64,000 bases of DNA from Tupaia tana (Eukaryota > Chordata > Mammalia > Scandentia > Tupaiidae), in NCBI GenBank assembly GCA_026018925.1, contig JAKSZU010000002.1, positions 158,281,400-158,345,399 of the forward strand, given 5' to 3'. Shown piece after piece: positions 1 to 64,000 of the stretch. A model generated the notes under the pieces. It was not told where the DNA came from, made no database searches, and saw only the letters and a list, made by a program, of their open reading frames with translations. Each line of letters starts with the position of its first letter. Within the stretch, counting starts at the first letter, position 1. Position numbers and translations under genes: made by a program.

Positions 1-109
1 AAATATTGTTGATATAATTTTACAGTTGAGCACAATGGGCATGGGATTTACATGATAATTAAGAGGTAGGGTACTGAAATTGAATGCAATTGTTTTTTTG
101 TTTTGTTTT

Positions 110-347
110 TAAGTTATTTTGTTAGGGGATGTGTGTCCTTCAGAGAGAGACAGTGAGAGGGACAGTGAGAAAGCACTCTCCATGGGAAGGAGCACACTGC
201 AATGCCTTGTCCATCTCTCCCTCCTTTTAGGATTTTACACACAAACACACCAGGGCTCTATGTTTATCAAGCTGCTGGATGGGACTTGAACTGCACAGTC
301 AACCACATTGGATTCAGCCACCTTAACTGCTATGCCACTGGCTGGCC
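110..347 (-). mobile_element. Family A tRNA-derived SINE, eroded
   Basis: Read on the minus strand it has the tRNA-like head (right end, GCCAGTGGCATAGCAGTTAAGG with a B-box-like stretch at about 284-294), the body with a degraded GAGGAGAATGGAGG-like segment, and the end motif near 125-140. The body is diverged, so this is an old copy. No TSD was found. Confidence 0.75.
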
Positions 348-369
348 TGGATGCATCTGGACTTCAATC

Positions 370-480
370 CAAGCCCTGACACTTCTTTGATAGTTCTGAG
401 AATTTAGGCAAGTCATTCAACCTCTTTATGCTTATCCTCCTTTCTTACATAGGCAAAGCAGAGTACTTTCGTTAGAACTA
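370..480 (+). repeat. MIR-like fragment
   Basis: The order is an amino-acid-tRNA-like remnant (TCCAAGCCCTGACACTTCT), then GGCAAGTCATTCAACCTCTTTATGC. This resembles the MIR core order of TGTGACCTTGGGCAAGTTACTTAACC. The match is short and diverged. Confidence 0.5.
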
Positions 481-611
481 GTTGTGAGTTTAGCTGAATA
501 CGTGTTATGAATGTTATAATGATGACTCAGTCCATTCTGAAATATTTAAAATGTAAAGTTACTACATAGAAAAATTATGTAATTCCAATGAATATTAGAC
601 ACGGTCAATGG

Positions 612-704
612 TGTGTGAGCTTAAGCTGCCAGGTCCAGGACTTGAACCACAGTCAACTACATGGGATTCCAGCAACGTAGCCATTATACCATCTGCTGGT
701 CCCA
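612..704 (-). mobile_element. Family A/B SINE head fragment
   Basis: Only the tRNA-like head is present: GGTCCAGGACTTGAACCACA (the B-box region on the minus strand) followed by ACCATCTGCTGGTCCC. Body and tail are absent, so the copy is truncated and cannot be assigned to A or B. Confidence 0.75.
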
Positions 705-834
705 ACTAAATTTTATTATTTTCAAGCAATTATATTTTAGGATATTTTTATTGTTTTAGTGTATGATATGTCTTAGCTGATACACAATAGATTAAAAAGA
801 TGAGCAAAATATGAATTTAAAGCTAAACATTTAG

Positions 835-1092
835 AAACCAGCTGGTGGCGTAATGATTAAGGCGCTGGACTCTCACATGGTCGACCATGGTTTTGGTCCT
901 TGATCTGAGGCTTGAAACTCATGCGGGGCACATGTATGGGTGTGTCCAAAATTCTGAGAGAAGAATGGAAGAGAAGGGTTTATGGCAGGGCAATTCTCTT
1001 GGGCAGGGGTGATTTCCCACTTTCTCTCTCTGTCTCTCTAGCAAGTACATGTGTCCTATAACAAAAAAAATCTCTCTTCAAAAAAAAAAAAA
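835..1092 (+). mobile_element. Family A SINE
   Basis: The head starts ACCAGCTGGTGGCGTAATG and contains GGCGCTGGACTCTCACATGG. The body has GAATGGAAGAGAAGGG, then a CT-rich tract, and the end motif reads CCTATAACAAAAAAAATCTC before an A12 tail. Substitutions throughout suggest middle age. Confidence 0.85.
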
Positions 1093-2040
1093 TGCTGAAA
1101 ATTTACTGGTAGAAAAAATTTTCAACATAAAAACAAATAAAATAAAAAAAGAACATGAGAGACAAGTTTTTTTTTCTTATATGTCTATCAAGAAATTCAA
1201 ATATTCTGTATATCAAAATAGAGAAACTATGTTACATAAAACTAAGTTACATACATACATGATAGATAAATGCTAGCGTACATACAGTATAAAATACTTT
1301 TAATCCACAGAAATGTCAAATGCATTCCTCTCACTGACAAAACACAAAAGTGATTATCCTCACAAAAGTTAAAACCAGATATCAAGTAGGCAGAGTTAAA
1401 GAGAAAACAAAATATCCATAATTAGCAGGGACTTAAGGGAATGTGTGTATTCTCCCACACTAGTTGTAGGAGGCAAAATTGTTATCTACCCAGATGGTTA
1501 TTTGACAATACGTATCTAAAGGTTTAACAGTGTTGTTCATACTCTTTGAACCAGAAATTCTACTTTTAAGAACTAATTTTAAGGAACTTATCCAAGAGTA
1601 GGAGAAGATATATGCTCACATCTATGTCATTAATAACAGCAAAAATTAGAAATAAAAATATTTAACATTATGTTTTATAAATTGGCTACATATATGAAAT
1701 GTCTAAGTGAATCATGCCACATATCTGAGATATAAAATTCATGTTGTTTAAAAAAAAAACCCTCAAAACAAAAACATGCCATGGAATGTTTATAATGTTC
1801 TAAGTAAAGTTGCAATTTACGTCACTGCCTTCCCCAGGGGTGGCTTTCTCTATCAGTGGACCTTCACTCTATGGTACAGTTCTGCATAAAATAAAATATT
1901 ATCCAACTGTTAACAAACTTAGGTAGATCATTTGTGCAGACAATATGAAAGACATTCCAGCCTACATTAATAAACAGGAAAAAAAGGTTCAATGTATTAA
2001 GTCCCCTCTGGGCCCCCACTGGTGTGGAATGATGTGCATG
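1093..2040. other. AT-rich unassigned sequence
   Basis: There is no convincing coding, RNA or repeat signature. The reading frames here are short, AT-rich and lack codon structure. I see nothing I can name in this stretch. Confidence 0.5.
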
Positions 2041-2043
2041 GTA

Positions 2044-2086
<43 letters not shown>
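2044..2086. repeat. (AC)n microsatellite
   Basis: About 21 uninterrupted AC units follow GGTAG. They account for the His/Thr or Val/Cys runs in the predicted frames here, so those frames are not genes. Confidence 0.97.
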
Positions 2087-2088
<2 letters not shown>

Positions 2089-2256
2089 TTGAATATGGAG
2101 AGCCAATCTCTGGGAAGGGGATTTGGAACTGGAACATGGAAGAAGGAGTACTCATTATTCACTGTAAACTTTTCTGTAGTATTCAACTTTTTTCTCCAAG
2201 GGTATGTATACAATTTTAAGATTAAAATAGAAGAAAGCAAACAACAACTCATTATC

Positions 2257-2614
2257 TGTGCTATAGAGTAAATATTTGGGTCTTCTTTCAAATTCATATG
2301 TTGAAATCCTACTCCCCAATGTGATGGTATTGGAGGTGAAAGCTTTTCTAAGTTATCATGTCATGAGGGTAGAACTATCATGAATGGGATTATGCCTATT
2401 TAAAAGAAACCTCCCTCAGCCCTTCTGACATAGGAGGACAGAGAAACGAAACAGTGGTTTTTGAAACCGGAGAGTGGGACCTCACCAGACACTGATCTGC
2501 TAGCACTTTAGACTTGGAATTCCCAGCCTCCAGAACTGTGAGAAATAAATTTCTGTTGTTTATAATTCATATAGTCTATACTATTCTGCTATAGTACTCA
2601 AACAAACTAAGACA
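2257..2614 (+). mobile_element. Solo LTR of the MaLR (MST/MLT1-like) type
   Basis: It starts TGTGCTATAGAG and ends AAACTAAGACA. Inside are hallmark MaLR LTR segments in order: TTCATATGTTGAAATCCTA, GTGATGGTATTGGAGG, GTCATGAGGGTAGA, CCAGCCTCCAGAACTGTGAG and AATAAATTTCTGTTGTTTAT (with the AATAAA signal). It is close to full LTR length with no internal region beside it, so it is a solo LTR. It is non-coding and ancient. Confidence 0.9.
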
Positions 2615-2635
2615 AGTCTTTAAAAATAAAATATA

Positions 2636-2900
2636 GGGACCAGCAGATGGAGAAATCGTTATGTTGCTGGACTCCCATATAGTTGACTGTGGTTTGAGTA
2701 CTGAACCAGGCGACTTAAAAAATTCATGCCAGGCGCATGTGTATGTGTGCCAAAAATCACGATAGGAGAATGGAGGAGAAGGATTGTGGTGTGGCTGTTC
2801 CACCGGGGGATGATTTCTCACTTTCTGTCTCTCTATCCTTCTGTCTGTCTGGCAAGAACACACACCTTATAGCAAAACACACACACACACACACACTCTT
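2636..2900 (+). mobile_element. Family A SINE with CA-repeat tail
   Basis: The head is GGGACCAGCAGATGGAGAAA, with a GCTGGACTCCCATATAG segment. The body has GGAGAATGGAGGAGAAGG and ends CTTATAGCAAAACACACACA. The original A tail has been replaced or expanded into a (CA)n array at about 2876-2897. Confidence 0.88.
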
Positions 2901-3018
2901 AAAATAAAATATATATGTCATTGTTATCTTTAAAAAGGAGGGGCACAACATTTAGTAATTACATTCATGTATAAAAATTCAAAATCTCCAATTAATTTTA
3001 GTGGCCATAACACTTGTT

Positions 3019-3031
3019 CGTTCCTTCTTTT
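3019..3031. repeat. Left target-site duplication of the HAL1-like element
   Basis: The 13-bp string CGTTCCTTCTTTT is repeated exactly at 5432-5444. Because the element's T-rich end follows directly, the inner edge could shift by a few Ts. Confidence 0.9.
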
Positions 3032-3039
3032 TTTTTCTC

Positions 3040-3345
3040 TTTAAATTTATTTATTTTTTACATTAATTCATTATACATCATTACAGCATACAAATGAATT
3101 TTCCATCCAAAATACACTGTGTATTGGCTCAATCAAGCACATCAACATACATGTTTTCAGCAAATAATTTTCCAATTCGTATGTCTTGTATACTTTGTTT
3201 TTTGTTTTGCCATCCTTGATTCCTTATCCCTCACCCTCTGCCATGTCCCACCCTCCTCCCACATTGTCTCTAGTATCCATGGTTGCTTTCTATGCCTTCC
3301 CCCCCATTTAATTGATTTGCTAATGAACTTATTAATCTAAATATG
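3040..3345 (-). repeat. 3' UTR repeat copy 1 (distal) of the HAL1-like element
   Basis: This copy is homologous to 3540-3845. Both hold a CATCATNACANC-type segment, GCTCAATCAAGCA/GCTTAATCAAGCA, and a purine-rich tract on the element strand (CCCTCACCCTCTGCC on the plus strand here). L1 3' UTRs typically have a G-rich polypurine tract in this position. Confidence 0.7.
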
Positions 3346-3539
3346 TCTAATAGCTAGCACAGCTGATATATACCTATACCTGAACCCAAGTCTGACTTTA
3401 GGCATAAATCCCAGTGAGTAGAATGAACATATTATAAAGTAGTACCCAGCTGGGGCTATATAGCTTACTGCAGTCATCAAATATGCATTTTTTAAAATTG
3501 ATATACGAACAGTTTTACCGTTTTTTTTTTCCTGCAACT

Positions 3540-3845
3540 TTTTTTTTTAATTACTTAACACTCATTCCCTGAGCATCATCACAACGTACTAAGTGTGGTT
3601 TCCCATCTAGAATAAACTGCATAGTGGCTTAATCAAGCATGTTATCATCAATAATATTCCATTTCTACTTTCATACAAATGTATACGTATATGTATGTTT
3701 TTTACCCCATGTTTGACCCTCTGCCCTTTCCCACTCTCTTATTACACTATCTCTGCTACATACAGTTGTATTCCATTCCTTTTTCTCCAACATTTTGTTG
3801 ACCACACAATATCATAAGTAATCTAACTACTTTCAGCAGGTAATT
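3540..3845 (-). repeat. 3' UTR repeat copy 2 (proximal) of the HAL1-like element
   Basis: It shares the order of motifs with 3040-3345, including GACCCTCTGCCCTTTCCCA and the AATCAAGCATGTTATCAT segment. T-runs at 3519-3528 and 3539-3549 separate the two copies, so on the element strand each copy ends in an A-rich stretch. Confidence 0.65.
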
Positions 3846-4197
3846 TCAAGAAGAGTAGTTTTGAACTGGTAATGATATTTCCTTGAAACTTAAAGCCTAG
3901 AAACAGGTTAGTATTCTGTTCAAATAGTAGGTACATGCACCTATCAACAGCTCAAGACAAGACAAAAATCCATTAAAACTGGAAAACAAAGCTTAGGAGA
4001 AAAGCAGCAATAATTTAGTCAAGTCTCAGAATGTTGTTTCATTGGTTCAGTCTCATGTACTTAACCTTTCTTCTGTTAAGGTTCGATCTTCCAGATTGAA
4101 TTCTCGGATATAATATTCATCTCAACATTGTCCCTACAATTAAGTTGCCCATTTTCTTAGTTTTTGAACTCTTATTTCTGTGTGTCTGCATTTAATT

Positions 4198-5180
4198 TTA
4201 CTGACATAGCACTCCCTTAAGAACTTCTTGGAGATCTGGTCTGGTGCTGGTAAATTCTTTCAGGTTTTGTTTATCTGGGAAAGTTCGTGTCTTTTCTTCC
4301 CAAATGAATGATAACCTTGCTGGGTACAAAATTCTTGGTTGAAATTGCTTTTCCCTTAATACTTTGAATATATTTTCCCATTCTCTCCTTGCTCGCATTG
4401 TTTCCGATGAGAGGTTTGCCGTTAGTCTGATGGGATACCCTTTGTAGGTAACTTGCCTCTTTTCTCTTGCCAGCCTTAGTATCTTGTCTTTGTCTGTGGT
4501 TTTGGTCAATCTGGCTATAATGTGTCTTGGAGAAGATCTTCTTGTGTTGATTCTATTTGGGGTCCTCTGTATTTCTTGGGACTGAATCTTTGAGTGCCTC
4601 TCCAGGTTTGGAAAGTTTTCTTGCAGGATTTCATGGAATAGATTATCAATGCCCTTATGAGTCTCTTCACCCTCTGGGATGCCTATTATCCGGATGTTTG
4701 GACGTTTAATTGTATCTAGTACTTCTCAAATTTTTGGGCCATTTTCTCAGTCTTCATGGTGGATTTTTCTAGGCCAGCCATTTTCTCTTCTACATTAGAG
4801 ATTCTATTTTCTGTATGATCTAGTCTTCTTTTAATACTTTCAAGGGAGATTTTGACTTCTTGTATTATAGCCTTCATATCTAACAGTTCCATCTGATTCT
4901 TTTGTAAAGTGTGAAATTCCTCTTTTAGATCTTGCATGAATTTCCTCACCTCCTGGAACTCTTCAACTCCTTTCTCCTTCCTCTTCAGCAGTTCCTTGTC
5001 TCTCTTCTCTTCCATCTCTGTTAGCTTTGCCATTATGAATGTTCTGAATTCTTTATCAGACATTTCCATGATTTCCATTGAACTGAGTGTGGATGAAGGG
5101 GAACTATCCGTTTCCCTTGTGGGAGAGGCATTTTCCTGCTTCCCCTTATTTCTTGTGGTCCTGCAGTGATTTCTAGTCAT
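4198..5180 (-). pseudogene. L1-type ORF1 (ORF1p RNA-binding protein), one frameshift
   Basis: ORF1p is the trimeric RNA-binding chaperone of L1-type elements. The start chosen is ATG at 5180 (MTRNHCRTTRNKGK), the first in frame after the 5' UTR. Residues about 45-150 form a charged, heptad-like coiled coil rich in E, K, L and M. The RRM begins at KRPNIRIIGIPEGEE, a hallmark of mammalian ORF1p. The C-terminal domain carries YKGYPIRLTANLS, TMRARREW, FQPRILYPARLSF and TRPDLQEVLK. Total coding length is about 327 codons against 338 in the human protein. The N-terminal part (5180-4716) stops at TAG 4716. The RRM/CTD part continues in another frame, open from about 4722 to the stop at 4198. A single small indel near 4716-4725 therefore explains the break, and no other disabling change was seen. 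The rest of the ORF is unusually intact, so insertion was relatively recent. Confidence 0.88.
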
Positions 5181-5205
5181 CTGGTGGATGGTCGGTTTCT
5201 TCCCA

Positions 5206-5431
5206 AACTTGGAAGTTCAATCACGCGTGTTTTGTATGCTGGAGGCCCAGTTAGCAGTGGGACATCTTCCTTTCTCCCAAAATGGCTAGATCGCAGGAGG
5301 CATGGAGCTGTCTGTCTCTTGAAGAAGGGCTGTTCACGTGGGCTTTGTATGCTGGAGGCCCAGTTAGCAGTGGGACATCTTCTTTTCTCCCAAAATGGCT
5401 AGATCGCAGGAGGCATGGAGCTGTCTGTCTC
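5206..5431 (-). promoter_or_regulatory. Tandem 5' UTR promoter monomers of the HAL1-like element
   Basis: An 88-bp block at 5231-5318 is repeated at 5344-5431 (offset 113 bp, one visible mismatch, CTTCC/CTTTT region). The 25-bp linker 5319-5343 has a diverged counterpart at about 5206-5230. Each block carries AAAATGGC (5279-5286 and 5392-5399), matching the YY1 core also used by other L1 promoters. The linker has a CACGTG E-box (5335-5340). The array begins mid-monomer at the TSD. Confidence 0.8.
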
Positions 5432-5444
5432 CGTTCCTTCTTTT
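5432..5444. repeat. Right target-site duplication of the HAL1-like element
   Basis: Exact copy of 3019-3031, directly abutting the 5' UTR monomer array and followed by AGCATA. Confidence 0.9.
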
Positions 5445-5693
5445 AGCATACAAGAAAGCGCATGTTTATTACATGTCTCCTACAGACGACATTAGGCTCA
5501 CCATCCACAAGAACATCACAGTCTACCAAAAACGGATATGTAAAGATTTCATATACAAAGTTACAAAGTTACTGTAAATTGGAGAGGTTCATACAAGCAA
5601 AGTGAGTGCAGGCACAAAGAACCTAGTGACTAACACTAATACTCTATATGAATCAAAGGGAAATTTCATCAAAAGCTGAAGAGTTGCAACTTT
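5445..5693. other. Unique spacer
   Basis: AT-rich sequence between the HAL1-like element and the next SINE. No recognisable feature. Confidence 0.5.
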
Positions 5694-5939
5694 CTTTTTT
5701 TTAAGACATATTTCTGCTATGGAGCACATGCACTCACCAGAGAGGCAGAGGGCAAGAAATCACCCTCCTAGTGAGGAAGGCCACTCTGAAATCCCTTTTC
5801 CTCCATTCTCCTCTTGGGACTTTGGGTATGAATGCACACATGCCTGACAGGAATTTCAAGCCACTGGGTCCGAGACTCTAACCACAGTGAGCCATGTGGG
5901 AGTCCGATGATGTAATCATTACACCATCTGCTGGCCCCA
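5694..5939 (-). mobile_element. Family A SINE
   Basis: A T-run at 5694-5702 leads to TTTCTGCTATGGAGCACATGC (end motif) and CCTCCATTCTCCTCTTGGGA (body). The head ends ACACCATCTGCTGGCCCC. The copy is full length and moderately eroded. Confidence 0.85.
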
Positions 5940-6119
5940 AAGGTCTGCATCTTCAGATGCAATTGTAGTACAGTGGGCTTCCAAGAAGAGGAAATAGGTA
6001 CAAATGCACAGAGCGTTGATCAGAATGGCTTAGGCATGGAAGGTGGAGTAGATGGGACAGGCACAATGTTGCTGTTTAAGAATCAATACTAATATAGTCA
6101 TAATATTTTATATATTAAT

Positions 6120-6345
6120 ATTGGTAACATTTATTGAACATTTCCTAGATCCTAGGCAGTGTACTAAATGTTTTATGTGGTAGTAACTCATTTCAGCATC
6201 ACAATAATAAGGGACAATTCATAGTGTAATTTTTAAAATGTGAAAATGGATATGGGAAGAGATTTAACATATTGCTCAGAGTCATGAAAATAACAATTGG
6301 TAGAGTTGGAATTTGAACCCTGGTATTCTGACTCTAAAAGCACTT
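6120..6345 (-). repeat. MIR element
   Basis: Reverse-complement MIR order: AACATTTATTGAACATTTCC, AGGCAGTGTACTAAATG, GTAACTCATTTCAGCATCAC, then GAGTTGGAATTTGAACCC. The last segment is the tRNA-related end. A long MIR copy by mammalian standards. Confidence 0.85.
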
Positions 6346-6349
6346 TTAA

Positions 6350-6547
6350 GGACCAGTGAGTGGCAAGGTGGTTAGAGTGCTGGGCTCTCAAATGGTCAAT
6401 TGTGGTTCAAATCCTGACCTGGTGGCTTGCTTTCTCACTTTCCCTCTCTCTCTCTCTCTCTGTCTCTGTCTCTCTCTCTGATGACTATAGAAAGTTAAAA
6501 AATAATAATAATAAAGACAACCAATAAAATAATTCTCTAAAAAAAGA
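6350..6547 (+). mobile_element. Family B SINE
   Basis: The head is GGACCAGTGAGTGGCAAGG, with a GTGGTTCAAATCCTGACC B-box-like stretch and GGTGGCTTGCTTTCTCACTT. A (CT)n tract follows, then ATAATAATAATAAAG and a TAATTCTCTAAAAAAAG tail. Confidence 0.85.
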
Positions 6548-6679
6548 AATTATTTAACCCCTATTCAATGTCACCCACCTGTATAGAATCTCATAGAAAA
6601 ATTCAAGCCATAATTTAAAATAGATCAATTTGCCACTGGGGTCAGTATATACACACTTCATTACACACTTTTGGTGCAG

Positions 6680-6940
6680 AGTTTGGGATTTTTTGTTTTG
6701 TTTTGTTTTAGTTTAGTTTGCTATAGGGTGAATGTACTCACTGGAGAGAGAGGGAGGGAGGGAGAGAGGGAAGGAGAGAGAGATTATACCTTGGGACAGA
6801 TGGCCACATCATAATCCCTTTCCCAACATTCTCCTCTCAGGATTTGGGGCATGCATATCCCTGCTGGGTCCAGGATTTGAACCGTGAAGTCAGCCATATG
6901 GAATCCAGCTGTCCAAACTATGTCACCTGCTGGCCCTGGG
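6680..6940 (-). mobile_element. Family A SINE with GA-rich expansion
   Basis: TTGCTATAGGGTGAATGTACTC at 6719 is the end motif. It is followed by a GGGAGGGAGGGAGAGAGG expansion, the CTCCTCTCAGGATTTGG body, and a head ending TGTCACCTGCTGGCC. The T-rich flank at 6690-6712 is the tail. Confidence 0.82.
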
Positions 6941-6944
6941 ATTA

Positions 6945-8507
6945 ATTTTTTAGAAAGTAACATTTTATTTTTCTGGTTTTAAGATTAAATCATTAAATAT
7001 TCAGTAGATTATCAGAAAGAATCAGAAGGTACACATTTTAAATCCTTAAGATTTTCCCTTCATCATTAGTGAATAATTACTCCAATTACCCTTTAAGAAG
7101 CACTTTGCTTGTTCATACTCACTGGGGTTGCAGATCATTTCTTTAATTTGAAAAGCAAATAAAATCCTTACAGTAAATCTTTCACTGCTACCCTCTAAAA
7201 TATCAGTGCTAGAAGGTAAACAAAGGTTGGATGGTTGAGTGTGTTAACTACCAGAAAACTCTGCTAACCATCACTTCAACATATTGATAGTAAAATAATA
7301 ATCAAGATTTATAATTATATTGCTGAGGCTTTGTAAATTCCCCGAACACTTGTGAAATGATCAAATACTAAGTGATGATTATGATATTTTTACATAAATC
7401 GACTTTTATTGTCTTTTAATTCCTTGAACTTGTCCATGCACGCAAGATATCTAGTAACCATAAAATTTGATTAACCCAAATATCTTCTGCTTGACCCACA
7501 CCATGTTACAGTCAGCTGTATAGAACTCACTTCTATGCATTTGGAAAACTGCCAGGTGTTTCCATGTTCTTTGCATAACACTGACTACTGACAAATGTTA
7601 CATCCTCACAACACAGTCATCCCTGCCACCGTTAATGATATAGAGGGGTCCTCCCGGGCATACCTATTATACCACAAATGCATCCATTTGGTCTGACAGA
7701 AAACTGTCTGCTTGGATTATAGAACGGTTTTTGAAAGAGAGTATTCATAAGTGCTTGGCTAATAGTTTATAATCCTGTATTGAATAGTTCGTATACTTAT
7801 TTATCACCCATGTCATGATCCAAAGTCATATCTTAGCGGAGCTGTGGCCGCACTGTTTATTCATGTTCAGAAATCACATCACTATGGGTTTTACAAGCCT
7901 CTTGGAATTTATTGTGGAACTCAATTGCGGAGTGATCAGTGCTTTGACAGGATATCATACTCAGTAAGTTCAAATCTATATTTTTGTCCACAAGATCGAG
8001 TGTGTTGACAAATTTTTGGCATAGAACTTCTATATTCTATGTCAAGTGAGACTCTTGTCTGATGCTTTTACAAAGTCCTTGTGAAATTGATCTTTCATAT
8101 AGATTTTCTCATACACGCTTTCAATACCTGAGCTTTCTCAATAGTACTTAGCCATCAAAAATCAAATACCTTCAAAGTCTCTAGAGGGTCACATCTCCCA
8201 ATTGCTTTGGAAACCATTAAACAGAACAAATTCACAGCCTCTCATTTGAAGAATACAATCGCAATCACTGGAGGAGTACACAGGCCACCACGTATCCCAT
8301 TACGCTTCAGGAGAACCTGAAAATCTTTTCACTCTCTTACAGTAACTTCTGCAAATCAGGTGAGAATCTTCGTTATAATTTATTTTACAAAATTTAATTC
8401 ATGTAGTTATATTTAAGAGGTATGTATTTTGCCTACCACATTCAATTTTTATGGAGTCACTTCAATAAACTTTACTTTAAAATTCTAATATATTTTCTTT
8501 CTTTTCT
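6945..8507. other. SINE-free stretch, possibly with decayed coding-derived sequence
   Basis: About 1.5 kb without recognised repeats. Base composition between about 7500 and 8340 is more balanced than in the flanks. Short open stretches exist on both strands, for example a minus-strand open run of roughly 55 codons around 8030-7860. No family could be named and stops and frame changes are frequent. It may be a very old processed pseudogene or simply unique sequence. Confidence 0.3.
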
Positions 8508-8775
8508 AAAATTGTTGTAGGGTACATGTGCTTGCCAGAGAGAGAGAGAGAGAGCGAGCGAGCGAGCATGGAAGAGGGAGAAAGAAAGAGAATGAGAAAG
8601 CACACCCTAGAGGGGATGACCATGCACAATCCTTTCTCCTCCATTCTTCTCGGGATTTGGGACATGTATGTATCCACATGCACCCATTTTTTCAAGCTGC
8701 CTTTCCGGGACTTGAACTATACAGTTGGCCATGAGGGATCCAGCTGCCTTAACCACCATGCCACCGACTAGCCCC
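8508..8775 (-). mobile_element. Family A SINE
   Basis: GTTGTAGGGTACATGTGCTTGC is the end motif, followed by a (GA)/(GCGA) expansion and a CCTCCATTCTTCTCGGGATT body. The head ends ACCACCATGCCACCGACTAG. Confidence 0.85.
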
Positions 8776-8814
8776 CTAACATATTTTCAACATGTAGTTT
8801 ATTCACTTTCTTTT

Positions 8815-8886
8815 TTTTTCAAGAATTATTTAACTTCTTTACTTTATTTATTTTAATTTGACCAGAGGTGGACAGCATGAGATAAT

Positions 8887-8971
<85 letters not shown>

Positions 8972-9053
8972 CAAGCCACCAGGTCTAGGACTTGAACTGA
9001 CCTCAGCCATGTAGCAGTCCAGTATCCTTAACTACCACGTCACCTGCTGGCCT
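8815..9053 (-). mobile_element. Family B SINE split by microsatellites
   Basis: The tail AATTATTTAAC...TTTATTTTAATTTGACCAG and the head GGACTTGAACTGACC...CACGTCACCTGCTGGCC are separated by an expanded dinucleotide tract that replaces the normal GA-rich segment. Confidence 0.85.
8890..8969. repeat. Compound (TA)n(GA)n microsatellite
   Basis: About 17 TA units (8890-8923) join about 22 GA units (8926-8969) inside the family B SINE. It probably grew from the SINE's own GA-rich segment. Confidence 0.97.
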
Positions 9054-11195
9054 CTCTTTCACTTTCAACTAGTCTTATAAATATAAGGTGAAAGGGTCTA
9101 TTATTTTCAAATCTGCTATCAGTATAAGGTAAACACAAACTAAGAACTGGCCTTTGGTGACTATGCAATGTTCATAGTCACTGTCTTCTGAATACTGACA
9201 TTTTGACTCATTAATCTTGCTTTTTGAATACATAGTGAAGAAAATATATAAAGATCCATAGATGACTACTCTGCATTATTTAATCATTAAGACAATTTTT
9301 AAAATAATACTATATGCCTATTATGTTCTGTGCAGTAAATGACACTGTTTCTTTGCAATATTATTCTTTGGACTATGTATATTAAATTTTCACAAAGAAA
9401 GATAATGAGAAAAGAGTCCAGAATGTAGAATTTTTAACATTAGAGTCAAAATTTCAGATACATCTATGACTAAACCATCATTAATAATGAGAATTTTTAC
9501 ATCAAGGCTGTAGGGGAAAGAAGTAATATTATATGAAATCAAAGAGTTTTGGAGAGCTTTCATAGGGTAAAAAAGGTTACATTTTCTCATTATACGGAAT
9601 TTGGTATACTATGCACTTGAGATGTTGCAAGTTATAAAGCCTCAACTTAAAAAATGAAGACAATGCAAAATTTTGAAGAAAAGCAAATGAAAAACGTTAT
9701 GAATTCTCACGGTAATGACCCACTGAGAAAAGAATAATAGATTAATTTTACCAAAATGAATCAACACTTTAGGATGAATAATCCATGATAATAAAGAATT
9801 GAGGTGGGAAAAATAAAACAGTAGATGTATTCACATTGGCTCTCTTCATATACTAAGTATTGTCTGTTATTATCACTGCACATTAAAAATCACTTGTGAT
9901 GGAAAAATAAATGTCCAGAGTACATGATTTCTAAAAACTGATGTAAGTCTTGAAATAATAAATAAAACTCAAATCTTACTATCTGGTTTCTTAACTCAGT
10001 TATAATACCAATATGTCTGTGTATATTAAAGCTAAAGTTTATAAATTATTACTTTCAAATCTTCATCAATTTATGTTGTAAAATTAATATGCTATATAGT
10101 ATTCCATTTTTGAAGAAATACCCACAATTTAGAATCTACTGAACACCTAATTAGTAAGCCTTGGGGCATAGAATCCTACTGTGAGTCCATACATCAGTCT
10201 TTTGGAACAAAAACAAAACAAAACAAAACCCTGTCAGGTATTGACAATATATGTATGGATAAAAGACATGGGGGGGTGTCTATAATTTCTAGAAAGAAAA
10301 TACAAAATTGAAAAATTTATAAATATCTCTATGCTAATTATTCCCTAATTTACTGATAATGCAAATTACACTGTATACAGAATCAAAGGGTGGCAAAAAA
10401 CATTTGAAGGATAAACATATTAAGAATAAACCATCCCTAAAATAACAGCAAACACATGAAAACCTGGAAATGTTTTTTGTATATCAGCCAATATACCTTA
10501 CAGTCTATAAAATCGTGGCAAGACTGTCTATTTAGCCACTCACAAATACCTATGCTCTCTTTTCTAGACTCAATACCAAACTTCATCCACTCTCCCTTAC
10601 AGGAAGGTGTGGTTACATAATTGAGTTCTGGACAATAGAGTGTAGACAGAAGTGATGTGTGTCAATTCCAGATTTCTTCTAGTTTGATCTTACATTCTTT
10701 CATTTTACTCAGTGTCTGGTCAAGTAAATAGGATGTAGGGGAAATTCTAAGACCCTAGGAGATGACAGAATCACAGATAAAAAAAGAGAATATCCCTTAA
10801 CACTTACAACAGAGAATGGACTAATTTGCATTAGACTATGACCTGAATTTGAACTTTGTTACGTGTAGCCATTGAGATGTCAGGGATGTTTGTTACAAGA
10901 CTGACTTAACCTGATTAATACATAAGAGAAAGCCCAAGTTGAAAGCAGAAATTACTTTCTATAGGAAACTAAATAAACTAATCTGCTTGCATTAAATAAT
11001 TTTGTTTGGTTTTATTGATTAAATGTAATTGCCTATTAAATTACTTACAATTAATTTCAAATTTCTAAACACTGGTCATACTTTTAATAAATCACTTACA
11101 GGAATTAAGAGAATTGAAGCAGAATGTTAAGTAAGGTACTTTTTGTCTATGTAGAATGAGAAGCAACCAATTTTTAGTGGCTAAGAAAACACATT
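9054..11195. other. AT-rich unassigned sequence
   Basis: More than 2 kb without a family A/B SINE, a coding signature or a repeat I can name with confidence. A few A-rich strings (10209-10230) and a G7 run at 10272 are the only low-complexity items. Confidence 0.5.
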
Positions 11196-11425
11196 CTGAA
11201 ATGAGACAGAACTCAGGAAGTATCCCAACTCAAGCAATTATTAGCTCTGTGAGCTTGGACCAGGCTATGAACCTCTACAGATCTTAATTTTTCTCATCTA
11301 CAACAAGAGAAAAATAATAATATCTACTTCATGGTGAAGAGGATAAAATGGAGCAATGCATTTAAAGTGCTTGGTCTGACTACCACATAGGAATCATTCA
11401 TTAAGTGCTAGTGCTCATTACTGTC
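11195..11425 (+). repeat. MIR element
   Basis: Sense-strand MIR order: TTATTAGCTCTGTGAGCTTGG, CTATGAACCTCTACAG, TTTCTCATCTACAA, ATCTACTTCATGGTGAAGAGG and AAAGTGCTTGG, with a degraded CATTAAGTGCTAGTGCTCATT end. Confidence 0.8.
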
Positions 11426-12740
11426 GATATTAATTGAAGATATAACATTAAGCTAGGAAAGGTTCATACTTTAAAAAACATTTTCTATCCTGTGAAAGTG
11501 ATAACAATACACAAATTTTACTGATTAAATGGTACATCGTTGTAACTTTCCACGATGACATTTAATCTGACTAAAGTACACATCAAATGTAGAGATGCTT
11601 CCAAGTCAACTGATTTTACAATAGATAGCAATACAAAAATTAAGCTGAGTGTTTATTCTGGAATAAAACCCTTAAAGCTAGATTAGCCAATTATGTCTTC
11701 TTCCTTAAAGACAACTTGCTTCCAAACCAGCTAATACTTCAAAGTGACTATTTAACAGGTTGTTAACTCCAGTAAGAAAGGTTTTCACTGTAAATGTCTG
11801 AGATTCACCGTTGTGAGTCATCCTTCTCCTCTCATTGGCACACAATGCTTTTCCCTAACAATTCAGAAGGCTAGATTAGTAACAATGGATTTTAAAACAT
11901 CCACTGAGGGAAATGGCAAGTAGACATTGGAAATGGACAGAAGGTCCATGATAGCACTGTTATATAATTTTTTAAAAACTAGGGAGTGTATTTCTTAAGT
12001 TCAGAGATAAACAGTTAATAGATAATCCTGGATCTTCTCACTTTATGCTTTCATCACAAATAATAGCAATGTTGTAATTATCCTGCTCATTTAAATATTT
12101 CTATGCATGTAACTGCATGGCCTATCACCAATTTCTTGAGGAAGCTCAGCTACTTAAGCACAAGCAGAAAGTCAGTATATTCATTCTCACTCTTCTCCAT
12201 TAAAATTGCTGTCAATTTTTCTTCCTGTGTACATGACTGACCTATCAGACAGATCACCATAGCTTTTCAGCAGGCCTTAGAAGATGAAATCCAGATCAGA
12301 GTGAGGTAGATTTCACTCTACTCTAATGATTATATCCATTCCAAATATCTAGCCAATTGAAAGCTTCCTTTTCTCATCTTGGTCCGGCTTCAAGCTGTGT
12401 TTCCACTGTGCTGTTGAAGATACCCTCTTCCTCTCTCCCAAGCCCGAAAGAGAATGTCTGTGTTTCTGTATTAGTTTGAACGACAAGAGGGAAGAGTGGT
12501 GAGAAAACAAACCAACAAACAGCAGTCCGGTAGCTGAAGGTAAGGGGAAGGAGGCAATGGGAAGCTGAAGAAAGAGGAAAAGGTATTCAACAGTCATTCA
12601 CTCTCTTGGAGAATGGGGGGAAATACATGAATGGATTGCTGGGCACCAAAAAGAGTCCACTGGAAGAGAGAAGCCATGAATTTCAGGCTAGTCGGCAGGG
12701 TTATGAGTTTTCCTCCAGCATCTTTTAGTTCTTTTGCTTA
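11426..12740. other. Unique sequence
   Basis: No SINE and no recognisable gene. The 82-codon frame at 12349-12597 on the minus strand has no homology that I recognise and is likely chance. Confidence 0.5.
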
Positions 12741-12850
12741 TTACTTGACAACACGACCACTAAACTGTAAAGTCCATGGGGACAAGGACCACTGAATTGC
12801 CAAAGCCTACACCAGAATGAAAAGCCTAAATATGTTAGAAAATTCTGTAG
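12740..12850 (+). repeat. L2 3'-end fragment
   Basis: CTAAACTGTAAAGTCCATGGGGACAAGGACCACTG matches the L2 tail order (ACTGTAAGCTCCATGAGGGCAGGGACC). Short and diverged. Confidence 0.6.
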
Positions 12851-13097
12851 ATCTGCAACATCTAATATATAAAGACAGCCTAATTGACCTTAGGCCACTC
12901 ATTTGAAAACATGTTTTCCAAGATGAAAGGAACATGTAACCCAAAACTGAACGTTTCAAGCCTTAAATCAAGTAAGTCTCAACGATGCAAAAATCAAACA
13001 TGCTTTGGGTGGGGATATTTTCACTCAGCAGGGAGAGAGAAGAAGGAACTTTAGAGAGAGCACTATGAACACAACGTAGCTCACCGAAGAGGAGGGG

Positions 13098-13165
13098 TGT
13101 GTGTGTATGTGTGTGTGTGTGTATGTGTGTGTGTGTGCGCGCGCATGCATGCACGTGCATGCACA
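13098..13165. repeat. (GT)n/(GC)(AT) purine-pyrimidine tract
   Basis: Alternating GT units with TATG interruptions pass into GCGCGCGCATGCATGCACGTGCATGCACAT. This is a long alternating purine-pyrimidine run with Z-DNA potential. Confidence 0.9.
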
Positions 13166-13349
13166 TACAATTGAGCAGCTGCCTAAATCATGAAATTAAA
13201 TGAACTAGAAAATTGGTTGTAAATAAGCCAGTTTGGGGAAGCCCAAACTTTAATACGGAAATACTTCCAGTACTTTTTAATTTTGTTCTAAGAATTTTTT
13301 TTTCTCCTGCGTCCATAACCTCTGTCCTTTAATCTCTTATCTGCTACAA

Positions 13350-13692
13350 CAGTACCCACTGATCTGTGGTTTCCTCTTCTGCAGTTTCATTACCCACAGT
13401 CAACTGCAGTCTAAAAACAGGTAAGTGCAGTAAGATATTTTGAGAGACACAGAGAGAGAAAGAAACAGGGAGAGAAACTACATTCAAATAATTTTATTAC
13501 AATGTATTCTTCTAGTTGTTCTACATTGTTATTAGTTATTATTAATCTCTAGGGTGCCTCATTTATAAATTTAACTCGATCATAAGGACATAAGAACAAA
13601 ATGTAGTACATAGGGCTTGCTGCCATCTGTTATTTCAGGCCTCAACTGGGGGTCTTGGAGCCTATTCCCTATGGACAAGGGGGTACTGTAAA
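13350..13692. mobile_element. Tigger/pogo-type MITE remnant
   Basis: The left end CAGTACCCACTGATCTGTGG and the right end GACAAGGGGGTACTG are roughly inverted. Inside is AACTGGGGGTCTTGGAGCCTATTCC, typical of the mammalian Tigger-derived MITEs whose ends read CAGTA...CCCTTATCC. Internal sequence is diverged. No transposase. Confidence 0.7.
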
Positions 13693-15182
13693 TCTTTCTC
13701 TTCTCAACCACAGAAAAGAACATCATAATAAAGTCCATTTTCCCCCCCAGCGACTAAGAATGCAGAAAACATTCAAAGCTAACGCTACACCCTGTGATAT
13801 GGTTCATTCTCAAAATAATAACTCATAGAAGCTTTTGGTGTATAGAAAATCATTACAAGCCCTGACAGGACTTTAGTGAGTGCTTTGTGGAAGCTCTTAT
13901 GGGAGGAACTAATGATGACTCTGAATCAAGGATTAGAGCCTTTGCATTCACAAGCAAATCGGCTTTCTATTTCGCCATTGCTTTCAAAACAATAAAGAAA
14001 GAGATATTGGAAAAATACTGCGAACGGTAATGACACAGGAAATGCTTACAAAATGGATGTCATAATACGCTTTAATCTGTTTTCTTCAACTTACTTAATC
14101 ATGCCATTTTGAACTTTGGGAAAAATTAAGTGTAGTTTTTTGTTAAGGAATGAGGTGTTACTAAAGTTGACTTTTTGAAAGCATTAGTATAATTTATGTC
14201 ATAAGCATTTTTGAGTGAATGTAGAAATATTTTGCCTATCTTGTTTCCTCCAATACTGTTGGGCTATATTAACTAGTGCCTGGTATTCAGCATCAGGAAT
14301 AAAATTACTCTGTTTATATCTAGAGGTTATAAAAGTTCTTCACTTTCAAACACATTCATGCATGCGCACTCACCCATACTTACATACACACACATACCTA
14401 CATATACAAATAATTTATGGCCTAAACATTTTAACCAGGAGCTAAGAAACCAGAAAAACTTCTTGAATGTTTTCAAAAACTATGTAGTAATAATTGCATT
14501 AACTATTGTAATGAATAACATAATAATTGCTATTATAATAATTGCTGGAAAGATTATGGACAAAAACACATTAATTGCCTAATTTGCAAAAAAAAAAAAA
14601 AAAAAAAACAAAAAAAAAAAAAAAAACAAGCAATTCCAAGTCAAAGACAGTTTATACATTTACCACTGAATCTTTTTATTCACTCTTTCCCAAGGTAGTA
14701 TATTGACTATTTAGGCCATCTCTTTTCAAATACGATTTGTGACAGCAATTGCCCTATATCACTGACAGAGACGATTCTCCATGAAGTGTTTTGGAATGAT
14801 TGAGATAAAAATAAAAATGTTCTGATATTTCCCCCCAGGAAAGTGCCAGTGGTTTCCGAAGCTCAAATAAGCTTTAACTACATCCCACAGAGCCACGCTT
14901 CATAGTGTATTATTAGTGTGATCAAAAAGGATCAAAACATTTTTCCAGGAAGGCCTAAGTACCAGCCCACATTCCACATTATCATGTGAATGTGCCATAT
15001 GGAGTCTTCAAATTCTGAGTGTGGACGCACTGCCAACTGCACAACCTTTATCTCAAGTTAGACCCTTATTAATTATAGCTACAAAAGCAAATTCTCACCC
15101 CCAAAATGAATTTTTACCCCTTGAACATTTGTACAGGGGAACTTCCAAGGTTCATGGGAAAATGGAATTAAAGTATGCATGT
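13693..15182. other. Unique sequence with an A-rich tract
   Basis: Contains a long interrupted A tract at 14588-14626 and AT-rich DNA. The tract is not attached to any SINE or L1 body that I can identify. Nothing else is recognised. Confidence 0.5.
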
Positions 15183-15400
15183 GGGGGCCAGGTAGGGGCA
15201 CAGTGGAAAACGGGATGCTCTGCAACGAGATCTCATGTGGGAAAGTTCCTGATTCATGACTGGAGACCTCCATGAATACCCCAAGCACATGTGTGTCCAT
15301 GACCCAAGGCTGAAGGCTAGGGCGTAAATTGCAGCAGCAAGATCTTGTTGAGGTACCATCCGTCTGTTTCTGTCTCTGTTTATCTCATTCATAGCAGAAG
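15183..15400 (+). mobile_element. Family C SINE-like repeat, copy 1
   Basis: It shares an ordered set of segments with 22799-22985: GGGGCCAG/GGGGCAGA start, CTCATGTGGGAAAG, TTCCTGATTCATGACTGGAGACC (B-box-like core), ACCTCCATGAATACCCC, GCACATGTGTGTCC, a GGCTGAAGG segment and a TCTGTTTCTGTCTCTG pyrimidine stretch. It is not family A or B. The head may be tRNA-related, but this is uncertain. Confidence 0.6.
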
Positions 15401-15403
15401 TAC

Positions 15404-15648
15404 TTTTTTTTCTTTTTAGAGATTTTTGATATAGGGCATGTGCTCTTGTCAGAGAGACAGAAAGACAGGGAGTAAGAACTGACCCTCCAGAAAGGATGGC
15501 TAATCCCTTCTCCCCCATTCTCCTCTTGGGATTTTGGGCACACATACACATGCACCTGGTGTGAGTTTTAAGCTGCCGGGTCTAAGACCTGAACTGCGGT
15601 CCACTATGTGGGAGTACGACATAACCCATTATGCCATCTGCCAGTCCC
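15404..15648 (-). mobile_element. Family A SINE
   Basis: TTTTTTTCTTTTTAGAGA tail side, TTTGATATAGGGCATGTGC end motif, CATTCTCCTCTTGGGATT body, and a head ending ATGCCATCTGCCAGTCCC. It lies directly after family C copy 1. Confidence 0.87.
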
Positions 15649-15716
15649 AATAAACACATTTTTTAAAGAAATAAAGTATAAGTTTATTTTGGTGCAAAAA
15701 ATTTGAGAGCCACATA

Positions 15717-15999
15717 GTTTTTTTTTTTTTTTTAATAATAAGCATTTTTCATTTTTGTTTGTTTGTTTGATTGCTTTTGCTATAGGGCACATGCACTTGC
15801 ATGAGAGACAGAGAGAGGAAAAGTGAGAAAATACCCTTCAGGGAACATGGCCATACAACAATCCTTTATTCATTCTCCTCTTGGAATTTTGGCCACACAT
15901 GTATACACAGCTAGTGTGATTTTCAAGCCATAGGGTTTGGGGCCAGAGCATGGTTCATCATGTGCAAGTCCAGTGCCTTAACCACCACATCACTGGCTG
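15717..15999 (-). mobile_element. Family A SINE
   Basis: A T16 run (15717-15732) and a (GTTT)n stretch precede TTTTGCTATAGGGCACATGC. The body and a head ending ACCACATCACTGGCTGG are complete but diverged. Confidence 0.85.
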
Positions 16000-16372
16000 G
16001 CACTGTCATGAACTTTTTGGACATCTTTTGTATCAGGTTTCCAAGAAAAGAGTAGAAATAAATGCATGCTTATTCATTCCAGGGGTAATCAAATTGGATA
16101 TATCAATATTTAAGAATTTGATTCTGTTTTCAAAACAGAATATGAACATGGCGCCATATCTTGCTTTCTCCCAAAAGGAAAATTCCTCATTCCTCTTCAG
16201 CCCTCTCGTAAAATCCAGTAATCAACACATGTACAACTACTCTGTTTCTTTACTCAGTGAATCTGAGACACTGAATAGCACTAATCAGCTGAAAGGAAGT
16301 AAGGGGGAGAGCTCATGCACTTACAAGAGAAGGAATTCTATGTGTAAAACACACTAATTTTAAAATTATAAT

Positions 16373-16540
16373 AGCAGATGGTGCACTGGACTCCCACATG
16401 GCTGACTATGGTTCAATTCCCAGACCTGGTGTTTTGTTTTCTCTCTCCCTTCTCTTGTTTCACTCTGGAGAGACCATGTACTCTATGGGAAATTGAAAAT
16501 GATAATGATAATAAAATTAAATAAATAATTTTTAAAGATA
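16373..16540 (+). mobile_element. Family B SINE, 5'-truncated
   Basis: It begins inside the head (AGCAGATGGTGCACTGGACTC) and keeps GGTTCAATTCCCAGACCTGG, a CT-rich tract and the tail AATGATAATGATAATAAAAT with AAATAAATAATT. Confidence 0.8.
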
Positions 16541-16554
16541 TGGGTAGCTTGTGG

Positions 16555-16735
16555 TAGAACACGGACTTCATCTCAGACAGATCGACCTTGCACAATACAG
16601 GACAATTAGGCTTTCCAAGCCTCCCATTATGTGTCTATGAAGTTAGGATAATATAAGCACTGCTTAGAGAACTACTGAGGATTATATTTAATAATACATA
16701 AAATACTAGTATATATACTTGGCTGTCCTTAAAAA
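16555..16735 (+). repeat. MIR element, eroded
   Basis: CTTGCACAATACAGGACAATTAGG is followed by AAGCCTCCCATTATGTGTC, AGTTAGGATAATATAAGCACTGC and ACTGAGGATTATATTTAATA, as in the MIR core and 3' half. Confidence 0.6.
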
Positions 16736-16778
16736 TCCATTCTCTTCTTTCTTCTCTAACCTGGTGGTCATATTAAGG

Positions 16779-16807
16779 GATTTTTTAATAAATTATATTA
16801 TTTAACT

Positions 16808-16842
<35 letters not shown>

Positions 16843-16883
16843 TTTTAATTTAACCAGAGAAGGGCAGAGAGAGAGGGATGGGG

Positions 16884-16920
<37 letters not shown>

Positions 16921-17037
16921 AGAGGGAGAGAGGGTGGAAGGGGAAGTGAGAAAGCAAGCCGCCAGGTCTGGGACTTGAACCGTGGTTGGCCATGTGGGAT
17001 CCAGTGCCCTTAACCACCTATGCCACCTGTGAGCCCC
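16779..17037 (-). mobile_element. Family B SINE with (TTTA)n and (GA)n
   Basis: The tail has a (TTTA)n array at 16807-16844. TTAATTTAACCAGAGAAGG and an expanded GA array (16889-16918) follow, then AAAGCAAGCCGCCAGGTCTG and a head ending TGCCACCTGTGAGCCCC. Confidence 0.88.
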
Positions 17038-17829
17038 ATGGTGTATCTTTCATAGTATTTTGTTGACTCTGTCCTGTAGGTATCCACATAAATCAGTTTA
17101 TTAGTGTGAACATGCACATACATCAGTGATAAAGATGGTCTAGAAAGTCAGTAATTCACTATCACCCATTTATAGTATTCAATAACAAAAGGATAGCTGC
17201 AGATGTTTTTCACAGTTGTTATAGTTCTTCTAGGAGGGGGTTTTCAGTAATTCCCTTACAGACAATTTCAACACAGAGATGCCAGAAGTTGGTATCTATT
17301 TTGATGTCACTTTTGGATGGGATCATTTTCTTGTTTGGCTGCAGTGGGTGGCATTAGTCATTTGCTACCATCTAGTTAGAGAATCCTTATAAACTAAGAT
17401 TTACATTCCTCAAAAGTGAATTATTTAAATTCAGGTCATTAGTGTTATGATTCCAATCCCATATTGGGGAAGAAAAATCTGTTTTTCATAAACTTGACTG
17501 TAGTCTCTTCTGTGGACTTCATAAGACACTTGGTGATTTCAGTTAAAACATACACTGTAATTCTTTTGTTTAGGTTACCACATTTCTTAGTCAATTCAAA
17601 GTGTTATCTAACACTTTATTGGAAAACCAGAAGTGCAAAATGAACCCCAAGCACTCTTGTCACCATGGGAAATGCTGACGAGACACATTATACGCATTAT
17701 ATCTTTAAGTTGTTAAAAGGAAAAAGAAAGTGTGTGTTTTTTAAAAGTCACATTTGGGTATTAGGTGTACCAGAATCAGGGAGAGTCAGTGCTGAAAAGA
17801 TATTTATAGTGTTTAAGCCAGCTTCCTCA
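17038..17829. other. Unique sequence
   Basis: No repeat or coding signature recognised across about 790 bp. Confidence 0.5.
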
Positions 17830-18098
17830 TTTTTTTTTTTTTTTTTTTTTTGGAGAGGTTTTTGCTATAGGGTGTGTGCGCTCGCCAGACAGAGACAGAG
17901 AGACAGAAAGCGAGAAATCACTTTCTGTGGCCTGGGGATGGCCATGCCGCAATCCCTTCCCCTCCATTATTCTCTCGGGATCTTGGGCACGCACGCACAT
18001 GTGCCCGGTGTGAGTTAAGCCACCGGGTCCAGGAAGCGAACTGTGGTTGACTACATGGGCATCCAGCGACATAGCCATTACGCTAACTGCTGGTCCCA
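17830..18098 (-). mobile_element. Family A SINE, young
   Basis: A long T run (17830-17851) leads to GGAGAGGTTTTTGCTATAGGG, then GCGCTCGCCAGACAG with CpGs preserved. The head ends ACGCTAACTGCTGGTCCC. CCAGCTTCCT at 17819-17828 recurs as CCAGCTTCCT at 18102-18111, giving a TSD. Confidence 0.92.
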
Positions 18099-18550
18099 GG
18101 CCAGCTTCCTAATTTTACAGAATGGGAAAACCAGGATAAGATTATTTTGCCCCAAGTTTTAAGTATGTGAATCTGCCCAGCCAGCATAGGGAAATTGTGA
18201 GCTGGATTCATCAAAGTCTGAAGTTTGTGCAAATCTAGTAGAGGGAATGGGGCTCACTTACAATCTGTGGTGTGTTTTTCTGGAATAAGCCAGGTCATAA
18301 TTTAAGCATTTTGGTTATGGGGAAAAGTGCAATACTTTCAAAGATAAACATACCGTATGATCCATATTCAGAAAACAAATGACATAAACTGACAACAACA
18401 AATACGTTCATCTACATACTCCTTTAAGGGCTAATCACCGGGCCTGGTACGTCACAGACCTATGTAGACAAAGGGGCTGATAATTCTGTGGAAGTTCTGA
18501 TACACACAGTTCAGTCCCACAGGGTGCTTTATTTAAAAAAGCACAGCGCA

Positions 18551-18730
18551 GGGGGCTGGCAGGTGGTATGGTGGTTGGGGTGCTGGACTCCCACATGGTT
18601 GACCATGATTCAAGTCCCACTGGTGACTTGCTTTTTCTCTTTCCCTCTCTCTCTCTCTCTGGCCAAATTAAATAATATTAGTAATGATAATGAATAATAT
18701 TGAAAACATAAATAATTCTAAAAAAAAAGA
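18551..18730 (+). mobile_element. Family B SINE
   Basis: GGGGGCTGGCAGGTGGTATGG head, GCTGGACTCCCACATGG, GATTCAAGTCCC B-box-like stretch, a (CT)n tract, GGCCAAATTAAATAATATTAG, and a TAATTCTAAAAAAAAG tail. AAGCACAGCGCAG (18539-18551) resembles AGCAGCACAGTGCA at 18731 and may be the TSD. Confidence 0.87.
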
Positions 18731-19089
18731 AGCAGCACAGTGCAAACAGACAAAGGTATTAATAATAACAATGATGTAAAGCAACACTGTCCTATGGGAG
18801 GAGACAGAGGAATGCCATGTGTCTAGGGAGAGATTATAGGGTGAAGTTTCAGGATTTTCTGTATCACTCTAGAGAAGGACAGATGTTAGAAAATATTCTG
18901 TATTCTCACTGGACTATTTTATAAATGCCAACTCTTCCAGAGTGCCTTCTTGTGCTGACAAGAATATCAGTTCTCTTAGGTTCCAGTTATATTTTGTTTT
19001 TGTTTTTTTTTTCCTTTATTCTAAAGTCTGGAATAAATGCTGTAGTTAATTTGCATATATACCTCTGAAAATCCTTTTCATTTCCTTTT

Positions 19090-19340
19090 TCTTTTTTTTG
19101 AATTTGCCAGAGGTCTATGTGCTCACAAGAGAGAGACAGAAAGATAAAGAGACAGTGAGAGAAGGAGGGAGAGAGAGCACTCCTACTAGAACATGGTCGT
19201 GACATAATCCCATCTCCATTCCTTCATTCTGTGGGATTGGGAAATGCCTATATGTGCCCAAGCCATGGGGGCCAGGATTTGAACTCCTCGGTTGGTCATG
19301 TGGGATAGCTCCTTTAGCCATTAGGCTATTGGGCCAGCCC
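19090..19340 (-). mobile_element. Family A SINE, old
   Basis: TTTTTTTTGAATTTGCCAGAGG end, AGAGAGAAGGAGGGAGAGAGAGC segment, and a head ending CATTAGGCTATTGGGCCAGCCC. The body is poorly preserved. Confidence 0.75.
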
Positions 19341-19348
19341 TTTGAACT

Positions 19349-19622
19349 CTTTTTTAAATTTTTATTTTATTAATATTTTTTAGAGAGATTTTTTGCTATG
19401 GGGTGTGTGGACTTGACAGAGAGACAGAGATGGAAAGTGAGAAATCTCTCCCCAAGGAGAATGGCCATGCCACAATCTCTTCTCCCCCATTCTCCTCTTA
19501 AGATTTTGGGCATGCAGGCACATGCACCTGACATGAGTTTCAAGTTACCAGGTTGAGGACTTGAACTGTTGTTGGCCACGTGGGAGTCCAGCTATGAAAC
19601 CAGTGTACCATCTAGTGGTCCC
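19349..19622 (-). mobile_element. Family A SINE
   Basis: TTTTTTAGAGAGATTTTTTGCTATGGGG end motif, CCCCATTCTCCTCTTAAGAT body, GGACTTGAACTGTTGTTGGCC and a head ending GTACCATCTAGTGGTCCC. Confidence 0.87.
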
Positions 19623-19648
19623 TGAACCCTTTACAATCGCATTTAAAA

Positions 19649-19668
19649 AAAATATATATATATATACA

Positions 19669-19714
<46 letters not shown>

Positions 19715-19726
19715 CACATATATATT
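19649..19726. repeat. (AT)n/(GT)n compound microsatellite
   Basis: AT units are broken by a TGTGTGTGTG block and a CACATACACA block, which are mutually complementary and allow hairpin folding. Confidence 0.95.
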
Positions 19727-19812
19727 TGCCAGTCATCTGTTCTGAGACTCAAACCATGCAGTGGACCATGTGGGATGAAGCCACCTTAATCACCCTGCCA
19801 CCCAGGTGATCC
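19727..19812 (-). mobile_element. SINE head fragment (family A/B)
   Basis: GAGACTCAAACCATGCAGTGG corresponds to the B-box region, followed by ACCTTAATCACCCTGCCACC and GTGATCC. The body has been replaced by the adjoining microsatellite. Confidence 0.65.
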
Positions 19813-20078
19813 AATCACACTTTTAATATAGCAAATTCCCTGACTGATAGCTTGTCAATAAACAGTGAAAATAAAATCATATTTACTCCAAAATCTCTAC
19901 TTTAAAAATGTTTACTTCCTAAATCTATTTCAAAATTATCATCTGGTGTATCTTATTAATATTCTGAGACTGTTCTTTCTACTATCTTGTGGTTTAATTC
20001 ATTGTTGTTTTCTGTGTTTACTCTCTTGCTTGGGTGCTACATATCTTCAAAGACCTTCCCAAGAAAGGCACTTGGAGG

Positions 20079-20301
20079 GACCAGCAGTTAGCGTAATGGC
20101 TGTGTCGCTGGACTCCCATGTAGTCGACCACGGTTCGCGTCCCGGACCCGGTGGCTTAAACTCACGCCAGGAGCGTGTGCGTGAGTGCCCAGGATCCCGA
20201 GAGGAGAATGGAGGAGAGGGGATTGCGGCATGGCCATCCCCCCGGGGGATGATTTCTCGCTTTCTGTCTCTCTGTCTGTCTGGTGAGCGCACGCGCCATA
20301 T

Positions 20302-20354
<53 letters not shown>
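20079..20354 (+). mobile_element. Family A SINE, young, A50 tail
   Basis: GGACCAGCAGTTAGCGTAATGG head, CGCGTCCCGGACCCGG, and a GAGAGGAGAATGGAGGAGAG body. The end GCGCACGCGCCATATAGC runs into an uninterrupted A50 (20305-20354). The TSD is AAGAAAGGCACTTGGA (left, about 20061-20076) against AAGAAAGACACTTGGA (right, about 20356-20371), one mismatch. The very long pure A tail indicates recent insertion. Confidence 0.95.
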
Positions 20355-20356
<2 letters not shown>

Positions 20357-20371
20357 AAGAAAGACACTTGG

Positions 20372-20837
20372 AAAGTTCTTTTCCTGAAACCTCCTCTCAT
20401 TCAATTTTAAACCATGTATTTCCTCAATAAGACAAAAATAAAAACATTTAAAGTAGAACTACCTTTAGAGCAAATATTACTTTAAGGTATTGAAGAGTAA
20501 AATTTTAAAAATTAAGGCATTGTTCCATTTTCTTAATGTCTAGTGTACTAAGTGGGAAAAGGTATGTTTAAGTGATTTTAATATCAATAAGATGTCCTGT
20601 CTAGAAGCTTTCAAGATTATTCTTTTATTCCTTGTGTTCAGAAATCCAATGACAGTTTTACTTGGTGTGTTTGAATTCTTGAATGGTTTTGGTATTTTTT
20701 AAATGATTTTTTATTTTCTATGTCCTCAATTTAGTTAGTTGGAATTTTCATTAGTTTGATATTTCATATTCTAAATTGATCCCCTAAGTAACTTAGTCTA
20801 TTCTACTACTGATCATTTTCTTTTATCATTTTAAAAA
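20372..20837. other. AT-rich unassigned sequence
   Basis: Nothing recognised. Confidence 0.5.
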
Positions 20838-20982
20838 AAGTTAATTTTATTCATAATTTTTTAAAAATTTGATGGAGGGGGTGCAGAGAGAAAGCAAGAC
20901 AGCAAACCACCAGGTCCAGGACTTGAACCTCAGCCAGCCATGTGGGAGTCCAGTGTCTTAACTACCATGTTACCTGCCAGCC
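20838..20982 (-). mobile_element. Family B SINE, shortened
   Basis: GTTAATTTTATTCATAATTTTT tail, GGTGCAGAGAGAAAGCAAGAC, GGTCCAGGACTTGAACCTC and a head ending CATGTTACCTGCCAGCCC. Most of the GA tract is missing. Confidence 0.82.
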
Positions 20983-21457
20983 CAATCATCTTTATTTTAA
21001 ATAAAGAAATTTCTTCAACTTCGCCTTACAAATCCATTATTCCTATTTAAGTTTTCAATTTTGTATGAGCCATTTCTTTTTCTACATATAAAATATAATC
21101 TTTTGTGTTTCTGAAGATGTTATAGTTATTTTAAAGTGTTCTGATTTTTGTTTTTTAATTTATTTTCTGATTTTTGTTCTGCTTTTCTGCCTTTCATATG
21201 ATGTGACTTCCATGACACATTTGGGGATTCCTGGCCATCTCTTTACATTTAAGATTAAAGTGCAAAGAACCAGCGTTCGGGGCCTTTGTGTCCATGGACA
21301 GGGCTTGCTGACAATTGATCGAGGCTTTGATTCCAGATGGCTCAAAAATACTGTTGAAAATTTTTAGAAAAACTGCACTGAGAGCTGGCAAGAATAGCAG
21401 AAATACCACCTCCCCACCCTCACCTGCCCCTCCCCCCATAAAAACAGACCAATTAAA
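20983..21457. other. Unique sequence
   Basis: No recognised gene or repeat. Minus-strand frames of 61-81 codons at 21160-21439 overlap each other and show no familiar motif. Confidence 0.45.
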
Positions 21458-21470
21458 AACTCCTTTTAGA

Positions 21471-21745
21471 GGGACCAGCAGTTAGCGTAATGGCTATGTC
21501 ACTGGACTCCCACATAGTCGACTGTGGTTCGCGTCCTGGACCCGGTGGCTTAAAACTCACACCAGGCGCGTGTGCGTGCGTGCCCAAGATCCCAAGAGGA
21601 GAATGGAGGAAAAGGGATTGCGGTGTGGCCATCCCCCCTGGGGGGTGATTTCTTGCTTTCTGTCTCTCTGTCTCTCTCTGTCTGGCGAGCGCACGCGCCC
21701 TATAGCAAAAACCTCTCCAAAAAAGGAAAAAAAAAAAAAAAAAAC
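21471..21745 (+). mobile_element. Family A SINE, young, perfect 13-bp TSD
   Basis: The TSD AACTCCTTTTAGA lies at 21458-21470 and 21746-21758 without a mismatch. The full head, GTGTGCGTGCGTGCCCAAG, the GGAGAATGGAGG body and GCGAGCGCACGCGCCCTATAG are present, with the tail AAAAAAGGAAAAAAAAA. It is a good reference copy for the family. Confidence 0.96.
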
Positions 21746-21928
21746 AACTCCTTTTAGAAAACAAGTTAGAGATATTTGTGAAATAAGCCAATCGTGTAGT
21801 ATCTAACCTCTGCCCATAAAGATCTAAACATATCTAAAGGGCCACTTCAGTAGAACAGCTTTTTTTCTAAAACAATCAGTGTAAAAAATAAAATACCTTT
21901 ACTAGTATACCGATCACAAGGATGGTAG

Positions 21929-22192
21929 TTTTTTCATTTTTTGTTTATTTGTTTTCTAGGTTTTTGCCATAGGATGCGTGCACTCACCAGAGGGAGACAG
22001 AGAGGAAAGTAAGAATTCATCCCCCAGTGGGGATGGCCATGCAGCAATCCCCTTTTTATCCATTCTGCTCTCTGAATCTGGGGCACATGCACATGCCTGG
22101 CTTGATTTTCAAGCCACTGATTCTGGGACTTGAACTGTAGTCAGCCATGTGAGAGTCCAGGGCTCTAACCAGCACGCCAACTGCTGGCCCCC
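21929..22192 (-). mobile_element. Family A SINE
   Basis: TTTTTGCCATAGGATGCGTGC end motif, a GGGGATGGCCATGCAGCAATCC block, and a head ending GCCAACTGCTGGCCCC. Confidence 0.88.
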
Positions 22193-22646
22193 AGGGTAGT
22201 AGTTTGTAATGTTGTTTTTTTCTTTTTTTTTAGAAATATAGTAATAACTTTTAGAAAATATAATGACATTTTGAACTATACAGTGGGGATGAGGAAGGAA
22301 GCTGCACCAGTTTTATGAAGGGAGAAGAAACGAGGTGGCCTGAAAAAGGCTGAGTGACAAGCCTCTGGAGGCCACTCCCATGCACACTATCATGGTCTGA
22401 GGAGTAGATCTGCACTCTGTGCATTGCCATTCAAGACTTTTGCAGTGGTCACTAGAGGAAAAATGTCAGACAGGCAAGCTAGTAATAACAGGCGTGTGTG
22501 AAGGTTTTCTATGCCGACTCTAAAGGCAAGGCTAAGAGAATTGTCCCCCCAGTGGCTCCAGACATTTGAAAAATAACATAGAAACACACACTCATACTTC
22601 TTTTGACAAATCAATACAATATAAAATATAATTAAGAACATACAAG
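22193..22646. other. Unique sequence
   Basis: No recognised feature. The 83-codon minus-strand frame at 22390-22641 has no motif I know. Confidence 0.45.
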
Positions 22647-22797
22647 GGGTGGCTGGCAGGTGGCATGGTGATTAAGGAGCTGGATTCACATATGGTGAAC
22701 TGTGGTTTGAGTTCCAGACCTGGTGGCTTACTTTGTTACTTCTCTTCTCTCTCTCTGGTCAAATAAAAAATGATTAATACTAATACTAATAAACATA
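22647..22797 (+). mobile_element. Family B SINE
   Basis: GGTGGCTGGCAGGTGGCATGG head, TTTGAGTTCCAGACCTGGTGG, a short CT tract, GGTCAAATAAAAAATG, and ATTAATACTAATACTAAT as the tail unit. Confidence 0.87.
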
Positions 22798-22798
22798 C

Positions 22799-22985
22799 AG
22801 GGGGCAGATGATGATGCAGTGGTAATGAAACTGGGCCCTCATGGGAAAGGTCCTAAGTTCACATCCGGGGACCTCCCTGAGCACGCTGGGCAGGCACGTG
22901 TCCCCTATCTGAGGTGACGGTCTTTCTCTCTCTTTCTCTTATTTCTTCTCTCTTTGTGACTCTTCTTAAAACTTTACATTTAGAC
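22799..22985 (+). mobile_element. Family C SINE-like repeat, copy 2
   Basis: AGGGGGCAGATGATGATGCAG start, CCCTCATGGGAAAGGTCC, AAGTTCACATCCGGGGACC (B-box-like), CTCCCTGAGCACGCTGGGC, GGCACGTGTCCCC, GAGGTGACGG, then a TCTTTCTCTC tract. The segment order matches 15183-15400. It lies directly after a family B SINE. Confidence 0.62.
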
Positions 22986-24086
22986 TTTGTCGGATTCACT
23001 TGTGCTTCCCCTTGATTTGTCATTTAAGCCTGGAAAAACATTATACAAAAGATGAGTTTTCTAAAATGTACTATTATTCCCAACTTAAAAATACTTGGAA
23101 TTTAATACATTCTGAGATAGATGATCCTTTAATCTCCTAACTAAGGACAATTTAATTTTCCTTTCAGTTGCTTCTTGATGGAATCCCAGTTTGAGAGGCC
23201 TCATTTTATCTATCCTCTTCCTCGAGAAACCAAATGACTACAAAACCATGGATGAGTGCAAGCGTTTCAAACGGAGAAACCTTGTTAGGTAGATGACAGA
23301 CTATTATAAAGGGGATATATCTACATTAAAGTTTTACATATTTGTTTACTACCAAAATAAGATGAGATAAACAGAACACACAGCAAGGAATCTAGGATTA
23401 AACAAAATAAATCTCTCCTGACTCAAACCTAATAACTTGCTCCAAAAGCTCTCATAAATTATTAGCTTCAAAATCATTCAATGTGTCTGAAACGTAGTGC
23501 GTGTCACTGATGTACTTGAAGTTCACCTAAGAAACTGTATCATCAAAATGTGCCGACAGAAACTGCCAGCAGCGATGCCACCTTGCAATCAATCACATAT
23601 CTGTTTCAGAATTATAAAGTGTCTGAGAGCTATAATTTCATCTGCTTCTAGCTGCATATCATTTAAAACTTCATATGCTCCCGGAGAAAGAAAAAGTAAA
23701 AACATTTGTCAGCTCCAGTTCACACTTTATGAAGACCCCACTGTTTACACAGCTCCTCCTAGCTTCCTTATTTTATGTTTTGGAAATCATTTTTTTTTTT
23801 CCATAGGCTATGTGTGGTGTATAGTTTATGAACCCAGTAGTATGGTCAATTCTCAATTATGTGTCTGAATGGAAGCCTATGGTGGTACTGATAATCCAAA
23901 ATCATTTTATATTTGATTTTAGAAAGCATTATGCGAATTTTCCCTGGGAGGTTTACCTTTCTGCTAATGCTTTGCAAGAACTAATAGTAAAATATGTTTG
24001 CATTTCTTGAATGCATGCCAACAGCAGGGAGCAACCAGAAGAGGATGGCAGGGGTAAGTCATACTAAAATTAAACTTTTCTATGAA
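22986..24086. other. SINE-free unique sequence with a 123-codon frame
   Basis: A plus-strand frame at 23497-23868 encodes 123 residues with many Cys and no motif I recognise. There are no nearby splice or promoter signals. I consider it non-coding unless conservation shows otherwise. Confidence 0.35.
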
Positions 24087-24099
24087 GAATTGTAAATAT

Positions 24100-24368
24100 G
24101 GGACCAGCAGTTAGCGTAATGGCTATGTCGCTGGACTCCCACGTAGTTGAGCGCGGTTCGAGTCCCAGACCGAGTGGCTTAAACTCCTGCGGGTGCGTGT
24201 GCGTGCGTGCCCAAGATCCCGAGAGGAGAATGGAGGAGAGGGGATTGTGGCGTGGCCATCCCCCCTGGGGGGTGATTTCCTGCTTTCTGTCTCTCTGTCT
24301 TCTCTGTCTGTCTGGTGAGCACATGCGCCCTATAGCAAAAACCTCTCCAAAAAAAAGAAAAAAAAAAA
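24100..24368 (+). mobile_element. Family A SINE, young
   Basis: GGGACCAGCAGTTAGCGTAATG head, intact body and CCCTATAGCAAAAACCTCTCC end. The TSD is GAATTGTAAATA (left, about 24087-24098) against GAACTGTAAATA (right, from 24369). Confidence 0.94.
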
Positions 24369-24422
24369 GAACTGTAAATAGGAGTTTTCCAAATGTGGGT
24401 AGTTGAGAGTTGCTTACATATT

Positions 24423-24643
24423 ATTATTATTATTTTTTAGAGGTTTTTGCTATAGGGCGTATGCGCTCTCCAAAAAGACAGAGAGAGACAGAGAGAAAGC
24501 AAGAAATCATTCACCAGGGGGGATGGCCATGTGCAATCCTTTCTCCTCCATTCCTTTTTTGGGATCTTGGGCATGCACGCACATGTGCCCCACTTGAGTT
24601 TAAGCCACCGGGTCCACTAGCGACTATGCCAACTGCTGGTCCC
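24423..24643 (-). mobile_element. Family A SINE with internal deletion in the head
   Basis: TTTTTAGAGGTTTTTGCTATAGGGCG end motif and a near-complete body. The head jumps from GCCACCGGGTCCACTAGCGAC to CTATGCCAACTGCTGGTCC, losing about 40 nt including most of the B box. Confidence 0.9.
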
Positions 24644-24662
24644 CATACCCCATATTAGCTAC

Positions 24663-24931
24663 TTTTTTTTTTTTTTTTTGGAGAGGTTTTTGCTATAGGG
24701 TGCATGCGCTCGCCAGACAGACAGAGAGAGACAGAGAGACAGAAAGCGAGAAATCACCCCCAAGGGGGGATGGCCACGCTGCAATCCCTTCCCCTCCATT
24801 CTCCTCTCGGGATCTTGGGCACGCACGCACATGCGCCCGGTGTGAGTTTTAAGCCACCGGGTCCGGGACGCGAACCGCAGTCGACTACGTGGGAGTCTAG
24901 CGACATAGCCATTATGCTAACTGCTGGTCCC
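24663..24931 (-). mobile_element. Family A SINE, young
   Basis: T18, GGAGAGGTTTTTGCTATAGGG, CGAGAAATCACCCCCAAGG, a CTCCTCTCGGGATCTTGGGC body, GGTCCGGGACGCGAACCGC and a head ending CTAACTGCTGGTCCC. The flank TTAGCTACTTTTT (left) against CAGTTACTTTTT (right) is a probable TSD. Confidence 0.94.
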
Positions 24932-25480
24932 AGTTACTTTTTAACATTCTGATGAAAAAAATAAAAGGAAATACTTTAAAGTATTAGAATGCAAAGACCA
25001 CATTTAAAAGTATTAAATAAAAAAATATTTTCATTTTAGCTTGACTTGTTATGAATCAAGACTTTATTTGCTTTTAAAAAAATATGAAACACTCTTGCAA
25101 GTGGTTATTAATAGTCACAAATTTATTATTATAAAACAGATAATTCTGCATTATTGTTACCTTGCTACGCTGGTAAGAGATGGTTTACCATGATTGGCTA
25201 TCAATGGCCACTTTCTTAAGCATTATTTGGCATCCAGTGTATCACAATAATGGAACTAAAGACAAAAATAATGAACTATTCTACTTAAACTATTTTAAAA
25301 AAATTAATCACTTCTTTGGTTATTCCTTTTCTCCATTTCCTTTTTCTCACTTTTCAAAACTGTGTTAAGCTGGCTGAATGGACTAATATTCTTTTATAGC
25401 ATAGTGAAATTAAATTTCAGGAAGATACTATCATATTTGTCCTTTACCATTTAAGCAAATTATATAGTTTTAGTAACTAT
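24932..25480. other. AT-rich unassigned sequence
   Basis: Nothing recognised. Confidence 0.5.
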
Positions 25481-25755
25481 TTTATTTTATTTATTTATTT
25501 TAGAGGGATTTTTTTTTTTTTTTTTTTGTTACAGGGTGTGTGCACTCACCAGAGAGACAGACAGAGAGACAGCGAGAAATCATCCCCAGGGTGATGGTCA
25601 CAGCACAATCCCTTCTCCTCCATTCTCCTTTCGAGATTTTTGGCACATATGCACACATGCCCAGTGTGAGTTTTAATCCTCCAAGTCTAGGACTCGAACC
25701 TCAGTCAACTACGTGTGAGTTTAGCAATGTAACCATTAAGTCATCTGCTGGTCCC
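25481..25755 (-). mobile_element. Family A SINE
   Basis: TTTTATTTATTTATTTTAGAGG tail side with T17, GTTACAGGGTGTGTGCACTC end motif, CTCCATTCTCCTTTCGAGA body, and a head ending AGTCATCTGCTGGTCCC. Confidence 0.9.
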
Positions 25756-26829
25756 AATATAGTAAGTATTTTAAAATATCATGCTGCTCATTTATTTGTT
25801 GATATGTCTTTAGCTGAGAAAGAAGATATAGAAGATTTCAGAAAGTTTGTAGAAAAAAATTAAATTATAAATTTAATATGGTAAACAAATTTTTAAATAC
25901 ATGACACTTTTTAAATATATAATATGCATTGTTCCTGAAGTTTTTGAAGACCCCTGGTATATGTGGCTAACCTTGATTGTCATTTGTGCTTTATCAGCAT
26001 ATATTAAAACACAAAAAAATCAGATTGAGAAATAATTCTTCTATTTCTCCTGGGAACCATGTTGAAGGATTGGGGTTCTAGTGTCTGTTTTAAGACTGGT
26101 TCTTGGCTGCACTTTAGATTTATAACATCTGGCAGACAGCAAGTTCAGTTCAGGGTGACCTATCGCAGGTACTTGGCAGCTGAATTTAGTTGGGGAAAAG
26201 TAGGTTGTGGATTAACATTGTCAAAGTTAGAAAAGTACACTTCGAGGTGATCTAAGAAACTGGTCACCACACAGAAAGAAACCCTTCAGAAATTAGGTCA
26301 GACAGAGCTTGGGGTTGAGAATTCAGCTCCTTCGATAATATCTTGAATGAAAATGAAAAGTTGATAAAAACAGTTCCTAAATTCAAGCCTAAAGGCCTCT
26401 CTGCTCTTCTATCACTCTTTTCTGTATCTTCTTGTCCTTCCCCCCCCCCCCCCTTTCTACTTCTTATTCTGTGTCTTCTAAGAGCTTCTGATCTATCCAG
26501 AAAGCTCAGCACTTCTGGTCACCCAAGATGTCTGTTTTCAAGCAGAAAGAAGGCCAGGCTATGAGTGCAGACTAATGATAATTTCTGAATAAAGCATGGA
26601 CAGAGGAAAGAAAGAGGAGAGGGGAACAAACATTTCATGAGACAGAATCTAGGGAAAGTATTTGGGGTTCTAGTTCTCTGATTATATAAAATGTTATAGT
26701 CTTGTTTCAATTTGATAGTTCTTTTGAAGGCTGCATTTGTAACACTCCAAATGGATCTGAGTTGACAGTTGGCTAGAATAGAAGGTCTGGGAGACTAGGC
26801 AATATATACAGTCTGTTGATCCAATTTTT
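25756..26829. other. Unique sequence
   Basis: Holds a C13 run near 26443 and otherwise nothing recognised. The small frames on both strands at 26264-26710 overlap one another and look non-coding. Confidence 0.45.
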
Positions 26830-27016
26830 AAAAATTCATTTTATAATTTCTTACTTACATGTAATCTTTGTACATCTTTATGGGGTAACATATAGTCTTT
26901 CAAAGCATGCATGGAGTATATGAATATCAAATCAAAGATAGCACCAAATCTGTCAACTTCAGCAAAGGATATTACATTATATTGCACACCTTCAATTTTC
27001 ATCCTACTAGATTTTT
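26830..27016 (-). mobile_element. L1MA-like 3' UTR fragment
   Basis: Plus-strand TGTAATCTTTGTACATCTTTATGGGGTA, GTCTTTCAAAGCATGCATGG and ATCAAATCAAAGATAG match the reverse complement of the conserved L1MA-type 3' end (ATGTACAATTATTATGT region). The T-rich left end marks the element's 3' end. Confidence 0.75.
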
Positions 27017-27020
27017 GAAG

Positions 27021-27058
<38 letters not shown>

Positions 27059-27080
27059 CATATATTACATATATCACATA
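27017..27080. repeat. (AT)n(AC)n microsatellite
   Basis: About 11 AT units followed by about 8 AC units and more ATAT, immediately left of a mariner-type MITE. Confidence 0.93.
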
Positions 27081-27082
27081 TA

Positions 27083-27159
27083 TTAGGTTGTTGGGAAAGT
27101 CATGATGCATTTTTCCATAGAAAAACAGAAAAATACACATGACTTTCCTGACAACCTAA
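27083..27159. mobile_element. Mariner-type MITE, copy 1 (77 bp)
   Basis: TA at 27081-27082 and 27160-27161 flank TTAGGTTGTTGGGAAAGTC ... GACTTTCCTGACAACCTAA. The terminal inverted repeats are about 22 bp (through CATG) with two mismatches. TA target duplication plus TTAGGTTG ends is the Tc1/mariner format. At this length it cannot encode a transposase. In size it resembles primate MADE1 (80 bp), but the terminal repeat differs from MADE1's TTAGGTTGGTGCAAAAGT. Confidence 0.9.
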
Positions 27160-27161
27160 TA

Positions 27162-27345
27162 TAGCATACATATGTATACACACATATGTGTATATACGTA
27201 TGCATATATATGTATACACATATGTATATATGTGTGTTTGTATATGTACATACATGTTTACATACAATACCGCATGTATATCTCGTATATATGTGATACA
27301 TGCATACATATTATATATATGTGATATGATATATATATGATGGAC
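27162..27345. repeat. AT/GT/AC simple-sequence region
   Basis: Interleaved TATATG, CACATA and GTATAC units form many short self-complementary segments. Predicted Tyr/Ile/His/Thr-rich frames here are artefacts. Confidence 0.9.
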
Positions 27346-27577
27346 AATTCACATATGATTGGCAATGGCCTGCTTTTTTTTCTCTGTTGTGGTATACTGG
27401 TCCATAATCTATTGTTCTTGTTTATATACATCCTTGTATTTAATCATTTATTTAGTGAGAGCCTCTCTTCCACCTTCTACCTCCTACAGTCTCTAGTAAC
27501 TACAGTTACTCGTTCTACTTCCATGCCTTTGAGTCTTTCAGTTTCTGCCAAACAGTGCAAATTAGCCACTGTAGAAA
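27346..27577 (-). mobile_element. L1MA-like 3' UTR fragment, upstream part
   Basis: TCTAGTAACTACAGTTACTCG and TTCTACTTCCATGCCTTTGAG resemble the CTAGTAACCACCATTCTACTCTC part of the reverse-complement L1MA-type 3' UTR. Collinear with 26830-27016 with the MITE and microsatellites between. Confidence 0.6.
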
Positions 27578-27747
27578 ACAGCAGGTGGTGTGGTGGGTAA
27601 AGCACAGGACCCCTACATGACTGACACTGGTTTGAGTCCTGGACTTGGTGGCTTGCTTTCTTACTTTCCTTTCTCTCATTCTCTCTGGTCAAATTAAATA
27701 ATAATAATAGTAGTAATAAGTAAAATAAATTAATTCTTTTAAAAAAC
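27578..27747 (+). mobile_element. Family B SINE
   Basis: AGCAGGTGGTGTGGTGGGTAAA head (first bases missing), TTTGAGTCCTGGACTTGGTGG, a CT tract, GGTCAAATTAAATAATAAT, and AATTAATTCTTTTAAAAAAC. Confidence 0.86.
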
Positions 27748-27754
27748 AATATGG

Positions 27755-27965
27755 AGATCATTTCCACAGTGGAAAATTTACAAACAGAACTATCATATGA
27801 TCCAATAATCTGATTCTTGAGTATTTATCCAAAAGACAGCAAATCACTCTGTTGGAAAGACATTTGCATCACATCCATGTTTATTGCAGCCTTATTCACA
27901 ACAGTTAAGATGTGATGACCCAACTTGATGGGTAGGTGGTTGCAGAAGATGGTGGCACCCTTGGT
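27755..27965 (+). mobile_element. L1 ORF2 C-terminal fragment (sense)
   Basis: ATCATATGATCCAATAATCTG, TTGAGTATTTATCCAAAAGAC, CATCCATGTTTATTGCAGCC and TATTCACAACAGTTAAGATG follow the L1 ORF2 C-terminal region (human NLELEIPFDPAIP...GIYPKD...RMFIAALFTIA) in order. Stops and frameshifts make it a dead fragment. Orientation is opposite to the neighbouring L1MA-like 3' UTR pieces. Confidence 0.8.
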
Positions 27966-27999
27966 ATAGTTCAGTGACTGGGGAATACATATGATATAT

Positions 28000-28060
28000 T
28001 TTTTAAAGAATTATTTTATTTAACTTTATTTATTCATTTATTTTTATTTCAACAGAAAGG

Positions 28061-28116
<56 letters not shown>

Positions 28117-28194
28117 GCCACTGGGTCTGGGACTTGAACCGCGGTTGGACATGTGGTAGTCCAGTACCATCAGTCCCACGCCACCTACCAGCCC
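28000..28194 (-). mobile_element. Family B SINE
   Basis: TTTTTTAAAGAATTATTTTATT tail, TTATTTCAACAGAAAGGGAC, (GA)n at 28066-28110, AGCGAGCCACTGGGTCTGGG and a head ending ACGCCACCTACCAGCCCC. Confidence 0.9.
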
Positions 28195-28419
28195 CAGACC
28201 TTTGACATTTTTTTAATTATGGACTAACCAAAATAACACACAGGTAGTCTCACCCCAACTCTAATAACCAGAGATAGTTGAAATTTGCTATAAAAGGAAA
28301 ATATACTTTTCGTTGGAGATCAAAGACTGGAGACCTTAGATGTACTCTTAAATGACTTCGTTCTTCCGCTGTTATGGGATTAAGTCATTGAAATCTAGGC
28401 AAAGCCAGCTAATCTAAAT

Positions 28420-28975
28420 ATTGTTATGTGAAACTAAAACCTGGACGTTACTTGTTGCTACATCAGTTATCAGGTCCAACCCATCTGCAGCCCAATTAGT
28501 TCTAAATTTATCCCCTTCACTCCATCCCCACTTTCCGACCACCTATCCTACTTTCCAGTCTATACTACAACCATTTCTTTTCAGAGCAACTCCTATAGCT
28601 TAACAGGTATCCTTATTTTCTCTACAATTCATTTTTCACAGAGCAGACACTGTTATATAAATCAGGTTCACGACATGAAACTTTTAATGGCTTCCCACTG
28701 CTCCCACATAAAACCTAACTTTCGTGGCCTAAGAGGTCCTCAATGTAGGATTTAGATGCTACTTCTGCAAACTTGCCTTGGACAATTATCTACCTGGCTA
28801 GCAGCTCTCTCCAGATCAAGGGAGTCGCCACCTCTGAGTCTTACTTTTCCCTGGGCCTAGAATGTTTTTTACCTAGTTGTTGGGTGTTTCATTCTCATAT
28901 TTTAGGCCTCCACTCAAAAGTTACTTTCTATATTATTTCATCCATAGCATCTATCATAATATGAAATATCTTGTA
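28420..28975 (+). repeat. L2 fragment (upstream part)
   Basis: TTTTAATGGCTTCCCACTGCTCC, ATAAAACCTAACTTTCGTGGCC, TGCAAACTTGCCTTGG, CCTGGGCCTAGAATG, GGCCTCCACTCAAAAGTTAC and CATAGCATCTATCATAATATGAAAT match the L2 3' region in order. The left limit is approximate. Split from 29227-29385 by a SINE. Confidence 0.8.
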
Positions 28976-29226
28976 TTTTTTTGTTTTGTTTTGTTTTTTA
29001 GATTTTTACCATATGGGGCGTGTGCTAGCCAAAGAGAGACAGAAATGGAAAACGAGAAATCACTCCTCAGAGGATATGGCCATGCCACAATCTCTACTCC
29101 TCCATTCTCTCTGGATTTAGGGCATGCATGCATCCACATTTGATTTGCTTTTCAAGCTGCCCAGTCCAGGCATGGAACTGCCATGTGGTATCCAGCACCT
29201 TAACCACCACGCCACCTGCTATCCCC
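28976..29226 (-). mobile_element. Family A SINE inserted in L2
   Basis: TTTTTTGTTTTGTTTTG tail side, TTTTTACCATATGGGGCGTG end motif, CTCCTCCATTCTCTCTGGAT body and a head ending CACGCCACCTGCTATCCC. It interrupts an L2, so L2 is older. Confidence 0.88.
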
Positions 29227-29385
29227 TCTGGTGGCTTTAATATTATTATTTGTTTTTCTGCATTAAAATTTAAGCTCTACAAGGGAGGTGTTTGTAAATC
29301 ATCGCTCTCAGTTTCTATACGAATTCCTAGTATGTAGTCTATACTCAACAAATGATTAGTAAATAAATTAATGAATGATGGCATC
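29227..29385 (+). repeat. L2 fragment (3' end)
   Basis: AATTTAAGCTCTACAAGGGAGG, GAATTCCTAGTATGTAGTC and TACTCAACAAATGATTAGTA are the L2 tail segments (TGTAAGCTCCATGAGGG; TGCCTGGCACATAGTAGG; CTCAATAAATGTTTG). Confidence 0.8.
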
Positions 29386-30017
29386 TTTGACACCAAGTGT
29401 CAAACTTCATTTTTGTCTGTCCAGGCAAAAAGTTAGTCGGAAATTGGGGCAAAAAAGGAAATAATTAGCAGATCTAAACCCAAAACCTAGAACTAGAAGC
29501 CTAAATTCTTTCTTGGTAGAATTATCTTCAGGGAAAGTAATCCTTAAAAACCTCTGCTGCATGGAGGAGGAAGCTGAGGCTCTGGAGTTCTGATGATGCA
29601 TTGCAATAATTATCAACTGAGTCTCCAGGGTTCCCAGTAAGAGGGTAGCTAAGGATACAAGAAACAGGCCAGTTGTGGGAGGGTCATCTTTGACATCTGA
29701 CAATTTGTTCTTTCCCTCATGTTCTGTAGCAATTTATCTGCTGATGGATGCAGTGGGGTTGATAATGACTCTTATTTGTTTTTAACTGAGGGGTTGGAAT
29801 TGCCAAGACCAATACAGAGAACAGTGATTCACCATGACTAAGTCAGTCAGCAATAAACAAACAAAACAGGTTCAAGAGCAGGTTTCCTATTCTATGGCTG
29901 TCCAGCAAATTTTGAGCAGTGGTTTGTTTCAGATTTTAAGCGTTCAATTATACATTTTAAATAGACATCTCTTTTATAAACACTATTAAAGGGAATTTTT
30001 AGTAAACATTTTAAAAA
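29386..30017. other. Unique sequence
   Basis: No recognised repeat or gene. The 98-codon minus-strand frame at 29407-29703 has no motif I can place. Confidence 0.45.
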
Positions 30018-31130
30018 ACAGTCTTAGATTTACAGAAGTACAGCAAAGATAGGTCCGAGTTCCTATATACCCAGATCTAATTCCTTGCATTAGTCTGCTA
30101 CCTTTGTTGCCATTAGTGAGCTATTAGGTTGTCGGGAAAGTCGTGATACATTTTTGTATAGATAAACATGGAAAGATATAGCATGACTCTCCCGACAACC
30201 TAATACTATTGATGCATTCCTTTTTAAGTCCATGCTTTATTCAGTTTCCCGAATGTCCTTTTTTCTATTCTAGAATCCTGTCCATGATTCCACACTACAT
30301 TTAACTATCATGTCTTCTGAGGCTTCATTTGGCTCTGACAGTTTCTCAGACTTTACATTTGATGACCTTGATAGGTTGAAGGAGTACTGGTCAGGTGTTT
30401 TGTAGAATGTTCCTAAGGTAAAATCTGTCTCATGTTTCCTCATGCCTAGACTAGGATAGTGTGTTTGGGGGAGGAACTGTAGAAGTAGAGTGGGGTTTCA
30501 ATATATATGAAGAGTGTGTACTGCTGACGTGACATATAGTGTTGAATTTATTTATTTATTTTTTTCATTGTTGATTTTAACCTTGATTGCCTGTGTAGGG
30601 GCAGTGTTTCGTCTCCACTTTAAAGATATCTTTTTCTCTCTATTCCCATTTGTTTGGAAAAAAAAAAAATCTCACAATTTATAGGCCACACTTACAGAGT
30701 GAGGCATTGTCTCCACATCTGTAAGGACAGAGTACCTCTTTAGATGTATTTGGAATTTTTCTCCACCTAAGACTTGTCTCTTCTGTCCCATTCATTCTTT
30801 TGGTCATTTACTTATAATCATTTGGACTCGTGAATGTTTATTTTATACCTTCGGGTTACAACCCAGTACTTTGTGTTGTTGTTCAAACTGTTCCAGCCTT
30901 GGCCAGCAGGGACTCTTTACATTAAGTCCTGTAGGTCCTTACCACACTTCCATCATAGCATTTGTTTTGTTTTTAGTATCTCCTTACTGTATGGCATAAG
31001 ATATTCCTGACTCAATTTGCAGATTTCCCATCCCAGTTCTAGAATCAGTAATTTCTCCAAGGAGCCCCGGTTTTTTATTTAAAAAAAATGATATTAGACA
31101 CAAAGATCAGCTGTTTGGTATTTTCAGCAA
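30018..31130 (-). mobile_element. Old L1 (L1M-type) 3' UTR
   Basis: Segments in order: TCTTAGATTTACAGAAGTACAG, GAGTTCCTATATACCCAG, TCCATGCTTTATTCAG, TGTCCTTTTTTCTATTCTAG, GACAGTTTCTCAGACTTT, GAGTACTGGTCAGGTG, TTTTGTAGAATGTTCC, CTCAAATT/TTCAAACTGTTCCAGC, TCTAGAATCAGTAATTTCTCC. This is a 3' UTR widespread in mammalian L1M elements. Minus orientation is inferred from the left end. A MITE sits at 30124-30203. Confidence 0.75.
30124..30203. mobile_element. Mariner-type MITE, copy 2 (80 bp)
   Basis: TA at 30122-30123 and 30204-30205 flank TTAGGTTGTCGGGAAAGTC ... GACTCTCCCGACAACCTAA. Terminal repeats pair over about 19 bp with one mismatch. It shares the inner GATRCATTTTT and ATAGA.AAACA segments with copy 1. 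Its insertion into an old L1 3' UTR dates it as younger than that L1. Confidence 0.92.
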
Positions 31131-31477
31131 GAGTCTTAATAAATGATTTATTATATTCTCAAATAGCTGTATTTGTAAATAAAACTATAAAAATCTTCCC
31201 TGAACTACCATTTAAACATTAACATTTTTATAGGTTAGCTATAGAAATAAGGATAATATTGTCATATCTTTTATATTCACAAACCTATGTTCATTCTGAT
31301 GGAAAAAAATTTAGAATTAGAAAAATTACTGACATAAAAGAAGAACAATTTTTATCTTTTTCTTGTCCATACACATTAACCAAACATATCAATTATTCTC
31401 TTACTTCTAAGGTCTGGGAAATATCCTTTACTCATTTACTTTTTAAATCTAACTAGCTGCCCACAAACCAAACTATC
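31131..31477. other. AT-rich unassigned sequence
   Basis: Nothing recognised. Confidence 0.5.
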
Positions 31478-31702
31478 CTTTATTTTATTTTATTTTATTT
31501 TATTTTATTTTATTTTATTTATTTATTTTTTAACCCACAGAGCACTATTTTTCTCTATTTCTCCATCATCTTGGGATTGTGGGCATGCACATACATATGA
31601 CAAGAATTGTCAGAATATGGTCAGAATGGTTTTCAAACCACTGGCCTCAGATTCAAACCACAGTCAGACATGTGAGTTCCACCTTCCTCACCCACTTTTG
31701 GG
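31478..31702 (-). mobile_element. Family A SINE, degenerate, with (TTTTA)n
   Basis: An array of about eight TTTTA units (31478-31520) occupies the tail. CATCATCTTGGGATTGTGGGC is a body remnant and TTCAAACCACAGTCAGACATG a head remnant. The CT/GA section is mostly lost. Confidence 0.65.
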
Positions 31703-31845
31703 GACAAGTCAGACCTACCTATGCTTATGTCTCAAGTGAATAATAACACCAAAAATTTTAGTCACTAACATTAAAATTTACAGTGGCATAAACATATCAA
31801 GTTTCAATGAATGCAAAATTATGTTTCACAAAGAAGAGATAATCT

Positions 31846-32095
31846 GGGCTGACCGGTGGAATAGTAATTAGGCTAGCTCCCACATGGCTGACTGTGTGGT
31901 TCAAGTCTTGGCCCCAGTGGCTTGAAAAATATGCCAGGCATATGTGATCAAGTCCATAAGGTCCCAAGGTGAGGGAAAGATGGAGGAAAGGAGATTGTGG
32001 TGTGACCATTACCAATGGGGGTGATTTGTCATTCTTTCTTTGGCAAGTGCATGTATCTTCTGACAAATAAAAAAGAAAAGAAAGAAAGAAAAGAA
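31846..32095 (+). mobile_element. Family A SINE, old
   Basis: GGGCTGACCGGTGGAATAGT head, GTGGTTCAAGTCTTGGCCCC, AGATGGAGGAAAGGAGATTG body, CTTTGGCAAGTGCATGTATC and a TGACAAATAAAAAAGAAAAG tail. Confidence 0.82.
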
Positions 32096-32329
32096 GAGGC
32101 AATGTTATGTTCTTATTTTGATTTCTTATTGTTTATATGTTCTCTTTGAAAATTAATTTTAAGAATTAATTTTAAGAATAATTTTTGTTCTCCATCGCTT
32201 TGCTTTAAATAATATTATAAGGTTGGTTTCAAATGTTAACCATACCAAGTAAATTTAATCTTAAATGTTATCTGTAATAATTTTTTAATATTTTGATAGA
32301 GTTTATAAGCCTTTGAATAACAATTTTCT

Positions 32330-32388
32330 TCTTTTCTTTTCTTTTCTTTTCTTTTCTTTTCTTTTCTTTCCTCTTCTTTTCTTTTCTC
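32330..32388. repeat. (CTTTT)n pentanucleotide array
   Basis: About ten CTTTT/TCTTT units produce the KEKKRKEK run in the minus-strand frame. Simple sequence only. Confidence 0.95.
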
Positions 32389-32425
32389 TGGTTGGTTGGT
32401 TCCTCCAATGCTAAAGAAAATCTTT

Positions 32426-32685
32426 GGGTCAGCTGATGGTGTGGTGGTTAAGGTGGCAGGATCCCACATGGCCAATAGCATAGACTGAGGACTGGACTCT
32501 GAAGCTTGGAACACATGCTGGGTACATATCCCAAGTCCTGAGGAGAATGGAGGAGGAGGAATTGTAGTGTTGTCATTTCCCCTGAGGTACTTTCTCATTT
32601 TCCTTCTCTCTCTGTATATCTTTCTCTCTTTCCACAGAGTGTCCATACCCTGGAGCAATTTAAAAAAAAAAAATTAAAAAGGAAA
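32426..32685 (+). mobile_element. Family A SINE, old, with head insertion
   Basis: GGGTCAGCTGATGGTGTGGTGG head and GGATCCCACATGGCC. An extra GACTGAGGACTGGACTC stretch sits where the B box should be. GAGGAGAATGGAGGAGGAGG body and an A12 tail. Confidence 0.8.
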
Positions 32686-32714
32686 CAAAATTTAATTAGA
32701 TCTGACCCAGAAAT

Positions 32715-32905
32715 AAGTTTTTAAAAATTTCTTTTGATTTTTGCTCTACATATAATTATTGTATATCTTCATGGGGTATGGTATGGTGTTTCAAAGCATG
32801 TGTACACTGTATAATAATCCAATCAAGGATATAGACATAATCATCTTATTTGACATTGAACATATGGATATGTGTTCACATTTGATAATAGTTATAGTTA
32901 CACTT
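32715..32905 (-). mobile_element. L1MA-like 3' UTR fragment
   Basis: ATATAATTATTGTATATCTTCATGGGGTA, GTTTCAAAGCATGTGTACACTG and AATCCAATCAAGG repeat the order seen at 26830-27016. A second 5'-truncated copy of the same class. Confidence 0.72.
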
Positions 32906-33912
32906 CTATTTTTGGAAGTATATACCAAAATAAAAATAATTTGATGCCATATTGCTGTGGATTAAGTAGTGAACAAGTCACCAAGGCAAAACATAATCCT
33001 TCCAGGATAACTTGCTTGGTACAGAAAGCACAAAATAATGACAAGTGATGGATTTTAGCCTACTCATGGATCAATACACAAAATTTTATATTATAGACAT
33101 AAAGTTAAACATGAAACATTTTAGTCACTACCCACTCTTTCCCCAGTAGTAGAATTAAAAACAAACAAACAAAACAAATAGCTGGCTTTGTATAATCCTG
33201 ATAATTAAATAGTTAAACCAAGTAGATTGCACCTGGTACTGTGTTCTTTCAGGATTTTTTAGAACCAAGACAATTATTTGGGTCAAGATTCAAGAAAGGA
33301 AAAGGGTAAGAAATGCTATTCTACATTGTCTTCTATGAAAGGAGATTGGGAATGAACATTTGGATTGAGGGAAACAGATGGGGACTACTGAAAGGTCTCT
33401 GCTTCAATGAGCACTGAATAATGAAACAGTCACCATTTAATCACTGAGTTCTTCCTGTATTAAATTGTGCTTCGGTTTCAACAAGCATTATATGTGCACA
33501 TTCAGTGTCCTGATCCTGGAGGCTTTAGGAATCCAGATCTAATAGGTATTCTGGACACGTGCCCCACCATCTTCCAATGTTTTCTTCCACTCCTACACTC
33601 ATTCTTTTCACACTCTCTGCAATTGTGTCTTCACTCCGTTTACCCCTGTTTCCTCCTCCCCTGTCTCATTCCATTCACAGAAAACTCTAGGATTTATCTT
33701 ACTCGTCTTTGTACTCCAAGTGCCCACTAGTACCAACAAGTGTCTACTAGGCATTAATAAATATATATTACAACTAGATGTTTCATTAAATAAATGAATA
33801 AGTGAAAGAATGAAGGATTTAAGGTTATTCTGACTATGCTTGCTACAAGCCAAGTACCAATTGTGTTCTGAGAGCAGACCAATTTAATCCACTTGTTAAA
33901 ACAAATATGACT
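32906..33912. other. Mostly unique; possible L2 tail
   Basis: GGATTTATCTTACTCGTCTTTGTACTCC and AGTGTCTACTAGGCATTAATAAATA at about 33680-33770 resemble an L2 3' end. The remainder is unassigned. Confidence 0.4.
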
Positions 33913-34154
33913 GGGGAACCGGCAGTTAGCGTAATGGCTATGTCACTGGACTCCCACGTAGTCGACCGTGGTTCGCGTCTCGGACCCGGTGGCTTACAAC
34001 TCACGCCGGGCGCGTGTGCGTGCGTGCCCAAGATCCCGAGAGGAGAATGGAGGAGAAGGGATTGCGGCATGACCATCCCCCCTGGGGGGTGATTTCTCGC
34101 TTTCTGTCTCTCTGTCTCTCTCTGTCTGTCCGGCGAGCGCACGCGCCCTATAGC
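33913..34154 (+). mobile_element. Family A SINE, young, no A tail
   Basis: GGGAACCGGCAGTTAGCGTAATG head, CGGGCGCGTGTGCGTGCGTG, intact body and GGCGAGCGCACGCGCCCTATAG at its end. The usual CAAAAACCTCTCC and poly(A) are absent. No TSD was found. It lies 50 bp from an inverted family A copy. Confidence 0.92.
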
Positions 34155-34204
34155 TATCTTTAATGATGCTTGTACTATTTCTCCATTGTATCCTTGCCCA
34201 TTTC

Positions 34205-34453
34205 CTTTTGTTGTTGTTGAGAGATTTTTGGAATAGGGAGCATGCACTCACCAGAGAGACAGAGACAGAAAGCGAGAAATCACCCCAGGGAGGATGAACA
34301 TTCTGCAATCCCTTCACCATTCTTCTCTCAGGATATTGGGCACACACCCACATATGCCTGGTGTGAGTTTCAAGCTGCTGGGTCTGGAACTTGAACCATG
34401 ATGGACTACATGGGGGTCCAGCAACTTAACCACTATGCCACCTACTGGTCCTA
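34205..34453 (-). mobile_element. Family A SINE, 17-bp TSD
   Basis: The TSD GTATCCTTGCCCATTTC (34188-34204) is repeated as GTATCCTGGCCCATTTC (34454-34470), one mismatch. The tail side is CTTTTGTTGTTGTTG and the end motif TTTTTGGAATAGGGAGCATGC. The head ends GCCACCTACTGGTCC. Confidence 0.93.
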
Positions 34454-34470
34454 GTATCCTGGCCCATTTC

Positions 34471-36276
34471 TTAGAAGGCCCAGCAATCATAACTGAAAAG
34501 ATCATACCTCATAATTTTGATTCTTCTAATTATGACAGCCTGGTTGAAACAAAGAAAACTTAACCAAGTCGATCAGTAAGTTTGCCCCAAGACAAAACCT
34601 CCTCAATCCTGCAAATATACAAAAACGTACATTGCACAGTCCCCAAACAAAGTATATTTCAGGTAGTTTTATATAAAGTAATTAGTTATAAATGTGTTAT
34701 TATTGACAATATAATGTGAGCACAGTATTTTGCCTTGGCATCCTTGGTTAAATTTAATTTTTGTTTTACTATAACTGGGGAGGCTATGGTATGTTGTAGT
34801 AAAATTGTTTTCTTAGTCACCATCTTTTTTCACCAACACAGTGCTTGAAATATTAAATATCCTAGTAACTGTTAGCTGTTTCCTATCCTTGTTTCTCTAG
34901 GTGCATTTAAAAGTAAAAACACAATTTACTTATAAAAATCTTCTAGTGCAGCCTTTTTATTATTTCAGTCTGGCCCTTTCTTCAATGAGTTTGACTTAGT
35001 TAGATTTATGGCCATGTTCATGTTTTCACAAGGACACAGCTGCTCAGTGATTTCCTCTCCTCTAGCCCATTTGACATTTGTAAATTATAATCCATAAGTA
35101 GTAGTGGAATATCTCATGTGGAAGCTCTTCTCAGAAAATACTTGGCCAGATTCCCAAGGTAAACTATGGTCATAATTGCAATATAAAATTCTGACTTGAC
35201 CATTGAACCAGGAGTCAGGAAACTTGAATGTGATTTCTATTTCAAGGGTAGATCCCTTTCTTAATCAAAGCCCAACTGACTCTTAATATTTTGGAAAAGC
35301 TTGTTTTTCTTGCCTCTATTGGAAGAAAGTGAGGTTTATAAAGGTAGTCACTTAGGAAAGACAAGTATAAACATATAAAGTTATATTAGCTTTAAAAACA
35401 ATTTTCTCTGCTTGCTAAAGGGAAGTCTAACTTTATCAGTACCAGTTGATCCATCTGGAGTTAGTCACTTGATGAAGCGCCAATTAAGGTTTCATGAGGC
35501 CGTCTGTAACACAGAGCAGAGTTCACGAGGGTCCCTTCCCATTTCCTCATCCCATATTTCTTATTGCAAATTAATTCTGTGCTTTTGTGAAACACTGCCC
35601 TTTTTTAATCCAATGGAAAAAAAATCCATGTTCCTGCCCTGTAAAGATATCTTTTATTGAATAATTCTGTGCACTAGAATCTACCAGTAGAATGGAATAA
35701 TGAAAGCTATTTCAAAGATATATTAACTCCTAATGCTATAGTGTCCTAGAAGAATCAAATTATTCAATGGCCCAAGTGTCTCAAGAACTAATGACAAGGC
35801 AGAAATAAAGAAACTGACCACTTTCTCATTGGAAAGATGAGGATTTATTTCTAATTTCATAGTTTCTCATCAGACTGCCTATCTCCCAAATGGAAAGGAG
35901 CCATTGGATGAAATGCCTTTTTAAAAAATACATATCAGATATGACATTATCTCTGATTCTAATGTGTGTGTGTGTGTGTGTATATACCCACACACAAATT
36001 TATTTTTTTAAATATAAGTCTGTAAGTCTATAGTGATAAAATTCTGGAATGCTCATCTCTTGGAAGCACTGCAGTGGTATTATCTTAGAGAACTTAGGCA
36101 GAATTTGACACTTAATATGAGGAAGGAGGAAGACACTTACTATGAATCATTTCTGCCTTGCATAATGGCTGAACATTGCAATTACTCCTCATGAAGGAAC
36201 AAGAAGGGAAGAGGTCATACAAAAGGCAGCAGTAACTTTAAAATGGGGAGAAATGGACATCTAATTGGTGCAAGTT
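34471..36276. other. Unique, SINE-free sequence
   Basis: About 1.8 kb without recognised repeats apart from a (TG)n(TA) tract at 35965-35985. The section 35400-35600 has balanced composition and few simple repeats, and could be conserved non-coding DNA. There is no direct evidence. Confidence 0.4.
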
Positions 36277-36290
36277 GAAATATACAATGT

Positions 36291-36558
36291 CAGGGACCAG
36301 CAGTTGGCATAATGGCTATGTTGCTGGACTCCCATGAGGTCAACCGTGGTTTGAGTCTCGGCCCCGGTGGCTTAAACTCACGCTGGGTGCATGCACGTGT
36401 GTGCCCAAGATCCTGAGAGGAGAATGAAGGAGAAGGGATTGTGGCATGGCCACCCCCCTGGGGGGTGATTTCCCACTTTCTGTCGCTCTGTCTCTATCTT
36501 TCTGGCAAGCGCATGCGCTTGCAAAAACCTCTCCAAAAGAAAAAAGAAAAGAAAGAAA
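36291..36558 (+). mobile_element. Family A SINE, perfect 14-bp TSD
   Basis: The TSD GAAATATACAATGT lies at 36277-36290 and 36559-36572. CAGGGACCAGCAGTTGGC head, GGCATGGCCACCCCCCTGG body and GCAAAAACCTCTCC end, then a mixed A/G tail (AAAAGAAAAAAGAAAAG). Confidence 0.95.
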
Positions 36559-36572
36559 GAAATATACAATGT

Positions 36573-37200
36573 TAACTAAGTAGGCTCCTAACATTGTATT
36601 TACTGACCACCTATTATCCACAAAGAGCTGTGCTAGGCCCATAGGGTTGGCAGACAAGTCAGACATGGTTTTTGGCTTATATCTCATATAATCTAGATGG
36701 GGAGAGGAGGAATAAAAAAAGTAGTTATACATCTGTAATTTGAGATCGAATGGAAATTTATTTTATTGTGGCAATATGGCTATAATCCAAAGTTGGGAGT
36801 TACATAGGCAAATACCCCTCATTTAAAAATAGCCTTTAGGAGCAGCTAACAATTAGGGTCAGACTTCTCCCTCCCCTAGGGTTTAATTAGAGGCTGCCAA
36901 CTCTGCCTCACTATCTCATGCAACTATATTTTGCATATTTAAGGAGAGAATTGGGGCCAGGGTGGGTGGAGATTCTTAGCCTGTGGTTAATGCAATAGTC
37001 AAATGAGAGGCATTTCCTTATCTCCCCCATTGGGGAGAGATATGGGGGAGAGAGAGGGAACGTTCTCCTCTCTGAAGTCAGGTAGATGTTAGTGTGCAGT
37101 AGTGCATAAAGGGAAATAAGCATCACATTTTCTGGTTTAGATATCTATTCGGACAATAGATTTGATGATTAATTATTACTTCATTGACTTAATTATTCAT
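36573..37200. other. Mostly unique; MIR/L2-like start
   Basis: TTTACTGACCACCTATTATCC with GAGCTGTGCTAGGCCCATAGGG at 36597-36645 resembles the reverse complement of an L2/MIR 3' end. The rest is unassigned. Confidence 0.4.
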
Positions 37201-37324
37201 TTATTCAGACTAAAACTACTTATTGAAGACCTATTATGTATCAGCCAAGTAGTGAACTAAGAACTAAAAATATTGAGATGAATAAACTGAAGTCTTCAAC
37301 CTCATATGTGAAATTAATTCTTAT
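37200..37324 (-). repeat. Ancient mammalian repeat, first part
   Basis: CTTATTGAAGACCTATTATGTATC and AAAAATATTGAGATGAATAAAC match the start of a common mammalian interspersed repeat (TTATTGAGCACCTACTATGTGCCAGGC). I do not name the family. Continues at 37630. Confidence 0.5.
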
Positions 37325-37334
37325 AAAAAAAAAG

Positions 37335-37562
37335 CCACTGGGCAAGTACACTTGCCAGAGAGAGACAGAAAGACAGGCAAGATAGGGGAGATGAGAAAAA
37401 ACTCCCCATAGGGGATGGGTCCTTTCTTCCTCCTTCTGAGATTTTGGGCACACATATCTACACATACCCTGCTTATTTCTCAAGTTGTCATGTTCAGAAC
37501 TTGAACTGCTGGGTTTGGCCATGTGAGATCAGGCTGCCTTAACCACCAGCTACAGAGATGGC
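37335..37562 (-). mobile_element. Family A SINE inserted in an ancient repeat
   Basis: GGGCAAGTACACTTGCCAGAG end, TCCTCCTTCTGAGATTTTGGGC body, GTTCAGAACTTGAACTGC and a head ending TACAGAGATGGCC. Truncated at its tail side apart from A9 at 37325-37333. Confidence 0.78.
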
Positions 37563-37629
37563 CTGAAATTCACTCTTCACATGTTTATGTATCTTTGTAT
37601 GTGCATGTGTGTGTGTGTGTATATATGTG

Positions 37630-38320
37630 TGTAGTTTGTAGAAACAAGTGAGACTTATTTGTCAAGTGGTGATAAAACTGTGATAAAGAAAACTACAAAG
37701 GAGGGTGAGAAAATGGAAGGACTGACAGAGTACATGGTAGAGGAAATCTCTGCTAAGATGGTCTTTGGGCGAAGTCTAAGCAGGTAGGAACTAAACTACA
37801 CATGTGCATGGAGAGCATCTTGGCGGATGGAGGAGGCAGAAAGTGCATAGGCCTTGAGGTGGGGGCATTCTTGGTGTGTCTGAAAGAAGGTCAATATGGC
37901 TAGAGCAAATCAGGAGCAGCAGAACTGGTGAGGCTGAATCGTCTGGCCTTGTAACCCTTTGTAAGAAATCTGTCTTTTACTTACAGTGAGATAGGAAACA
38001 GTCATTTAAGATTTTTGAGAAGAGTGATGTAATCTATCTTCCATTATCACAGGATTACCCTACTTATTATGTAAAGACTGCAGGGGCCAAAGATGGCAAG
38101 GAAGATCAGTTAGAAGACTATTACAAGAGTCTAGGGGAGATATAATAGCATGGCTGTGATGCTCATGGGCTTTTAGGCCTATCTGAATAAGGGGCAAGAG
38201 AATACTGAGGTTGGTGGGAGTGGAGCAGACTGCATGACCAATATCTGCTGGAATGGCAAAGCTGAGTTTCCAATGGATGGCCTGGACATTGCAAAGTCTA
38301 GTTGATATTGAACATCACAA
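37630..38320. repeat. Ancient mammalian repeat, second part
   Basis: TTTGTCAAGTGGTGATAAAACTG, TGCATAGGCCTTGAGGTGGGGGC, TTCTTGGTGTGTCTGAAAG, CTGGCCTTGTAACCC and CAGTTAGAAGACTATTACAAGAGTC are landmarks of a widespread ancient repeat (AAGGCCCTGAGGCGGGAGC ... GGAGGCTATTGCAGTAGTCC). Separated from 37200-37324 by a SINE and a (TG)n tract. Confidence 0.55.
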
Positions 38321-39979
38321 TCACAGTTCTCAAGAAGGTCAACTGGTGGGTCAGGAAGCCTCAAAAGCAAGAGGCTGTGGCTGAAATATCATCCGCTACT
38401 GACTCCTGGAAAATAAGAGGTGAAACTGGAGTTGGAACATCTTGGCACTGCAACCAGAAAACTCTCCAGCTTTTTAGGACCTCCACATATACACCCTATA
38501 AAGAGCTAGCATTGGGCATGGGCTAGCTAGTTAGGGTAGGAAGGCAGAAATTCAGAACATGGCAAGTGCTAAGCCAATGACTGTCAAGTAAAGAAGGGCT
38601 CATCCTCCTGCCTGGTCTGAGTTTTAGTATCCCAAATGCCCCAAAACTATGGCACCTGCCTCAGATATCACTCATAGAATGGAGAGAGAGATTTCACAGC
38701 AACGTGGGAAAACAGTGAATGGGTGAGGGAAGCTTGTTTACCCACTCCAACAGGATTTGTAATGAAAACTAAACTGCGTAGTAAATGTAATGAAGAAACA
38801 TTTCAAGGAACTCTAGGAATACAGCTCAGGAAAGGCTTTTCTAAAAAATTGACACTTCGGGGTAAGACCAGAAGACAACCATGGAGTCTTCAAAAAGTCC
38901 ATAAAATATGCATATTATAGGGGGAAAAAACCTTGACATTGATTTCAATTTTTTTTCCACCAATATAAACTCATACATTAATTCTGTCTTTCCTTGTAGT
39001 AGATATTACTCAACCAAAGGGGAGAAAAACATGTTTCAGAAACAGTCGAGTTGAAGAAATCAAGGTAGGAAGGCAAAAAGTTTTGTGGGGGAAAGACTTC
39101 CAGGTAAGTCACCATTTGCTACAAAGGCTATATGATCACTAAAGGAACTAAAATCATTTTAGTTTAAAATGTTATATTCATGATCATGCTCAGCAAACGG
39201 TTAGTAAATGTCTGATCACTTCAGAGAAGAACTTTGTCTTCTTGTTTAAGGTCTAAACTAACTGAGAAAAATGTTCCTATGATTCTAAACTTCCTGAATA
39301 TGATCCTTTTTATAAATCTGTTGCATGTTTATAATTTTGTTTCTAAATTAAAATTAACCATTTAGGTCTCTATAGTCTTTGTATAGATTTTAGAATAACT
39401 TGGAGTACTCACTAGATCTCTTGTGATCCAATTGGCTTATGATCCAGAGTCCTGGAATATGTTTCAGATTTTAACATAGGCTTTTATCTTTAACAACAGT
39501 GGTTAAATTTGTTAATAATAGTGGGAAACTCAAGTTGGGAGTTTATGCCAGTAGATCCAAGAGAAAAAAAAAAAGAATAGAGATAAAAATGAGAAGAAAT
39601 GAATTTAAGTAAAGTGTGTCTATCACAGAAAATTGAAGATATTTTTTAAGCTTACAGGCAGATACAAACATGCAAACAAATTATTTTGACAATATTGCAG
39701 AAACACGCTGAGATCTCTCAGTAGTTTTTAGTTGACTTGTGCCTAGTGTTGAAGAGCTAGTAGAGGAAGAGGGGACTAAGAGGAAAGACAACCCCAAGAG
39801 CTTAATATATTTGGTAATAGGTGTTTGAGGCTTCTTCCTTTTGTCAGGGGATTTATTAACTAAAAATTCAATCAATCCTTAAGGAACTGTGGCAAATTCC
39901 AGCCATATTTAGGAAGTAGTATGTATAGAGCTTGGGGGTGGAAAGTGAGAAACAGGGAGGAATCAAGGTTAACACTGAG
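38321..39979. other. Unique sequence
   Basis: No SINE and no recognised gene. Frames of 63-74 codons are isolated and lack motifs. Confidence 0.45.
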
Positions 39980-40229
39980 AGAGGCCAGCAAGTAGCATAG
40001 TAGTTAAGGTGCTGGATTCCTACATGGTCAACCATGATTCAAGTCCCAGATCTAGCAGCTTGAAAGTCACACCAGGTATGCATATGTGCATGCCCAAAAT
40101 CCCAGGAGAATGGAGAAGAAAGGATTGCAGTGTAGTAATTTCTCACTTTCCTTCTCTCTGTCTTTTTCTGTCTCTCCAGCAAGTATACGTACCCTATGGC
40201 AAAAAATAAATAAATAAATAAATAAATAA
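39980..40229 (+). mobile_element. Family A SINE with (AAAT)n tail
   Basis: GAGGCCAGCAAGTAGCATAG head, GATTCAAGTCCCAGATCTAGC, CCAGGAGAATGGAGAAGAAAGG body, CCCTATGGCAAAAAATAAAT, then about seven AAAT units. The GGGGGATGGCCATCC block is deleted. Confidence 0.88.
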
Positions 40230-40660
40230 CATAGTACCTACTCCTGAAATGAAGATTAATGGTGGGAACAAGTGTTGGTCTTGAGAAAATGAAAGTGAAT
40301 ATTGACCTATTTCTCCTTTCCCAGAGGGTGATAGAGTACCGATTGTGCCCTTGAGAAATAACCTGTGCATGATGAGTGAACTTTTTTGTATTATAGTTTG
40401 TGACATTCAATTTCAAAATCAGAATTCTGTGTCCACAATATGGCTAAAAGTGATGGTGGTAATGAGGGTAGTATTAAAAAGAAGTCACTGGCACGTAAAT
40501 GCTTTCATCTTGAGCAGAGCTTCTAACCTGAAATACTCTTCCTTTATAACTAAACATCCAAGGCTGAACCATAAGGGCCACATTTATCTCCTTACTTTAG
40601 AAGCCAGAGCAGACTTTGAGTAGCTGGATCCTTACATTTTCCTTTAAGAATTCTACTCTG

Positions 40661-40904
40661 GGAACCAGCAGTTAGCATAATGGCTATGTTGGACTCCCAT
40701 GTAGTCAACCGTGGTTTGAGTTCTGGACCCGGCGGCTTAAATCCACGCCGGGCACGTGTGCGTGTGTGCCCAAGATCCCAAGAGGAGAATGGAGGAGAAG
40801 GGGTTGCAGTGTGGCCATCCTCCCTGGGGGTGATTTCTTGCTTTCTGTCTCTCTGTCTCTCTGTCTTTCTGGTGAGCGCATGCGCCCTATAGCAAAAACC
40901 TCTT

Positions 40905-40940
<36 letters not shown>

Positions 40941-40941
40941 A
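40661..40941 (+). mobile_element. Family A SINE, young
   Basis: The TSD AAGAATTCTACTCTG (40646-40660) recurs as AAGAATTCAACTCTG (from about 40942). A small deletion removes about five bases in GGCTATG..TTGGACTCC. The end is CCCTATAGCAAAAACCTC, followed by about 30 As. Confidence 0.94.
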
Positions 40942-40956
40942 AAGAATTCAACTCTG

Positions 40957-41599
40957 ATAACTGAGTTTCCAGGATCAAAGCACCTTTATTAGGAGAGGTC
41001 CCCTCCTGTCTAAAGACATTAGTCCCTTGTCCTTTCCCCTAAAGCCCAGGTTTTAAAAGTTCTTTTCTCATATTTGTGAAATGCTATTGGTAGTTTAAAT
41101 TAGAAAAGGGATTATAGACAGAATTTTAGAAATATATTAAAGTCTTAACAAATTCCCAAAGCACCTAAAAATAATTTTAAGGAAATAATCAAAGATGCAG
41201 AGATTTATGTACAAAATATCCTCAAAATGTTTAATAAGATGCTGAAAATAAAATGCTATAAATTATAGCATGAAAAGTAGAGTAAAAAGCTGTGACACTT
41301 GAAAAAACTAATATCCATTAGCAATTCTTTTTATATAAAATAAAGAGAGACTATAAGAAAGCTACTGGAATAGAAATAGAAGTTCCCTATCCACACTGGA
41401 GGACTTATAAAATTCTGAAATATTTTAAGAATATTGACTTCTAATCCCTTTACTTTTGCTAGTGAAGCCATACTCAGAAAGTCTTGGTACAAATAGAAGA
41501 TATGAATACACTTAAATAGGGTATTTTGCTCCAAAACTCCTATCTCCAACCAAGATCTCCCGTCTTCCCTCCAGAACTACATATTGTTTTTTATTTAAT
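40957..41599. other. AT-rich unassigned sequence
   Basis: Nothing recognised. Confidence 0.45.
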
Positions 41600-42077
41600 A
41601 TTTGCATTTGTATGTCCCTCTGGCACCTGAAATTCAACATGTTAAAAACTGACCACCATTATACCTTATTTCAGAAAATCATTCAAGTACCATTGAGTTG
41701 GGAATCTCAATTGCATTCTCGATTTTTTTCTTATTTCTTATCTCCCAAATCCAAGTTCTGTGCATCCAACTTCCTAAATATTGCTGGAATTTGCCACTGT
41801 CCTAATCTGGATACAAAAAGTTTTCATCATAACATTTGTAAAGTCTAAATCCTAGTCCTCATTTCCAATTTTGCCATCCTCCAGTTGGATATTCCTGAAT
41901 AACCTTTTCCATGCATTTCATGCACATGGCTTTCTATTTCTCTTAGGATAACATGATACATTCGTTAACAGCATATATAAAATCCAGCTATGGGAACACA
42001 CTTTCTTTCCCAGACACTCTCTACTTCTATTATGATACATTTTCCTTTCCTACCACAAAGACATAATGCTTTTCTTT
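41600..42077 (+). repeat. Probable L2 fragment (upstream part)
   Basis: CATTGAGTTGGGAATCTCAATTGC, CAAATCCAAGTTCTG and TTGCCACTGTCCTAATCTGG have the composition and order of L2 ORF2/3' sequence. Confidence rests mostly on the clear L2 tail beyond the SINE at 42378. Confidence 0.5.
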
Positions 42078-42096
42078 CTAATCTAATTATTTTCTT

Positions 42097-42097
42097 T

Positions 42098-42131
<34 letters not shown>

Positions 42132-42377
42132 GAGAGGTTTTTGCTATAGGGCGCGTGCGCTCACCAGATAGACAGAGACAGGGAGACAGAAAGTGAGAAA
42201 TCACCCCCCAGGGGGGATGGCCACGCCGCAATCCCTTTTCCTCCATTCTCCTCTCAGGATCTTGGGCACACACGTACACGCACCCGGCGTGAGTTTTAAG
42301 CCACCGGGTCCGGGACGCGAACCGCGGCCGACTACATGGGAGTCCAGCGACATAGTCATTACGCTAACTGCTGGTCC
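42097..42377 (-). mobile_element. Family A SINE, young
   Basis: A T run of about 30, GGAGAGGTTTTTGCTATAGGG, GCGCGTGCGCTCACC, CACCCCCCAGGGGGGATGG and a head ending CGCTAACTGCTGGTCCC. The TSD is TCTAATCTAATTATTTT (from about 42078) against TCTAATCTAATTCTTTT (42379 on). Confidence 0.95.
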
Positions 42378-42845
42378 CTCTAATCTAATTCTTTTAATCA
42401 TCTAGCTAACTCTCCTCATTCTCATAGACAGAGTAGACCACTGCACAAAGCATGCCCCACAACTGCAGGAGTAATCCACATATTGACGTCATGGCTGAAG
42501 CCAACGTCACCTCTCAGACTTTAGAACCAAGCACCAGCGCTTCAGTACTGGCAGTTCTGCTTTGTCCTGAGTAAATGCTTCAGAGATGCTTTCTGTTCCT
42601 CCCCTTTCTCCTGCCCCATGCCTACACATTTACACATACCTGGTTAAGGCTTACATCTGCTATTTCCACAGTCACCTGGGCTTCTCTTCTACAGCACTTA
42701 ACATTTGTAATTATTGGTTTAATGCCTTTCTTCCCTACTATACTGAAAGCCCCATAAAGTAAGAATCCCAGCTGTCTTATTTGCTATATTCCCAGAGCCT
42801 CTTATAGTGTCTGGATCTAGTGGGTGCTCAATAAATAATTTGCTC
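42378..42845 (+). repeat. L2 fragment (3' end)
   Basis: TACTGAAAGCCCCATAAAG, GCTGTCTTATTTGCTATATTCCCAGAGCC and TGGGTGCTCAATAAATAATTT match the L2 tail. The last family A SINE before the long SINE-free section sits inside this L2. Confidence 0.75.
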
Positions 42846-45124
42846 CAGTTCTCACCCTGTGTGTAGCTACTAACTGAAAATGTAATGTCATGTGCTTTCT
42901 TTTTGAAGAGGTTTAGCTTAGGGTAGAAAGAGCATGAGGCCAACAAAACCAGCAGAAAAAGACTTCAGGACCTTGATGCCCTAAGTCCCTTGCCATGTGG
43001 ATGGTTGTCTTCACACCAAGGCTGAGCTACGAATGGAGGAATGCAGAGATTATCTCTGGCACTTTTATGTTTGGAAGTCCCTCCTGCACCCTCCCTCTCT
43101 TTCTCTTCTTAGATGATCATTCTAAGTCTCTATTTATTTTCCTCTTTCTTTTCTCTATAATTTGAACTACTTTCTTTTTTTTTCCTATGGGTCAGTTAAA
43201 GTTAAAGTCACTCTGGTTCTGATTAGTATCTAATTTGCAGGATAGAAAATAACCACATGACATTTAAACATGTAATTGAAGGAGAAATTGATGGTTATTT
43301 TAAACATAATAAAAATGGATGCTAATAGTCATTCATTATGGATAAAAGGCATGATACACTCTCAAAGTCCTTGGGAATGGTATCAGAGTAAGACCTAAAC
43401 AATTAGGGCTGACATTAAAAAGGGGGGAAAAAGAGAAAGCGAGAGTAGCAGAAACCACTTTCTAATCTGTGAAAGACAGACCTGGAATAGGTGTCGGCAT
43501 TTAGAGGTCTTTATCAGCAGAATTATAACATCTTAGATCCGTTCATATTTTTAAAAATAGTTAACATACTCATATACATGCATATGTGTACATATACAGA
43601 GAACAAACTTACTCCCCCCCCTCCAGAATATTACATCTGACGGGGCAATAACTCTGTTGTTGAATCAACATCCACAATAGATCAGCTGCATTTCCACAGT
43701 TATATTTTTTTGAGGATTACATTTTTACCAAATTAGAAAAACAAGATACGTTATTTTCAATCTTATGCATTGAGTGTCCCCTTAAAACTCATTAAGTGTT
43801 GCCTGAAATCACAGATTTTCTGATTGGTAGCAATGGGGGAAAAGGGTTTTTTAAGAGCAAGCTCTAATTCAGGATCAGCTTGGCTTGTTAGAGTGATTAT
43901 GAGTTACTTGTAAAATATTCTTAAGAGAAATCAGTGAGAACTCAACTTGGCTCTTTCACTTTATGTGGTAAAGGTTGGCCACCCCTCCATCCGCTGACAG
44001 CTACTAATGAGAGATCACTTCCTAAGATCATTACTGGAAATAAGTTCCCTTGTAAAAATTAATCTATTGGTGCCACATAATGCAAAACTTCAATTATTCA
44101 TTTATCTTATTTATTACCCTATATGTAGGGCTTTTTAGCATCTAGCTGTCCTGACTTCAGAATGCATGTTTTTATGATCACTGAGAAAGAAATAATAGTT
44201 TAATATGCCTTTCTCTGACACTTAAAATGCTACATTTTAAAAAGCACTTTTTCATTTGGAGCATAAATTAAAATGTAATTGTACAGTTATTATTTTAGTT
44301 TTCCAAGATAGAAGTATTAAGAAAATAGCCAGCCTTTCTGCCATCAAAACACTTCAGTATGTCTCGTTGTTAATTATTGCTTTCTTTGTTTTATGACAAA
44401 TGTTGAGTGACTTTGGTCTTTTCCTAGGGCCATGTAGGTAGCTCGTATTTAGAGAAAGAGAACTTCTATGCATGGACAACCTCACTGAAGAGTTCAGTCC
44501 AATTCTACTTAATTCAACAAATATTTATTAAGTACCTACTGTGTACATAAAACTGGATCTACTGAACTTTGGCCCAAGTAACCTCTCACAAAGTTTGCTC
44601 CTGGCCACCAAGGAGGCTAAATGGGCCAGTGAATGGCTCCATGTAAATTCAATACTTGTGGCCCACTGTGAGCTGCTAAGTGTTATCTGCACTCATTTCC
44701 AAGCAAAGCATGAGAACAGCACGGATTTATCTGATTTCATGAGAAATAATTTACAATCTACTGGGATTAATAATACCCCCCATGTGGTTCTATTTATCTT
44801 AGGCTATCAATTTTAAGTTCTCAGGTTTTTGAAATGATTTATGCCTCTAGTAATTATATTACTCACTTCTGTTTTCCTGAGTTTTCTGTTTGAAGTTAAT
44901 CCTTTTTACCAAGGAGAATGAAAGCAAAAAATGAATTGAGTAGTCCTTCCTTCTTTGTTGTCTATGAGCACAACCTGTCATCTTCAGAGAGCAGATCTGT
45001 CATTTCCTTCTGTTTTCTAGATTTCTATATAAATAAAGGTGGATCTTTTTCCCTTATATGTAGTATTTCTCAAAAGTTTCTGCTTATGCCTTTGGATACT
45101 TTAAGAGAAACACCATTGAGAATG
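42846..45124. other. SINE-free unique sequence, part 1
   Basis: More than 2 kb with no young repeat. The section 43850-44560 has many TAAT and homopolymer-poor stretches. ATTCAACAAATATTTATTAAG at 44512-44535 is a short L2/MIR-like remnant. No coding signature. Confidence 0.5.
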
Positions 45125-45285
45125 AATAAGGGGAGAGTGGAAGGAGCACTAGGGCCAACAGTTGTGAGATCCGGTCTCTAATGCCCATTGTAACACTCCC
45201 AGCTGTCCAGTATTGGGTAAGATACTTAAACATTCTGAGCCTCAGTTTTCTCACATGTAAAATGGGTTCAATTACCTTTTTCCTC
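45125..45285 (+). repeat. MIR-like fragment
   Basis: AGAGTGGAAGGAGCACTAGGG, then TGGGTAAGATACTTAAACATTCTG and GAGCCTCAGTTTTCTCACATGTAAAATGGG, the MIR core. Confidence 0.8.
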
Positions 45286-45410
45286 ACTGAAAATATAAAA
45301 ATATACATAAAAACTTTTAAAACATTTTAAATTGTCACAATAATAAAGTATTTTCATATATATTTATGCTACCATATAGGGTAGAATAGATACATTAATT
45401 TGCATCAAAT

Positions 45411-45460
45411 ATATATACACATTATATATATACAGATATACATATATCTGTATATATATA

Positions 45461-45472
<12 letters not shown>
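45411..45472. repeat. Perfect 28-bp inverted repeat (hairpin)
   Basis: Arm 45411-45438 is the exact reverse complement of 45445-45472, with a 6-base loop TACATA. The arms include ACACATTATATATATACAG and CTGTATATATATAATGTGT, so they are not merely (TA)n. Confidence 0.95.
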
Positions 45473-45502
<30 letters not shown>

Positions 45503-45532
45503 ACTCTGTGTGTGTGTGTGTGTGTATGTGTT
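45473..45532. repeat. (TA)n(TG)n microsatellite
   Basis: About 13 TA units, a short AAACACTC break, then about 9 TG units. Confidence 0.95.
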
Positions 45533-45631
45533 TCGTTATCAGCCCTTCATTTCACCTTTTAGAGTCTTTCTTTCTTGAGAGGCCCCTCAGTGAATGAAGT
45601 CTCGCAGCGAATACGCACACTTACACTGGGG

Positions 45632-45865
45632 GGCAGTATTGCATAGTGGTGAAGAGCGTTGGATTAACTACCGCCTCCTCCATACCCTGTCATGAATCCT
45701 TGAGTAAGTTACTTAACCTTTCTGGTCTCCACTTTTCTTATTTGTAAAAGAGAGTTATTAACAAGTCAATCTACCTCATAGGAGTGTTCCAAGGATGAAA
45801 TGATTTAATGCATATAAAGCACCTCAAACTCTTGACTGGCACTAAAAAGTTCTTACGTATAAACT
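45632..45865 (+). repeat. MIR element, near full length
   Basis: It starts GGGCAGTATTGCATAGTGGTG AAGAGCGTTGG and continues TGAGTAAGTTACTTAACC, CTACCTCATAGGAGTG, GGATGAAATGATTTAATGC and CTTGACTGGCACTAAAAAG. Good agreement with the MIR consensus order. Confidence 0.9.
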
Positions 45866-48800
45866 ATGATTAGTGTTGTTCTATAGCAAAAAGTCAATAA
45901 TTAAGACTTTCCTATGCCTGGTGAGGCACATTTGTAAGAGAGGGTCATAACTCTTATCTTTAAATCTTTTCAGTTTTGTTTGCCTGAAACCTATAGTTCT
46001 ACAGTGCTGTGCCAACAGTTCCCTTTTCTAGCAATCAGGGTAGAACTTGTATGTTATTGCTAAAGATGAGTTTATTTTCCCTACGAATTAAAAATAATGA
46101 TTTTTATATCAATACTTCACACAAAGTAACTTAATATAAAGACAGTGTACTGTAGAAATGAGACGAGTGTATTTTTGAATATCATGTTGAGTGGAAAAGA
46201 TATTAAAAAATAAAAGTTCATTGTAAAAATATAAATAAATATCTACTTTATAAAAACAGTAGATTTTAAATCACAGGCTATATTCACCAGACAGAATAAT
46301 TCTATTTATATTTTTATTCTAAAAATGTAATCAGAGATGTGTATAAAGACTTATGCATAAAAAAAAGACTTATGCATTATTTTGCTCATTTTAACCTTCT
46401 AATACAAAAATAAGAATTTTTCAGGACATTGAGGTACATTCACATAATAAAGTATTGTTCAGTTATTAAACAATTTATGAAGAAATTTAGCAGCTCAGAA
46501 GTGTTTAGGTTATAAGGTGAAATGAAAAAAGGCACTGTATAAACTGCTTGACAGAGGAAAATGCCAAGTGTGTGTACATATATTGCATTTTTAAAAAGAC
46601 TGCAAGAAAATGCACCACAATGTAAAATATAATTTTATCGGTGGAAGAATTATGAATGTTTTTATGATTATTTTCTTCGGGATAGGTGTACACATGCAGT
46701 TATACAAATATATTGACTTTTGTGGTTTCCATATTATTTCGTTAAGAACTATTGTGCTTTTCTCTTCTCTACTGGAAAAAAAAATCAACCCAGGCATAGG
46801 GTTGACATTTCCTTAGCAGGCAGGAGCACTGCACCACTTAATTACCCACAGGGAGATGTGAAGAGGGCCCAGCACATGGTTTAGTTCTGCCCGAGGGCAC
46901 TAACCCAGCTGCTCCCATTAGTATGTGGTAAAAAGACCTGCCGGGCCAGAGTCCTTGACTACTGCATTTGAGAAAAGGAGATCAGTATTCAATAAGCTGG
47001 TCAACCACAATTTTGTTCTAAAATGTCTATACAATGGAAACATTCAATTCCAAGAAAAAAAAAAGAAAGAAAGAAAATACGGGGAGAAAGGTAAATAGGC
47101 AAAGGGCTATTACAAAGGATCAAATGGTCAGAATTTCTTGACATGAATGTTACATAACATTAGGAAGGACTGTACATCATAGAGGTCTACCAAGTAAACC
47201 TTGGCAATTAATCGCAACTCAGCAGCTCTTCAACCTCATCAAAACCCAGAGGCAGATATGTTTTGAAAGCTCTGCTTTATGCCCTCTGTTCTTATGCATT
47301 CTTAATTAGCATTAGCATGTCAAATTTTTGATATCCTATTTTTTGAAGGAAAAAAAAAACTGTGTAAAAAATCTACATTAGGCAATAGGTTAATGTTTGA
47401 ATCTAAAAGTCACAGTTGAGCAATTTCTTCCAATCATGTGATGTTGGGAAAGCACACATTTAGCTCCAAATGAGAGTCATGTGCCTTCGGAATATCTCGA
47501 GCTTGACAAACCAAAAGGGAAAACTTCTAAGTCCTTGGGCTTGCCAGGGCTTCAGGGTGCATGGCCCAAATATGACTCGTGGAAAGGAAAAGTACAAAAT
47601 TCTGGTACAGAGCCTCTCCTCTCCTCCCTCTTCCTTCCCATCTCCTCTTTAACCCCTACTTAGTAAACCAACTTCCAAGCACTGAAAACAAAACAGAACG
47701 AATTAATGGCCCCTGTTCTATTTCATTATTTATGCCCTTCTCATGTAGCACACTAACCAAGGGATGCTCTTTGATGATTCTATCTCCAAAGAACATTACT
47801 GTGATCATGGTATGTGCTGGGGAACCATAGATAATTAATCAGTCAAACTGAGAGATAGGGATAAGAATAACTTTTGGATTTTGTAAAAGTAAATTTAATG
47901 CATAAAACCTGTGAGGAACGGATTAATCAAATAGCCTCTTTACTCAGAGTTAAATCGGGGCAGATACTACTGCTGGCTACAGTCCTGTGCCTTCATCCCA
48001 GAGAGGAGTAAAGGCATGCTGAGTTAACCTTAGCTCCGTTTAAACATTGGCTCTCAATTCCAACATCTGCACCTGCTATAGAGGTGTGCCTAGTGTGGAA
48101 GTTTTTGTTATCCTAATAAATCCCTTAAGAAATGAGCCACCAGTTTACCTGACATATTTTCTACTTGTGATCAACTGGTGAGTCACTGACCCATCCACAT
48201 TCATCTTTGTAAATGAGAAGTGAAAAACACTGTATCCTCCTAAACCAATAAATCCATGGAAATAAATCACTATGTGTACAGTTCCTTCACAATTTCACAT
48301 GTTAATTTTTATAAAGGAAAAATTTGCATGATTTGAAGAAGGTTAGTGTTGTGTGGATCATAAAGGAACTAGCAACCTTTGTCTTCGACAGCAGCAAACC
48401 ATACAGAATCCTGGGAGTGTAATATGGAGAGGAAAAGGGAAGAGAGAATTGAATGGCCTTTTGTTTCTTGAAAAAAAGGAAACCAACAAAGACTTGTTTC
48501 CTTTTCCCTTTTTTGTCAAATGAAAGCTCTTCAGAGATGATTGAGCTCTTATATGCTCCTGTTTGAATCCTGTAGGATGGTATTCTATGTAGCTTTGCTA
48601 GAAGTACACCAAAGGACGCTGATACTTTTGAAGGTTAAAACTACTTTGTGGTGCATAGGGGACCTGTCTGAACATTTCTGATCCTTGGGAGAAGAACATC
48701 ATACTCTTCTCTCAGTCAGAGCTTGCTTTAAGGAGACGCATTTGGATGCTAGTTTATCCATTTGCGGGCCAAGGACATTTGGGAACAGGGAAATCAAGTT

Positions 48801-51561
48801 CCAGGATTACCCGAGAAGAGAAACATGCAGAGAAAGTGCAACCCAATTTCCTAAGGATGTAGGCTTATTTGTCACTAAAATAGCATTTACAATAAAATCA
48901 GGAATCTGGATTGGGTTCTTATTTCTAGTCCCATCACTCTCCCTGCCTTCCTTGGTCCTCTCACTTTAGTTTTTATCTCGTCCCTGAAAAATGGTTCTGA
49001 AAACTGTAGTTGTAACATAATCTGACACCTTAACAGGCTGAAAAGAACAGACCCTGAATTTATCTATTCCTCCAGATTTACTGGCTTCTAATAGCAGTTC
49101 AGCGCTACAAGAAATATTGAGTTCTTACACTTCTGTCATTAATGAGAGACATACTGCAACAGTTTTTCTAATAATTACCATTTTTAAAAGAAAGATGTTT
49201 AGAGAAAAGGTTGGAGGCTCTTTCTAGAAGATTAGCTGCACTAATCAGGATGCAACAGAATAATTTTCATAAGATTACTCTAATCACGTCAGAACATTTT
49301 AAAAGCTTGAGAAGAGATAATAAAAGTAATCTCATTCTTTGGCAATGTGTACAAGCACAAAATGTCTTGGTTTTTAAAGAATACTGTTACAATTTTTGCA
49401 AGACCTTCTAACTGATGTGAAATCAAGTCACTTAAGATACGGCGATACATGTATTTTTTGGACATGATATTTCAAGTAGAATGACATATCTTCTCTGTGA
49501 TTAGTTCTTAGCCTAATCAATGCACTATCCCCACATTAGCTTCTCAAGTTATTTCAGCAGATGCAGAATAGCATGAACCATTTCATACATGCTTGGTAAT
49601 GCCTGACATGCAGAAAGAAAGATCATTGCAAATAAAAGAATCAGATGCTGAAGAAGGGGCGACATAACTTCAACTTTACAATTAGAGACTAGTTTAGTCA
49701 TGGGGATAGTATGATTCAAAGTGGTTCCAGTGCTTAAGATACTGCTGCATACAATACAATCTTTTGTTATTGAGTGACTATGACACATGCCACGACAGTC
49801 TATATCCTTTAGCAGAGGAAAAATACAAAGTAAAATAGAACGCTGTGTAAAATCTATCATTCATTACATGTCTCATTAAAATAGCTGCACATCTTACCTC
49901 TCCCTCTTTCACATACACTATTTCAAGTCACCTAACTGCAAGCAATTTTTACACACCAGACAGCACTTACAAAGCTTATGTATTTAACAAGAACTGAAGG
50001 ACGCTAATAGCATTCTTGAGAGTTATTTTTGCTCTGAACAGCTCAGAACAAAGAGTAAGAGAACGACATCCAGAATAAAGAAGCTGCGGTGCTCCTCCAG
50101 GAAGCACGGATGTGATCTGCAGTGAGTCTTACAGGACATGGTTCAAGTGCTTCAGAAGGTGCTCAAACGGTGGAGCACCAGAAACTCAGATGTAAAGAGC
50201 TGAGTCTTGCTTTGGCTCATGGCTGCTCAAACTGAGCCTTTTAATTTAATCTGAAGTACTCAAAGAAAAAGCCCTGGTGGCATCAGCTTCCCATCGAGAA
50301 GAACTGTATTTCTGAGTGGTTCAGAGTGCTACAGGGACAAACGCACAACACAGGAACACATGTGGCATGTCCTCTGGGGTTTTCTCTCTCCTACATGTTA
50401 ATGAAGATTAAAGTATAAGAAAGTGCAGGCCTCAGTTGAACAGATAATTAATGATGATTGATGATTTACTTTTAATTTATGCCACATGATTAATTCAGGT
50501 AAAACATGCAGATGCTGGAAACTTTGGGGGCTGAGGAATTGTCTAGTGTTCAACTGAACTGACAAAAGCTACACCAGAGCCTGTGTTTGGAGCCCATATT
50601 ATCCATATAATAATTTTCATTAGGTGAATATTGAAAGAGAAAACTCCATCTGTTAATAAAATCAATTTTTTTTTCTTTCGGGATTGATTTTTCACCTCTT
50701 TTATTTCTTAACATTCTGCTGCTTGCTTGGGCAAAGCCATTTAAGTAATTTTTTCTTTCTGTTTTCTTACAGAAACTATGCGTTTTTGTTTAGTTTTGCT
50801 TTGCTTTGTGTGTGTGCCGAGTTATTTGCTTAATCCTATGACAAAATTGTCTCTTCTTCACATCTCTTACATTCTCTTCAGATACATGTGTATACACACA
50901 CACATCCTGGACATTGCAAAAGTGTAGGAGTGACAGCCATAACTCTTGAGCAGGAAATAATACAAAATTCAGGGCTTAAATTCAGCAGGAGAAAGCACAT
51001 TAGCATTTTCTCCCTTCTGCTAGCACAGCACAAGTTGTCGCTGGATTGTGCAGAAATGGCATGTCCCTACCACATCACATGATAAGTCTGTTTACAAGAG
51101 GCAAATTTAAAGCCTTTATGGTTCCTCAGAGTTTATCTCTCTAAGGATAGCAAAGCTTGAAAAGAGTAGAGGATTTGGGGTTTTACCACCATGTTGGAGA
51201 AAAGCTTAATGCTTCATTTGCTGACCCAGAACCTAGAATGAACTTCAGTCAACAGGCAGCCTCATGGGCCTGAGTTCCCTGTGGGTATTTATCACTACAT
51301 ATATTAGGACATAAGACAGAAATTTTGAACTGAGCAATTCTAAAGCTGCCGTACGCTGGAGTCATGTGGTCACCCTGTGTTTCATTCCTAGAGGTTTTGC
51401 TAAACTTCCCTCACTGAGGTTTGCTTTTCAACAGCCTCTGTTTATTGTGATATTTCTATTTTTATACTTTTATTGCTTGGAGGTACAGGCATAAAAGGAA
51501 ATTCATGGCTAATACTCCTCCTCCCAACCAAGAAAAGATATTCAAAAAGAATTACCATTAT
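45866..51561. other. SINE-free unique sequence, part 2
   Basis: About 5.7 kb without recognised mobile elements. Composition is even, with few simple repeats, and frames are short. TAAT-rich segments occur at 50440-50500 and 50600-50760. A CT-rich run ending in ACAG at about 50750-50773 looks like a 3' splice site, but no open exon follows it. This is candidate conserved non-coding territory, by inference. Confidence 0.45.
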
Positions 51562-51892
51562 ATAGGTTGAACATTCCCGATCTAAAAATCTGAAATCCAA
51601 AATGCTTTAAAATCTGAACTTTTTGAGCACCAACATGACGCCAAAGTGGAAAATTCTACACCTGACCTCATGTCATGAGTTGCTGTCAAATGCTGCAGTA
51701 CTGAGATATATAAAATTACCTCAGGCTATGCATGTAAGGTGTACATGAAACATAAATGAATTTTGTGTTTAGACTCGGTTCTCATTCCTGAGATAGCCTC
51801 TTACATATGTGAATATTCCAAAATCTGAGAAAATCTGAATCTGAAACCCTATTGGTCCCAAGCATTTCAGTTCATGGATACCCAATCTGTAG
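51562..51892. mobile_element. Tigger/pogo-type MITE
   Basis: TATAGGTTGAACATTCCCGATC at the left pairs with GGATACCCAATCTGTA at the right. Internal ATCTGAAATCCAAAATGCTTT, CCAACATGACGCCAAAGTGG, GTACATGAAACATAAATGAATTTTGTG and TCCCAAGCATTTCAG are typical of a common Tigger-derived mammalian MITE. No transposase. Confidence 0.85.
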
Positions 51893-54379
51893 TGCTTTAA
51901 AAGTAATAACTATTTTAATTTCCAAAAGTCAAAAAAAATTAAATGACTAAATACTGAATAAAAGTAATGCAATAATCACCTCTAACCATACAGTTATTAA
52001 ATATCACCATCACAAGCTCTGAATAGTTTACCTATCTCAACATCATAACATCTCTCTAAAACCTTCAGGTCATTATAGTTACAGTACTTTAATTTTAAAA
52101 CTTATGTGTATTTTGTCTTGATACAAGCAGTATTGGGAAATAAAACATTTTCCTTTTGATGATGATAATAGAAGATTAACAAAAGCGAATAAAGGGGACT
52201 AATTTTTATGTAAAGATAACTTGTACAAATTATAAAGAAAGCTAAAATAGCACCTTAATAAGTTATATTTCCAGAAGGAAATGAGTAAATACACATTGAA
52301 AATCCTGACTTATAATTAATTTACATTATACTACTCCCCAAACAGACATCTTAAAACACAGAGCACCACATGATTTCTGCCTCACTCTGTTTTTCTTTTC
52401 TTTTCTTTTCTGATTTAGCTTTCATTGTTGTTTTCACTTCTTATATCCTGCTGGTACAATAAGTTTTCACAGTAAGGAGGTGGTTTACCACTGGATGGGC
52501 TTGCCCAGCTGCAGATTTCCAGTCCAAATAGCTGCTGCAAGTCTCCTTTGTCAAACCTAGCAAATATTTGCTTTTCCTCTATGTTAAACATATCCCCCTT
52601 TTTTTTTTTAATCCCCTTCACTAGACTTGAGGTTTAACACAAAGCAAACTCTTTTATTAATCCCCTCCAACCTTGTATCTTCATGAATTACTCAACGTGT
52701 TTGAACAGATCACTGTTGATATTATGCTAAGGGCAATTAGAACCCAGACACTTTGTTACATAGCTGGCACCCTCTATGGAAGAGTGAGGTTCTCACTGTG
52801 TAGCTGCAACCAGAGTTCTATAATTTATGGATCTACAGGAATACATTTCACAGCACGGATTATATATGTGACTAGGAAGGGATTTTCATAAACAGTCTAA
52901 CAATATAAAAGCCAAGCCCTATCTATACCTAACAAATGTCATTAAGCTAAGAATATGTAACATGTTGCCAAATTCTAATTCTATTTTGAAAGGCTTAACA
53001 AAACAAAACAAAAACAAAATAAACCAAAAAAAAAAACAAAAGCAAACAAACAAACAAAATTGCTGACAGTTTACATATCTGTTAGTGAGCAATATCCAGT
53101 CTACATTTTTACCACAAAAGCTAATGACCCTATTAACTCTAATCTGTTTACTCACCAGTCTGGAACTGTTTCTTCCACAGGTATCTCTTTGATGTTCAAA
53201 ATTAAGCTTCCTAGAGGCTTGAGAAATTAAATGCTAAAGGAGGTCAATTATACAACAGTTGCCTTAAAGACAAGGATTGCCACTCCCATGTTGCTTTAAA
53301 TTGACTATTTTTTTTTCCTTGATGAACAGATGAACACAAATACAAGATTACTACTCAACACATGTTAAACCCTCCTCCTGATTTGCTTGGATGTGATGGA
53401 TAGCTTTGAATGAGTGCACCTGAGCATGCTGTAAAGGGCTTAATTAAAACCCGGCAAAATATTCAGCGCTTATTCCTTAGGTAAAATCTGAAATATACAC
53501 CAAAATATTATTCAAACTGAAACAAATCGAGTGAAAGGGCACGTGTGATAAAAGTAGAGAATTACTCTGTTATCACTTGCAAAGCCTCATGTGAAAGAAA
53601 ATTTAGTTTGCAGGATACCGTATGTGAACCATTCAGGTTTTTCCCTATGGCTCAGACATCAGCACTATGATGAAATAGTTGTGAAGTGGAAAAAGCATTC
53701 TGGTTATTGGAAAATAAATGAACACACCAATTGTAAGACAATTGGAATGTGCTAGGGGGAATAAACCCTATAATAGATACGTGTGTGCAAAGAGAGCTTT
53801 TGTTAATATCCTGAGTCCTGTACCATTTCTGTAATAATGGATAACAAAAGCATTTTGCAGAGGTCCAGCCTTGCTCTGCAGGGTTGACGCTCACTTTTAT
53901 GCTCTCTTTCATGTTTAACACAATCTCTGTGCTCCCCCAGCCCCCACTTTCTATACATACAAATAGGTACCTATTCTCTACCTTCTGGGGGCATCTCCTT
54001 CCCTGATAGGAGCTTTATTTGACTTTAGAAAAGATTAATGATTCAGAAATAGGCATTGTACATATCATTCTAGAGGCCAAAAATTGAGTAAGATAATATA
54101 AATTTATTACTAAAAAAAGTGGGTCATAAGTTGAAATGGCCTAACCACCTGCTTCTAGAACAATCTTGTACTCTCCTCCATCTCTTATTGACCCTAGGTT
54201 TTTGTTTTTGTTTTTTCAATTCTGCCCCATTTCTTAGTTTCCATGCAGTTACATTTATGAAGAATATAATGGTAGCTACATGGCTGTTGAATACACTACA
54301 GTGTATAAACCAGTAGACACAGAGGATAAGCCCCCAATTTTAAGGGTAATTAAAATGAATGAATTGGGGATCTGTACAA
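51893..54379. other. SINE-free unique sequence, part 3
   Basis: A-rich tract at 53000-53060 (AAAC units) and a short (CTTTT) run at 52392. No gene or mobile element recognised. Confidence 0.45.
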
Positions 54380-54575
54380 AATAGGGTAGCTGCTATAGAG
54401 ACCAGAATCCTTATTCTATCATTTGATAAGTAATTCCAGGCCTCAGTTTCCTCTTCTATAAAATAGAAATAACAGGAGTATCAACTTCAAGGTAGTAAAT
54501 AAAATAATGCATTTGTAATGGTCAGAATATAACCTGGAACATAGCAAAAGGTCCATAAATATTAGTAAATGTTAT
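54380..54575 (+). repeat. MIR-like element
   Basis: AAGTAATTCCAGGCCTCAGTTTCCTC, TAAAATAGAAATAACAGGAG, ATAAAATAATGCATTTG and ACCTGGAACATAGCAAAAGG with TCCATAAATATTAG follow the MIR core to its 3' end. Confidence 0.8.
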
Positions 54576-54856
54576 TTAGGGCACTGGAACTAAGCAGGCA
54601 GTTCAGACTACGTCCTCATTGCCATGTGGGATGGGATTTTGGGTCTGCATTGATCTCAAGTAGTACAATACTAAAGCTATATTGGAAACTGATGAAGAAA
54701 AAAGCATCAGTAACACTGATACTGGGTTGATTTAAAAGTGCAATTTCATTTATCATGGATTTTTTTTCATTCATTCTGATTTTAAAAAAAGTTGTTTTCA
54801 ATGATCATTTTCTTTCATTACTGACTATTTTTGAGGCCCCTTAAATTCTGTATCTG

Positions 54857-55040
54857 GGGGCTGGCAGGTGGCATGGTGATAAAGGTGCTGGACTCCCACA
54901 TGGCCGACCACAGTTCAAGTCCTTGACCTGGTGGCTTCCTTTCTCACTTTCCCTCTCTCTCTTTCTCTGTCTCTCTCTGATCAAACTGGAAAATAATAAT
55001 GATAAATAAAGTTAAATACAATAATAGTTTCTTTTTAAAA
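54857..55040 (+). mobile_element. Family B SINE, perfect 14-bp TSD
   Basis: The TSD AAATTCTGTATCTG lies at 54843-54856 and 55041-55054. GGGGCTGGCAGGTGGCATGG head, a CT tract, GATCAAACTGGAAAATAATAATG, AAATAAAGTTAAATAC and TAGTTTCTTTTTAAAAA tail. It is the best-delimited family B copy and ends the SINE-free section. Confidence 0.95.
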
Positions 55041-55281
55041 AAATTCTGTATCTGAGTGGAGTGCCTCACCCAGTGCCCCCTAGTCCTGGTTTTGTAGAGA
55101 GATGGGGCCTACTCACAGATGGGTGGAGATATGGCATATTCTACTGAAGGGCGGTTTGTTATAAGCTTCATATCCAGAAATAAATAGGTTTATCTGTAGG
55201 CTAAAAGCAGAGACCATTCCCTGGCATCCAATCTGGCATGGGATGCCCCAGCATTGACCAACTTTAAGAGTTACTTTTCTC

Positions 55282-55500
55282 AGGACCAGCAGATGGCATA
55301 ATGGTTATGTCACTGGATGCCCATGTAGTCAATCATGGTTCAAGTCCTTGACTTGGCAACCTAAAACTCACACTGGGCATGTGTGTATGTGTGCCCACGA
55401 TAGTGGGAGATGATTTCTCACTTTCTGTCTCTGTCGCTCTTAATCTCTCTGGTGAGCTCACATGTCCCTATAGCAAAAATCTCTCTCTCCAAGAAGAGAG
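55282..55500 (+). mobile_element. Family A SINE with body deletion
   Basis: GGACCAGCAGATGGCATAATGG head, TTCAAGTCCTTGACTTGGC. GTGTGCCCACGATAG joins directly to TGGGAGATGATTTCTCAC, removing the GGAGAATGGAGG block. CCCTATAGCAAAAATCTCTC end. AGAGTTACTTTTCTC before and AGAGTTGCTTCCCTT after suggest a TSD. Confidence 0.88.
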
Positions 55501-56400
55501 TTGCTTCCCTTAAGCCTTCCAACTACTTCAAGTTTGGCATGGGTTGTAAAGAATGGAAGATTCCGAGAGTGTGGAGAAAGGGCAGGAAGGAGTGAATATA
55601 AAATAATTTCCTTAATCATAATTCATTCTTAAAGAGAATTAGAACACTTTCTCATCATGAGATAGGGAAACAACAGTGAAAAGGAACTGGAGTTGCAACA
55701 AAACCATTGAGTAATAGCAAGAAAATGGCTATTTAAAAGTGTCCTAAGACAAGTATCAGGACATTCATGTTTTAAAGTTTGTTGAAGATATCCATTTTAA
55801 AGCTGTGCCACAACTTGGGAGTTATTTTCTTGTTCAAAAGTGTGCTTTCAAAGTCTCTGTTCTCCATTTCTGTGGGGACTTTACTCTGATAAAGGTTCAG
55901 AATGTTAGGCAGCAAGCAGAAAACAGGAAAAGAGACAGTGACTCAAAGAAATGCAATTCCTGGTTCATTAGTGGCAGAAGACAACCTGGAACATAGCCAA
56001 AGGTGGCAGATTTTTTCAAAGCCTATTGGAGAAGGACCCTAGAAATACAGTTTATGTAAACTCCCTACTTAAAATGTGGTTGTCAAGCAAATAATGAGGA
56101 TGATGGTCTGCAGTGAGGGCTAAATACTCGGATGCAAGAAAAAATATATAAATGAACAGCCTGTGCTAAATCACCTACAATGGCTGGGGCACCAACCACA
56201 CAGTAAGAAAAGGCAGAAATGACAAAAGTCCAAGTAGAAAAATGTAGGCCAAGAGAAAACAGAGGCAATTTCTTAACCTGTTACAAATTATCATACATTT
56301 TTAGCAAGAGAATTGGAATTTCATGTCTGAGCATCACTGCATATGACAGACAGTTGCTTGTATGTAGTTCAGTTTATGAGAGTTCCATGTTATTTAAGCA
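55501..56400. other. Unique sequence
   Basis: No recognised feature. The 63-codon plus frame at 55805-55996 has no familiar motif. Confidence 0.4.
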
Positions 56401-56589
56401 CTGGCTCACCCCCCCCCTAGTTTTTATTATTATCATAATCTTGTTTATATTACATTGAATCACATAGAACTTTATAGTGTATTCATTTATTTTTCCAGGA
56501 CTATCATGCATATCAGTCAATACAAAGACATTAAAATCCACATCATCATGAAATAGTTTTTCATTAGTTTTTTCCAGATTATTATTATT

Positions 56590-56850
56590 CCAATTATTTT
56601 TTAAAACATTCAATCACTATTTATCATTTTTCTTGTAAAAAGACTTTACCCAACATGAAATACTTCTCAGACCAGTCCAGTTGAGAATACTATGCACATC
56701 ATCATCAACAGGTAATAAACAATTTCTGTGTCCCACAAATGTCATGCCTCTCTATGTGTTCTCTTGCTGTCCTTCTCCATACTCTTCCCTTCTCCTGCCC
56801 CTTTCCACACTGTCTTATCATTGCTAACTATTTTCACTGCTTTTATGACC
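56590..56850 (-). mobile_element. Probable older L1 3' UTR fragment
   Basis: ACATCATCATCAACAGGTAATA followed downstream by CTTCCCTTCTCCTGCCCCTTTCC and TGTCTTATCATTGC parallels the 3540-3845 block (TTATCATCAATAATATTCC; CTCTGCCCTTTCCCAC; TCTTATTACACTATC). Diverged. Confidence 0.5.
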
Positions 56851-56864
56851 TCCAATATTTCGTT

Positions 56865-57150
56865 AAGCACTGGCTTTAACAAAAAGCTGACTTAGACTTG
56901 AGTCTTGGCTCCACCTCTTATGAATTTCCTTAGGAAATTCATTTAACTTTTCTTGGCTTCAATTACTTAATCTATAAAATGGGGATAATCCAGACCTGTC
57001 TCCTGGATTTGTTTCAAAGTGTGGCCATAACATAGGAGAAATGCCTCGCATGTTCCCTGAAACTCCCATTCGATATTTATTCTCTAACTCTCTTGAGTAG
57101 CTCCCATGCCCTAGGCTTTGCACTAATAAATGTCGGAAAGTCAACTTCTC
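56865..57150 (+). repeat. MIR-like fragment
   Basis: GAGTCTTGGCTCCACCTCTTATG, GAAATTCATTTAACTTTTC and TTAATCTATAAAATGGGGATAAT give the MIR core order. Confidence 0.75.
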
Positions 57151-57881
57151 GTATTACATTGTGAAACTTAGGGTTAGCCTCTCTAAACAGATCATTCTGT
57201 TTGTTTCTCAGATATCATTAGAGATGGTTATAAGATCGAGGAGATTTCCTATTCGTCAACGGTAGCCATGATTCTAGAGTGGGCAGATTTGGCCAGACTC
57301 CCTCAGCTAATGCCCAGTACAGCTACAAGATACCTACAACTTAACACGCTGGCTCAACAATGCTCATTGCTATCTAAAAGTGTTAGGCATCACACAACTT
57401 AAAAAACACATTCTTTTCACAAATATTGGCAAATCCAAGTGATCTAATGTAAAACTACTCCAGAGATGGAAAAACCCAACTTTTTATTATTATTTTTTTA
57501 TTCAGAGGGATAATATAACCATTTGCTCCAAATTTTATTTCCCTTCTTTTTCTGTAAGAGAAGTTATGGTCAAAGTACAGATCAGAGTGAGTTGAAGAAA
57601 GAAGTGCTCTGAATATGACAACCTTTCTCTAAACCTGGAATTTTCAATATGATGTTAATAAGGTTGGCTGAGTAAGTCAGTGAACCAAAGCTTTAAATTA
57701 AACCAAAATTTGTCCCACTACTATAACTTTTTAAATGGAATTTCAAATCCTGTATTGTTACGGTAATATATACCATTGCTACAGAAATGGTCTGTGCTTA
57801 AAATGAGATTTAAACCCCTATTTTCATAAACCTTACTTGGGTCAAGTTTTTGAAGCACTAAGAAGAGTATTTCCAGTTTTC
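57151..57881. other. Unique sequence
   Basis: Nothing recognised apart from a short ATT-rich stretch at 57481. Confidence 0.45.
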
Positions 57882-58158
57882 TGGGACAAGCAGATGGTGT
57901 AATGGTTATGTTGCTGGACTCCCAACATAGTTGACCATGGTTCGAGTCTCAGACATGGTGGCTTAAATCTCACACTGGGTGCATATGCATCTATGCCCAA
58001 AATCCTGAGAGGAGAATGGAGGAAGAAGGGATTGTGATGTGCCCATCAGACCGGGGGGGGGGGGGGGGGAGTGATTTCTTGCTTTCTGTCTCTCTCTGTC
58101 TTCCAGTGAGTACACATGCCATATAACAAAATTCTCTCTCTCTTAAAGAAAAAAAAAA
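57882..58158 (+). mobile_element. Family A SINE with G17 run
   Basis: GGGACAAGCAGATGGTGTAATGG head, TTCGAGTCTCAGACATGG, GAGAGGAGAATGGAGGAAG body. The usual C6/G6 box is replaced by a G17 homopolymer at 58053-58069. CATATAACAAAATTCTCTC end and A10 tail. Confidence 0.9.
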
Positions 58159-58570
58159 GTATTTAACTTTTCCACACTCTGATTTCTTATTTTATATTGC
58201 AATTGAAGTACATATGTTTTGCTATGAATGGACAAGAGTACTATTGATATATTTGTTATATTTATTTCCATCAGCTTTTAATATTTGTTTCACTCTCCTA
58301 GTTGATGTGGAAACACGTTTTAAAGCCAACTTTCCTTCTCAAAAAGAGAAGAAAAAAATTGTTCATGGCTTTGGTGTGAACTCCCTTATCAAGAGCTAGC
58401 TTACCTCAGGTGGCTGGTTTATTGGCTGTTGAACTTAGAATAGCAAGAACTTTAGGGGCAATTACAGGGTTCTAGAGTAAGCAATAGGTTAAGATGTCAA
58501 TTAAAATTTCAGCTTTGTTTTAGAATCATTAGGACATTTTTCTTTACTAAAAGCTTCTTTTTTTTGTGTG
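58159..58570. other. Unique sequence
   Basis: Nothing recognised. Confidence 0.45.
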
Positions 58571-58768
58571 TTTTTTTTTAATTTTAATTTAATTTAATTT
58601 AATTTTATTTATTCATTCATTGATTTTTTAATTTGACCAGAGAGAGACAGACATTGAGAGTGAGAGAGAGAGGAAGCGAGAAAGCAAGCCACCGGATTCA
58701 GGACTCGAACCCTGGTCGACCATGTGGGAGTGTCCAGCGCCTTAACCACCACGCCACCTGCTGGTCCC
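58571..58768 (-). mobile_element. Family B SINE
   Basis: TTTTAATTTAATTTAATTTAATT tail, TTTTTTAATTTGACCAGAGAG, AAAGCAAGCCACCGGATTC, GGACTCGAACCCTGGTCGACC and a head ending CACGCCACCTGCTGGTCCC. Confidence 0.92.
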
Positions 58769-58806
58769 GTGTGTGTGTGTGTGTATGTGTGTGTGTGTGT
58801 GTGTAT
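58769..58806. repeat. (GT)n microsatellite
   Basis: About 18 GT units with two ATG interruptions, directly abutting the SINE head. Confidence 0.95.
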
Positions 58807-60200
58807 GTTTTTTAAATAGTGTGGAAGCAGAGATTTGAAGTCAATTATTTATTTTTAATTAGGTCATATATTTGCAATGAAATCCTCTTCCAACTTTTTC
58901 TCTCTACCTGGACTTGCCTATTCCAAACTTAGTGATGCCACTTCTCACATTTCATTCATGTAAGTTATTGTCGCAATTCGAAGAAATCACACTTTTACCT
59001 CAGTTTTCTAGGTGGCATTAATAAGGATGCTAAATGAAACTCTGAAGATTTCTGGTTACATTTTTGAGGATATTTTTATTTAGTTCAACTTGTTCCCCTA
59101 GCTTATAAGGAGAGAATTACAATTTCTAAAGAAATTCTGAAAGATAACACTATGTTTTAAAGCATGTATGATGCTGTGTTTCCCTTGCATGTGCATATTT
59201 ATATCATTTAAATGTTTAAAAAAATTATGAATGATTGAGAACTTGGCAATGAGAGCCCTCCAAAACGAGCACAGAGTTTATTTTAGCAGGCTGAAGACAC
59301 CCAGAAACTACAGGATAAATGATTCACAAGGGTATAAATAACGATGCAAAAAATGTTGTAGAGGAACGTCTGTTATATACAACCTTTTTGTAAACCCTGG
59401 GAATGTCTTCCTTAAACATGCAAGTTGCAGAAAAACGTAAGGGTATGTTGTCTTCATAATAGAGATTTAATGTATTCAAATACTCTTGCCTATTTGTTTC
59501 CTTACCATTCTGCCTGTTCTAAAAACAATTATAGTCTCAAAAAGAAAGCACAGACACTTAATTAGTATCATTGTACTGCTGCTCCTTAATAAATCAAGAT
59601 GATAAATATGTGTCTAATACACATTCTGGGCTATTTCTAATCTAAATGTGTCTAGACTCATGCACCTGATGCATTACGTAGGAACTGGAGGGCAAATTAA
59701 TACCATGATGGAAGAGTAAAATGTACTTCAGTATTTATTATTTATGTTTGGTTGTTTCCTACAAAAATACTTTTAAGTGCACTAGATAAGATGGTTCATA
59801 GACTCTGCAGCTGAAATGGGTTCTGGTTTCAAATGTTGGTGGAAGTACAGGAGCCTGGGTGAATTAGCAACCAAGTCAAATGTAGATGTTTATAAGCATT
59901 GAGCCTTTCCAAAAAGAAGTAAACTTTCATATTTAAAACATAAAGGTGGAAACTGGAGCTGAACCACCAAACTGGATGAAATGTCTGAGTTACAGGAATT
60001 CATACACATTTTATGTGATAAAGAAATATCAATTTCACACCTTTATTCATTCTTACATGGCATTTACTTATTAGAAAACAAAGAGAGAGTGGCTTCTGTT
60101 TCTACCGCTGGCATCTTCAAGTTATGTACTGTATACTTTGGGAACACAGAGGAAAAAAATATGTATAAAAATGAGCTTTTGGCTTCATGGGAATGTGGTA
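58807..60200. other. Unique, SINE-free sequence
   Basis: About 1.4 kb without recognised repeats or genes. Confidence 0.45.
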
Positions 60201-60545
60201 GGCTCTTCTAGAAGGGAAACAATGGGCAAACAGATGGCAATGGAGAAAAAGCATCCCGTTAGAGACAGAGGTCATGGCAGGGTTGATGGACTTAAGGTCT
60301 GCATCCTGGGGGTAACTGCGGTAACTGAACACAGGCAGCCAGGAACATCAAGATGAATGCAAGGAGCTGGAATGTCTAGGTCATTCACTTCAAGAGGACA
60401 AACAGTGCATGATGAAGATACTGAGGATGCAGGGGACAGACTGTATGTAGGACTTTTTAGGACTGGGCCCAGGACTTTGAACTTCATCCTGCAGCTGATG
60501 AAGTTACTGAAGAGTTTTAAATTCATACCCTAGGAACTCTTTGAG
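60200..60545. repeat. Possible ancient mammalian repeat
   Basis: GACTTTGAACTTCATCCTGCAG with GAAGTTACTGAAGAGTTTTAAA resembles the section of a common ancient repeat (GACTTTGGATTTTATTCTG ... GGAGCCATTGAAGGGTTTTAAG), possibly the family at 37630-38320. Weak. Confidence 0.4.
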
Positions 60546-60824
60546 GTACATGGGTCAATACTTAGTGCAAGTCTATGCAATAACGGATTGTGGGCTGCTT
60601 TGCTGTCTTCACATTCCAGTCTTTCTTTTGGACTCCTTTCCCACTGCTGGGTCAGCCCGTTGGCGTTTCTGAATTACAGGTTGCCCCAAGTCCCCCAGTT
60701 CAAAACTGCCTGAATCCTCTTCTCTCTCCTCCCAGCATTCTCAGGGCTGGTTCTTCAGAAAATGCTTATTGGCATTGTTTACCTCACTGCTCTTGCTGGT
60801 CTTTGGTTCTGGCAAGAAATATGG

Positions 60825-60825
<1 letters not shown>

Positions 60826-60868
<43 letters not shown>
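60826..60868. repeat. (CA)n microsatellite
   Basis: About 21 uninterrupted CA units. Confidence 0.97.
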
Positions 60869-60870
<2 letters not shown>

Positions 60871-61467
60871 AGTTTCAGAATTCAAGGAATCACAGTCAAA
60901 TCACCAAGAGTAAGACACCGACCAGTGTAAGGAGTAAGGAAGTTTTAAGGGAGCTTCTTAACGTCTCGTAGGAGGGGCTACAGGGAAGAAGTGGTGTGCA
61001 TGCTCAGAGCGCCCCTCTTCTCGTGCTCCCCCAGGAAAACACAAGAAGAGATCAGTAGGAATGAAAAGGTCTCCACGAGTCCAGCTTCAGCACACCTAAG
61101 CTAGCATCCCTTGAGCAACTTCCCTGTGCCTTTATCTTCTCATCCGGGAAAGGGGGATTTCAAATAGCTGCTCACAGCTGATGTTATAAACTTTAAAATG
61201 ATTAGCCACAATTCCAGTATAAATTTCTTGATTGTAATTAAATAATTGTTCCTGTTATTATCTAAGTTGAGTTGGTGCAGTAGGAATGCCCTGTCAATGA
61301 ACATTGTTTTCTAAACAGATGTGCTGCTTTCTGTTTTGTTCTCAGAGGACTTCTCCCCACTGTGTGTTGCCTTGGTGTCCCTGATTTCCAGCACTCATTG
61401 ATAATCTTCTGACATTTTAATGATCATACTAATCAGTTGCTTTTTCTTTACAACTTTAAAAATGAAA
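60869..61467. other. Unique sequence
   Basis: Nothing recognised. Confidence 0.45.
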
Positions 61468-61697
61468 TCTTTTGGGGGTAATTTTTACTATAGGGTATGT
61501 GTCCTCACTAGAGAGTGACAGAGGTGAAGAGAGAATGACCATGCCCCAGTCCATTCTCTTCCACTCTTCTCTTGGAATTGTAGGCATGCACACACACACA
61601 TGCCTGGCCTGATTCTCAAGCAGCTAGGTCTGGGACTTGAACCATGAAGCTGACCAAATGGGATCTAGGGCCTTAACCTCCATGCTACCTGCTGACC
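61468..61697 (-). mobile_element. Family A SINE, old
   Basis: AATTTTTACTATAGGGTATGTG end motif, CTTCCACTCTTCTCTTGGAAT body, TCTGGGACTTGAACCATGAAG and a head ending ATGCTACCTGCTGACC. Confidence 0.86.
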
Positions 61698-61713
61698 TGT
61701 GAATATGTCTGTC

Positions 61714-61968
61714 TTTTTTTCTTTCTGAGAGCTTTTTGCTATAGGGCACATGTGCTCACCAGAGACAGAAATTGAGAAATCACCCCCCACACACACACAC
61801 TGGGGGGTGGTCATGCCACAATTTCTTCTCCTCCACTCTCCTCTCAGGATTTTGGGCACACATGCAACATGCACCTGGCACAAGTTTCAAGCCGCCGGGT
61901 CTGGGACTTGAACCGTGGTCAGCCATGTGGCAGTCCAGCAACATAACCATTATGCAATCTCCTGGTCC
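61714..61968 (-). mobile_element. Family A SINE with CA insertion
   Basis: TTTTTTTCTTTCTGAGAGC tail side, TTTTTGCTATAGGGCACATG. The C6/G6 box is split by ACACACACACACACT. A CTCCTCCACTCTCCTCTCAGG body and a head ending GCAATCTCCTGGTCC. Confidence 0.9.
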
Positions 61969-61972
61969 TATG

Positions 61973-62068
61973 AATGTGTATTTCTTAATATACATATGGA
62001 CCTTCTAACAAAGAGTAGGGAATGTGTATTTCTTAATATACATATGGACCTTCTAACAAAGAGTAGGG
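61973..62068. repeat. Perfect 48-bp tandem duplication
   Basis: 61973-62020 and 62021-62068 are identical (AATGTGTATTTCTTAATATA ... AAAGAGTAGGG). There are no mismatches over 48 bp, so the event is recent. It sits between two SINEs. Confidence 0.97.
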
Positions 62069-62097
62069 AAAAGTTGACTCAAGAGTGTTATCATTCC

Positions 62098-62370
62098 TGG
62101 GAACCAGCGGTTAGTGTAATGGCTATGTTGCTGGACTCCCACGTAGTCGACTGCGGTTCGCGTCCCGGACCCGGTGGCTTGAAACTCACGCCAGGAGCGT
62201 GTGCGTGCGTGCCCAAGATCCCGAGAGGAGAATGGAGGAGAAGGGATTGTGGCGTGACCATCCCCCCTGGGGGGTGATTTCTCGCTTTCTGTCTCTATGT
62301 CTCTCTCTCTCTCTGTCTGGCGAGCGCACGCGCCCTATAGTGAAAAACCTCTCCAAAAAAAAAAAAAAAA
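62098..62370 (+). mobile_element. Family A SINE, young, perfect 17-bp TSD
   Basis: The TSD AAGAGTGTTATCATTCC lies at 62081-62097 and 62371-62387. GTTCGCGTCCCGGACCCGG, GAGAGGAGAATGGAGGAG, CATCCCCCCTGGGGGGTG and GGCGAGCGCACGCGCCCTAT are intact. This is among the youngest copies here. Confidence 0.97.
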
Positions 62371-62387
62371 AAGAGTGTTATCATTCC

Positions 62388-62848
62388 AGATTCCAGTTCT
62401 GAATACAATTTCTCTATACATCATAGTTCTAAATATTGCCATAATTAATGTAGAGAAACGTGGATCCTACATGCCAAAATTGTACTTTTAAGTGAGAAAA
62501 AGAATGAATTCTATCTTTGCATTTTCCTTTGGGATGTCAGTTTCTCCTGAGCTGAGCTCTAAATTTCTGACTTTCAAGGAACAAACATTTTCCTTTGGCT
62601 TAGTTTTACTTTTCAAGTGGCTCTCTCTCTCTGTCTCTCATATATGTTGCTTTGACATCATGCTCTCAGTTGTGTCATTTCCTTTCAGTTTTCTTTCTGA
62701 GGATGCTTGACTGATCTCTTTACTTTCTATTACATTTCTTTTGTTCTTTTTAAATGTGGTTATTTATGTCTTTATTTAATAGTTTGAATTTACCTATCTT
62801 CCATAGGTTCTGTTCAAATAGTAAAAGTCTTTTTTAAAGTTTTCGAAT
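62388..62848. other. Unique sequence
   Basis: Nothing recognised beyond a short (CT)n at 62622. Confidence 0.45.
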
Positions 62849-63108
62849 TTTGTTTTTAGTTTTTGCTATAGGGCATGTTTGCTCACTGGAAAGAATGAGA
62901 GAGAGAGAGAGAGAGAGGGAAAGTGAGGAATCACTTCCCACGGGGGATGGCCATGCCACAATCCCTTCTCCATTCTCTTCTTCGGACTTCAGACACAAAT
63001 AAATGAACACGTGTCCAGTGTGTTTTTCAAGCAGTCAGGTCTGGGACTCGAATTGCTCAGTCAGCTGTGTGGGAGCCAGTTGTCTCAACCACCCTGCCAC
63101 GGCTGGCT
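62849..63108 (-). mobile_element. Family A SINE
   Basis: TTTTTGCTATAGGGCATGTTTGC, a (GA)n expansion, GGGGGATGGCCATGCCACAATCCC, TCTGGGACTCGAATTGC and a head ending ACCCTGCCACGGCTGGC. Confidence 0.88.
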
Positions 63109-63311
63109 CAGTAAATGTGTTTATGTTGCAGTTACTCTTACATGATAATTTTATCTTTCCGGAGAATCTGGTATGACCAGAGCAAAATTTTACAGATAAT
63201 TCTGTGGCATGTAGGGGAAACTCTGAAAGGCTTTGTTTGTTGTTTTGTCTTACTTTGCTTTCTTTTTTTTTTTTTTGGGGGGGGGGTGGTTTGTTGGTGA
63301 GTCTTTTTATT

Positions 63312-63382
63312 TATTTTTTATTTAAATTTATTTATTTACATTCATTCACTATACATCATTACAGCATACAAAATGTAAATAT
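63312..63382 (-). mobile_element. L1/HAL1 3'-end fragment
   Basis: TTTAAATTTATTTATTTACATTCATTCACTATACATCATTACAGCATACAAA is nearly identical to the distal 3' end of the HAL1-like element at about 3040-3095. It is 5'-truncated to about 60-70 bp. It shows that this 3' end has been mobilised more than once. Confidence 0.8.
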
Positions 63383-63451
63383 CACAACTGTTTTTTTTTT
63401 TTTTTTTTTTAATGTGGGGGGGGGGGGAATCCACTTAAAACATCAATTTTG

Positions 63452-63715
63452 GACCAGCCCTGTAGTGTAGTGGTTAGGGATGCTAAATCCCACAACGTTG
63501 GATTCCCTCACCCCCGCCCTTGCCAGATTAAAAAATAAAGAAAAAAAAATGCCAGGTGTATGTGCTTGTGCACTCAGAATTCCAGCATGATGGACAAATG
63601 AAGGAAAAGGGAGTATGGTATGTCCACTCCCTACTGGGGGGGGGGGTGCTTTTTCCCTCTCTCTCTGTCTCTCTCTGGCAAGTGCATGGGTTCACTGGCA
63701 AATATATTTCTTTAA
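63452..63715 (+). mobile_element. Chimeric SINE (family B-like head and tail joined to family A body)
   Basis: Head GGACCAGCCCTGTAGTGTAGTGG, then GCCAGATTAAAAAATAAAG with AAAAAAAAA (a family B-like tail) at about 63523-63549. The family A body follows: TGCCAGGTGTATGTGCTTGTG, GACAAATGAAGGAAAAGGGAG, a G10 box, a CT tract and CTCTCTGGCAAGTGCATGGG. Confidence 0.75.
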
Positions 63716-64000
63716 AATACATTTTCTGTTATCACAGTGAACTACTAATAAGCATGGTCTAACATTTTAGTGTCTCTCCGATTCCATAATGCCACTGTGT
63801 CACTATTTCCATGTCATAAGCATCGTACACACACACCCACAGAAGACATTTTTATCACGCTGAACTCACATATGGAGGAGACGGTGCTGAGCTCTAAAGA
63901 GTGAAAATTGAATGTTGACGCAGATAAAGCTTGAAAGGAGGAAAGTGAGCATTTAATTAGGGGGTTTGCTTGCATCTGTTCTCTGGCATTTGGTTTTAAT
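63716..64000. other. Unique sequence at window end
   Basis: Nothing recognised. Confidence 0.45.

Follow-up and report, generated by a model that had tools for sequence, protein, structure and literature searches.

The window, i.e., the whole stretch of 64,000 nucleotides that was analysed, contains at positions 3032–5431 (minus strand) an ORF2-less L1 derivative flanked by exact target-site duplications (TSDs). The 13-bp direct repeat CGTTCCTTCTTTT is found at 3019–3031 (the 3' copy, for which the TSD statistics over copies given below also speak) and at 5432–5444 (the 5' copy), and the unit in between is antisense, in agreement with the preliminary description of this DNA; the insertion point on the nicked strand is TTTT/AG, close to the L1 endonuclease consensus. 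The first bases of the element, GAGACA at 5431, are also the start of copies L046, L014 and L025. They lie in the first copy of monomer A (5335–5431, minus strand, 97 nt; self-match and 5'-end comparison), followed by a second copy (5222–5334, minus strand, 113 nt; self-match and junctions), which is exon-like and has its terminal CGCGTG directly before the ORF1 leader; the two monomers are 96% alike, with 113-bp spacing. The ORF1 leader exon (5181–5221, minus strand, 41 nt), delimited by comparison of leader junctions, opens with ATTGAACTTCC and forms the 3' side of the apparent splice junction 5222/5221. Frames and protein matches place ORF1 at 4198–5180 (minus strand); it encodes 331 aa in open copies, and the window version carries a 13-bp deletion near 4727. 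Downstream, at 4090–4152 (minus strand), alignment with the host L1 L048 and the old L1 L032 revealed a remnant of the first L1 ORF2 codons (ATG at 4150–4152), with clear homology over ~33 nt and weaker homology to ~70 nt. The ~1.17-kb 3' UTR is composed of an inner unit (modules A–C, approximately 3521–4089, minus strand), closed by a fossil A-tract at ~3521–3554, and an outer unit (modules B–C, approximately 3032–3520, minus strand) with AATAAA and the A-rich tail in which the element terminates. No reverse transcriptase or ORF2 match was found within the window element; an autonomous L1 would carry ORF2 with endonuclease and reverse transcriptase, and just the ~33–70 nt mentioned are left here. 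The parts named previously (promoter-type monomers, an ORF1 region, a 3' UTR and no reverse transcriptase) were thus recovered, the promoter role of the monomers being putative. Elsewhere in the window, positions 63305–63372 contain a short piece of an older HAL1 3' end (86–87% alike), and a tRNA-like SINE has 31 matches, including the query copy at 834–1045, the others being 64–80% alike.

This structure alone, in which ORF1 is followed by the beginning of ORF2 and by a 3' UTR, is compatible with a single L1 that suffered a private internal deletion of ORF2, but searches of the 2.95-Gb genome indicate otherwise. With the 3' UTR as a query, the best 40 of 4165 first-look candidates, the window included, showed 96–100% identity; 39 non-window relatives, chosen by likeness to the window, were fetched from this search with flanks, and in all of them ORF1 passed into the same 3' UTR unbroken over the junction, L009 and L043 spanning it with merely ~50–70 nt of ORF1. 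With the junction as a query, the best 40 places (window included) were 97–100% identical, and a second query, taken from copy L046, yielded 39 non-self scored matches, all spanning the same junction at 97–98%; the match sets of the three queries overlap. Relatives with ORF2 at the junction, which the preliminary description had named as the sign of one damaged L1, amounted to 0 of the 39 relatives and 0 of the 39 L046-query matches. Older copies found in the flanks (L030, L017, L013/L015 and L021; ~10–29% diverged) are equally without ORF2, and the window 3' UTR differs from that of the young L1. The private deletion is refuted by the junction common to the relatives and retains practically no probability; the identity of the window element as a member of a multi-copy, ORF2-less HAL1 family, proposed earlier from the letters alone, is confirmed. 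First-look counts of 4041 to 8974 are loose and do not represent copy numbers; the 700 exact leader motifs genome-wide (438 + 262, see below) give a lower bound for the copies extending to the leader.

The copies bear the marks of L1-type insertion. 5' inversions, a hallmark of L1, occur at three loci (L010, L035 and L043), and a terminal repeat of at least 13 nt was present in 19 of 33 tested copies versus 32 of 1056 swapped-tail controls; the test covered 33 of the 39 loci (L009, L019, L028, L035, L041 and L043 were omitted), and L020, one of the 19, resembles SINE sequence and not a TSD. The A-rich tail with TSDs characteristic of HAL1 is accordingly found both in the window and in these 19 of 33 copies. 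The body alignment comprised 33 of 40 copies (L009, L010, L019, L029, L035, L041 and L043 were left out), which lie 1.2–2.2% from the majority state with a mean pairwise distance of 2.9%, bearing out the suggestion of a fairly recent family. A general mammalian substitution rate of ~2.2e-9 per site per year, which may not be that of the host, would put the family age in the region of 7 million years. The closest pair of aligned copies is at least 1.5% apart, except for L013/L015 (C331:5.73–5.75 Mb) and L027/L028, two pairs that differ by 0.3%, have similar flanks and appear to be segmental duplicates. The best neighbours of L046 are 98% identical among the scored matches; since no copies more than 99% identical to a query occur among the scored matches outside segmental duplicates, present activity of the HAL1 family is unsupported.

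The tree of ORF1 against host L1 ORF1, proposed earlier as a check, cleanly separated eight HAL rows from six L1 rows (support 100/98); some of the old rows are short, and L039 was called L1 by likeness only, as its fragment ends before ORF2. The young L1 of the host (L048–L050) resembles HAL1 in the start of ORF2 and in the homologous ORF1 (77% DNA and 71% protein identity; dN 0.17, dS 0.90, dN/dS ~0.18), and differs from it in possessing ORF2, 158-bp monomers and 5' and 3' UTRs unrelated to those of HAL1 except for the A-rich ends, so that the A-tail is the sole obvious shared recognition point. All three fetched copies of this L1 have open ORF1 (322 aa) and ORF2 (1320 aa) and are 99.35–99.5% alike; in an ORF2 search, dozens of the best 150 matches lay within frames of 1313–1344 aa. 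A parent L1 with a HAL-type 3' UTR was sought downstream of the old L1 L032 (in L051), where the ORF2 match stops early, and none was found. The two halves of the HAL1 3' UTR match each other at 60–62%; among five old copies the inner half is nearest to L009 (74%) and L017 (76%), and the outer half to L021 (76%), while L009, L013/L015 and L021 apparently have a single 3' UTR unit. Judging from these matches, the HAL1 3' UTR is a dimer, for which the simplest reading would be that a transcript read through into another truncated HAL1 tail, or that the element landed next to one, and that the joined form then spread.

In the window, ORF1 is disrupted by the 13-bp deletion at codons 152–156, leaving frames of 154 and 103 aa, and the characterisation of this copy as near-intact does not hold; coding capacity is maintained at the level of the family only. 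The check for copies with intact ORF1, also suggested earlier, gave a positive result: an open 331-aa ORF1 is present in L015, L027, L044, L045 and L046 (5 of 31 independent copies), the near-duplicate of L015, L013, has an open ORF1 of 333 aa, and that of L042 reaches 340 aa via an insertion. The RRM and C-terminal domain attributed to the window ORF1 were found in the open copy L008, whose product matches Pfam Transposase_22 (8e-33), Tnp_22_dsRBD (8e-24) and solved human ORF1p structures (7e-66), the window frame itself being broken. The rarity of open copies, together with the CGA-to-TGA change that stops 11 of the 31 at codon 303 and points to ready decay, speaks for an alternative in which the HAL1 ORF1 is open merely through youth and is dispensable, L1 ORF1p working in trans. 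The distribution of substitutions argues against it. Relative to a neutral expectation of 2.72 non-synonymous (N) to 1 synonymous (S) change, derived from the 3' UTR spectrum, non-CpG variants common to at least two copies comprise 20 N and 19 S (plus two stops; omega 0.39, p=0.0035), versus 162:73 (plus nine stops; omega 0.82, p=0.16) for singletons; the difference between the two classes is marginal (Fisher p=0.043). Changes on the source lineage after the old L017 copy, polarised with this ORF2-less copy and L1 outgroups and with 16 ambiguous changes excluded, number 16 N and 16 S (omega 0.38, p=0.009); the private changes of that old copy number 33:14 (three stops within the 33; p=0.74). 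The segmental duplicates L013 and L028 were excluded from the selection counts, and the copy trees left out L040 as well. These N:S ratios of shared and source-lineage changes, small in counts but concordant, show purifying selection on ORF1, kept when ORF2 was already gone.

The codon-303 stop requires eight changes for ten rows of the tree (shuffled mean 8.5; 218 of 500 shuffles as low), and two other CGA stops occur in three copies each. A subfamily with a 302-aa ORF1 was considered and found no support, the stop being unclustered on the tree and located at a CpG; it represents either a hotspot or an unseen subfamily. The lack of clustering fits repeated decay and not the spread of a stopped source, and with the selection on shared and source-lineage changes, the latter in the absence of ORF2, it makes a dispensable HAL1 ORF1 unlikely; an ORF1 retained by selection is the preferred reading.

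Comparison of the 5' parts indicated that the leader of the window copy is not the complete one. Monomer A ends in CGCGTG or a near variant, and in the fetched copies it has three continuations, namely GTAGGAAG-like sequence (the spacer), AACAGCCC (the next monomer A) and ATTGAACTTCC (the ORF1 leader), with one exception in L047 and one chance match in L030. A typical acceptor, ...CACACTCCTCGACCCTCAG, stands directly before the leader in unspliced copies. The 34 copies with a leader, once duplicates were reduced to one, gave 11 in which monomer A is joined to the leader (the window among them), 20 that keep the spacer end, and the chimera L011; L009, L010, L019, L035, L041 and L043 have no leader and so lie outside the comparison. 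Among the independent joined copies, all 11 have a joint that coincides with the terminal GT and AG of the segment which the 20 others retain. Genome-wide, exact motifs were found for 262 joined and 438 unspliced junctions, with 0 for reversed controls; the joined share is 37% of 700 exact junctions, with variants missed on either side (the joined pattern misses the CACGTG ends of L022, L024 and L045, and the unspliced pattern misses L026, L037 and L042). The window joint 5222/5221 therefore appears, from this comparison of genomic copies, to be a splice junction with the GT-AG intron missing, and it is the sole window joint claimed as splicing; the earlier description of the element as complete does not extend to its 5' leader.

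A short leader might otherwise be an older leader form, or a product of recombination or template switching. Arrays of monomers alone are found across the genome (2639 A-A joints), so monomers can lack the spacer, and well-supported branches of the body tree alone force just three changes of the spliced state. In the best tree, however, the ten joined rows need nine changes, about as many as with shuffled labels (mean 8.5), and the joined state, being unclustered, most likely arose many times. Copies L059 and L060 contain an 11-nt AATTTTTTAAG between monomer A and the leader, and the same piece is flanked by TTTTAG and GTGAGG in the unspliced spacer, which identifies it as a putative micro-exon. 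With these AG and GT flanks, the coincidence of 11 independent joints with the GT/AG ends of a segment that 20 other copies retain, and the joining of a host exon, EIF2AK4 exon 1, at the same base (see below), an origin without splicing is very improbable, and splicing of the leader is preferred. Twelve odd leader junctions were collected with a pattern that required a non-A first base and hence covers a part only; nine look by eye like mutated standard forms, two are the micro-exon cases (L059 and L060) and one is L058 (C642:86784980-86785500), where the leader is preceded by non-HAL sequence ending in GCGGCAGAAG, possibly another trapped host exon.

The joints between two monomers A are often found within long arrays of 113/114-bp units. 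Contig C18 from 20659 is a mostly pure-A array of 113-bp units running to the contig end, and at C242:303209-318655 there are 47 exact spacer-A joints, spaced by ~330 bp, in an array that is cut off by an assembly gap. The possibility that all A-A joints are splice products was rejected, since they are too many and long pure arrays such as that of C18 exist; the A-A joint of the window (5335/5334) may simply reflect tandem repetition.

A host-gene chimera is seen in L011 (C975:54025880-54031779), a copy with a 15-bp terminal repeat that opens with 223 bases identical to C353:32516613-32516835, encoding the N-terminus of GCN2/EIF2AK4 (E=1e-25). The EIF2AK4 gene reads GACCG|GTAGGA there, a splice donor, and L011 passes at this point into the ATTGAAC of the HAL1 leader. 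Intron 1 of the gene contains, ~8.9 kb downstream of exon 1, a same-orientation HAL1 (C353:32505816-32507748, 97%) that is unspliced and has its acceptor intact (the loci of this case are L011, L057, L061 and L052, C353:32505560-32516860). Three places outscored the intron-1 HAL1 in a search with the L011 body. A tree built from 31 copies places the intron-1 HAL1 as sister to L011 (95/93); no other row is nearer to L011 (2.3%), and four bases are common to these two alone. Without the intron copy L011 grouped with L012 (82/82), and with it L011 regrouped with the intron copy. Given the sister placement, the distance and the four bases, the intron-1 HAL1 is the likely source of the chimera; the event was hardly very recent, as the bodies differ by 2.3%, though the exon is identical.

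According to published accounts, HAL1 derives from L1, has ORF1 alone and originated on several occasions (PMC5753468), and it is dependent on L1 enzymes (PMC5322556; PMC4161310). In the guinea pig HAL1 kept ORF1 for ~29–44 Myr (PMC3627910), and HAL1 activity is mentioned for the rat (PMC8535693); with these precedents, a young HAL1 with an open ORF1 is not new in kind. The mammalian HAL1 (Bao and Jurka 2010; Repbase HAL1) is likewise L1-derived with ORF1 only, an A-rich tail, TSDs and a long-kept ORF1; the family studied here shows a leader of monomers and spacer, a 3' UTR that is dimeric and many spliced copies, in which it may differ from the named HAL1 subfamilies. Human L1 SpIREs are similar as insertions from RNA spliced inside the 5' UTR at GT-AG sites (PMC5860796), unlike which the present copies belong to HAL1 and not to an autonomous L1, have a donor repeated per monomer and include a micro-exon form. 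The spliced share is 262 of 700 exact junctions here versus ~2% (131/6,609) of annotated full-length human L1PA1–L1PA6, the counts having been made differently (PMC5860796). The window copy combines the precise GT-AG loss from the 5' leader, with unspliced sisters, with a body that is ORF2-less in 39 of 39 relatives and hence does not stem from the mRNA of an autonomous L1; its mode of origin resembles that of SpIREs, yet it is no L1 SpIRE. In the case of RAP1GDS1-L1PA2, a SpIRE of a human intronic L1 under the control of a host promoter, a host exon was likewise spliced in the direction of the L1 and the product inserted at another site; the acceptor there is cryptic and lies 15 bp before the L1 (PMC13174262), and the one used by EIF2AK4 exon 1 is within the HAL1 leader. 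Among the matches listed in literature searches on HAL1, open-access titles and the starts of abstracts contained no spliced HAL1 copies. HAL1 families, human SpIREs and gene-L1 chimeras are each already known; their combination here and the spliced share look unusual.

Taken together, the window unit is very probably one HAL1-type insertion of a family that has its own ORF1p and an often spliced leader, and would use L1 ORF2p in trans. An ancestral L1 would have lost nearly all of ORF2 long ago and retained ORF1; RNA polymerase II would transcribe the HAL1 RNA from the monomer array, with the spacer or the monomers as the presumed promoter. This RNA would encode its own ORF1p, perhaps bound in cis, its leader would often be spliced before insertion, and insertion would proceed by target-primed reverse transcription with L1 ORF2p supplied in trans. 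The observations behind this scheme are the ORF2-less family, its own ORF1 clade, ORF1 selection, TSDs, A-rich tails, open partner L1s and GT-AG joints. Since splicing removed the spacer, the window copy would be a poor or dead-end source. In one cell assay, Alu transcripts made by Pol II required ORF1p besides ORF2p (PMC2666806), which fits a HAL1 bringing its own ORF1p. More tentatively, and with the balance tilted against it, HAL1 might possess a multi-exon leader with a donor in each monomer and a strong leader acceptor, about a third of insertions being spliced and intronic copies regularly borrowing host promoters once their own array is lost.

The family offers a natural setting in which to ask why a retrotransposon retains an ORF1p of its own and borrows ORF2p, as one genome holds copies with open and with stopped ORF1, a young partner L1 and ORF1 selection. 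Its insertions record how often the parent RNA was spliced, a share that far exceeds the one in the human L1 report (the counts being made differently), so that splice choice, promoter loss and host-promoter capture are open to study from genomic copies alone.
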